Virus record (IMG/VR): IMGVR_UViG_3300031933_000072
Coordinates: 1 to 21,650 of that record
Reading direction: 5' to 3' (one strand)
Length of the DNA: 21,650 nt
DNA from: a virus
Within the stretch, counting starts at the first letter, position 1; each line of letters opens with the position of its first letter. The notes beneath the pieces are model-generated. The model saw only the letters and a program-made list of their open reading frames with translations. It was not told where the DNA came from and ran no database searches. Positions 1 to 21,650 of the stretch are shown piece by piece. Both the position numbers and the translations under genes were made by a program.

Positions 1-70
1 GTACGAATGTAGAATAACAGGGTTGGAGCAGGAAGTCTAGGGGTTCTGTGCCACTTTCGCAACTGGCACC
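1..70 (-). promoter_or_regulatory. Promoter/stem-loop cassette, left edge
   Basis: Spacer downstream of the 71-289 gene, in front of a gene that lies outside the window. It holds an imperfect hairpin at 48-69 (GTGCCA/TGGCAC plus an inner TT/AA pair around one mismatch). The outer 26 bases (1-26) recur at 611-636 with a single difference. No TATAATA box is present; the equivalent position reads TTATTC on the minus strand, so promoter activity is uncertain. Confidence 0.5.
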
Positions 71-289
71 CTACCGGGCACTAATGCGAATAGTTTCCAT
101 CAACATCATCGATAGATCCATGCGATTATCTTCATCAATCAAAGGAATGTTCTCTGCGACATAATCACTAATCAACTCCATCATAATTTCTGTTATACGA
201 TCATCTTGATATATGAAGGATGCCATATCATCCTTAAACCCATCACGCAGAAGTTTGAGTGATTTTGTAACCGAGTCTTGTTGTGTCAT
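71..289 (-). CDS. Hypothetical acidic helical protein, 72 aa
   Basis: I do not recognise the family. The protein is acidic and probably mostly helical, with a Met/Ile/Asp-rich C-terminal half (ITEIMMELISDYVAENIPLI). The frame is open up to 343, but that earlier Met lies inside the neighbouring gene and the added residues come from spacer, so the Met at 289 (MTQQDSVTKS) is preferred. The spacer to the upstream gene is about 34 bases with no clear promoter, so it is probably co-transcribed with the 324-596 gene. It ends directly at a cassette hairpin. Confidence 0.75.
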   Translation of the reverse strand: MTQQDSVTKSLKLLRDGFKDDMASFIYQDDRITEIMMELISDYVAENIPLIDEDNRMDLSMMLMETIRISAR

Positions 290-323
290 AATAGGTGCCT
301 GTGTGCTTCTGTAGAGTGCTTGA

Positions 324-596
324 TTAAACCAGTACCATATCAACTGCCTTTTCTACCTTAAAGGTTCCTCCTGGACCACACGACACAGAGTAAGGAATTG
401 TGCCGAACTCCTGAATTACTTCCCAATCCTCATGATTGACGCGGATGAGTACTACACCATCCATCTCTGGATCCTGAAGATGACCATTATAGAATCCACA
501 GGCATAACCAATTGTGCCACAGTGTGCGAATTCATTAAAGAATCCGTGTTCGTTGGTGCCGAAACCAATTACTCGATAGGTAGTTTTGGTAGTCAT
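324..596 (-). CDS. Hypothetical protein, 90 aa
   Basis: The family is not recognised. The sequence begins MTTKTTYRVIGFG and contains an aromatic/Gly-rich middle (GTIGYACGFYNGHLQDP) followed by a hydrophobic strand (GVVLIRV) and a second glycine turn (CGPGGTFKV). This looks like a small alpha/beta fold of soluble cytoplasmic type with no membrane segment. It is the first gene after the 597-665 cassette and probably leads a two-gene unit with the 72-aa gene. An overlapping plus-strand frame (432-773) is a shadow. Confidence 0.8.
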   Translation of the reverse strand: MTTKTTYRVIGFGTNEHGFFNEFAHCGTIGYACGFYNGHLQDPEMDGVVLIRVNHEDWEVIQEFGTIPYSVSCGPGGTFKVEKAVDMVLV

Positions 597-665
597 GGTC
601 GGTTGGTTGAGTACGAATGCAGAATAACAGGGTTGGGGATCCTTGGGAACCCCCTGTGTGCCAGT
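597..665 (-). promoter_or_regulatory. Promoter/stem-loop cassette
   Basis: Spacer between the 56-aa gene and the 90-aa gene. A GGGTT/AACCC stem (630-634 with 648-652) sits where other cassettes have the GGGCA/TGCCC stem. Bases 611-636 are a near-exact copy of 1-26. As in that copy, the box position reads TTATTC instead of TATAAT on the minus strand. Confidence 0.5.
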
Positions 666-836
666 TTAAGCGGTGACTTCCATCCATTTAATTCCATTAC
701 GGAAGATAATCATAGGATCCCCATGATCATCAACCGACCAATCAAAAGCAACATCAAGTGCATGATCTTCTGATGTAAAGAACTCCATGTCTTCAGGAGA
801 AGATTTAGGAGCAACAGACCAGGAAACGAATGCCAT
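666..836 (-). CDS. Small hypothetical protein, 56 aa
   Basis: A short gene starting MAFVSWSVAPKSSPEDMEFF and ending in IKWMEVTA. It is acidic, with a central DVAFDWSVDDHGDPM stretch and a short strand (MIIFRN). The family is not recognised. Support comes from position: it fills exactly the gap between two cassettes, has an ATG about 26 bases after a TATGAT box, and its TAA stop meets the next cassette. The plus-strand frame over the same bases is a shadow. Confidence 0.78.
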   Translation of the reverse strand: MAFVSWSVAPKSSPEDMEFFTSEDHALDVAFDWSVDDHGDPMIIFRNGIKWMEVTA

Positions 837-914
837 TTGTTTGTTTGATTGACTTGTTCATCATAAGGCACCCAGAGCGGGTCTTAGGTGCCTCCTGTGC
901 CACTTATGCGATTG
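837..914 (-). promoter_or_regulatory. Promoter/stem-loop cassette with perfect 7-bp stem
   Basis: The stem AGGCACC (866-872) pairs perfectly with GGTGCCT (887-893). On the minus strand it is followed directly by a TATGAT box (about 862-867) and then the 56-aa gene. The TGA stop of the 67-aa gene lies at the cassette start. Confidence 0.6.
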
Positions 915-1118
915 TCACAGTGCCATCACCAGGTTCGCTACTCTTTCCTCACCGGGGAGTTCTTCTAATCGATGTGAGATATTCTCGAACTGCTGGATAA
1001 TGTGAAGGTAATATGCTGCCAGATGTAGATCCTCAGCGTCATAAAGTGCCTGTTCCTTATCACAAAGCGCAGAGATAATGTCTAGAACTTCACCGGAAGT
1101 CAGGGAGATGGTAGTCAT
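915..1118 (-). CDS. Hypothetical helical protein, 67 aa
   Basis: The frame is open to 1211, but the extra N-terminal residues are translated cassette sequence (including its GTGCCA hairpin). The Met at 1118 (MTTISLTSGEVLDIISALCD) is therefore the likely start. The product appears to be two amphipathic helices: SGEVLDIISALCDKEQALYD and LHLAAYYLHIIQQFENISHR. It is soluble, acidic and not recognised. Short Met-Thr-Thr starts of this kind are common among the genes here. Confidence 0.78.
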   Translation of the reverse strand: MTTISLTSGEVLDIISALCDKEQALYDAEDLHLAAYYLHIIQQFENISHRLEELPGEERVANLVMAL

Positions 1119-1206
1119 AATCGGTGGATTGGTGTCGAACAAATGTAATATAACCCCTGCGACAGAATGCCACAAGGGTCTCTGTGCCACTTTAAGAACT
1201 GGCACA
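1119..1206 (-). promoter_or_regulatory. Promoter/stem-loop cassette, weak box
   Basis: It contains the degenerate hairpin motif GTGCCACTTTAAGAACTGGC (from 1185) and, nearer the 67-aa gene, TATATTA (minus strand, 1146-1152) in place of the usual TATAATA. No strong GGGCA/TGCCC stem is visible. Confidence 0.45.
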
Positions 1207-1246
1207 ATCATACTTGACTTATGATGTAATGTGTGTTATAAGTGTA

Positions 1247-1375
1247 TTATGCGTAATGTCTGTATGCCATATCCTGATAATCGTGTGAGTCCCGCGCATA
1301 ATCTTCGTCGAGTTCTTCTTCGAGCTCGCCGTATTCTGTCGTATATGTATAGTCGAAGTCGTAGTCGTCGTACAT
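1247..1375 (-). CDS. Acidic Tyr/Asp-rich small protein, 42 aa
   Basis: A 42-codon frame starting MYDDYDFDYTYTTEYGELEE and ending in DMAYRHYA. Asp, Glu and Tyr make up more than half of the residues, and it has no membrane segment or cysteine. The family is not recognised; a surface or DNA-mimic-like role is possible but not shown. Support: a CTATAATACATATAC promoter box lies 23 bases upstream in the same layout as neighbouring genes, and GGAA lies before the ATG. A longer Arg-rich frame on the same strand (1236-1445) is a shadow. Confidence 0.7.
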   Translation of the reverse strand: MYDDYDFDYTYTTEYGELEEELDEDYARDSHDYQDMAYRHYA

Positions 1376-1397
1376 AAGGTGTTCCAGAATGTATATG

Positions 1398-1404
1398 TAT
1401 TATA
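1398..1404 (-). promoter_or_regulatory. TATAATA promoter box
   Basis: The minus strand reads CTATAATACATATACA, matching the box and AC-rich start region of the other cassettes. It precedes the 42-aa acidic gene and lies at the left edge of the repeat-rich non-coding block. Confidence 0.55.
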
Positions 1405-1488
1405 GCATGTATCTCGATGATACGCAAGCTCGTGTCGAGATACACACCTGTATATATGATCTCGAATGATATGATATGCTTATGTGTA

Positions 1489-1642
1489 TCTCGTCGAGAC
1501 TTATGATACTTATGATACTCGTGTGTATCTCGTCGAGACTTATGATGATATGATGTATTCTCGTCGAGACTTATGATGATATGATGTATTCTCGTCGAGA
1601 TTATATGAGACTTATGTGTATTCTCGCCAGTTCTCGTCGAGA
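1489..1642. repeat. Five 11-bp dyads with a 31-bp tandem repeat
   Basis: The odd palindrome TCTCGTCGAGA occurs exactly at 1489-1499, 1528-1538, 1559-1569, 1590-1600 and 1632-1642. Bases 1528-1558 and 1559-1589 are identical 31-bp units. Centre-to-centre distances are 39, 31, 31 and 42 bases, so three of the four intervals are close to whole helical turns. A one-base loop cannot fold as an RNA hairpin, so binding by a dimeric protein is more likely. Degenerate copies lie at 1429-1440 and 1622-1628. Confidence 0.85.
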
Positions 1643-1717
1643 TTTTATGCGAGACTGTGAAGTTTTATGGCGGTCCTCTTGACTTTTTCGCGTTCTTGTG
1701 GTAGAGTGTCGGCTTAG

Positions 1718-1871
1718 CTCACAAGACCCAGACACCTTCTTATAAGACTTTATGCGTCTACAAGCATAACTCACAAGACTCTGAGACCTTCTTATAAGAC
1801 TAAAGATCATTATTATAAGACTTTCTACTATTCTTATACTCATAAAGTCTTTATGCGTATAAAAGCATAAC
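1718..1871. repeat. Direct and inverted repeats left of the DnaA boxes
   Basis: CTCACAAGAC occurs at 1718 and 1770. CCTTCTTATAAGACT occurs at 1735 and 1787, the same 52-base offset, with a shorter ATTATAAGACTTT copy near 1812. TTATGC...GCATAA hairpins occur at 1750-1769 and 1851-1870. CATAAAG T CTTTATG is a 15-base odd palindrome at 1841-1855. No frame is open across the segment. Confidence 0.75.
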
Positions 1872-1877
1872 CAATAG

Positions 1878-1897
1878 TTTTCCACAGGTTTTCCACA
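1878..1897 (+). other. Two direct DnaA-box-like sequences
   Basis: TTTTCCACA occurs at 1878-1886 and again at 1889-1897, an 11-base period that puts both on the same DNA face. TTTTCCACA is the form reported for cyanobacterial oriC boxes (E. coli uses TTATCCACA). Two exact 9-mers side by side beside iteron-like repeats are unlikely by chance, but function in a phage is inference. Confidence 0.6.
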
Positions 1898-1944
1898 ACC
1901 ATATTCTCAATATGTCTCAAAAAGCACATAAAATCACCAATATT

Positions 1945-1972
1945 CTATTATACATAAAAAAAAGTATAATAG
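1945..1972. promoter_or_regulatory. 9-bp dyad carrying divergent TATAAT boxes
   Basis: CTATTATAC (1945-1953) and GTATAATAG (1964-1972) are perfect inverted repeats around an A-rich 10-base loop. Each arm contains TATAAT, one facing right toward the HNH gene and one facing left into the repeat block. The rightward box ends 9 bases before the HNH start codon, so that mRNA would have almost no leader. CAATATGTCTCA occurs twice, at about 1908 and 1977. Confidence 0.6.
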
Positions 1973-1979
1973 TATCAAT

Positions 1980-2519
1980 ATGTCTCAGGACGTTACGAGA
2001 AGGATTTCTGACATCGAAGGAATGGAAACCTATAAGTTTTACTTCGCAACCATCAATGGAGACATCTACTCAAACAAACACAAAAGACCAAGAAAACTTA
2101 AGATACACTCGGTAGGTAACAATAGACACTATCGTGTAGTTCAACTTTCTGATGGTAAGGGCAATTCAAAATCCTTCTACGTTCATCAAATCATTTGTAA
2201 GGCATTCCTACCTAATCATACCGACTCCTGGGGAATTAGACATAAGGACGGTGATGTAACCAATAATGCTCTTGAGAATCTAGAATGGTTAGGTAGAAAA
2301 AAAGAAAGAGATGGTGTAATAGGATTAGACACCGATAGACTCGAATTAAATGAGAATCTGAGTGATTACATTAAACTGGTACATCTATCAGCAATCAAAA
2401 AAGGTATTCCTGTTCCCGACACTTATGAGTTCTTTCATGGTATCTTGAATGAATCACTGAATGAATACATCAATCGATTTGGTCTAAAGAAAACTATGTA
2501 TCAGATAGAGAACTCTTGA
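1980..2519 (+). CDS. HNH homing endonuclease with NUMOD4-like N-terminus
   Basis: A 179-aa protein and the only plus-strand gene. Residues about 12-35 (DIEGMETYKFYFATINGDIY) match the NUMOD4-type DNA-binding motif, usually followed by an HNH_3 domain. Residues about 68-105 supply the latter: VHQIICKAFLPN, then GIRHKDGDVTNNALENLEWL, with the conserved H, the DGD/N cluster and the NLEW signature. Such enzymes nick or cut DNA to spread their own gene. The C-terminal 65 residues are helical and unassigned. It has no Shine-Dalgarno sequence, and a TATAAT box lies 9 bases upstream. Its orientation and flanking repeats fit independent acquisition. Confidence 0.88.
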   Translation: MSQDVTRRISDIEGMETYKFYFATINGDIYSNKHKRPRKLKIHSVGNNRHYRVVQLSDGKGNSKSFYVHQIICKAFLPNHTDSWGIRHKDGDVTNNALENLEWLGRKKERDGVIGLDTDRLELNENLSDYIKLVHLSAIKKGIPVPDTYEFFHGILNESLNEYINRFGLKKTMYQIENS

Positions 2520-2536
2520 ATCTTATTTGAGTTACT

Positions 2537-2668
2537 TTACTCTTCCCAAGATTCCCAAGGGAACGGCCAGAGAACAGGATTATCCAAGAAAAATTCATCA
2601 ATTTCTGGTGATTCTTCAAATTGAGTATGTTTTTCATAACACAACTGAAGTATTTCTTTATCAGTCAT
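2537..2668 (-). CDS. Small acidic protein, 43 aa
   Basis: It starts MTDKEILQLCYEKHTQFEES and ends in a Trp/Pro-rich tail (NPVLWPFPWESWEE). It begins one base after the TGA stop of the upstream 70-aa gene (TGAAATG), which implies translational coupling. It converges tail-to-tail with the plus-strand HNH gene, 17 bases away. The family is unknown; the aromatic acidic tail could be a short interaction motif. Overlapping plus-strand frame 2527-2748 is a shadow. Confidence 0.78.
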   Translation of the reverse strand: MTDKEILQLCYEKHTQFEESPEIDEFFLDNPVLWPFPWESWEE

Positions 2669-2669
2669 T

Positions 2670-2882
2670 TCAGTTACCCTCACCGATAGAGTTGAGAATG
2701 TTGCGAGCATACTTCATAAAGTCGTATGCAGTCACATTACCATTGTAATTCTCAATACAATAACCATCCAGCATATCAGTCTGATTGTAGGTATTCACAA
2801 TCAGCAGGCAGGCATCATATAGTGCTGCTTTATGTGCTGCTTCGGCATTAAACAGAATTGCATTGTAGGTCGGGAGGGTCAT
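2670..2882 (-). CDS. Hypothetical protein, 70 aa
   Basis: It begins MTLPTYNAILFNAEAAHKAA and is predicted to be mainly alpha-helical: an Ala-rich helix, then ACLLIVNTYNQTDM, then YDFMKYARNILNSIGEGN. The family is not recognised. It is the first gene after the 2883-2973 cassette and is coupled to the 43-aa gene. Confidence 0.8.
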   Translation of the reverse strand: MTLPTYNAILFNAEAAHKAALYDACLLIVNTYNQTDMLDGYCIENYNGNVTAYDFMKYARNILNSIGEGN

Positions 2883-2973
2883 TGGTGGTTTCTCTTGATT
2901 ACCTTGTTATTATAAGGGGTCAGGAGGGAGTCTGTGATGTCTTGTGTGCCACTTGAAGAACCGTCCACCGAAC
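2883..2973 (-). promoter_or_regulatory. Promoter/stem-loop cassette
   Basis: The TATAATA box is at 2908-2914 (minus strand reads CCCCTTATAATAACAAGG). The upstream part has a degenerate copy of the GTGCCA...TGGCAC hairpin motif near 2946-2966. The leader between box and ATG is about 25 bases and carries only weak Shine-Dalgarno similarity. Confidence 0.6.
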
Positions 2974-3201
2974 TCAACCTCCACCATAAACATAAGACAC
3001 AACACCAGGAGGATGATTCACATTCTCAATCACCTTAAAATCTGCGGTATCAAACTCTTTTTGAAGTTCTTCAGTACGAGTCTTATCATAACCGAACTCC
3101 TCTATGAAGAGTTGCCTACACTGTTCTGTTGATTCCGCTGCGATGACTGCCATACCAGAAGTGTAGTCGTACAGTACGTCATTAAGAATGTAGAGATTCA
3201 T
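2974..3201 (-). CDS. Hypothetical protein, 75 aa
   Basis: It begins MNLYILNDVLYDYTSGMAVI, a beta-hairpin-like start, then a helix (STEQCRQLFIEEFGYDKT). It ends IENVNHPPGVVSYVYGGG. The HPPG motif and the strand-helix layout resemble the upstream gene product (IPEHPPGMSAWFV), so the two may be distant relatives. Its ATG overlaps the TGA of that gene by 4 bases. Confidence 0.82.
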   Translation of the reverse strand: MNLYILNDVLYDYTSGMAVIAAESTEQCRQLFIEEFGYDKTRTEELQKEFDTADFKVIENVNHPPGVVSYVYGGG

Positions 3202-3584
3202 GATACAATACCAAATTTGGTTGCTTGATGTTGATAATACTTATCCAGGGCAATCTTTTCTGCATGATCTTCGTCTATCGCCCAGCAATACACAAAGTAT
3301 CCGATTTCACCATCACTCCACTTGTATTCCTTTTCACTGGGAACTGTTTCCTCAAATGGACTTACTTGACTGGTATAAATGTCATCAAGTTTTCCATCAT
3401 TAATTCGCACAAACCATGCGCTCATACCAGGAGGATGTTCGGGAATATTATCCAGACCATACTCTTCAATTTGAGAATCCTTAAAAAGAGACTGTGCCTC
3501 TTTTGCGAGTTCTTTTGTGGAATATACACCGACAACATGATAATCGGAGTAATCACCCTCAGTTAGTACATAGATTGAAGTCAT
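3198..3584 (-). CDS. Small alpha/beta phage protein, 128 aa
   Basis: It begins MTSIYVLTEGDYSDYHVVGV, followed by YSTKELAKEAQSLFKD. A strand, then a YSDYHVVGVYS hairpin, then a KELAKE helix is a layout seen in many small phage proteins of unknown function. A second strand-helix unit is at the end (EIGYFVYCWAIDEDHAEKIA). No catalytic motif is visible. The start overlaps the stop of the 26-aa micropeptide as TAATG, and the stop overlaps the next start as ATGA, so it sits inside a five-gene coupled unit (3825 to 2974 and beyond). Confidence 0.85.
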   Translation of the reverse strand: MTSIYVLTEGDYSDYHVVGVYSTKELAKEAQSLFKDSQIEEYGLDNIPEHPPGMSAWFVRINDGKLDDIYTSQVSPFEETVPSEKEYKWSDGEIGYFVYCWAIDEDHAEKIALDKYYQHQATKFGIVS

Positions 3585-3664
3585 TAGTTTTGAACGTATC
3601 TAAGAAGAATAATTTGCAGTGCTCCTAAAGAGTATGCGACAAGTACCAGAATACCACAGGTCAT
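3584..3664 (-). CDS. Single-pass membrane micropeptide, 26 aa
   Basis: The frame runs from MTCGILVLVAYSL through a second hydrophobic half to RYVQN. About 20 residues are hydrophobic, enough for one membrane helix, with a single positive residue near the C-terminus. Both ends form TAATG junctions: its ATG overlaps the TAA of the 53-aa gene, and its own TAA overlaps the ATG of the 128-aa gene. That double exact overlap is the main evidence for translation. Role unknown; a lysis or envelope-related function is only a guess. Confidence 0.68.
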   Translation of the reverse strand: MTCGILVLVAYSLGALQIILLRYVQN

Positions 3665-3825
3665 TAGTTTTCCTCAGAGTAAAGTTTCCATGAGTCGGCA
3701 TAAAGTCCAAGTTCTTCACATCGGACTTCATACGCAATTCGTTGAAGCAAACGCAGATCCATATTCTCCACCTGCTGAATGATAGAACGACGGATTTGCT
3801 TGTCTTGAGTGGTGTCGGTGATCAT
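3664..3825 (-). CDS. Small helical protein, 53 aa
   Basis: It begins MITDTTQDKQIRRSIIQQVE and continues NMDLRLLQRIAYEVRCEELG. It is charged, helical and without a membrane segment. The family is not recognised. It is the first gene after the 3826-3902 cassette and leads the coupled chain to the 26-aa, 128-aa and 75-aa genes. Confidence 0.8.
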   Translation of the reverse strand: MITDTTQDKQIRRSIIQQVENMDLRLLQRIAYEVRCEELGLYADSWKLYSEEN

Positions 3826-3902
3826 TGTTTTTGTTGATTACCCTTGTATTATAAGGGCACCCAGAGAGATTCTGAGTGCCGGGAGTGCCAGTTGTTAAAG
3901 TG
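3826..3902 (-). promoter_or_regulatory. Promoter/stem-loop cassette
   Basis: The box TATAATA is at 3847-3853. The GGCAC/GTGCC stem pairs 3856-3860 with 3876-3880. A short CCCTT/AAGGG inverted repeat (3841-3857) encloses the box itself. The TGA stop of the 135-aa gene lies at the cassette edge (TGACACTT). Confidence 0.65.
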
Positions 3903-4310
3903 TCACTTGTTCATTTGCAAAGTGGGAACAGGCATCCCACCCTCAGTAGGAACATAGATTGTCACATTACCATTCTTAGAACCATCTTCGAGTCCAGTAA
4001 TATACAGATACTGAAGATACTCACGGTTATCTTTTAATGAATCACCGATGATTTGGTTTGCTTTAGCAACACCACTAGCACGAATCACTTCAGCATCAGC
4101 AAGTTGTTGTGCCGAATCTTTCTTTGCTTGTGCCTCCAGAACTGCTACTTGACGAGTGTATTCTGCCTTTTGTAGTTCTGCTTTACCCGATAGAGATTGC
4201 GACCACACATTATAGATTGGTCCACCCACAAAGACAAGACCAACGAGAACAACACCTCCAATAAAACAAAGATAAATACCGGGAGCAATAAATCCGTTTT
4301 GATTTTTCAT
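3903..4310 (-). CDS. Membrane protein with SPFH/prohibitin-like C-terminus, 135 aa
   Basis: An N-terminal hydrophobic segment (about residues 9-31, IYLCFIGGVVLVGLVFVGGP) should anchor it in the membrane. A charged Ala/Lys/Gln-rich coiled coil follows (about 42-75). Then comes EVIRASGVAKANQIIGDSLK, the signature of the C-terminal helix of SPFH/band-7 (prohibitin/HflC-like) proteins, and NREYLQYLYITGLEDG. The family normally has a full SPFH domain of about 150 residues between anchor and coiled coil, which is missing here. Similar short forms occur in cyanophages as far as I recall. It ends in a VTIYVPTEGGMPVP motif. Possible role: membrane scaffold or protease modulation, as inference. Confidence 0.8.
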   Translation of the reverse strand: MKNQNGFIAPGIYLCFIGGVVLVGLVFVGGPIYNVWSQSLSGKAELQKAEYTRQVAVLEAQAKKDSAQQLADAEVIRASGVAKANQIIGDSLKDNREYLQYLYITGLEDGSKNGNVTIYVPTEGGMPVPTLQMNK

Positions 4311-4335
4311 AATTTATCTCAGTAATAAAATGACT

Positions 4336-4623
4336 TCAAACTAGAACGATGTCGCCATGAGCGCGAGCAAGATTCACCAGACTGCCCCAGGAGGTCAAGG
4401 AGCACACTTCCGAGTCGTTCATGATGCAATACCACAGTTCAGCGGTAGCATCGTCCTCCACCTCATAGCGATAGACTTTATCAGACGTATGATAGGAGAT
4501 CATAACATCATAGGAGTCATTACCATCGGCAGAAGGAACAATTTCCATCATACTCACAGCACTGGACTCTTCTTTGGTGAAGGTACGAGCGATGACGAAG
4601 GGATGACGAGTTGCGGTAATCAT
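4336..4623 (-). CDS. Hypothetical beta-rich protein, 95 aa
   Basis: The open frame extends to 4773, but its first 50 residues are cassette sequence and run back into the neighbouring gene. The Met at 4623 (MITATRHPFVIARTF) lies 46 bases after a TATAATA box and is the natural start. The sequence alternates strands (YDVMISYH, KVYRYEVED) and ends NLARAHGDIVLV. The family is not recognised. Confidence 0.78.
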   Translation of the reverse strand: MITATRHPFVIARTFTKEESSAVSMMEIVPSADGNDSYDVMISYHTSDKVYRYEVEDDATAELWYCIMNDSEVCSLTSWGSLVNLARAHGDIVLV

Positions 4624-4728
4624 AATTTGTGTTTTTAAGTAGTAGTGCGGATCTGTTCCGCTTGTGTTTATTATAAGGGATGTGAGCGGTGTGGCGGGTT
4701 GCGAACGTGCCAGTTTCTCAACTGGCAC
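4624..4728 (-). promoter_or_regulatory. Cassette with the perfect 9-bp hairpin
   Basis: GTGCCAGTT (4707-4715) and AACTGGCAC (4720-4728) form a perfect 9-bp stem with a four-base loop, the cleanest copy in the window. The TGA stop of the upstream KxDG gene lies inside it. The TATAATA box is at 4669-4675. The leader contains a further GCGGA/TCCGC hairpin (4647-4661) between promoter and start codon. Confidence 0.75.
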
Positions 4729-5614
4729 ACTGAAACCTACCCTGATTAAAATTAGCATGAGAGAATACTTCACGATTCACAATTTTATACATTCCAAACT
4801 CATTCGTCATCACATAACCCTCGGCATCAATTCGATCATAACCGATATAGGCATCAGGACCATCATTACGACAGATAAAGAGACAATCTTCTTTGATAGT
4901 TTTAATCAGAATCCACAAACGAATCAGATTAGGATCACACTCAAAATCATCTTCATGAATCCTCATACCAGCGCGAATACGAGCATTAATTTGTTTTTTA
5001 ATTTGTGCCGCTTCCTTATCAGTTGCGAATCGAGTGGTGGTTGCAACTTGACGGGCAAACTTACATACATCCTCAACATCAGCGAAGGAATCTTGATTAT
5101 AAAGAATATATGCGTTTGGTTTGACGAACTTCACCGTGTCACTATCATTCCAGATGGCACGATCAGGCATCGCAACAGCATCACGAAGATCATTCTTCGC
5201 ATAATAACAGGTATGTGGCGCGATGATGATATTTTGAGTGACAATCTCCGGAAACTTATAAGTGATAGTGTTAGGAGTGTATTCATCACTACCACCTTCA
5301 CCAATAAAATCACCTTGATAGATGGTTTCCGTACAGGGCAGATAGTCAAAGCAAAGATGTAGGATCTTCGCTACTTCACCCTGATGATTTGTATCAATCT
5401 CTTCATGAGAATGATTGATTTTGATTTTAACTTTGTTGAATACGGATTTTGTGCCAACAAAGAACCTACCCGTGGCAGGATTGGTTCCCCATACAATCGC
5501 AGGAGAACCATCAATCTTAAGACTGAGAGTGCCAGGATTCACGAACCAATCAAGAACAGAAAGATCACCCGTAAGGATAGAGTCTTCTGGATGGGACAGG
5601 TGTGTGTTTTTCAT
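4718..5614 (-). CDS. KxDG nucleotidyltransferase-like (ligase superfamily) protein
   Basis: A 298-aa protein. Around residue 33 it has LKIDGSPAIVWG, the KxDG motif I whose Lys is adenylylated in ATP-dependent DNA/RNA ligases. It is followed by GRFFVGTKSVF (motif Ia-like), YQGDFIGEGG (motif III-like), and near the C-terminus EGYVM (motif IV) and MYKIVN (motif V). This order is the nucleotidyltransferase core. Homologues are common in T4-type cyanophages but, to my knowledge, have no proven reaction. Substrate is unknown: RNA, DNA or protein AMPylation are possible. A TATAAT box ends 6 bases before the ATG, so the message may be leaderless. Confidence 0.82.
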   Translation of the reverse strand: MKNTHLSHPEDSILTGDLSVLDWFVNPGTLSLKIDGSPAIVWGTNPATGRFFVGTKSVFNKVKIKINHSHEEIDTNHQGEVAKILHLCFDYLPCTETIYQGDFIGEGGSDEYTPNTITYKFPEIVTQNIIIAPHTCYYAKNDLRDAVAMPDRAIWNDSDTVKFVKPNAYILYNQDSFADVEDVCKFARQVATTTRFATDKEAAQIKKQINARIRAGMRIHEDDFECDPNLIRLWILIKTIKEDCLFICRNDGPDAYIGYDRIDAEGYVMTNEFGMYKIVNREVFSHANFNQGRFQCAS

Positions 5615-5677
5615 ACTGACATTATAAGGGTATTATGGGGGCTCTGGAGTGCCCTGTGTGCCAGTTGTCAAAGTGTC
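5615..5677 (-). promoter_or_regulatory. Cassette with TATAAT abutting the start codon
   Basis: The minus strand reads CCCTTATAATGTCAGTATG. The box is at 5621-5626 and the ATG begins at 5614, exactly the usual distance to a transcription start. A weak GGGC/GCCC stem and a TGCCAGTTGTCAAAGTG hairpin remnant lie upstream, and the TAG stop of the GNAT gene opens the cassette (TAGGACACTT). Confidence 0.6.
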
Positions 5678-6061
5678 CTAGCGTGGGTTGCGAATATCAG
5701 TATCTCTGGTTGTAAAGTCCCTAGACCTGCCACGATTTTTTTCAAATCCATGAGACTTATAAAACTTTGCTAATTTTGCTTTCTTACCTTTGTCCGGATC
5801 CTGAGTAAGTGTCATTCTTTTTTTCTGCTTATCCGCATATTTTGTAAGACCCTTCAGCACTCTTGTTCCAATTCCTTTGCCTTGCATATTTGGAGGAACG
5901 AAGAGTTGATTTACACGAAGATCACCAGATTTATCATCGTGCGAAACATCAACATTTGTTCCGGGATGCTTTCTTCCATATGCCCGATCTATTTTACGAA
6001 GAACTTCCTTTGGTGGTCTTGCTTCTTTTGCTTCTGTAATGAACTGGGAGAATGTTTTCAT
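5678..6061 (-). CDS. GNAT acetyltransferase with capsid-targeting-like peptide
   Basis: A 127-aa protein. Residues 48-80 form the GNAT core: a strand (LRVNQLFVPP) then QGKGIG (60-65), the acetyl-CoA pyrophosphate loop (Q/RxxGxG/A), then the helix RVLKGLTKYADKQ. FYKSHGF (100-106) is the family's C-terminal motif. The N-terminus MKTFSQFITEAKE closely resembles the MKTYQEFIAEA propeptide that targets T4 internal proteins to the head and is cut by the prohead protease after the Glu. It is strongly basic and ends in an Arg-rich tail. It overlaps the upstream gene by ATGA. Inference: a head-packaged enzyme that acetylates a host target after injection. Confidence 0.82.
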   Translation of the reverse strand: MKTFSQFITEAKEARPPKEVLRKIDRAYGRKHPGTNVDVSHDDKSGDLRVNQLFVPPNMQGKGIGTRVLKGLTKYADKQKKRMTLTQDPDKGKKAKLAKFYKSHGFEKNRGRSRDFTTRDTDIRNPR

Positions 6062-6453
6062 CTAAACCTCTTTGCTACTTTTGGTTTTTGTATTCTTCCA
6101 GATCGGTTTACAATTTTCTTTGATGCATATTCGGGATCCATCGCAACAGAATAGTGTCTTATTCCTCTGGAATCAATACCTCTTTGACCTTGGGTCTTAA
6201 CTGCTTTGGCACCTTTTTCTGGTTTATCTTTAATCTTCTTCTTTGGAACCAACATCGTAATTACGGAAGGGTTCTCATCATATCTTCTACCAAATCCACG
6301 AGCAGTTTCTGGACTAGTTGATGTATGAACCTCATCTCCCGTATATCCAGACTTTTTAATCTTCTTGGCAGAATCAGAAGATGTTCCGTGCTTAAGACTC
6401 ACCATTTTTAATGTTTGTTCTGCTTCTGTGATGAACTCTTTATAAGTCTTCAT
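6058..6453 (-). CDS. ADP-ribosyltransferase-fold-like protein with capsid-targeting-like peptide
   Basis: A 131-aa basic protein starting MKTYKEFITEAEQ, again nearly the T4 head-targeting propeptide. Residues 20-70 read LKHGTSSDSAKKIKKSGY, then VHTSTSPETARGFG, then SVITMLVP. HGTS, a VHxSTSPExA strand-helix and a following strand are typical of the ART/PARP/KptA fold, in which the His and the second-strand Ser/Tyr contact NAD. A clear catalytic Glu could not be placed, so activity is uncertain. T4 packages and injects the ART Alt, which makes the combination plausible. It sits between the GNAT gene and the 197-aa gene with ATGA overlaps on both sides. Confidence 0.65.
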   Translation of the reverse strand: MKTYKEFITEAEQTLKMVSLKHGTSSDSAKKIKKSGYTGDEVHTSTSPETARGFGRRYDENPSVITMLVPKKKIKDKPEKGAKAVKTQGQRGIDSRGIRHYSVAMDPEYASKKIVNRSGRIQKPKVAKRFR

Positions 6454-7043
6454 TTCTTTGATTTCTTTTCTCTTGCTTCTTTTGCTTTTGCTGCTTTTGC
6501 GAGTGTTCTTGCTCTTGCTGCATTCCTTTCTTCTTGAGAAATATTAAACATATTCCTATCAGTAACTAATCTTTCTCTGGGTGATTCGATGTCTGATTCA
6601 CTTAGAATAGACTGAACCCAGTTGTCGCTGATATTCTCTGCCATAACTTCGGCACCATCGAGACTATCGGCATAACCTTCATCAAATAGATAATGAGCGA
6701 CGATTACATTACTCATATTTGTTCTTCTTCTTTTTCCTGTTGGTTTCTTTTCTTCTGGTTCTGGTTCTGCTTCTGGTTCATTTTTTCTTGAGGATCTAAC
6801 TCTCACGCTTCCCCCCGGAGGAACACTAAAATCACCGCGATTCATTCTTTCTATATTCTCAACAGAACGTCTTTCTGATGGTTTGAGTGGAAATGAGTGT
6901 GCTAACTTGCGACGTGCTTCATTTAGTTCCTCAAACTCATCGTCACTCAAAGACTCTACTAATTCTTCTGCTTCCTCATAAGAATCGGCATAACCCTCAA
7001 AGTATAAAAACTGAAGTATTTGGTGATATTCGTAAGAAGACAT
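6450..7043 (-). CDS. Protein with twin EGYADS repeats, 197 aa
   Basis: Two related helical repeats are visible: residues about 10-40 (FLYFEGYADSYEEAEELVES) and about 117-147 (YLFDEGYADSLDGAEVMAEN). Each ends in an acidic S-D segment followed by a hydrophobic residue pair. Between them lies a Pro/Glu/Lys/Arg-rich linker, and the C-terminus is an Ala/Lys/Arg-rich helix. Repeats of this kind occur in proteins of T4-type cyanophages and pelagiphages; I know of no assigned function. First gene of the three-gene unit with the ART-like and GNAT genes, behind a late-type promoter at 7071-7078. A head-associated or internal protein is plausible. Confidence 0.8.
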   Translation of the reverse strand: MSSYEYHQILQFLYFEGYADSYEEAEELVESLSDDEFEELNEARRKLAHSFPLKPSERRSVENIERMNRGDFSVPPGGSVRVRSSRKNEPEAEPEPEEKKPTGKRRRTNMSNVIVAHYLFDEGYADSLDGAEVMAENISDNWVQSILSESDIESPRERLVTDRNMFNISQEERNAARARTLAKAAKAKEAREKKSKK

Positions 7044-7070
7044 TTGGTATAAAGAAACTCTACTTCTCTT

Positions 7071-7078
7071 TATTTATC
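7071..7078 (-). promoter_or_regulatory. T4-type late promoter, GATAAATA
   Basis: The minus strand reads TTTGATAAATAAAGAGAAG, one base from the T4 late consensus TATAAATA, with no -35 needed. It lies 28 bases before the 197-aa gene, so the GNAT/ART-like operon is probably expressed late, with the structural genes. Confidence 0.6.
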
Positions 7079-7101
7079 AAATATCTTCACGGTTGTAATA
7101 C

Positions 7102-7638
7102 TTATGGATTTTGGAACGTCTTTACATATCTAATGCTCTTCATATAAGAGATCTCACTATTCTTAACGACTAATAACTCAGATTTAACTTCACGCCAGGT
7201 ATAATTTCTATTTTTGTCTAAATGAAAATTAAAACCATTAAATCCCCAGTCAAAAACACCAAGACACGCTATTAGTGGGTGTTGATCGTAAAGAAGTCCT
7301 GGTGTCTTGGCGAAATATCTAAAGGTGAAGTATTTTCCGGGAATTGGTGGAGAGTTTGTGTCCTTAAAAACATCCAGAATCACATTCATTATGCTTTCTG
7401 GTCTTTTTGATGTTTTTTCGAGTCTTTGTTTAAGAATATCAATTCTTGTTAGATTTGCTGTTGCTTTTTGATAATCTTTGTCGTCCTTAAGAAGTTTTAC
7501 TAATTGATCTTTCGTTAGACTTTCATAGTTACTAATGGATCCCTGTCCCGATTTGGTTGTGTAATAAACAGTATATCTTTTCGCAAGAGATACTAATTCA
7601 TTTTTACTTAAAGCATCAAGAAGGGATGGTGGTATCAT
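7102..7638 (-). CDS. Conserved phage protein with SAP-like N-terminus, 178 aa
   Basis: Residues 1-55 (SLLDALSKNELVSLAKRY ... YESLTKDQLVKLLKDD) look like two short helical Rho-N/SAP-type units. The C-terminal part has PGKYFTFRYFAKTPGLLYDQ, then HPLIACLGVFDWGFNGFNFH. This pattern (Gly-Lys-aromatic strand, a D.HPL motif, then G-F-G-x-N-hydrophobic-H) is shared by a widespread uncharacterised family in T4-type phages, which I cannot tie to a function. Its start is one base from the stop of the 86-aa gene, so it is probably coupled. Confidence 0.75.
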   Translation of the reverse strand: MIPPSLLDALSKNELVSLAKRYTVYYTTKSGQGSISNYESLTKDQLVKLLKDDKDYQKATANLTRIDILKQRLEKTSKRPESIMNVILDVFKDTNSPPIPGKYFTFRYFAKTPGLLYDQHPLIACLGVFDWGFNGFNFHLDKNRNYTWREVKSELLVVKNSEISYMKSIRYVKTFQNP

Positions 7639-7639
7639 A

Positions 7640-7900
7640 TTAAGGTTTTAACATTTTCTTTGCTGCTTTCTCGGCATCGTTTTCTCTTTGTTTAATTACT
7701 TTTCTTACTGCACCACCACCAGACATTTTCATCATCGCTGCTACTTGTGCCGCTCTTTCTGGAGAATTAGGAGCAGAATCACCATAATTTACTATTTGTG
7801 GCGTTGCTTGTTCTCTTCCTGCAAGATAAGCACTCTTAAGTCTTTTTATTTCTTTCTTCTTACCTTCAATAAGAGTAAGGAATTGATTAAAAGTAATCAT
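7640..7900 (-). CDS. Small basic protein, possible internal head protein, 86 aa
   Basis: It begins MITFNQFLTLIEGKKKEIKR. The MxxFxQFL start resembles the capsid-targeting peptide less closely than the two proteins above, because no Glu follows the Ile/Leu at the expected place. The rest is Ala/Lys/Met-rich and helical (ERAAQVAAMMKMSGGGAVRK, AEKAAKKMLKP), basic overall as expected for DNA-associated internal proteins. A late promoter (CATAAATA) lies 13 bases upstream. Confidence 0.75.
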   Translation of the reverse strand: MITFNQFLTLIEGKKKEIKRLKSAYLAGREQATPQIVNYGDSAPNSPERAAQVAAMMKMSGGGAVRKVIKQRENDAEKAAKKMLKP

Positions 7901-7912
7901 CTTTTTTTAAGA

Positions 7913-7920
7913 TATTTATG
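7913..7920 (-). promoter_or_regulatory. T4-type late promoter, CATAAATA
   Basis: The minus strand reads CTCATAAATATCTT. It lies between the stop of the 72-aa gene (7924) and the ATG of the 86-aa gene (7900), leaving a very short leader. One base differs from TATAAATA. Confidence 0.6.
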
Positions 7921-7923
7921 AGT

Positions 7924-8142
7924 TTATTTGATATGATCCTTGAGACTATAAAAGTATTCTAGTCTAGCGATGTCTTCCTGTAGTCTAACTCCCTTGGTAT
8001 AACGAACAAAGTGCCTCTCAAGAGTGAGTTCCTCTTCTGAAAAAGGAATATCATTCTCTCTCTTGAACCTGATGTTCTGTGCGAATTGTGTAATGTGATT
8101 TACAGGTAAATTAAGAAACTCCTCGTAAGACATTTGAGACAA
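7924..8142 (-). CDS. Hypothetical helical protein, 72 aa
   Basis: It begins MSQMSYEEFLNLPVNHITQF and is mainly helical with mixed charge (FKRENDIPFSEEELTLERHF, then ARLEYFYSLKDHIK). The family is not recognised. It lies behind an ATTAAATA late-type motif that overlaps the stop codon of the deaminase gene. Confidence 0.78.
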   Translation of the reverse strand: MSQMSYEEFLNLPVNHITQFAQNIRFKRENDIPFSEEELTLERHFVRYTKGVRLQEDIARLEYFYSLKDHIK

Positions 8143-8162
8143 TAAGTGTTGTTCTTCTCTAC

Positions 8163-8170
8163 TATTTAAT
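8163..8170 (-). promoter_or_regulatory. Late-type promoter overlapping a stop codon, ATTAAATA
   Basis: The minus strand reads GATTAAATAGTAG; the TAA is the stop of the deaminase gene. It is two bases off TATAAATA, so it is a weaker candidate than those at 7071 and 7913. Confidence 0.4.
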
Positions 8171-8600
8171 CATAATCAAGTTTTGTATAAAGAAACTCCT
8201 GATCGCTGGTACTCCAATGAATTTCTTTAATTGTAGGGCAGTTGGTTCTTATATACAAGTAACAAATAGGGCAACAAAAACTATTTCTTAATTCTTTACC
8301 ACTATGACCTCCCACTCTACAAATGACTAGTTTGTGCCCGGATTTTCTTGCCCTAATAATACAATTTAATTCGGCATGAAGAAATGTCTTGAGTGCCAGC
8401 TTGGGATCCTTATACTTTTTAGATGCCATCACAGCGGCATAAAATTGTCTTGTATGTGTAATCTCATAAGAATTAGTACCAGTAGAAATAATCCGGTTTC
8501 TCTTATTCAAAAGAATTGCGGACATTCTTTGACGAGCATTAGATGCCATCGCAACAGATATGGCATGATCCGTGATTTCCTTTTTAAGAGGCGAAATCAT
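8166..8600 (-). CDS. Zinc-dependent cytidine/dCMP deaminase-like protein
   Basis: A 144-aa protein from Met 8600 (MISPLKKEITDHAIS). HAEL (His75, Glu77) and CPIC (Cys110, Cys113) form the zinc and catalytic site of the cytidine deaminase superfamily. NRIISTGTNSYE earlier is the usual core strand and loop. T4-type phages use dCMP deaminase (gp cd) in nucleotide supply, but this one is short and lacks features I would need to assign the substrate. Start choice: the longer frame (from 8642, or ATG 8624) overlaps the TATAAT box of its own promoter; Met 8600 follows GAGAAGAAA, a good Shine-Dalgarno. Confidence 0.8.
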   Translation of the reverse strand: MISPLKKEITDHAISVAMASNARQRMSAILLNKRNRIISTGTNSYEITHTRQFYAAVMASKKYKDPKLALKTFLHAELNCIIRARKSGHKLVICRVGGHSGKELRNSFCCPICYLYIRTNCPTIKEIHWSTSDQEFLYTKLDYD

Positions 8601-8622
8601 TTTCTTCTCATCTAGTAAAGTC

Positions 8623-8652
8623 ATTATACAGCACAAGGGCACCAGAAATCAA
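8623..8652 (-). promoter_or_regulatory. Sigma70-type promoter before the deaminase gene
   Basis: TTGATT (8652-8647), an 18-base spacer, then TATAAT (8628-8623). The spacer holds GGTGCCC and matches the promoter at 20298-20326. The -35 element overlaps the stop codon of the upstream HNH gene. Its host-type architecture suggests early expression, unlike the late-type boxes nearby. Confidence 0.6.
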
Positions 8653-9518
8653 GTCAAGTGTTCCAGTATGCGAACCGTCCATCCCTTATGATGTCTTTGT
8701 TTGCCTTGTGATACTTTACACATAATTCTCCTATCAAGACCATACTGTGGATTTTCTTTACAAAAATTAGTTAGATTATTTGTTATGAATACTTCTCCAT
8801 TTGGACTTTTTAATTCATAAATGTATTTACTATGAGATTTGGATATTTTTATTTTTGTTTCTTCTTTATGTTTCCAATCAACTCTCATTTTTCTTTTTAT
8901 ACTAATTTTTTCTTTTCTTTCTTCACTACAAGGACAATTCATTCCCATTACCCATCCCTCTCCAGGACATTCAACTGAAAGTCTGCGATTTTCTTTTCCA
9001 TTATTCCACCATTTTTTCCCTTTATTATGTCCTAAATTTTTCCTATGTGCTACAGAAACAGGTTTTCCTGTCTTTCCTTTACGTATTTTTTCTTTATGCT
9101 CTTTAGATTTTGGTATTCCCTTCAGTTTTTTGCTTAAATATTCTCTTTCTTCTTCAGTATAAATTTTACCATAATTATGATTATTTTCACCACTTATTGA
9201 ATTTACATATCTTGTCTTGAGATTTTCATACAAATAAGAATTTATATACTTATTTTTAGAATTTCTTTTACAACTCATAGCAAGATGAGCACAAATCATT
9301 TTTTGAGTTTTGTAATGATTTAATCCATATCTTTTTATACAAATCTTTTCTAATAATGCATGAGCAACATAGTGTTCTCTTGCGGTAAGCACAACAATCA
9401 TATTATTCTTTCCAAATATACTTACTGGAAATGTATGGTGTTTTTCTGTATAACCTTCAGGAGGAGTTCTGTTTTCTGCTTTCCTGATAAGATTACAATA
9501 AACCTTTAGATAGTTCAT
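8649..9518 (-). CDS. HNH homing endonuclease with NUMOD3 repeats, 289 aa
   Basis: Residues about 16-65 (GYTEKHHTFPVSIFGKNNMI then LTAREHYVAHALLEKI) hold the HNH metal site: paired His, then a zinc-free His-Asn pattern common to phage HNH enzymes. NUMOD3-type DNA-contact repeats follow (NYGKIYTEEEREYLSKKLKG, SKEHKEKIRKGKTG, CSEERKEKISIKRK). The C-terminus (YELKSPNGEVFITNNLTNFC to GKQRHHKGWTV) is a helix-turn-helix-type DNA-binding unit. The frame is open to 9584, but Met 9518 (MNYLKVYCNLIRKAEN) follows the shared AGAATAGAAATG start seen at two other endonucleases here. The gene is more AT-rich than its neighbours, consistent with transfer. Confidence 0.9.
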   Translation of the reverse strand: MNYLKVYCNLIRKAENRTPPEGYTEKHHTFPVSIFGKNNMIVVLTAREHYVAHALLEKICIKRYGLNHYKTQKMICAHLAMSCKRNSKNKYINSYLYENLKTRYVNSISGENNHNYGKIYTEEEREYLSKKLKGIPKSKEHKEKIRKGKTGKPVSVAHRKNLGHNKGKKWWNNGKENRRLSVECPGEGWVMGMNCPCSEERKEKISIKRKMRVDWKHKEETKIKISKSHSKYIYELKSPNGEVFITNNLTNFCKENPQYGLDRRIMCKVSQGKQRHHKGWTVRILEHLT

Positions 9519-9622
9519 TTCTATTCTATTGAGAGTGCATAAGTATTTATAATACTTTATAATAGAAAAGGTGCCCGAAAGCACCTAATCTTCCTGTGAA
9601 ATTGCACTCTCAACAGGCATCA
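9519..9622 (-). promoter_or_regulatory. Structured endonuclease leader A
   Basis: Arms TTGAGAGTGCA (9529-9539) and TGCACTCTCAA (9603-9613) are perfectly complementary over 11 bp. They enclose the terminator hairpin (9569-9586) and an inner late promoter, TATAAATA (9544-9551). An outer ACTAAATA motif overlaps the stop codon of the 78-aa gene. A read-through transcript would fold the arms together just before the start codon; a transcript from the inner promoter would lack the distal arm. Confidence 0.75.
9569..9586 (-). terminator. Intrinsic terminator hairpin in leader A
   Basis: On the minus strand AGGTGCT pairs with GGCACCT (one U-G pair) around a UUCG loop, followed by TTTTCTATT. This would stop or reduce transcription arriving from the 78-aa gene. 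Confidence 0.7.
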
Positions 9623-9859
9623 TTATTTAGTCACAGGTTTCCTCATCGTATAAGTGTAATAGTGGTCTCTTCCGGATAAGTTATAAGGATCAAAATTTGG
9701 TTGGGACATTATGTATTCATCTTCCATTTGATAATATCCTGCGTTTAACTCTTCCCAAAATGAAAGATAATCTATGCGGTCATTATAATTAACAAAGCGA
9801 AAGTCAATACAATTTCTCCAAGACCAATAGGCATTCTCAACCCATTTTATGAATTTCAT
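9623..9859 (-). CDS. Aromatic-rich hypothetical protein, 78 aa
   Basis: The frame opens further upstream, but Met 9859 (MKFIKWVENAYWSWRNCIDF) follows AAGGAATTGG, a good Shine-Dalgarno, and a TATAATA box. Trp, Tyr and Phe are very frequent (YLSFWEELNAGYYQMEDEY, GRDHYYTYTM). The family is not recognised. Its stop overlaps the outer promoter of leader A. Confidence 0.78.
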   Translation of the reverse strand: MKFIKWVENAYWSWRNCIDFRFVNYNDRIDYLSFWEELNAGYYQMEDEYIMSQPNFDPYNLSGRDHYYTYTMRKPVTK

Positions 9860-9929
9860 CCAATTCCTTGTGTATAAGAGTATTATACCAGATTTTTGAG
9901 AATTATGGTGTGTTCCTTGTGACAGTTTC
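9860..9929 (-). promoter_or_regulatory. Promoter cassette with TATAATA box
   Basis: The box is at 9881-9887 (minus strand reads GGTATAATACTCTTATACAC). The 5' part of the cassette, GGCACTTGAGAAACTGTCAC, overlaps the end of the 68-aa gene and supplies its TGA stop. No strong GGGCA/TGCCC stem is present here. Confidence 0.55.
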
Positions 9930-10136
9930 TCAAGTGCCCTCAAACACCATTAAGTCCCACTCCTCATAACGGGTCTCTAACTTCCCGTCCTTGAGAAAAA
10001 TATTCAGGTGCCCGATGCGCCCGTCTTCCATATAAAACGCACACCACAAATGTCTTTTAGTATCCATCACCTCATAATGAAACATTTTGATGTCATCCAA
10101 TAAGAACTCATCGGGATTATGTATTAGTTTATCCAT
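9930..10136 (-). CDS. Hypothetical protein, 68 aa
   Basis: It begins MDKLIHNPDEFLLDDIKMFH. A strand-rich centre (LWCAFYMEDGRIGHLNIFLK) suggests a small beta-sheet. It ends VFEGT, where the final Thr and stop codon lie in the downstream cassette. Its ATG shares one base with the TGA of the membrane protein gene. The family is not recognised. Confidence 0.8.
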   Translation of the reverse strand: MDKLIHNPDEFLLDDIKMFHYEVMDTKRHLWCAFYMEDGRIGHLNIFLKDGKLETRYEEWDLMVFEGT

Positions 10137-10318
10137 CAGTCTTCACCACCAAACAAAGAAAAAAGAAAGTACCATACTACGCCCAAAAGACCCAAAAGAG
10201 ATGGAATAAACACCATCCAACCAAAGATGATTGGATGTGTCGCAAGAAGATAAACGACGAGTATAATCAATAATACTGCGAAAGGTAATGTGATTGATGC
10301 TTTTACTTGCGGTTTCAT
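10136..10318 (-). CDS. Small two-helix membrane protein, 60 aa
   Basis: It has two hydrophobic segments, about residues 8-27 (ITLPFAVLLIILVVYLLATH) and about 30-56 (IIFGWMVFIPSLLGLLGVVW), joined by a short turn. This suggests a helical hairpin in the inner membrane with a short charged tail (FGGED). Its ATG overlaps the stop of the exonuclease gene as ATGA. No family is recognised; a holin is one possibility but nothing specific supports it, and no lysin lies next to it. Confidence 0.82.
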   Translation of the reverse strand: MKPQVKASITLPFAVLLIILVVYLLATHPIIFGWMVFIPSLLGLLGVVWYFLFSLFGGED

Positions 10319-10923
10319 TTCATCTCCTTCATTTCATTTTTATATTCCTCAAACTTCCTTTGTTTATTCAGGAAGTAAAAGAAGAACCTCAAGGTATTTT
10401 CTGCGTCAATCTCCGCTCTGTGTGAAGTTCCAATAAAATCAAGACCATAAGAAATCATAGACTTACGCAGACCACCAGAGGGTGTTTTGCCCTGAACCAT
10501 TTGATTAAAGACATACAGAGTTTTTACATCAATCACTCTCCTTCCAAAAAATGGGAAGTCAATACCTCGTTCTCTAAACTCATCTTTGAGTTCTGTAGCA
10601 TCATTTTCGGCACCACCACCCCAGACAATTGGATTGACGAAACACTTATTCTCGGTAATGATGTTCCCGAGTTCTTGTGCTACTATCTGGTGAGATACTG
10701 CCTTTTCTTTGATGATTTCGTCTGTGATACCTGTGAGTTGTTGAATAAAAGGAGTTATGGGTTCTTGAGGGTCAAGATACCAAGAAAAAGTTTTTATATC
10801 ATCAGGCATCACAGGAGATGCTACTGATACACCAACCTGAATAATTCTGGGTGTGGTTCCATCTTGTTTTGAGTTTAGTTCCAAATCCAAACTGAAATAG
10901 GTTTGGTCTCTAACTGGGTTCAT
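10315..10923 (-). CDS. DEDDh 3'-5' exonuclease (DnaQ/RNase T-like)
   Basis: A 202-aa protein with the four acidic metal ligands: SLDLELN supplies Asp13 and Glu15; WGGGAENDATEL supplies Asp108; SHRAEIDAENT supplies His168 and Asp173. LTGITDEII (64-71) is the usual exo I/II linker. This length and order fit a stand-alone exonuclease rather than a polymerase domain. Substrate could be DNA or RNA; similar enzymes are called exonucleases in T4-type cyanophages. It sits within a chain of five genes, each overlapping the next by ATGA. Confidence 0.88.
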   Translation of the reverse strand: MNPVRDQTYFSLDLELNSKQDGTTPRIIQVGVSVASPVMPDDIKTFSWYLDPQEPITPFIQQLTGITDEIIKEKAVSHQIVAQELGNIITENKCFVNPIVWGGGAENDATELKDEFRERGIDFPFFGRRVIDVKTLYVFNQMVQGKTPSGGLRKSMISYGLDFIGTSHRAEIDAENTLRFFFYFLNKQRKFEEYKNEMKEMK

Positions 10924-11135
10924 AATATCTCAAGTTCATCAGCAAGTTCATAAAGTTTGTAAGCATCTAAAATCATATCCTCACCTTCACTTGTATTGTA
11001 GTATTGGAGTTCATTTGCTATTTCTCTAATTGCGGTTGATAAACCTTGTCTTACATCCTCACTATCTTTTACACCATTATCAATCAATTCACCCTTGAAT
11101 GCCTCCCAGATTTTTTGTGCTCTATCAGTAGTCAT
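10920..11135 (-). CDS. Hypothetical helical protein, 71 aa
   Basis: It begins MTTDRAQKIWEAFKGELIDN, then VRQGLSTAIREIANELQYYN, and ends YKLYELADELEIL. Acidic, all helical. The GLSTAIREIA motif resembles GFASALRVLAD (18839-19078 gene) and AIANALREAV (14936-15199 gene), so these may be distant paralogues. Function unknown. ATGA overlaps on both sides. Confidence 0.82.
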   Translation of the reverse strand: MTTDRAQKIWEAFKGELIDNGVKDSEDVRQGLSTAIREIANELQYYNTSEGEDMILDAYKLYELADELEIL

Positions 11136-11356
11136 TCTTCTTCACTCATACAAGGATACTCAAACTTTTCACCGATTTGTTCTAAAAGTGTGCGGGCAAG
11201 ATGAATTTCACCATAATCACCACCATCCTCAAAGGCATCATCATAACTACCAGCACTTGGAGTATAATCATCTCCATCTACATCATAGCAGTGTTTTACC
11301 TCTGCGTATTCTTTGAGTTTATTGATGAGAAGTGTGAGTTTTTCTTTGGTAGTCAT
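11132..11356 (-). CDS. Acidic hypothetical protein, 74 aa
   Basis: It begins MTTKEKLTLLINKLKEYAEV, a helix, then an Asp/Gly-rich stretch (YDVDGDDYTPSAGSYDDAFE) and a second helix (IHLARTLLEQIGEKFEY). The Asp-rich part could bind metal but no EF-hand is complete. The family is not recognised. Middle gene of the overlapping chain. Confidence 0.82.
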   Translation of the reverse strand: MTTKEKLTLLINKLKEYAEVKHCYDVDGDDYTPSAGSYDDAFEDGGDYGEIHLARTLLEQIGEKFEYPCMSEEE

Positions 11357-11688
11357 TTTACCCCCAGAAGTTCTTTTTCTTCATCAGTCAAGGAAGCAAG
11401 GTCTTTCTTGAGTTGTTTAAGTTTTTGTTCCTTTGCCTTTTCTTTCTCTGCCTTTTCTTTCTCCAATTGCTTCATCCGTTTCTCATACTCTTTGTCGGTT
11501 TCTTCACGATGCTTGTAGAGATAATACTCGTCTGAATCACCATGATACCCATATGAAATCTCAATACCTTCCCAACCATCATCCAACTTTTTTTGGAGTG
11601 AAGCAATAATACTCTCAAGAGAACCATCAAAGTTCCTCCAGTATTGTTGAGTTTCTTTGACTTGAATTTTTTTAGGTTGGTTAGTCAT
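11353..11688 (-). CDS. Coiled-coil hypothetical protein, 111 aa
   Basis: The N-terminal half is globular (QQYWRNFDGSLESIIASLQK, then WEGIEISYGYHGDSDEYYLY). The second half (about 60-105) is a long Lys/Glu-rich coiled coil (ETDKEYEKRMKQLEKEKAEK and on). It ends LTDEEKELLGVK. It is the first gene behind the 11689-11771 cassette and leads the chain to the exonuclease and membrane protein. Confidence 0.83.
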   Translation of the reverse strand: MTNQPKKIQVKETQQYWRNFDGSLESIIASLQKKLDDGWEGIEISYGYHGDSDEYYLYKHREETDKEYEKRMKQLEKEKAEKEKAKEQKLKQLKKDLASLTDEEKELLGVK

Positions 11689-11771
11689 TTCAGGTGTCTG
11701 TGTGTATGAAAGTATTATAAGGCATCAAAGGGCACCTGTGGAGATGCCCTGTGCCAGTTTAGAAAGTGTCC
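11689..11771 (-). promoter_or_regulatory. Cassette with two alternative stems
   Basis: GGCATC (11721-11726) pairs with GATGCC (11743-11748), but GGGCA nearby can pair with the same right-hand TGCCC, so the two stems exclude each other. The TATAATA box is at 11713-11719. The TAA stop of the 109-aa gene opens the cassette (TAAGGACACTTT). Confidence 0.65.
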
Positions 11772-12101
11772 TTAAAATTTCTCTTCAATTTCTTGTTCTG
11801 TTGCTACATCCACATTAGGATAACTCACATCTTCATAATCACCAAAGTCAAAATCCATAATCAGTTTTGAGGCAACATTATCACACAGATAATCCGCAAA
11901 AATGTTAGGGTCAAGTTCTCCGTCATCTGTAAGCATATCATTATCCTTTTGCTTTTCAGGGTCAAACCTCATATAAAAAGTTACTTTATAACCTTTTAGA
12001 TTTTTTAGATTATCTTTGTGTTTTTCTTGTTCCTTATGTTTTTGGATTTGAAGTTCAAGTTCGTTGATTTGTTCTTCGGTTAGTTGAGAGAGGTCAATCA
12101 T
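11772..12101 (-). CDS. Acidic hypothetical protein, 109 aa
   Basis: It begins MIDLSQLTEEQINELELQIQ with an N-terminal helical coil, then a strand (YKVTFYMRFDP) and a strongly acidic C-terminal half (LIMDFDFGDYEDVSYPNVDV). It was not recognised. The whole protein is very acidic apart from a short Lys-rich section (KHKDNLKNLKGYK). It is a single-gene unit with its own cassette on each side. Confidence 0.83.
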   Translation of the reverse strand: MIDLSQLTEEQINELELQIQKHKEQEKHKDNLKNLKGYKVTFYMRFDPEKQKDNDMLTDDGELDPNIFADYLCDNVASKLIMDFDFGDYEDVSYPNVDVATEQEIEEKF

Positions 12102-12179
12102 CAGTTTGGTTGCTTATGAGACTATTATAGGGCATCTGGTTCCCCTGTGGGTGCCCTTGTGCCGGTTCCTCAAGTGTCC
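12102..12179 (-). promoter_or_regulatory. Promoter/stem-loop cassette
   Basis: The box is at 12123-12129. On the plus strand GGGCATC/GGTGCCC forms a central stem with one imperfect pair; GTGCCGGTTCCTCAAGTG follows. The TGA stop of the 116-aa gene opens the cassette (TGAGGACACTTGA). Confidence 0.65.
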
Positions 12180-12530
12180 TCAAACCCAAGTTCTAACACT
12201 TGCCTTTGGATGTTCTTTACAAGCATCCAACACCTCTTCCACAAAGGGAACAAAGTGTTCGTAAGTTCCCCAACCATTAGAAGCATCAAACTGCTTATAA
12301 TGCTCTGGATGAGATTTGAGTTTTAGAAGTCCTGCCTCAAGATGTGGAATAAGTTTATCAGCAGTTGGATTTTCATAAAGGTCATCAGGATGCCACAGAC
12401 ACTTATAGATGCCTGCTTCTTCTGCCATCGTATTCAGGTTGTGAGTGATATTAGAAGAAAACAACTCAACCTTATGAGGTTCTTTTCCGCCCGTATCCAG
12501 TTCCATTTCAAGGTAGAAATCAAGAGACAT
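12180..12530 (-). CDS. Conserved hypothetical protein, NITHNL family, 116 aa
   Basis: It contains VELFSSNITHNLNTMAEEAG, then IYKCLWHPDDLY, and NGWGTYEHFVPFVEEVLDAC. I recall this combination (xNITHNL, AGIYxxLW, NGWGxYExxxxF, CxExPxAxV) in a widespread small protein family of phages and bacteria without known function. The His/Asn/Trp pattern is well kept, so the gene looks intact. It starts MSLDFYLEMELDTGG, about 23 bases after its TATAATA box. Confidence 0.85.
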   Translation of the reverse strand: MSLDFYLEMELDTGGKEPHKVELFSSNITHNLNTMAEEAGIYKCLWHPDDLYENPTADKLIPHLEAGLLKLKSHPEHYKQFDASNGWGTYEHFVPFVEEVLDACKEHPKASVRTWV

Positions 12531-12600
12531 AATGTGTTTGTATGTATGAGTGTATTATAGGGCATCTGGAGGGTCTTGTGGGTGCCCTTGTGCCAGTTTC
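12531..12600 (-). promoter_or_regulatory. Promoter/stem-loop cassette
   Basis: The box is at 12553-12559. The stem and hairpin match the 12102 copy closely, but the intervening bases differ. The 5' end of the cassette lies in the 72-aa gene, whose last codons (GAC ACT TGA) are cassette sequence. Confidence 0.65.
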
Positions 12601-12819
12601 TCAAGTGTCAGTTCCAATAAGATTAGCAAGTTGTTGGACGGTCATATCAGCAAGAGTTCCAAGAGGAACCATTTCCTCTCTTGACCGAACACACCCGTAA
12701 TCAAATCCATCCCTATAAGCATCCTTCATCAGGTTATAAAGTTCCGTAAAATTAGAAGATGAAAGATTTAGTAATCCCCGCAGTTCTATAAGTTTGTTAT
12801 GGGTATTGTCGGAAAACAT
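12601..12819 (-). CDS. Hypothetical protein, 72 aa
   Basis: It begins MFSDNTHNKLIELRGLLNLS and is helical. AYRDGFDYG in the middle is the aromatic-xx-Gly-aromatic motif that recurs in several small proteins here. It ends MTVQQLANLIGTDT, with the final Asp-Thr and stop supplied by the downstream cassette. AAGGAACTCCAA gives a clear ribosome binding site. Confidence 0.82.
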   Translation of the reverse strand: MFSDNTHNKLIELRGLLNLSSSNFTELYNLMKDAYRDGFDYGCVRSREEMVPLGTLADMTVQQLANLIGTDT

Positions 12820-12905
12820 TTGGAGTTCCTTTGTGTATGAGTGTATTATAGGGCATCTGGAGCGCCCTGTGGGTGCCCTTGTGCCGGTTCATCAAGTGTC
12901 TGGTG
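12820..12905 (-). promoter_or_regulatory. Cassette read through as coding sequence
   Basis: The box is at 12844-12850. The layout is as at 12531, but here the 92-aa gene has no stop at the cassette border. Its frame runs through the hairpin and stem and stops at the TAA inside the TATAATA box. Confidence 0.65.
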
Positions 12906-13124
12906 CTTCTTGAGAAACTCATTACCTTGTTCCTCAATAAGGTCAGCAAGGTTCTTGAGGTCTTCTACTGGTATTTTGTCTTTCATATTATACTTACGGG
13001 CAAATGCGTAGATAGCCGCTCTAATAGTTGTTGCCTCCAAATGTTCCATACTTGTAATTGACCCCCAAGGAGAGGCAGAACACTCATCATTATAAAACTG
13101 ATTGAACCTATCCAATAACTTCAT
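12846..13124 (-). CDS. Helical protein with cassette-derived tail, 92 aa
   Basis: It begins MKLLDRFNQFYNDECSASPW, followed by LEATTIRAAIYAFARKYNMK and a Leu/Glu-rich helix (VEDLKNLADLIEEQGNEFLK). The last 18 or so residues (QTLDEPAQGHPQGAPDAL) are encoded entirely by the regulatory cassette, and the stop codon TAA lies in the promoter box. The tail is Pro/Gly-rich and probably disordered. An AIRAA-type helix hints at the ALREA family. Its start is one base from the stop of the 181-aa gene. Confidence 0.8.
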   Translation of the reverse strand: MKLLDRFNQFYNDECSASPWGSITSMEHLEATTIRAAIYAFARKYNMKDKIPVEDLKNLADLIEEQGNEFLKKHQTLDEPAQGHPQGAPDAL

Positions 13125-13125
13125 T

Positions 13126-13671
13126 TTAGGAAAAGTTGAAATGTAATTTACTATAATAATTTAGGTAGCACGATTTGTCCTTAAGTTCTACAAGTGATGA
13201 TGGTAGAAGATGACCGTATTTCCCAAAGAAATCTTCTCTGGATACAAATCTCACTCCCATCAACATCCAAGAACCAAAATACGAATGAAACTCACGAACG
13301 GCACGATACTCTTGAGAATTGACCGGTTTATAATTTTGTGGATGAGGAGCATTCTTATCATAATCATCCCCATAAGGAATACTTTGAGAACATAGAACAC
13401 AAAGAGTTCTGCCGTTCCCAGTCCCATAGAAATCACCCACAAGAAATCTCATATACTCCTCTTCGGGTATTTCACCATAAGTTTCCTTATACTCCTTCAT
13501 ACAATATTCCGCAATAAGATTATATGCGTCTTTGGTTTTTTGTGAAAGGATTTTATGGAACTTATTTTCTTCTTTGTTATTCAGGTATGCGAATGCTTCT
13601 TGATATGTTTTGAGTGCTTCTCTTTGTTCTGCCTCTTCAAAAAGTTCATCTGGATAAGGTTGAATATCCAC
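13126..13671 (-). CDS. Hypothetical protein with CxxC, GTG start, 181 aa
   Basis: It uses GTG at 13671, preceded by GGAGAACTCAA, a good Shine-Dalgarno; no ATG is available in frame nearby. Starts as (G->M)DIQPYPDELFEEAEQREA. One CVLC pair (around residue 91) may be half of a metal site or simply chance. It contains FREFHSYFGSWM-like aromatic segments (AVREFHSYFGSW, VRFVSREDFFGKYG). No family was recognised. It probably leads a two-gene unit with the 92-aa gene, behind a TATGAT box. Confidence 0.8.
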   Translation of the reverse strand: MDIQPYPDELFEEAEQREALKTYQEAFAYLNNKEENKFHKILSQKTKDAYNLIAEYCMKEYKETYGEIPEEEYMRFLVGDFYGTGNGRTLCVLCSQSIPYGDDYDKNAPHPQNYKPVNSQEYRAVREFHSYFGSWMLMGVRFVSREDFFGKYGHLLPSSLVELKDKSCYLNYYSKLHFNFS

Positions 13672-13697
13672 TTGAGTTCTCCATAATCATAAAGATA

Positions 13698-14282
13698 TCA
13701 TACCACAGGATTGATATTTTGGAAAGGTGCTTGTTCCAGTTTTTCAACCGATACAATATCTTTATGAGTTTTATGTTTTTCTCTATAAACTTTGGAAATA
13801 GCATTATCATCATATCCATTTTCTTTTGCCCAAGTATGAATACCACAAAGTATAATTTCTCTACCATCGGCAAAAGTTATTTTCCACCATTTTGCCCTTG
13901 AACTTTTTTCTCCAATTTTTCCTCTCATCTTTTCTCTGGTCTCTTCTGTAACAACTTTGTTTTTATGTTTTTTTCCTATTTTCTCTTTTGTTTCTTTTGT
14001 GTGAATATATCCAGTTTTTCCTTCTCCACCGTCAGTTCTATTTCTTAATATTCCAGTTCCCAAATCTTTTCTACCAAAAACAGAAATCATATAGATTTCG
14101 TGTCTAAATGCTTTTTCTTCGGTAAGATTTTGTTTGAGGAAGATTATTCTGGATTTATCTTTTGGTGGGGTGTTTCTTCTACAAGTTGAGTAAATCCTAT
14201 CCTCTTTACCTTTCCCAATATAATAAGGTGTCTTATCTTCCCGCAAATAAGCGTAAGTATAAAACCTGTTAGGATTTACCAT
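13698..14282 (-). CDS. GIY-YIG homing endonuclease, 194 aa
   Basis: YTYAYL (8-13) and YYIGKG (20-25) form the two GIY-YIG strands. Arg29, Glu62 (FRHEIYMI) and Asn81 in NRTDGGEG match the catalytic Arg, Glu and the Asn loop. NUMOD3-type segments follow (HTKETKEKIGKKHKNK, TEETREKMRGKIGEK), then a C-terminal helix-turn-helix-like domain (ITFADGREIILCGIHTWAKE and on). The family spreads by cutting unoccupied copies of its site. The gene is free-standing, inserted between the 125-aa and 181-aa genes with no sign of an intron, and carries leader B. Confidence 0.9.
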   Translation of the reverse strand: MVNPNRFYTYAYLREDKTPYYIGKGKEDRIYSTCRRNTPPKDKSRIIFLKQNLTEEKAFRHEIYMISVFGRKDLGTGILRNRTDGGEGKTGYIHTKETKEKIGKKHKNKVVTEETREKMRGKIGEKSSRAKWWKITFADGREIILCGIHTWAKENGYDDNAISKVYREKHKTHKDIVSVEKLEQAPFQNINPVV

Positions 14283-14399
14283 TTCTATTCTACTTGGACG
14301 GCATTACTATTTATAAGAGTTTATAATAGAAAAGGTGCCCCAAGAGCACCTAATCTTATCTGTAGAGATTGCCGTCCAAACAGACACTCTTATTTATAG
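14283..14399 (-). promoter_or_regulatory. Structured endonuclease leader B
   Basis: Arms TTGGACGGCA (14294-14303) and TGCCGTCCAA (14370-14379) pair perfectly over 10 bp. The inner TATAATA/TATAAATA late promoter lies at 14308-14315. The outer TATAAATA (14391-14398) contains the TAA stop of the 125-aa gene. The sequence is nearly identical to leader C about 6.8 kb away, so one is a recent copy of the other. Confidence 0.78.
14333..14351 (-). terminator. Intrinsic terminator hairpin in leader B
   Basis: On the minus strand AGGTGCTC pairs with GGGCACCT (one U-G pair) around a three-base loop, followed by TTTTCTATT. It stops transcripts arriving from the 125-aa gene before they reach the endonuclease frame. 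Confidence 0.7.
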
Positions 14400-14771
14400 T
14401 CCTTCCAAGACCTCAATAATACCTAAAACATCACGAACATTAATCACTAAAATTCCGTGGTCTCCATCTACATTATAATTATCATACCCACACTGATAGA
14501 TTAGTTCTCTCAAAAGAGCAGCATACTCATATCTCACCTTTGAAATCATAGGAGATTGGTGACCTTCCTTAATAAGTTTTCCCAAAGGAACACCACCATC
14601 AGCAATACGATGTGCGGCACCCAGAAGTTCTTGAGTTTGTTGTTGTGCTTTCAATATGCGGAGTTTCTGTGTTGCGTATGCCGCGAGTTCTCTTTTGTTG
14701 TTGCGAAGTTCTTCTATTTCTTCTGGATTGAGTAGAAACCCATCAGGAATGTGTCCGTATTCTTCATTCAT
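14394..14771 (-). CDS. Hypothetical protein, 125 aa
   Basis: It begins MNEEYGHIPDGFLLNPEEIE and has a long helix (LRNNKRELAAYATQKLRILK), a Gly-rich turn (RIADGGVPLGKLIKEG) and a C-terminal alpha/beta part (HGILVINVRDVLGIIEVLEG). The family is not recognised. Its ATG overlaps the 59-aa gene by 8 bases, and its stop overlaps the outer promoter of leader B. Confidence 0.82.
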   Translation of the reverse strand: MNEEYGHIPDGFLLNPEEIEELRNNKRELAAYATQKLRILKAQQQTQELLGAAHRIADGGVPLGKLIKEGHQSPMISKVRYEYAALLRELIYQCGYDNYNVDGDHGILVINVRDVLGIIEVLEGL

Positions 14772-14943
14772 CTCTTATCTCCTTGAACCATTTGGCAAAT
14801 TCAATCCATTCTTTATTATTAAATGCTTCTTGGAGAACTTCAGCATTAGGTTCGTGGTTTATTCTATGAATTAATATTTTCATCTCATTACGAATAAGAA
14901 CCCGATGCCTATTAACCATTTCGCATATTTGTTCGTCAGTCAT
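14764..14943 (-). CDS. Small helical protein, 59 aa
   Basis: It starts MTDEQICEMVNRHRVLIRNE and ends IEFAKWFKEIRDE. All helical, mixed charge. Support: it exactly fills a gap in a chain of minus-strand genes and overlaps both neighbours by 8 bases, so translation would be coupled. The family is unknown. Overlapping plus-strand frame 14656-14874 is a shadow. Confidence 0.8.
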   Translation of the reverse strand: MTDEQICEMVNRHRVLIRNEMKILIHRINHEPNAEVLQEAFNNKEWIEFAKWFKEIRDE

Positions 14944-15199
14944 TACTCATCTTCTCCAGTTCCTCGGCAAGATGAATTATAGCATCTTTTACCCATAATT
15001 GTCCTTTAATGAAATGATGCTTTTCAATAGAAAATTCCCTATAAGGGTTCGGTTCTATGTTGAGACCTTCTACTGCCTCACGAAGAGCATTCGCAATAGC
15101 ATTATTATTGAGGTCTTGAACCACAAAATCTACTCTCTTATTTGCGAAGGTAGAATAAAATTTATCCACAATCATTTCTGCTCGTTGTTTTCTACTCAT
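14936..15199 (-). CDS. Hypothetical helical protein, 87 aa
   Basis: It begins MSRKQRAEMIVDKFYSTFAN. NAIANALREAVEGLNIEPNP is the ALREA-type helix shared with other small proteins in the window. It ends VKDAIIHLAEELEKMSND, again resembling the LADEL tail of the 71-aa gene. Function is unknown. It overlaps the 58-aa gene as ATGA at its start and the 59-aa gene by 8 bases at its end. Confidence 0.83.
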   Translation of the reverse strand: MSRKQRAEMIVDKFYSTFANKRVDFVVQDLNNNAIANALREAVEGLNIEPNPYREFSIEKHHFIKGQLWVKDAIIHLAEELEKMSND

Positions 15200-15372
15200 A
15201 ATTTTTCACCACAATAATCCATACCATTCCAGATTTCGTGTTTGATAATCTCCTCAAAACATTCCCCCAACGAGGATGCTATACCATTATAAAAATTTAT
15301 ACCATCTGGACCCGTATACAATTCCCAAGTATAGTTGGCATCTCCGGGATGATATAGGATTTCAATTTTCAT
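15196..15372 (-). CDS. Small protein, 58 aa
   Basis: It starts MKIEILYHPGDANYTWELYT, then GPDGINFYNGIASSLGECFE, and ends NGMDYCGEKL. A strand-turn-strand start followed by a helix; two Cys without a clear metal motif. It exactly fills the gap between the 63-aa and 87-aa genes and overlaps both (11 and 4 bases). The family is unknown. Confidence 0.8.
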   Translation of the reverse strand: MKIEILYHPGDANYTWELYTGPDGINFYNGIASSLGECFEEIIKHEIWNGMDYCGEKL

Positions 15373-15553
15373 TTTGTTCTTGTTGATATTCTTCTTCTTT
15401 ATCTAATCGTTGTTCCAGTTGCTTCACTCTTTCTAAAAGTTCTTGAAGAATAGAAATCAAAGCAGGATAATGAATGTTTTCTATGTCTTCCCCATACTCT
15501 GGGTCATTATAAACAAAATATTGAAGTTCTTGTGTAAGGTCTCTGGAAGTCAT
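15362..15553 (-). CDS. Coiled-coil protein, 63 aa
   Basis: Met 15553 (MTSRDLTQELQYFVYNDPEY) is chosen because the longer frame to 15604 consists of promoter-cassette sequence. The C-terminal half is a Leu/Glu/Gln-rich coiled coil (LISILQELLERVKQLEQRL). First gene of a five-gene overlapping chain that runs to the 125-aa gene. No strong Shine-Dalgarno is visible. Confidence 0.78.
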   Translation of the reverse strand: MTSRDLTQELQYFVYNDPEYGEDIENIHYPALISILQELLERVKQLEQRLDKEEEYQQEQNEN

Positions 15554-15633
15554 TAGTTTTGTTATGTATAAGAGTATTATAGCATAAAGGGCACCCGTTT
15601 TCAAGTTCCCTTGTGCCAGTTCTTCAAGTGTCC
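15554..15633 (-). promoter_or_regulatory. Promoter/stem-loop cassette
   Basis: The box is at 15575-15581. AAGGG (15587-15591) pairs with CCCTT (15608-15612). The TAA stop of the GIY-YIG gene at 15634 opens the cassette (TAAGGACACTTGA). Confidence 0.6.
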
Positions 15634-16353
15634 TTATAATATTCTGCGTCTCTTGGAAGTGTCTATACCTCTTGCTCTTTGGTATTTTGCGAGATTTCCA
15701 GCATTAGTTACAAAACCAGTTTCAAGACATTCCCATTTTTGATTTGCTGGTTTATCAGTATTTTTATAGTTAAGCATTCTCCTCATTTCAGACCTCCTAT
15801 TTCTTTCTTCGTCCGTAATGTTTTGTTTTTTACCTTTTTTTTCTTTATTTTTTTCCGATACATCTGGTCTTTTTTTACCATACATATGGTTATTCTCTCC
15901 ACACATATTTTTTCTGTTTCCTGATGTATTTGGTCTTTTTATACCTTTCATTTGTCTATTTCTTTCTGCTAAATCTGGTCTCTTTTTTCCATACATTCCA
16001 TTTTTTTCACCTTTAGTTACTTCAGACATTTTTTGTCTATATTCATCAGTTACTTTTATTCCCGATGTAGTAAATCCTGTAGAAGTTTGATATGACCTAT
16101 TAGCAAAATGTGGATTTTCAACTACTTTATAATGTTGTTGAAGAATAATTTCATCAGCATATGCTTCCTCTCTTGTAGCATAATCGTCTTTGAGTATTAT
16201 TTTGTGAGTTGGTTTAAATGTTTTATTCCTTGAAGAACCCAGATACTTTATATCTTCTTCTGGAAGACATTTACATCCTCTACTTCCAAAATAACCCCTA
16301 CCCCATTCTTCATAAGAATAATAGGTATAATAATACTCTTCTGGAGTTTTCAT
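15634..16353 (-). CDS. GIY-YIG homing endonuclease, 239 aa
   Basis: From Met 16353 (MKTPEEYYYTYYSYEEW). YYTYYSYEEWGRGYFGSRGC is the GIY-YIG strand pair in the phage variant form, with EEAYADEIILQQHY supplying the conserved Glu. NUMOD3-like repeats follow (MYGKKRPDLAERNRQMKG, MYGKKRPDVSEKNKEKKG). The C-terminal 35 residues (WECLETGFVTNAGNLAKYQR to TSKRRRIL) are nearly identical to those of the 20356-21114 protein. The frame extends to 16380, but the added residues would be leader arm sequence. Free-standing, between the 63-aa and 218-aa genes; its leader is D. Confidence 0.88.
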   Translation of the reverse strand: MKTPEEYYYTYYSYEEWGRGYFGSRGCKCLPEEDIKYLGSSRNKTFKPTHKIILKDDYATREEAYADEIILQQHYKVVENPHFANRSYQTSTGFTTSGIKVTDEYRQKMSEVTKGEKNGMYGKKRPDLAERNRQMKGIKRPNTSGNRKNMCGENNHMYGKKRPDVSEKNKEKKGKKQNITDEERNRRSEMRRMLNYKNTDKPANQKWECLETGFVTNAGNLAKYQRARGIDTSKRRRIL

Positions 16354-16462
16354 AGTTCTGCTTCTATATTGAGTTCGCAATACTATTTATACAAGAAAAG
16401 ATGCCCGAAGACACCTTTTCCACTCTTATGGATGCGAACTCATTAGAGCACTATTATTTATG
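16354..16462 (-). promoter_or_regulatory. Structured endonuclease leader D
   Basis: Arms TGAGTTCGCA (16370-16379) and TGCGAACTCA (16433-16442) pair perfectly over 10 bp with a sequence unlike the other leaders. The inner TATAAATA is at 16384-16391. The outer CATAAATA (16455-16462) contains the TAA stop of the 218-aa gene. Confidence 0.75.
16398..16417 (-). terminator. Intrinsic terminator hairpin in leader D
   Basis: On the minus strand AAGGTGTC and GGCATCTT pair over 8 bp around a UUCG loop, using two G-U pairs; TTCTTGT follows. The pairing works as RNA of this strand only, because the complementary strand would have A-C mismatches. Confidence 0.65.
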
Positions 16463-17114
16463 CCTTCTTATTACGAAGTTTAAATTTTATTTTTCGCAGA
16501 AGTTCATTATGTGCTTCTACGGCAACTACCGTATCTATATTTTGGGAACCAGAACTATCTTGTTCTCCCGGAAGAAATAGTGTTATAATATCCAACAAAT
16601 CCTCCACACATTCCTCCATACTCCATTCTGGATGATGAACGAAGCAAGTTTCCCACCACTTATAAATTCGGTCTTCTAAACTTCTACTCAACTCAAAACG
16701 AAGAAATGAAGGTGGATTTTCCTCCCACTTCTTCAACATTCTATTCACAACTTCATCATTCTCATACTTATTCTCTAACCTATCCAGAACCTCATTCATA
16801 GGTTTTGGAGTTTGTGGTTTCACCCAATCTAATGGATTTTCATTAGGATGCTCTTCACACCATTTTTTACTCTCACGAACAACATCCCATTTTTCGGGTT
16901 CCTTTGGTTTTTGAAACTCCTCAACAGCATCTACAATCTCATAACAACAATCGTAGGAATATCCAAGATTACGGATTACATCAAGAAGTGTTTCTGGTTT
17001 TGGATAAGCATTCTTGATTTTATCAAAGAGTGGTCGGGTCTCATCGTTGAGTTCCACATACTTATCAATCTGTTTCAACTCCTCAACTGTAAGATTAAGT
17101 GTAATGTCAGTCAT
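16458..17114 (-). CDS. Hypothetical protein, 218 aa
   Basis: It begins MTDITLNLTVEELKQIDKYV, a typical beta strand and helix. The middle is Pro/Trp/Lys-rich (FQKPKEPEKWDVVRESKKW, NPLDWVKPQTPKP), then comes a helical part with WWETCFVHHPEWSMEECVED. The LNLTVEEL start is common in phage proteins of unknown role. Function is not recognised. It overlaps the coiled-coil gene upstream by 8 bases and ends at the outer promoter of leader D. Confidence 0.83.
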   Translation of the reverse strand: MTDITLNLTVEELKQIDKYVELNDETRPLFDKIKNAYPKPETLLDVIRNLGYSYDCCYEIVDAVEEFQKPKEPEKWDVVRESKKWCEEHPNENPLDWVKPQTPKPMNEVLDRLENKYENDEVVNRMLKKWEENPPSFLRFELSRSLEDRIYKWWETCFVHHPEWSMEECVEDLLDIITLFLPGEQDSSGSQNIDTVVAVEAHNELLRKIKFKLRNKKA

Positions 17115-17517
17115 TTTTCAAGTTCTCCTCCAAAACAGTAAGACAATATTCATATCCTTTCTTATATTCTCCACACATCACATTATCTGCGTATTGAGAC
17201 ATCCATTCTTTTACAATATAACAAATATCATCACGACATTCTTCATCATTCAACATTTGATAAAGAGTTTTGAGTTCTTCTGGTTCTTCTTCTGGTTCTT
17301 GTGCTACCTTCTCCTCATAAGCAAAATGAAAACCTGCTCGGAAACCCTGCCACCTCATTTCATCATACTCGGAATCAGTTTCTAATTGAGGATATTGCCC
17401 CCACCAATCTTTGTATGCTTCTTCTACTGGTGATTTTGTTTTTTCCAGTTCCTCCAAGAATGAGAGTTTCTTCTCAAGCATTTTGATTTCTGCTTTTACT
17501 TTTTGAATTTCAGTCAT
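17107..17517 (-). CDS. Coiled-coil protein, paralogue of the 142-aa protein
   Basis: A 136-aa protein. N-terminal coiled coil (VKAEIKMLEKKLSFLEELEK), then VEEAYKDWWGQYPQLETDSE and WQGFRAGFHFAYEEK. The 19071-19499 protein has the same order: a coiled coil (KKDIANLQQRLKLLE), VEKAYRDFYGHYPIIDMSTN, and WIAFKEGYKAGQK. They are paralogues. Here an extra C-terminal part is present (LYQMLNDEECRDDICYIVKE and on), with several Cys. Function unknown. Confidence 0.85.
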   Translation of the reverse strand: MTEIQKVKAEIKMLEKKLSFLEELEKTKSPVEEAYKDWWGQYPQLETDSEYDEMRWQGFRAGFHFAYEEKVAQEPEEEPEELKTLYQMLNDEECRDDICYIVKEWMSQYADNVMCGEYKKGYEYCLTVLEENLKND

Positions 17518-17708
17518 TTTACTTCCCCAATAATGGATTTGAGTTGTTTGAGATTATCATAAAGTTCTTTTTGAAAATCATAACATTCAGTCAAATGCTC
17601 TATGTTGTTGTCCTCAAAGTTAGTTTCCTCACGGATTTCCCAAGACAAACCATCCATATCTGCTGCGGTTTCTGTGAGAAAGTATTCAAGTGTTTCAAGT
17701 AAAGTCAT
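17514..17708 (-). CDS. Acidic hypothetical protein, 64 aa
   Basis: It begins MTLLETLEYFLTETAADMDG and is acidic and helical throughout, ending LYDNLKQLKSIIGEVK. The family is not recognised. It overlaps both neighbours by ATGA in a seven-gene chain that runs from 18527 to 16458. Confidence 0.82.
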   Translation of the reverse strand: MTLLETLEYFLTETAADMDGLSWEIREETNFEDNNIEHLTECYDFQKELYDNLKQLKSIIGEVK

Positions 17709-17902
17709 AATACCTCATTATCAAAGTTGTTTAGATAGTTCCAAAACCACAACATATCATCATCACTCACATATTCCTCATACCTTTTACCATATTCACT
17801 ATAATAAATGTGAGGATACATTACTCTAAACCACCAATCAAAACACCATCTCCACATCAATCTTCGCAACCAAAACTGTTTGAGATTATATGAAAGTTTC
17901 AT
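17705..17902 (-). CDS. Trp/Tyr-rich protein, 65 aa
   Basis: About 8 Trp and 9 Tyr are visible in 65 residues (FWLRRLMWRWCFDWWFRVMY, then PHIYYSEYGKRYEEY, then MLWFWNYLNNF). The N-terminal half is basic and hydrophobic-aromatic, possibly amphipathic and membrane-interfacial; the C-terminal half is acidic. No family is recognised. Translation is supported by ATGA overlaps at both ends. Confidence 0.8.
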   Translation of the reverse strand: MKLSYNLKQFWLRRLMWRWCFDWWFRVMYPHIYYSEYGKRYEEYVSDDDMLWFWNYLNNFDNEVL

Positions 17903-18084
17903 TTCAATTTACTCATACAAATAGAACAGAGACAATCATCAGTTTTAGGAACTCTAAACATTATGTGATTTCCAGAGCAACAATCTCTATCACCACAATT
18001 TCTACATTCATCACAAATCCATTCTTTTTGATTACGACATTTGACGAAATCTTCAAGAGTGTATTGTTGGAGAATAGAAGTCAT
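17899..18084 (-). CDS. Cys-rich putative zinc-binding protein, 61 aa
   Basis: It begins MTSILQQYTLEDFVKCRNQK. Eleven Cys in 61 residues include CDECRNCGDRDCC and, near the end, CLCSICMSK, with one His (GNHIMF) between. Enough ligands are present for two zinc sites in a treble-clef or ribbon-like arrangement. It may bind nucleic acid or a host protein. The family is not recognised. The ATG and stop codon both overlap neighbours by 4 bases. Confidence 0.82.
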   Translation of the reverse strand: MTSILQQYTLEDFVKCRNQKEWICDECRNCGDRDCCSGNHIMFRVPKTDDCLCSICMSKLK

Positions 18085-18293
18085 AATCCTCTGTGTGATA
18101 CTTCTTCATTTAGTTCCCAACCAGCATCGTGTCCTACTTTGAAACCTTTTGTATAACCCTCATCATAAAGTTCTCGGGCAAACTTCAAGAAGTCTTCTTC
18201 ATCACATTCCCAGTAAATGTCGTTTGTTGTTTTACTTATGTGTCTATCAAACCCATAGGATTTAGCAAGTTCAATAATTTCGGGATTAGTCAT
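18081..18293 (-). CDS. Hypothetical protein, 70 aa
   Basis: It begins MTNPEIIELAKSYGFDRHIS. YDEGYTKGFKVGHDAGWELN near the C-terminus is a run of aromatic-xx-Gly units. The first half is acidic (IYWECDEEDFLKFARE). Not recognised, but it shares the Gly/aromatic motif with the 76-aa protein just upstream (18297-18527). Confidence 0.82.
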   Translation of the reverse strand: MTNPEIIELAKSYGFDRHISKTTNDIYWECDEEDFLKFARELYDEGYTKGFKVGHDAGWELNEEVSHRGL

Positions 18294-18296
18294 TCT

Positions 18297-18527
18297 TCAA
18301 TCTCCAAGAACACCAGACCTTACACTCTCTACACCATCAATATATCCCCTATCATACTCATCACCTGCCCCAATATCATAACCAATACCATATGCTTTAT
18401 CAGCAACTACAAGAGCAAACTTTACAGCAACCTCACGGAAAGCATTATTGAGGGCACCAATCATTTCAGTATTCATTCCAAACTGGGTTCCATCTCCCCA
18501 GAGTTCAATAAGTTCTTGTTCGGTCAT
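18297..18527 (-). CDS. Gly/Tyr-rich hypothetical protein, 76 aa
   Basis: It begins MTEQELIELWGDGTQFGMNT. ALNNAFREVAVKFALVVADK is a helix of the ALREA type, followed by AYGIGYDIGAGDEYDRGYID, a run of aromatic-Gly units. First gene of the chain to the 218-aa gene, and separated from the next gene by only 3 bases. GGAACTTCAA precedes the ATG as a Shine-Dalgarno. Confidence 0.83.
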   Translation of the reverse strand: MTEQELIELWGDGTQFGMNTEMIGALNNAFREVAVKFALVVADKAYGIGYDIGAGDEYDRGYIDGVESVRSGVLGD

Positions 18528-18611
18528 TTGAAGTTCCTTTGGTTATGAGTGTATTATAAGGCATCTGGAGGGTCTTGTGAAGTCCTTGTGTGCCGGTTTC
18601 TCAAGTGTCCC
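18528..18611 (-). promoter_or_regulatory. Promoter cassette
   Basis: The TATAATA box is at 18552-18558 and GTGCCGGTTTCTCAAGTG is present near 18591. The central stem has decayed: no paired GGGCA/TGCCC arms remain. Confidence 0.6.
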
Positions 18612-18842
18612 TCATAAGACCTCACAAAGTCCTTGAATGCTATACCTTGTAATAAATCCTTTGGTTGTATATTTTACCTTATAATTCCTAATAAACTCTT
18701 TTGCTTCTTCTTTGGTCTCAAATGTGCCGAAGTTGCGATAGAATAACTCACCAGTATAAGTTCTCACAATCCACTTATGAGAATGAGAGGGATAATTGTC
18801 GTTCTCCTCTATGTATTTGTAGTATTCTTCTTTAGTTATCAT
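18612..18842 (-). CDS. Hypothetical alpha/beta protein, 76 aa
   Basis: It begins MITKEEYYKYIEENDNYPSH. KWIVRTYTGELFYRNFGTFE forms a beta-hairpin, followed by TKEEAKEFIRNYK (helix) and TTKGFITRYSI (strand). This beta-beta-alpha-beta layout resembles small phage proteins such as the 128-aa protein at 3198. Its ATG overlaps the stop of the 79-aa gene (ATGA). Confidence 0.83.
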   Translation of the reverse strand: MITKEEYYKYIEENDNYPSHSHKWIVRTYTGELFYRNFGTFETKEEAKEFIRNYKVKYTTKGFITRYSIQGLCEVL

Positions 18843-19078
18843 AAGACCTCCAGTTCAGTAGCAATACTCAAAATTGCTTCACGAATTTCTTCATTACGAA
18901 CTTCCATTCCTGTATCGTATTCTTTGTCCCCATAAAAACACTTATAATCTTCAGGGACAACAGTATCAGCAAGAACACGAAGGGCAGAGGCAAATCCATC
19001 ACGAATTCTTCCTCCGTTAGAAAATACTTCATCGGCAGCATCTACGATTGCTTGTGCTACTTCTTTTTTGTCAATCAT
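18839..19078 (-). CDS. Hypothetical protein, 79 aa
   Basis: It begins MIDKKEVAQAIVDAADEVFS. RIRDGFASALRVLADTVVPE resembles the ALREA-type helix, and it ends EEIREAILSIATELEVL, close to the tail of the 71-aa protein (ELADELEIL). Probably a distant paralogue of that gene. It overlaps the 142-aa gene by 8 bases. Confidence 0.83.
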   Translation of the reverse strand: MIDKKEVAQAIVDAADEVFSNGGRIRDGFASALRVLADTVVPEDYKCFYGDKEYDTGMEVRNEEIREAILSIATELEVL

Positions 19079-19499
19079 TTTTCTGTCCTGCCTTGTATCC
19101 TTCTTTAAATGCTATCCAAGTCGCAGCATCATAATCATTCGTAGACATATCAATTATTGGATAATGTCCGTAAAAATCCCGATATGCTTTTTCAACATTA
19201 GTCCTCACAGTTTCCTGATATTCTAATAGTTTCAATCTCTGTTGGAGGTTCGCAATATCTTTCTTGGTTTGTTCTATTTGTGAGAGTTCGGGTTCTTGTG
19301 GTGGTTCTGGCCCCAACCATTCTTCAAGTGCTTCTAATGCTCCCTCTTCACCAGTTTTAGGTTTCACTTTATTCACAAATACTTTTAATGTCCTCCCACC
19401 ATCTTGAAATTGCCAAGATACATCATTATCATCTTCCCAAGAAACATACTCCCTGCCCCCAGTATCTGTAATAACTTCAAGTCTTGTAATTCTAGTCAT
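19071..19499 (-). CDS. Coiled-coil protein with N-terminal beta domain, 142 aa
   Basis: Residues 1-50 form a strand-rich part (ITRLEVITDTGGREYVSWED, then WQFQDGGRTLKVFV). After a Glu/Pro linker (GPEPPQEPE) it has the coiled coil and the VEKAYRDFYGHYP/WIAFKEGYKAG module shared with the 136-aa protein. So one paralogue has the module at its end with a beta domain in front, and the other has it at its start. Function unknown. Confidence 0.84.
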   Translation of the reverse strand: MTRITRLEVITDTGGREYVSWEDDNDVSWQFQDGGRTLKVFVNKVKPKTGEEGALEALEEWLGPEPPQEPELSQIEQTKKDIANLQQRLKLLEYQETVRTNVEKAYRDFYGHYPIIDMSTNDYDAATWIAFKEGYKAGQKND

Positions 19500-20041
19500 T
19501 TGAATAAGTTTTTATTTACTTCACGAATACAATCATTATAACCTAAATGATACTCTGCTAGTCCAATACCTTTTTTATATTCAGGAATATTCTCCCTAAT
19601 CAAATCTCTAACTTGGTCTGCCATATAATCACACTCAATTCTATTACCAATTTTAGTTTTTAGCAATCCCCATAGTTTATCATAAAAACTTTGAGGTTCT
19701 ATGATGCGTTGATACTTCTCACCCATAATGGTTGCGATGTCTCCTTCTATGAGAACTTTTGAGATATCAGTTTCAGTTTGAGAGTTCATTACCTTTTCTG
19801 TTGCCCTCCGCAGTTTTTCTTCCACTTGACTATTATCCGCATTACCATTAAATGCTGAAACAAAAGCAGTTGCGTTTCCGCCCTTTTCAACAATCATATA
19901 CATTTTAGATGTTATTCCACACTCTGGATTATCACAGGTCATCGTGATTTCTCCTGCGAATATATCATAAATGCTCCAAACCCATTTATGATAGTTCCCA
20001 CACTCAGGGCACTTCCACTTTACAAGTCGTTCGTTATTCAT
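19496..20041 (-). CDS. Zinc-ribbon-like protein, 181 aa
   Basis: CPEC (11-14) and CDNPEC (36-41) are two CxxC/CxxxxC knuckles of a zinc ribbon, separated by strand sequence (HKWVWSIYDIFAGEITMT). The middle part is helical. The C-terminus (DYMADQVRDLIRENIPEYKK, then GIGLAEYHLGYNDCIREVNK) has an aromatic-Gly motif. Ribbon proteins of this size often bind nucleic acid or act as transcription factors; which applies here is open. It overlaps both neighbours by ATGA. Confidence 0.85.
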   Translation of the reverse strand: MNNERLVKWKCPECGNYHKWVWSIYDIFAGEITMTCDNPECGITSKMYMIVEKGGNATAFVSAFNGNADNSQVEEKLRRATEKVMNSQTETDISKVLIEGDIATIMGEKYQRIIEPQSFYDKLWGLLKTKIGNRIECDYMADQVRDLIRENIPEYKKGIGLAEYHLGYNDCIREVNKNLFK

Positions 20042-20274
20042 AAGACCTCACTTAACATAATGTCTTTACCATTTTTCATATCCTTATGATAGATATAACA
20101 ACCTCCACACCAACCAGAGGATTTTATAAGATTTTCACTATAATCACTCACCTCAACCTCCATAAGGTCTTCGGTGGAAAGAATATCACACTTGAAGTTT
20201 TCTGCTTCAATTTCATTTTCGGCAAGAACCCATCCAGATTTGGTGACTTCTACATAAAAAAGTTTTTTAGTCAT
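20038..20274 (-). CDS. Hypothetical protein, 78 aa
   Basis: It begins MTKKLFYVEVTKSGWVLAEN, a strand-turn-strand, then EIEAENFKCDILSTEDLMEV and SSGWCGGCYIYHKDMKNGKD. The CGGC pair is followed by one His and could be part of a metal site. First gene of the chain 20274 to 18612, with CTCCTT-AT-ATG before the start (weak SD). The family is not recognised. Confidence 0.82.
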   Translation of the reverse strand: MTKKLFYVEVTKSGWVLAENEIEAENFKCDILSTEDLMEVEVSDYSENLIKSSGWCGGCYIYHKDMKNGKDIMLSEVL

Positions 20275-20355
20275 AAGGAGGTTTGTTTCATAAAGTCATT
20301 ATACAACAAAGGGCACCAGATTTCAAGTGCCCTTGTGACGGTTTCTCAAGTGTCC
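20275..20355 (-). promoter_or_regulatory. Cassette with a full sigma70-type promoter
   Basis: TTGAAA (20326-20321), a 17-base spacer, then TATAAT (20303-20298). A perfect 8-bp stem AAGGGCAC/GTGCCCTT (20309-20316 with 20327-20334) overlaps both elements, so hairpin and promoter are intertwined. GACGGTTTCTCAAGTG lies upstream, where the GIY-YIG gene ends. Confidence 0.7.
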
Positions 20356-21114
20356 TTATGATATTCGTTTTCTTTTAGATGTATCAATTCCTCTTGCTCT
20401 TTGATATCTTGCTAGATTTCCAGCATTAGCAACAAATCCAGTTTCGCAACATTCCCACATTTGAGATGATACTATTTTTCCACCTTTTTTACTATTTTCT
20501 ATTCTTTCTTCTTTGGGAATAGAAGAAATACCACTTTTTTTACCTGCTTGACTTAATTCTTCGGCAGTCATAGCAAATATTCCAACACCAAGTTCTTTTG
20601 CTCTTTGTGCTCCCTTTTTACCATCTTCAATTTTTTGTTCTTTTGTTCTTCCAAAAACACCAGTTCCATTTTCTTTATGATTTTTTCCTGTTATTTTGCC
20701 TACTATACTTCCACTTTTTTTTCTATCTTCAATTATTTTTTCAGGTGTTCTCCCAAACAGACCAAATTTAAGTTCATATGATTTTTCCCCAACTTTTTTT
20801 CCTGTTTTTCTTCTTACATCTAATGATACTATTCCACCACAACTTTCATTCAAGCACCATTTATCAGTATTATAAAATGGTTTAATCAACCTATCTTCAA
20901 CTAAATTTGCTTCCAACCAATCTTCATCAGTAAAAGGAAAAACTTCTAATATTTGTTTCTTTGGTGTATAAAAATCCCACATCCACTTATGAGTTATAGG
21001 AGAACCCATATAATATTCATCAAACTTTTTCTCTTTATGAACTCCATAGTAATAATACAAAACTTCATCAAAGGTAATTTTGTATATGTAAATCCTTGGA
21101 CTTTGTAAAGTCAT
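20356..21114 (-). CDS. GIY-YIG homing endonuclease, 252 aa
   Basis: YIYKITFDEVLYYYYGVHKE is the GIY-YIG strand pair; EYYMGSPI and WLEANLVEDRLIKPFYN supply the following loop and conserved Glu. NUMOD-type repeats follow (FGLFGRTPEKIIEDRKKSGS, TGVFGRTKEQKIEDGKKGAQ, GIFAMTAEELSQAGKKSGI). The C-terminal 35 residues (WECCETGFVANAGNLARYQR to KRKRIS) nearly match the 15634-16353 protein. Met 21114 (MTLQSPRIYIYK) is preceded by the shared AGAATAGAA. The gene lies between the 60-aa and 78-aa genes and uses leader C. Confidence 0.9.
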   Translation of the reverse strand: MTLQSPRIYIYKITFDEVLYYYYGVHKEKKFDEYYMGSPITHKWMWDFYTPKKQILEVFPFTDEDWLEANLVEDRLIKPFYNTDKWCLNESCGGIVSLDVRRKTGKKVGEKSYELKFGLFGRTPEKIIEDRKKSGSIVGKITGKNHKENGTGVFGRTKEQKIEDGKKGAQRAKELGVGIFAMTAEELSQAGKKSGISSIPKEERIENSKKGGKIVSSQMWECCETGFVANAGNLARYQRARGIDTSKRKRIS

Positions 21115-21229
21115 TTCTATTCTACTTGAACGGCATTACTATTTATAAGAGTTTATAATAGAAAAGGTGCCCGAAAGCACCTAATCTTATCTGTAGAGAT
21201 TGCCGTCCAAACAGATATTATTATTTATA
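21115..21229 (-). promoter_or_regulatory. Structured endonuclease leader C
   Basis: Arms TTGAACGGCA (21126-21135) and TGCCGTCCAA (21201-21210). As RNA of the minus strand they pair fully, with one G-U pair; as the opposite strand they would mismatch. The inner TATAAATA is at 21140-21147. The outer TATAAATA (21222-21229) overlaps the TAA stop of the 60-aa gene. Confidence 0.78.
21165..21182 (-). terminator. Intrinsic terminator hairpin in leader C
   Basis: AGGTGCT/GGCACCT with a UUCG loop, followed by TTTTCTATT on the minus strand, identical to the hairpin of leader A although the two leaders' arms differ. Confidence 0.7.
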
Positions 21230-21403
21230 AGGCACTTGTCCGGATTTTTTCCACGGAGAAGTGAATACTAACCATCTCTCAATTCCCGATTTCATCTCTG
21301 CGACATAATGCTCCCCATCATCTGTAATTGCGTCAAGATAGTGTATTTTTGTAGTAGGACAGATTACTCTGGATACTTGTGTGAATTTTACTCGTTCAGT
21401 CAT
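21221..21403 (-). CDS. Hypothetical protein, 60 aa
   Basis: It begins MTERVKFTQVSRVICPTTKI, followed by HYLDAITDDGEHYVAEMKSG and a Trp-rich end (ERWLVFTSPWKKSGQVPYK). Likely an all-beta fold. The family is not recognised. It overlaps the next gene upstream as ATGA, and its TAA stop is part of the outer promoter of leader C. Confidence 0.8.
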   Translation of the reverse strand: MTERVKFTQVSRVICPTTKIHYLDAITDDGEHYVAEMKSGIERWLVFTSPWKKSGQVPYK

Positions 21404-21650
21404 TCCTCATCCTCCCCCAAATCAACATTTTCCCAATCACTATAATCGGGTTCTACATCACCAAGAAGTTCCTGTGCGAACCTCAAAGTTCCTTTCTCAA
21501 ACCACCCATTACGGAACTCATCTGTTCTCCCTCTGCGTTTATACCAAGACAGAATGCCGTGCCCTACGTCACAACGACTTACAACTTTCACATAAGTATC
21601 ATCACACCATACATCCTGACCTTCCATATCACGAAGAGCATTTAGAGTAT
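21400..21650 (-). CDS. Hypothetical protein, 5' end outside the window
   Basis: The frame contains MEGQDVWCDDTYVKVVSRCD at 21627 but remains open up to the window edge (codons for T-L-N-A-L-R-D precede that Met), and no Shine-Dalgarno lies before it. The true start is therefore probably beyond 21650. The visible part has WYKRRGRTDEFRNGWFEKGT and an acidic end (EPDYSDWENVDLGEDEE). The family is not recognised. Confidence 0.7.
   Translation of the reverse strand, partial: TLNALRDMEGQDVWCDDTYVKVVSRCDVGHGILSWYKRRGRTDEFRNGWFEKGTLRFAQELLGDVEPDYSDWENVDLGEDEE

Follow-up and report, generated by a model that had tools for sequence, protein, structure and literature searches.

A conserved promoter and DnaA-box element, a candidate replication origin, in T4-type Synechococcus phages

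Introduction

The replication origins of bacteriophage T4 are of several types. At oriF and oriG, a promoter is combined with an AT-rich element and the R-loop formed by the transcript primes the leading strand, and oriE carries 12-nt iterons, of which the role is undefined (PMC3016281). The T4 origins need MotA, and cyanophages lack motA (PMC2984593). Cyanophage Syn9 was predicted to have a single theta origin (Weigele et al. 2007, as cited in PMC2984593). In cyanobacteria, the DnaA box is TTTTCCACA, for which binding tests were carried out in Anabaena and Cyanothece, and the reading of this sequence as a cyanobacterial DnaA box in the initial annotation of the DNA described here agrees with its published description (PMC4674748).

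T4-type cyanophages are among the commonest viruses of the ocean, and what is on record about where and how their replication starts is the prediction for Syn9. Here we describe a block of cyanophage DNA that was initially proposed as a candidate replication origin. The block almost certainly belongs to a cis-element that is conserved among T4-type Synechococcus phages. By comparison with related genomes, the presence in these phages of a single-copy, syntenic element consisting of a promoter and DnaA boxes is confirmed, and its function as an origin is a plausible prediction.

Results

Organization of the gene-free block

The window, i.e., the whole stretch of 21.65 kb analysed, comes from the genome of a T4-type cyanophage, of which it is a fragment, and matches Synechococcus phages S-PM2 and S-SRM01 at scattered places, in agreement with its initial assignment to a T4-type phage. 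Its genes include one of the DNA end protector family and several for homing endonucleases, and small ORFs are numerous on the minus strand. In a close relative, contig G002 (93.5 kb), the same gene set is joined to the baseplate genes gp25 and gp6, located on the left of the block. Along the window (1-21650), the GC skew declines steadily, being about 0 close to the block and about -0.3 at 20 kb. The features of the block and its borders are as follows.

1247-1375, minus strand: acidic 42-aa ORF (MYDDYDFDY...) adjoining the block on the left, read from the sequence
1399-1427, minus strand: P1, putative promoter of the leftward gene as judged from its sequence (TTGCGT-N17-TATAAT, TGC ahead of -10)
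1489-1642, no strand assigned: five TCTCGTCGAGA palindromes (1489, 1528, 1559, 1590 and 1632)
1679-1707, plus strand: P2, promoter-like site (TTGACT-N17-TAGAGT, extended -10), identified by sequence and profile homology
1708-1740, plus strand: presumed start of the P2 transcript, conserved (GCTTAG.TCACAAGACCCAGACACCTTC), matching GCTAAGMCWACAA...GMACATT of marine isolates
1712-1822, plus strand: AT-rich direct repeats of the CTTATAAGACT family (CTCACAAGACYCnGASACCTTCTTATAAGACT)
1878-1886, plus strand: DnaA box 1, TTTTCCACA, exact match, in an array conserved near P2
1889-1897, plus strand: DnaA box 2, TTTTCCACA, two bases past box 1, exact match, in the same conserved array
1928-1987, plus strand: AT-rich stretch with hairpin ATTCTATTATAC/GTATAATAGTAT (arms 1942-1953 and 1964-1975)
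1980-2519, plus strand: HNH_3 endonuclease gene, 179 aa, downstream of the boxes (PF13392, E=2.5e-7; phrog_959, E=5.7e-21)

The block was described at first as gene-free, and it is so except for a mechanically called 94-aa ORF (1601-1885, minus strand), which itself has no support. No match to Rfam, tRNA or tmRNA was found at the block. The acidic 42-aa ORF on its left side is aligned and conserved in seven relatives (alignment of the window with G001-G003 and L411-L414). Counterparts of P1, i.e., divergent TTGACAAT...TATAAT-type sites, are located at a comparable place in S-CAM1, S-CAM3, Syn9, S-SM2, Syn19 and S-RIM8. The dyads, AT-rich direct repeats and small hairpin of the initial annotation are all present, corresponding to the five TCTCGTCGAGA palindromes, the CTTATAAGACT family and the AT hairpin, respectively. 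Two of the palindromes sit within an exact 31-nt tandem repeat, and copy number varies among relatives; the direct repeats are represented by seven 21-mers in the relative G001. By its least stable 60-bp piece, the 1928-1987 stretch falls within the 5% of 500-bp blocks in the window that are least stable. P2, the most conserved part of the block, had gone unremarked; it points rightward through the boxes, against the neighbouring genes.

The two TTTTCCACA copies reported initially are both found on the plus strand (1878-1886 and 1889-1897), 11 bases apart from start to start and within a 10-base direct repeat, and are the sole exact copies in the window. Upon shuffling of the window, 0.56 copies are expected and 11 of 100 shuffles carried at least two copies anywhere, so that two copies per se are unremarkable and what is remarkable is the tandem arrangement. 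Direct boxes 11-12 bases apart may resemble the arrays of E. coli oriC.

Homing endonuclease insertion behind the element

The ORF at 1980-2519 carries an HNH catalytic domain (PF13392, above the family cut-off), and minus-strand genes flank it left and right. This ORF literally makes the sole strand change in the window, which was originally taken as a sign of an origin. As such a sign it was rejected, because the plus-strand ORF is merely an HNH_3 gene inserted between minus-strand genes. The same HNH gene is present in G002, the closest relative, and the insertion site behind P2 in isolates is without any endonuclease gene. Since endonuclease genes vary at this spot and are missing in isolates, the strand change represents a homing-endonuclease insertion but not a switch in genome polarity. 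The insertion hot spot behind P2 harbours HNH genes in the window, G002 and G003, another HNH-like gene in G001, and GIY-YIG genes in L411 and L413.

With an HNH gene adjacent, and with two single matches in 21.6 kb being not rare, the box pair might be taken as a chance cluster or as part of the HNH mobile element. The probability of this reading is close to nil, because the element is present in isolates without the HNH gene, once per genome and in synteny, a conservation that refutes it.

P2 marks one fixed place in the genome

P2 is near-identical in G001-G003 and L411-L414. In the four closest relatives it is almost invariant, amid palindromes and repeats that differ in copy number. A P2 profile was trained on the P2 region of eight isolates, leaving out the window. 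It identified exactly one place, with strong E-values, in each of the eight training genomes, in S-RSM4 and in ACG-2014d. It also matched G003, the window (1679-1740), G002 and G001, all outside the training set, the E-values being 2e-6 (G003), 0.003 (the window) and 0.02 (both G002 and G001). The marine form of P2 is TTGAC-N15-GTGCTAAGMCWACAA...GMACATT, with a weak -10 (TAAGMC), and S-SM2 and the window lineage have 12 extra bases between TTGAC and GCTTAG, giving a good -10 (TAGAAT/TAGAGT). P2 searches of 50,697 phage records matched 213 and 50 records (some shared), all being cyanophages, in nearly every case at one place per record. Both P2 and the boxes are absent in the Prochlorococcus phages P-SSM2 and P-HM1 and in the freshwater phages S-CRM01 and S-SRM01.

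In all 12 genomes with P2 in which gp25 was found, gp25 is located on the opposite strand, 1.6-12.7 kb behind P2. The position of the element is therefore constant, in front of the baseplate genes. In S-PM2 (NC_006820), the annotated tRNA-Leu and tRNA-Asn (19177-19333) overlap the element; ARAGORN finds no tRNA there, and this annotation is likely to be misplaced.

A recurrent class of promoter was noted on the minus strand of the window, in which GGACACTT-N4-AACTGGCACA, often as an inverted repeat, is located about 30 nt upstream of TATAAT (plus-strand coordinates of the boxes: 56, 665, 905, 1192, 2954, 5665, 11758, 12597 and 15620). The pattern TGKCACA-N27..33-TAYWAT is enriched in most cyanophages tested (six copies in the window vs 0.1 in block shuffles; 16 vs 0.7 in P-SSM2; 9 vs 0.55 in Syn19) and is absent in S-CAM1 and S-CAM3. 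A box of the same GGACACTT class precedes P2 in S-CAM1, S-CAM3, S-RSM4 and S-PM2. The TGKCACA-class box is possibly an activator site in these phages lacking MotA.

Arrays of DnaA boxes in related phages

A 30-base query including the box pair matched 116 records, mostly of Synechococcus phages, nearly all at one intergenic place. S-CAM1, S-PM2, Syn1, S-CAM3 and S-RIM44 share a common anatomy, in which divergent promoter-like sites are followed by an AT stretch (e.g., TATGTTTTTTAATACATT) and then by the boxes. A total of 13 complete isolate genomes were examined, four of which had been picked because they matched the box pair and nine of which had not been so picked. An exact TTTTCCACA pair within 50 bp was identified in eight of the 13, forming one cluster each; for 600 permuted 9-mers, the mean number of such genomes was 0.07 and the maximum was three, none reaching eight. 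Among the nine genomes not picked by the boxes, the pair was found in four (Syn9, S-SM2, Syn19 and S-RIM8) and was missing in S-RSM4, P-SSM2, P-HM1, S-CRM01 and S-SRM01. In ACG-2014d, a second box pair is located at 37690, 0.8 kb from its own P2 element.

For a test unbiased by the boxes, viral contigs were fetched by P2 core words alone. At least two exact TTTTCCACA copies within 350 bp were found in 27 of the 28 non-redundant P2 elements, with a mean of 2.64 boxes per element vs 0.09 expected from the same contigs, and the boxes were mostly located 80-200 bases downstream of the P2 start. Altogether 79 exact copies lie beside P2 vs 0.32 expected (about 244-fold enrichment), while the one-mismatch variants total only 17. 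The element is composed of a sigma70-like predicted promoter, P2, directed opposite to the genes, followed by AT-rich DNA and two to four TTTTCCACA boxes.

A search for the same block in relatives had been named at the outset as a check, and the TTTTCCACA array is indeed strongly conserved, at one place per genome, in T4-type Synechococcus phages. The conservation is not universal among the relatives with P2: S-RSM4, L411, L412, L413 and L525 keep P2 with no boxes nearby, indicating that the boxes are not essential in all lineages. In S-RSM4 (140181-140300), an inverted repeat, TTGATTCTCAATAG...TATTGAGAACC, is present in place of the boxes, and in L532 this repeat is present together with DnaA boxes. 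As a specific marker, the 20-mer TTTTCCACAGGTTTTCCACA was rejected, since over 119 viral contigs carry it and many of these are unrelated.

The boxes are direct in some phages and inverted in others, with spacings from 11 to over 30, and the intervening spacer varies, with 62% identity in the commonest class. Direct boxes forming no stem are found in the window, S-CAM1, Syn1 and G001-G003, among many. Since an RNA stem or terminator needs the inverted form, the mixture of orientations with variable spacing is the behaviour of a protein-binding site. These observations bear on a reading in which P2 drives a non-coding (antisense) RNA gene and TTTTCCACA matters as an RNA hairpin or in pairing. 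The conservation of the P2 start region beyond the promoter hexamers agrees with such a gene, as do the potential of inverted boxes to form an RNA stem, the intrinsic-terminator-like hairpin after the boxes in G001, and the antisense transcription reported in Kyanoviridae (PMC10976474). Given the many direct copies, the absence of an Rfam match, and the coincidence that perfect agreement with the DnaA consensus of cyanobacteria would then be, we regard an RNA gene as quite unlikely.

Host DnaA as the predicted ligand

The boxes, which match the cyanobacterial consensus, are probably bound by host DnaA. Phage-encoded DnaA domain IV (PF08299) was not found in 21 phage records, and therefore DnaA of the host is the likely ligand. 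Synechococcus WH7803, the host of S-PM2 and S-CAM1, encodes DnaA domain IV with the usual GGKDHTTV motif. Just upstream of WH7803 dnaN are TTTTCCACG and TTTTCCCCA, each one base off TTTTCCACA; no exact TTTTCCACA was found at the dnaN region, only these one-mismatch boxes, and TTTTCCACA is not enriched genome-wide in WH7803 (14 copies vs 15 for the reversed word). The phage boxes would therefore be nearer to the consensus than the candidate sites of the host. An inverted TTTTCCACA pair, 44-45 bp apart, is located at the same place in two hosts (WH7803, 1819368/1819412; UW140 contig 3, 64508/64553), beside a DnaK-like gene and away from dnaN and dnaA, and may be a DnaA site of the host.

Binding by another phage or host protein, for instance one of packaging, segregation or recombination, has a low probability, lower still than that of the RNA gene. 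DnaA is a predicted ligand, and T4-type phages are not DnaA-dependent as far as known (PMC3016281 is silent on DnaA), both of which leave room for such a protein. On the other side are the exactness of the match to the cyanobacterial DnaA consensus, with 79 copies against few variants, and the occurrence of the same word in DnaA-type arrays of many unrelated viral contigs.

Even with DnaA as the ligand, the boxes could serve without initiation, either as a regulatory region in which host DnaA tunes P2 (and P1) or as a sink by which the multiplying phage genomes titrate DnaA from the host oriC. The boxes lie beside divergent promoter-like sites and can be on either side of P2, they are perfect in the phages vs degenerate at the host dnaN region, and P2 is kept where boxes are lost, all in accord with regulation or titration. 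A sink, however, needs no tie to one promoter at one place, and for titration a number of two to four boxes per genome is small; as for regulation, P2 yields a non-coding transcript in isolates, the control of which alone would be of little obvious use. This alternative, although rather unlikely, is the main rival of the origin reading and accounts for much of the same data.

Discussion

The proposal of an early origin

The reading that we favour, at about even odds, is that the element is a transcription-linked early replication origin that recruits host DnaA. In early infection, host RNA polymerase would transcribe a short non-coding leader from P2, and host DnaA would bind the boxes cooperatively and help to open the AT-rich DNA. 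The leader would act as primer or as activating transcription: the first round of phage replication would be started either by the leader RNA (as an R-loop) or by helicase loaded at the opening, and recombination-dependent replication would then take over. A single hybrid origin of T4-type Synechococcus phages, in which host DnaA is recruited to a transcription (R-loop) start like that of T4, is put forward somewhat more tentatively.

In favour of an origin are the single copy, the fixed place and orientation relative to gp25, the promoter-like P2, the AT-rich stretch and the perfect box array. As in an oriC, host-consensus boxes are clustered, two exact ones in the window and at least two near P2 in 27 of 28 relatives. 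The GC-skew profile, suggested initially as a check, gave no support: neither GC nor AT skew has an inflection at the element in 13 isolate genomes (eight under the oriC-type test), and the detrended GC-skew extremum is located 8-11 kb from the element in Syn9, S-SM2, Syn19 and S-CAM3 and elsewhere in others. This absence weighs little, as T4-type replication may erase an inflection. The AT-rich signal turned out to be weak by duplex stability; an AT-rich stretch is present by the boxes, but its stability is mostly unremarkable and seldom ranks with the lowest in the genome.

If true, the hybrid origin would be the first in the T4 superfamily to be linked to DnaA, and would have escaped notice in some 200 sequenced genomes. 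No link between cyanophages and DnaA boxes was found in the literature searched (papers available without subscription), and the element seems to be undescribed. Recruitment of host DnaA, if it occurs, would couple early phage replication to the cell cycle of the host and to its supply of DnaA, unlike in T4. A single, precisely located element makes the start of replication directly testable in S-PM2, Syn9 or S-RIM8.

Comparison with known origins

The element is similar to T4 oriF (ori(uvsY)) and oriG in that a promoter is followed by an AT-rich stretch of about 100-200 bp, both near gene 25. With respect to the combination of promoter and unwinding element at oriF and oriG, the promoter-like P2 is present, and the unwinding element is the part weak by duplex stability. 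T4 oriF, at uvsY, is positioned 3' of gene 25 and fires in the direction of the genes, whereas cyanophage P2 is 5' of gp25 and fires against them. The oriF neighbourhood (uvsY, 3' of gene 25) is thus not reproduced, and orthology with oriF through gp25 synteny was rejected because the element lies on the other side of gene 25 and in the other direction. The T4 origins are without known DnaA boxes, unlike the cyanophage element. With oriE, the element shares a cluster of evenly spaced short repeats, as in plasmid iterons (PMC3016281), but the oriE repeats are of 12 nt and are not DnaA boxes, and the cyanophage arrays are often inverted.

The origin predicted for Syn9 is single, and Syn9 has exactly one copy of the element (52.6 kb); in the review that cites the prediction (PMC2984593), DnaA boxes are not mentioned.

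The element differs from cyanobacterial oriC in being located in a lytic phage and not beside dnaN or dnaA, in having fewer boxes, in its tie to a counter-oriented promoter without GC-skew inflection, and in that its activity is a prediction. What it has in common with oriC of Synechococcus elongatus PCC 7942, Anabaena PCC 7120 and Cyanothece 51142 is that exact TTTTCCACA boxes, in direct or inverted orientation, form an array close to intergenic DNA rich in AT.

What the first reader, a model, noticed from the sequence alone, without database searches (positions are those of the whole stretch)
5678..6453. Adjacent GNAT and ADP-ribosyltransferase-like genes with T4-style head-targeting peptides
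The two proteins begin MKTFSQFITEAKE and MKTYKEFITEAEQ, closely matching the propeptide MKTYQEFIAEA of T4 internal proteins that are packaged in the head and injected. One has the GNAT acetyl-CoA loop QGKGIG; the other has HGTS and VHTSTSPETA motifs of the ART fold. T4 injects the ART Alt. A late-type promoter lies before the operon. Inference: a pair of injected enzymes that modify host proteins by acetylation and possibly ADP-ribosylation at the start of infection.
Basis: partly seen in the sequence, partly recalled or inferred. Interest (0 to 1): 0.78.

Follow-up and report, generated by a model that had tools for sequence, protein, structure and literature searches.

The report
Phage-packaged enzyme pair with capsid tags
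A virus related to those of marine cyanobacteria carries two small neighbouring enzyme-like genes, one acetyltransferase-like and one ADP-ribosyltransferase-like, each beginning with the short tag that phage T4 uses to load proteins into its head, so both are probably carried in the virus particle and injected into the host.

Summary
Two overlapping genes in a T4-like cyanophage-type fragment encode a GNAT (5678-6061, -) and a protein with a predicted ADP-ribosyltransferase (ART) fold (6058-6453, -). Each starts with a T4-type capsid targeting sequence that matches all four positions known to matter in T4. A cyanophage late promoter lies 34 nt before the operon; relatives share it (12 of 15 cassette starts). 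The ART model matches only ART folds (Tpt1 Z 8.9, diphtheria toxin 7.8, PARP1 6.2), not T4 Alt in particular; the invariant His is present, the Tyr is His, no catalytic Glu was found. The GNAT model best matches the anti-CRISPR acetylase AcrVA5 (Z 11.3). Relatives form swappable islands of tagged, very basic proteins. In three cyanophages with published virion mass spectrometry, 5 of 7 genes with the tag motif were detected in virions, against 127 of 719 overall. Packaging and injection are likely; enzymatic activity and targets are inferred. The delivery mode is known from T4; capsid-tagged ART and GNAT genes in cyanomyoviruses, described as lacking Alt, ModA and ModB, I did not find in print.

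The parts
6058..6453 (-). 131-aa ART-fold protein with capsid targeting sequence
   Evidence: Model pLDDT 84.8; top structural matches all ART folds; profile search of PDB sequences finds only diphtheria toxin and Tpt1; 23-member family.
6424..6453 (-). capsid targeting propeptide MKTYKEFITE, predicted cut after Glu10
   Evidence: Tyr4, Phe7, Ile8, Glu10 match the T4 IPIII positions needed for targeting (4, 7) and processing (8, 10) (PMC9026906, passages).
5678..6061 (-). 127-aa GNAT acetyltransferase-like protein with capsid targeting sequence
   Evidence: Pfam Acetyltransf_7 E 9.5e-9, over cut-off; model pLDDT 73 with GNAT structures at the top, AcrVA5 Z 11.3.
6032..6061 (-). capsid targeting propeptide MKTFSQFITE, predicted cut after Glu10
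   Evidence: Phe4, Phe7, Ile8, Glu10.
6450..7043 (-). first gene of the operon: 197-aa acidic protein with two EGYAD-type repeats, no tag, function unknown
   Evidence: Overlaps the ART gene by 4 nt; relative in the same place in L009, similar repeat protein before the ART gene in L002; pI 5.2.
7071..7078 (-). late promoter GATAAATA
   Evidence: NATAAATA is the cyanomyovirus late promoter (PMC2984593, section 10).
7640..7900 (-). 86-aa basic protein MITFNQFLTLIEGKK, possible third packaged protein (degenerate tag)
   Evidence: pI 10.1; CATAAATA 19 nt upstream; no family match.
7102..7638 (-). T4 gp2-like DNA end protector, a neighbour
   Evidence: phrog_429 E 1e-15.
4718..5614 (-). DUF6267 gene downstream (untagged here)
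   Evidence: Pfam E 5.9e-78; follows the GNAT also in L009; a tagged DUF6267 relative exists in L138.

Best explanation
The pair is an injected effector module of a T4-like cyanophage. Late in infection the operon is read from a gp55-type late promoter (inferred from sequence). The first ten residues of each protein act as a T4-type capsid targeting sequence: they take the protein into the prohead core, and the prohead protease cuts after Glu10 (inferred from T4). The small, very basic mature enzymes stay with the DNA in the head and enter the next host with it (inferred). There the ART-fold protein probably transfers ADP-ribose from NAD to a host protein or nucleic acid, and the GNAT acetylates a host protein, to blunt a defence or retune host machinery before phage genes are expressed (activity and targets not shown). 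The tag is portable: in relatives it heads different ARTs, GNATs, a P-loop kinase and other proteins in interchangeable islands.
For: Tag: motif twice in the window, none in 100 shuffles; Phe7 and Glu10 in 23 of 23 ART relatives and 15 of 15 GNAT relatives aligned. Portability: unrelated mature domains behind one tag, 53 clusters among tagged proteins. Late expression: NATAAATA 17-34 nt before 12 of 15 hand-listed cassette starts against 23 of 274 other ORFs, p 5e-10. Internal-protein chemistry: mature pI 10.3-10.5 for the pair; tagged set median 10.25, 86% above 9 (n 182), window tiling ORFs median 5.2, 22% above 9 (n 50); after removing near-duplicates 133 of 157 above 9. Virions: 5 of 7 motif-bearing annotated genes of S-CREM2, S-SCSM1 and S-SZBM1 are MS-detected against 127 of 719 overall, p 0.0025. 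Protease: Peptidase_S77 in 7 of 9 related records, including L011's contig, B23 and S-CRM01. ART. GNAT. Precedents: Alt and IPI-III of T4; ART and GNAT side by side in injected polyvalent proteins; an internal virion protein of cyanophage P60 carries a related ART segment (24.2 bits; best of 200 shuffles 3.6).
Against: No virion, cleavage or activity data for this phage; the window is a 21.65-kb fragment and no gp21 was seen in it. The ART has His instead of Tyr at position 43 (Tyr in 19 of 23 relatives) and no Glu at the place where I expect the third catalytic residue, so it may be weak or inactive. All Pfam ART matches of the 23 are below cut-off where shown. Two of seven motif-bearing genes in MS-studied phages were not detected (S-SCSM1 gp30, S-SZBM1_191, which look like one family), and one of the five detected (S-SCSM1 gp31) probably has the motif by chance; without it 4 of 6, p 0.010. 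The pair is not obligate: an ART gene lies in the same cassette for 7 of the 15 GNAT loci.
Confidence: 0.72

Rival explanations
1. Packaged and injected, but as anti-defence inhibitors rather than host-takeover enzymes: the GNAT works like AcrVA5, disabling a nuclease by acetylation, and the ART-fold protein acts on nucleic acid or on a defence factor, in the manner of T4 Ip1-Ip3.
For: AcrVA5 is the best structural match of the GNAT model (Z 11.3, 94 aligned of 96; next 9.7). Ip1, Ip2 and Ip3 of T4 each block a GmrSD restriction enzyme (PMC12373910, passages). The ART model is nearest to Tpt1/KptA, an RNA-directed enzyme. One phage relative of the GNAT lies in a protein annotated DarB-like antirestriction.
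Against: AcrVA5 similarity is 16% identity and favoured by its small size; AcrVA5 is not among the PDB profile hits. No PADLOC match, which does not test anti-defence.
Confidence: 0.4
2. Packaged, but mainly structural or DNA-condensing: the domains are degenerate folds retained as basic fillers of the head core.
For: Very basic proteins; His for Tyr and no Glu in the ART; in B23 the GNAT acetyl-CoA loop is altered.
Against: Active-site features are conserved in most relatives: ART His22 in 23 of 23, GNAT G65 in 15 of 15 and G63 in 14 of 15. Two different ART types sit side by side in L009, as expected of effectors.
Confidence: 0.17
3. The N-terminal similarity is not a targeting signal in these phages; the genes are ordinary intracellular late or accessory genes.
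For: Two of seven motif-bearing genes were not seen in virions; no direct data for this family.
Against: Placement, promoter, basic charge and the virion proteomes all point the other way.
Confidence: 0.1

Closest known systems
T4 internal proteins IPI, IPII, IPIII
   Same: Same kind of N-terminal targeting peptide (MKTYQEFIAEA in ipII and ipIII), small, variable mature parts, described as basic and injected.
   Different: T4 IPs are described as GmrSD inhibitors, no enzyme activity is named there; these carry enzyme folds.
T4 Alt
   Same: An ART packaged in the head and injected.
   Different: No sequence link seen; nearest folds here are Tpt1, diphtheria toxin and PARP. Cyanomyoviruses are stated to lack alt, modA and modB (PMC2984593, section 10). 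Alt's R-S-E type is recalled, not tested.
ART-GNAT pairs in polyvalent proteins (Iyer et al. 2017)
   Same: A GNAT family and an ART found next to each other in proteins proposed to be injected with phage DNA (PMC5512222, passages); weak ART-PolyVal matches for 4 of 23 relatives; a GNAT stretch in a DarB-like protein is a relative.
   Different: Here they are separate small genes, each with its own capsid tag, not domains of one giant protein.
Tpt1/KptA RNA 2'-phosphotransferase, NAD-binding lobe
   Same: Best fold match Z 8.9, 24% identity over 80 residues; HGT and VH motifs align with this family.
   Different: Only the C-terminal part of Tpt1 is matched (chain residues 88-176); E-values of its sequence matches are only 0.2-1.
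AcrVA5 anti-CRISPR acetyltransferase
   Same: Minimal GNAT fold, Z 11.3 over 94 residues.
   Different: 16% identity, no profile-level sequence match, and a capsid tag here.
Virion-associated cytidylyltransferase/NMNAT and kinase of cyanophages
   Same: Enzymes found in virions by MS whose N-termini match the tag motif (S-CREM2 gp14 and gp154, S-SCSM1 gp91, S-SZBM1_140).
   Different: Other enzyme families; in the S-CREM2 paper the words targeting, propeptide, internal protein and N-terminal do not occur.

Membership tests
T4-type internal proteins with capsid targeting sequence | N-terminal propeptide with aromatic 4, Phe7, Ile/Leu8, Glu10 | tested here: met
   Both proteins; 23 of 23 and 15 of 15 relatives keep Phe7 and Glu10; T4 sequences; positions from PMC9026906.
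T4-type internal proteins with capsid targeting sequence | Late promoter before the gene or its operon | tested here: met
   Motif at -34, recurrent in relatives; transcripts not measured.
T4-type internal proteins with capsid targeting sequence | Cognate prohead protease (gp21) in the genome | tested here: inconclusive
   The window is a fragment; Peptidase_S77 found in 7 of 9 related records, among them L011's contig, S-CRM01 and B23.
T4-type internal proteins with capsid targeting sequence | Present in the virion and cut after Glu10 | not testable with these tools
   Only indirect: 5 of 7 motif-bearing genes of three other cyanophages are virion proteins.
ADP-ribosyltransferase superfamily | ART fold | tested here: met
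   Predicted model only.
ADP-ribosyltransferase superfamily | H-Y-E (diphtheria toxin/PARP type, recalled) catalytic triad | tested here: inconclusive
   His22 in 23 of 23; position 43 Tyr in 19 and His in 4 of 23, His in the window; third position placed by eye and variable, no Glu seen.
ADP-ribosyltransferase superfamily | NAD-dependent transfer | not testable with these tools
   Needs purified protein.
ART-PolyVal (PF18760) | Pfam score over cut-off | tested here: not met
   No match for the window protein; 4 of 23 relatives match at E up to 1, best 17.8 bits against a cut-off of 31.2.
T4 Alt family | Sequence homology to Alt | tested here: inconclusive
   No Alt-type ART family among Pfam matches at E up to 1; no direct comparison with Alt was run.
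GNAT acetyltransferases | Pfam family over cut-off and Q/R-x-x-G-x-G loop | tested here: met
   Acetyltransf_7 36 bits against 27; Acetyltransf_10 and Acetyltransf_1 also over; QGKGIG.
GNAT acetyltransferases | GNAT fold | tested here: met
   Moderate-confidence model; nearly all of the 50 listed rows are acetyltransferases, two are antizyme fragments.
AcrVA5 | Homology by sequence | tested here: inconclusive
   Structural match only; not listed in the PDB profile search.

The most novel reading that the evidence does not exclude
In T4-like phages of cyanobacteria the T4 internal-protein tag has become a general cargo code: swappable islands of small, basic, capsid-tagged enzymes (ARTs, GNATs, P-loop kinases, nucleotidyltransferases, SAM lyase) are loaded into the head and injected as an arsenal against host defences and machinery, with the tagged ART taking the place of the missing Alt/ModA/ModB. 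Some ORFs even hold two tagged domains in one polypeptide, which would make them protease-processed polyproteins.
Probability: 0.5. Interest if true: 0.8.

Novelty: new variant of a known kind. Interest (0 to 1): 0.65.

Why it matters
T4-like cyanophages are the most often isolated cyanophages in the sea (stated in PMC9964418, passage), have been described as lacking alt, modA and modB, and several have enzymes in their virions for which no loading signal was discussed in the passages read here. A readable ten-residue tag would let one predict, from genomes alone, which proteins such phages inject, and would turn the question of how they disarm a cyanobacterium in the first minutes into a list of testable genes.

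Tried and rejected
Direct tblastn of the 131-aa protein against 50,697 phage records found nothing, nor did the longer ART type; relatives came from IMG/VR. Membership in the Alt family was considered and not adopted for lack of any match. A reading as chance similarity was rejected. Descent of the two genes from one internal protein was rejected: 8 of the first 11 residues are identical, the mature parts have different predicted folds. PADLOC gave no match. Pfam did not name the tagged proteins L091, L047, L048, L057 and L074, so my by-eye impressions of nucleotidyltransferase, HAD, ART and HNH domains there are not counted. The S-CRM01 genome paper was not found in the library, so whether its tagged acetyltransferase was seen in virions is open. 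S-CREM1 shows its virion proteins only in a figure and a supplement and was left out of the count.

In S-CREM2 further virion proteins (gp6 SAM lyase, gp12, gp13, gp136) have tag-like starts seen by eye; they were picked from the virion list itself, so they are not in the 5 of 7.

Searches for prior report: (word searches of the PMC library only). 'Cyanophage' with 'capsid targeting' returned one paper, PMC9026906, whose only use of cyanophage is in a reference title.

Full report
What is there. The window is a 21,650-base virus record whose nearest named DNA matches are Synechococcus phages S-PM2 and S-SRM01. On the minus strand, three genes overlap by 4 nt each: a 197-aa repeat protein (7043-6450), a 131-aa protein (6453-6058) and a 127-aa GNAT (6061-5678). 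A gp2-like DNA end protector and a small basic gene precede them, a DUF6267 gene follows.

The tag. The two proteins share 8 of their first 11 residues and nothing visible afterwards. T4 ipII and ipIII begin MKTYQEFIAEA. In T4 the first ten residues of IPIII are enough for packaging, positions 4 and 7 matter for targeting, 8 and 10 for processing (PMC9026906, passages read). Both window proteins fit all four. The back-translated motif occurs at these two places only, none in 100 shuffles. Over the window and 16 related loci, 33 of 593 ORFs have the motif core in the first 15 residues, 0.56 expected; these loci were chosen for holding relatives, so this shows placement rather than frequency.

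Late promoter. NATAAATA is the late promoter of cyanomyoviruses (PMC2984593, section 10). GATAAATA stands 34 nt before the operon. I listed 15 cassette starts by hand before computing (the window's own had been seen by eye): 12 have the motif, at -17 to -34. Among 274 other tiling ORFs of the window and 16 related loci 23 have it within 60 nt; p 5e-10. By raw count the heptamer is not enriched in the window.

The ART-fold protein. Pfam gives only Tox-ART-HYD1 at E 0.074. A family of 23 was aligned from IMG/VR relatives, with a compact HG[TS] type and a longer HYT type. Family members match ART-PolyVal (4 of 23), PARP (2), DUF3990 (2), Tox-ART-HYD1 (1) and Diphtheria_C (1) at E up to 1; two other families, not ARTs, also matched one member each. 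A profile search of 177,635 PDB sequences returned seven hits at E up to 10, every one diphtheria toxin or Tpt1. The AlphaFold2 model (pLDDT 84.8) matched Tpt1/KptA (Z 8.9, rmsd 2.6, 80 aligned), diphtheria toxin (7.8, 3.3, 99), exotoxin A domain III (6.5) and PARP1 (6.2); Foldseek alone gave E 4.7e-3 at best. Rows below Z 8 would be weak singly; that all 50 listed are ART folds is what persuades. His22 is invariant; position 43 is Tyr in 19 and His in 4 of 23, His in the window; no Glu was found at the third position, which I placed by eye. The fold is thus well supported, the activity open, and the substrate could be protein or nucleic acid.

The GNAT. Three Pfam GNAT models pass their cut-offs. 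The model (pLDDT 73.1) matches GNAT folds, first AcrVA5 (Z 11.3, rmsd 2.9, 94 aligned, 16% identity), next 9.7. Its strongest PHROG match is a 3925-position family, phrog_10691 (5.6e-16), and tblastn relatives lie in S-CRM01 (annotated acetyltransferase), B23 and a DarB-like protein of phage Skulduggery. Iyer et al. report that one GNAT family of injected polyvalent proteins typically neighbours an ART in the same polypeptide (PMC5512222, passages). The window has a similar pairing as separate tagged genes.

Neighbourhoods. Of the 15 GNAT loci, seven have an ART gene in the same cassette, one more has it 3.3 kb away, seven have none, among them one where the contig begins just before the GNAT. 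L009 holds both ART types before the GNAT; in L016 and L017 a tagged P-loop kinase (AAA_33, E 1.6e-10) takes the place of the ART. In B23 the GNAT lies opposite the annotated gp25-gp6 baseplate genes, and in L002 the cassette lies opposite ORFs that I read as the same genes. They include a tagged ART-PolyVal protein over cut-off (L067, E 1.5e-12), a glucosaminidase and a lytic transglycosylase-like protein. Loci are not dereplicated; 32 runs of two and 6 of three adjacent tagged genes were counted. After removing near-identical proteins 133 of 157 have a mature pI above 9.

Virion evidence. S-CREM2 has 52 virion proteins by MS (PMC10665884, section 18 with Table 3), S-SCSM1 45 (PMC9602691, passages), S-SZBM1 30 listed (PMC9146016, section 27). 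I ran one fixed motif over these genomes. Annotated genes that fit: S-CREM2 gp14 kinase and gp154 cytidylyltransferase (both in virions; a third ORF that fits is an unannotated antisense one and was dropped), S-SCSM1 gp30 (not), gp31 (yes, motif probably by chance) and gp91 NMNAT (yes), S-SZBM1_140 cytidylyltransferase (yes) and _191 (not). That is 5 of 7 against 127 of 719 genes overall, p 0.0025; without gp31 4 of 6, p 0.010 (the gene totals are ORF numbers from papers and records). CsCl-purified virions can carry contaminants. In the S-CREM2 paper, word searches for targeting, propeptide, internal protein and N-terminal found nothing.

A parallel. The only named phage matched by one ART relative is the T7-like cyanophage P60, in an internal virion protein; the family profile scores 24.2 bits there, best of 200 shuffles 3.6. 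An ART segment inside a protein expected to be ejected (recalled from T7) fits the same use.

Mechanism. Shown: genes, tag, late-type promoter motif, predicted folds, conservation, and association of the tag with virion proteins in other cyanophages. Inferred: packaging, cleavage after Glu10, injection, enzyme activity, targets. Precedents: T4 Alt modifies RNA polymerase and Ip1-Ip3 each block one GmrSD restriction enzyme (PMC12373910, passages); the phage GNAT Rac acetylates RNA polymerase alpha (PMC7824862, passages). Cyanomyoviruses are said to lack alt, modA and modB, so this ART may fill part of that gap; but the AcrVA5 and Tpt1 resemblances leave anti-defence equally open.

Verdict. The delivery mode is known from T4; capsid-tagged ART and GNAT genes in this phage group, and the recognition that the tag marks virion enzymes there, I did not find in print in the searches listed (word searches of one open library).

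Noticed in passing
L165:3837-5081, 7704-10313, 10310-10546, 10579-12846 (-); L168:24608-25468 (+): In S-CREM2 the virion-detected SAM lyase, 'Cas9', gp13, kinase and cytidylyltransferase all have tag-like N-termini (for gp12 after a leader of about 17 residues). Read from the virion list, so not a controlled count.
   Followed up: partly
L165:7704-10313 (-): The S-CREM2 gene annotated as virion Cas9 has no Pfam match at E up to 0.01, so that annotation looks doubtful.
   Followed up: no
L016:4332-5369, L011:3008-4321: Single ORFs hold a second tag-like stretch (GTFEEFMVES, KTFEEFINEA) between two domains, as if tagged genes had fused; a prohead protease could process them like a polyprotein.
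   Followed up: no
L178:3819-8738: Internal virion protein of T7-like cyanophage P60 contains a segment related to this ART family.
   Followed up: yes
window:6450-7043 (-); L007:3746-4552; L009:3360-4007: Repeat proteins with EGYADS-type motifs often stand first in these cassettes; the window's is acidic and untagged, function unknown.
   Followed up: partly
window:15634-16380 and 20356-21114 (-); L006:4083-4652: Putative homing endonucleases (NUMOD3 in the first) share a similar C-terminal stretch with a KYQRARGIDTSKR-type motif; others at 8649-9584, 13698-14282 and an HNH gene at 1980-2519 (+).
   Followed up: no
L166:44215-44535; L176:22311-22628: A tagged family (MKTFKQFMSESVNISGDFNG) near terL that was not detected in virions; possibly a core protein lost at maturation.
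   Followed up: no

Follow-up and report, generated by a model that had tools for sequence, protein, structure and literature searches.

Leader organisation of the minus-strand homing endonuclease genes

What controls the four homing endonuclease genes of this locus, each of which is preceded by two complementary sequence arms with a terminator and a late promoter between them? Endonuclease genes of T4-type phages are silent in early transcripts through hairpins and are expressed from internal late promoters (PMC2988022). The window, an IMG/VR virus record analysed over its whole length of 21,650 bases, has the cyanophages S-PM2 and S-SRM01 as its nearest named matches. Matches to phage homing-endonuclease families or to GIY-YIG/NUMOD3 profiles were obtained for four ORFs on the minus strand, namely endonuclease A (8649-9518; HNH type, PHROG 655 homing endonuclease, ATG start at 9518), endonuclease B (13698-14282; GIY-YIG, YTYAYLR...YYIGKGK, NUMOD3), endonuclease C (15634-16353; NUMOD3, PHROG 314 homing endonuclease) and endonuclease D (20356-21114; PHROG 314 homing endonuclease). 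The first-pass annotation had restricted the complementary arms to minus-strand endonucleases, and the plus-strand HNH endonuclease gene at 1980-2519 indeed has neither a late box nor an arm cassette in its leader. Endonucleases C and D have a near-identical C-terminal segment (AGNLA[K/R]YQRARGIDTSKR) and unlike N-terminal parts, and the common segment suggests that a DNA-binding end has been exchanged between them. The GIY-YIG endonuclease-like proteins gp114 of S-SRM01, gp45 of B23 and SfCH5_200 of Sf-CH5 are labelled 'translation initiation factor 2' in public records, which is likely a misannotation.

On the sense strand all four leaders present the same order of elements: a first late-promoter-like box (P1), a hairpin (stem a) with the 5' arm in its loop, a terminator, a second late promoter (P2), the complementary arm (arm') and the start codon. 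Stem a begins approximately 5 nt after the P1 box. In leader A, P1 (ACTAAATA; 9624-9631, minus strand, as are all features below) shares bases with the stop codon of the gene upstream (9623-9943) and precedes a predicted small RNA (9562-9618, putative ends), within which stem a (CCUGU 9613-9617/ACAGG 9593-9597) holds the arm (9603-9614) and is followed by a terminator (9569-9586) and a U tract. P2 (TATAAATA) is located at 9544-9551, and arm' (TGCACTCTCAATAG; 9526-9539) falls where the late mRNA is predicted to start. Leader B has P1 (TATAAATA) at 14391-14398, overlapping the stop codon of the gene at 14394-14771, a predicted small RNA at 14326-14385 (putative ends), stem a (GUCUGU 14380-14385/ACAGAU 14358-14363) around the arm at 14370-14383, a terminator at 14333-14351, P2 (TATAAATA) at 14308-14315 and arm' (TGCCGTCCAAGTAG) at 14290-14303. 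The corresponding elements of leader C are P1 (CATAAATA; 16455-16462, overlapping the stop codon of the gene at 16458-17114), a small RNA predicted at 16394-16449 (putative ends), stem a (GCUCU 16445-16449/AGAGU 16422-16426), the arm (16433-16442), the terminator (16396-16419), P2 (TATAAATA; 16384-16391) and arm' (TGCGAACTCA; 16370-16379). In leader D, P1 (TATAAATA; 21222-21229) overlaps the stop codon of the gene at 21221-21403, followed by a predicted small RNA (21158-21216, putative ends) with stem a (AUCUGU 21211-21216/ACAGAU 21189-21194), the arm (21201-21214) and the terminator (21165-21182), and then by P2 (TATAAATA; 21140-21147) and arm' (TGCCGTTCAAGTAG; 21122-21135), which pairs with its own arm through a G-U.

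The order of arm, terminator hairpin, TATAAATA, complementary arm and ATG had been recognised in the first-pass annotation and was found in all four leaders. The arms, terminator and P2 of leader A lie within the span of 9519-9622 that it assigned to the element, but the element starts further upstream, with the second late box at 9624-9631; P1 and the conserved hairpin that holds the 5' arm in its loop were missing from its list of parts. The longest Watson-Crick runs between the arms are 11, 10, 10 and 6 bp in leaders A, B, C and D, respectively, or 14, 15, 10 and 15 bp when G-U is allowed, and the better of the two measures gives p ≤0.0005 for each leader in a base shuffle of the two arm windows. 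The arms do differ in sequence between loci as had been claimed, but the earlier assignment to labels needs correction: the leaders at 14283 and 21115 have the same arm and form one family, while the arm at 9519 and that at 16354 are unlike this family and unlike one another. A G-U pair described as valid only in minus-strand RNA was located in the leader at 21115, which needs it for pairing.

Conservation of the leader elements in related cyanophages

Scanning contigs for the pattern of a terminator with a late box downstream recovered 118 stretches, most of the same architecture and with many different arms. A second set was picked by endonuclease protein similarity, such that the leader itself was not the basis of selection. 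In this set a TAAATA box (P2) occurs within 60 nt of the start in 99 of 106 distinct leaders, and a second TAAATA box (P1) lies 55-110 nt further up in 96 of these 99, as compared to 0/99 in control windows further upstream. P2 reads TATAAATA in 88/96 leaders, while P1 reads NATAAATA in 77/96 and NCTAAATA in the remainder. The 8-mer NATAAATA is the late box reported for S-PM2 (PMC2984593), and the boxes conform to it in sequence, with predicted start sites. In T4 late promoters, the TATA box is located about one helical turn upstream of the start (PMC2988020). With this geometry, assumed for the cyanophages, the P1 RNA would begin at stem a and the P2 mRNA inside arm', with a leader of 18-25 nt.

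The interval between the two boxes is highly structured, folding at -22.5 kcal/mol vs -11.8 kcal/mol for shuffled sequence, and includes a terminator-like hairpin in 85/96 leaders. The first paired base is found 4-5 nt after the P1 box in 86-87/96 leaders (13% of shuffles), and the first hairpin encloses the arm in all 96. Of 121 representatives, 100 have arm' starting 4-5 nt downstream of the P2 box, which places the predicted start of the late mRNA inside arm'. A promoter box and an intrinsic terminator thus surround a short structured RNA, and P1, hairpin and terminator together resemble a gene for a small RNA of ~60 nt, with complementarity to the initial 10-15 nt of the late endonuclease mRNA. 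A known RNA family was rejected as the identity of the leader, as no Rfam covariance model reached its gathering score anywhere in the window, and positions 9480-9680 had no hit even when E values up to 1 were admitted.

Pairing of the arms at the RNA level

In the protein-picked set, at least eight consecutive Watson-Crick pairs join arm and arm' in 82/96 leaders, compared to 4.6% when partners were swapped between leaders, and the mean duplex energy is -21.5 kcal/mol with own partners vs -8.9 kcal/mol with swapped ones. Partner swapping served as the control for pairing, while pairing in parallel orientation was set aside as unsuited because some arms are mirror-symmetric. Once the 64 distinct arm pairs of the protein-picked set are registered by Watson-Crick pairs alone, their internal non-Watson-Crick pairs comprise 21 G·U and one A·C. 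Across all cassettes, including those from the pattern search, the ratio is 46:2, which was not counted as evidence since that set was selected with G·U allowed. A DNA-acting inverted repeat would be expected to show G·U and A·C in about equal numbers, and the ratio of 21:1 therefore indicates that the pairing acts in sense-strand RNA.

An alignment of 47 rows from one subfamily shows 98.3% pairing in the arm helix, with both partners altered at nine of its 14 pairs. Its covariation score is 0.533, vs a shuffled mean of 0.187 and values ≤0.091 when the helix is slid. Complementarity to the target leader is thus kept by covariation. Together with the asymmetry of G·U and A·C, this bears out the first-pass proposal that the arms pair as RNA. 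Stem a is paired at 94.2%, with a covariation score of 0.332 vs 0.220 shuffled. At column 16 of the same alignment stem a is broken in 13 rows, while the arm helix is paired in every row, such that the two helices compete for the same strand. Conservation of stem a implies a period in which the RNA functions in the absence of arm', as expected of a terminated transcript. Folding of read-through RNA predicts a long arm:arm' stem. No clear signal was found that arm seeds diverge more within a phage than between phages, strong cross-pairing amounting to 3% within vs 6.5% between records, both of which rest on small numbers.

Distribution and mobility of the module

The cassette precedes approximately 181 ORFs in cyanophage contigs, nearly all of them endonuclease-like, and is found before HNH as well as several GIY-YIG families. 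A chunked scan of S-SRM01 located it only before gp030, gp066, gp075, gp091, gp114, gp152 and gp297, which are annotated as or resemble endonucleases, and it is also present in phages B23 and S-B68. Related endonucleases of ACG-2014f, S-N03 and RN05-S lack the cassette, and one exact pattern gave no match in bacterial and archaeal genomes. Arms and enzymes are only loosely associated: 19 of 83 arm sequences precede two or more families, one of them being common to up to four unrelated endonuclease families, while single families use up to 33 arms. This is the behaviour of an insertable module that, as judged from these combinations, swaps between HNH and GIY-YIG genes, and the transferability proposed in the first-pass annotation is upheld.

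Empty alleles are available for two of the insertion sites, that of leader A (in L035) and that of leader B (in L329-L331). In both, the flanking genes are joined and there is no TAAATA at the junction, indicating that P1 was brought in by the insertion; an origin of P1 from the pre-existing target sequence is thus ruled out for sites A and B. At site A, the short sequence ATGAG recurs on either side of the insert when compared with the empty allele (L035 7316-7330 vs window 8640-8660 and 9630-9650), within the 3' end of the upstream gene.

Downstream of endonucleases D (20250-20355) and C (15500-15633), on the minus strand and after the stop codon, a hairpin overlaps a perfect sigma-70-type promoter (TTGAAA-N17-TATAAT). 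Sigma-70-like promoters with at most one mismatch occur downstream of 33/166 cassette genes, vs 1 and 4 in two control sets, and such a promoter 3' of a cassette gene could restart early transcription beyond the cassette terminator. As only 33 of the 166 genes have a strong one and similar sequences occur elsewhere in S-SRM01, a restart promoter was rejected as a fixed part of the module, and it is probably a feature of some insertion sites.

A second leader architecture

A distinct leader form, GTGGGCAGCAACT-loop-AGTTGCGTAAGTCCCAC, carries an arm of 11-14 nt in its loop, and its arm' abuts or overlaps the start codon. It appears genuine in approximately 24 of 29 distinct stretches, comprises a nested terminator and seed hairpin (GCAGCAACU...AGUUGCGUAAG; L160, L280 and L285-L327) and also occurs in Sf-CH5. 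The pairing principle thus recurs in a different scaffold, and the position of arm' points to translation initiation as the natural target of the pairing. These stretches have no consistent P1 or upstream late box, such that leaders with paired arms do not all depend on a small RNA, and in some of them action in cis alone may suffice. Other layouts occur in S-SRM01, the same phage that carries seven antisense-type cassettes: the leader of gp048 (L279 near 33030-33079) forms a short hairpin around TATAAATA in the classical I-TevI-like layout, and that of gp253 has a different hairpin, located between late box and AUG.

Proposed mechanism and alternative explanations

It is moderately probable that each endonuclease gene travels with a self-silencing leader, in which a small RNA from P1 blocks the gene's own mRNA in trans and the same pairing acts in cis on read-through RNA. 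The late promoter P1 would give rise to a small RNA of ~60 nt that starts at the first base of stem a and ends at the intrinsic terminator. Its loop would present the arm, the complement of the 5'-terminal 10-15 nt of the endonuclease mRNA made from the late promoter P2; pairing would start at this loop and could extend through the 5' strand of stem a. The resulting duplex would cover the mRNA from its 5' end to 4-16 nt before the AUG and block 30S binding. Read-through RNA, whether from early transcripts or from read-through of P1, would hold arm and arm' in cis and be silent, while the terminator would insulate the gene from upstream transcription. Only those P2 transcripts that outrun the small RNA would be translated, such that the enzyme would appear late and sparingly. 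The conserved parts, their positions, the RNA-level covariation of both helices and the mobility of the module can be read directly from the sequences; the activity of P1 and P2 as promoters, the existence of the small RNA, its action in trans and its repressive sign are what we infer. As the arm is made before the terminator and arm' after it, pairing cannot control termination, which was ruled out on this order of transcription, and translation or stability are left. Translation control is favoured by the second architecture, where arm' abuts or overlaps the AUG. In most leaders arm' stops 6-16 nt before the AUG, which makes ribosome blocking likely, though not obvious.

The alternative that survives best, although we consider it unlikely, is control in cis only, of the I-TevI kind, whereby arm and arm' pair solely in upstream-initiated read-through RNA and hide the ribosome site, the late P2 mRNA is free and there is no functional small RNA. 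Such silencing had been proposed in the first-pass annotation, and the terminator, the internal late promoter and the long arm:arm' stem predicted for read-through RNA all agree with it. I-TevI is an established case of this mechanism, which has also been reported for segB and mobE (PMC2988022), the S-SRM01 gp048 hairpin encloses its late promoter, and the second architecture, with no recognisable P1, fits this cis model better. It leaves unexplained, however, why P1 is present in 96/99 leaders at a fixed spacing to stem a, and why a 5' hairpin is conserved whose 5' strand competes with the arm:arm' helix. P1 and this hairpin fit a terminated small RNA able to act in trans, and the cis mechanism may operate as well.

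A small RNA that protects or activates the mRNA, either by a 5'-end duplex shielding it from 5'-end-dependent decay or by melting an inhibitory fold, is improbable. In bacteria, RNA duplexes are known to protect mRNA, and arm' lies where the mRNA is predicted to begin. The late mRNA leaders, however, are already weakly folded (-3 to -5 kcal/mol), leaving little to melt, the pairing reaches the AUG in the second architecture, and the known control of phage endonucleases has so far been negative (PMC2988022). More doubtful still is that P1 merely supplies a stop codon for the gene cut at insertion and the terminator merely insulates, the arms being the sole regulatory part. At each of the four window sites P1 does share bases with the upstream stop codon, and it could be kept partly for its stop codons, yet that role requires neither a full TAAATA nor a fixed distance of 5 nt to stem a. 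Finally, although I-TevI binds an operator overlapping its own late promoter (PMC2988022), it is scarcely credible that the inverted arms are a DNA-level operator, homing site or recombination signal, as the 21 G·U vs one A·C are strand-specific and an enzyme cannot be the reader of arms that serve up to four unrelated families each and number up to 33 in one family, on which grounds this candidate was excluded.

With slightly less confidence than the self-silencing leader itself, a large cyanophage family of mobile, sequence-diversified antisense small RNAs is proposed, with a tandem upstream gene for each endonuclease, silencing in trans and in cis, and seeds that keep co-resident elements largely independent. 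A 2010 review of post-transcriptional control in T4 noted the lack of any functionally characterised trans-acting small RNA from this phage and named related phage genomes as a possible source of candidates (PMC3014915). The predicted cassette RNA is such a candidate, widespread and with strong covariation, and there is a sizeable chance that it represents the first large trans-acting small-RNA family from T4-type phages. If so, a selfish DNA cutter would carry an RNA brake that works wherever it is inserted and whichever nuclease is fused to it. Its pairs, which diversify under a strict pairing rule and show few cross-matches in S-SRM01, would constitute a natural set of matched RNA regulators.

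Comparison with known systems

The closest systems, T4 I-TevI, I-TevII, I-TevIII and segB and Aeh1 mobE (PMC2988022), likewise combine a phage homing endonuclease, RNA pairing in upstream-initiated transcripts and an internal late promoter that restores late expression. As in these, the late promoter lies inside the pairing region, P2 being located between arm and arm' in four of the four window leaders, such that late mRNA would lack the 5' arm. The pairing predicted for the cyanophage leaders ends 4-16 nt before the AUG in the main form and reaches it in the second. The I-TevI-type systems, however, have one local hairpin over the ribosome site, while the cyanophage leader has a terminator between its arms and, downstream of a second late promoter, a dedicated hairpin whose loop includes the 5' arm. 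This is not a single local hairpin lacking a separate RNA gene, as the second late box, the 5' hairpin and the terminator are conserved upstream. Furthermore, unlike the I-TevI-type elements, the module is common to unrelated endonuclease families and has dozens of arm sequences. A cyanophage non-coding RNA linked to a homing endonuclease gene is also known from S-PM2, where the antisense RNA CfrI (~225 nt) is encoded opposite psbA and the endonuclease (PMC2984593). The predicted cassette RNA instead lies on the same strand, upstream of its target, and has a short seed. The literature searched gave no example of a small-RNA gene in tandem with its target on the same strand and with a diversified loop seed, which is weak evidence given the poor coverage of subscription journals.

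Outside the phages, small RNAs of type I toxin-antitoxin systems, such as IstR-1/tisB, are short and structured, have their own promoter and terminator, adjoin their target and show short complementarity to its leader. The predicted cassette RNA resembles these in its own promoter and terminator, its position adjoining the target and its short complementarity to the leader; it differs in that the target is a homing endonuclease in a lytic phage, the promoters are tandem phage late promoters on the same strand and the seed varies widely between copies. In IS200 tnpA and IS10 RNA-OUT, the nuclease of a selfish element is kept low by a leader structure that resists incoming transcription together with an antisense RNA, the latter overlapping the gene on the opposite strand, with no phage late promoters, tandem layout or diversified seeds. 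The cassette resembles these elements in joining a selfish nuclease to a leader structure and a predicted antisense RNA, and is set apart from them by its phage late promoters, its tandem layout and its diversified seeds.
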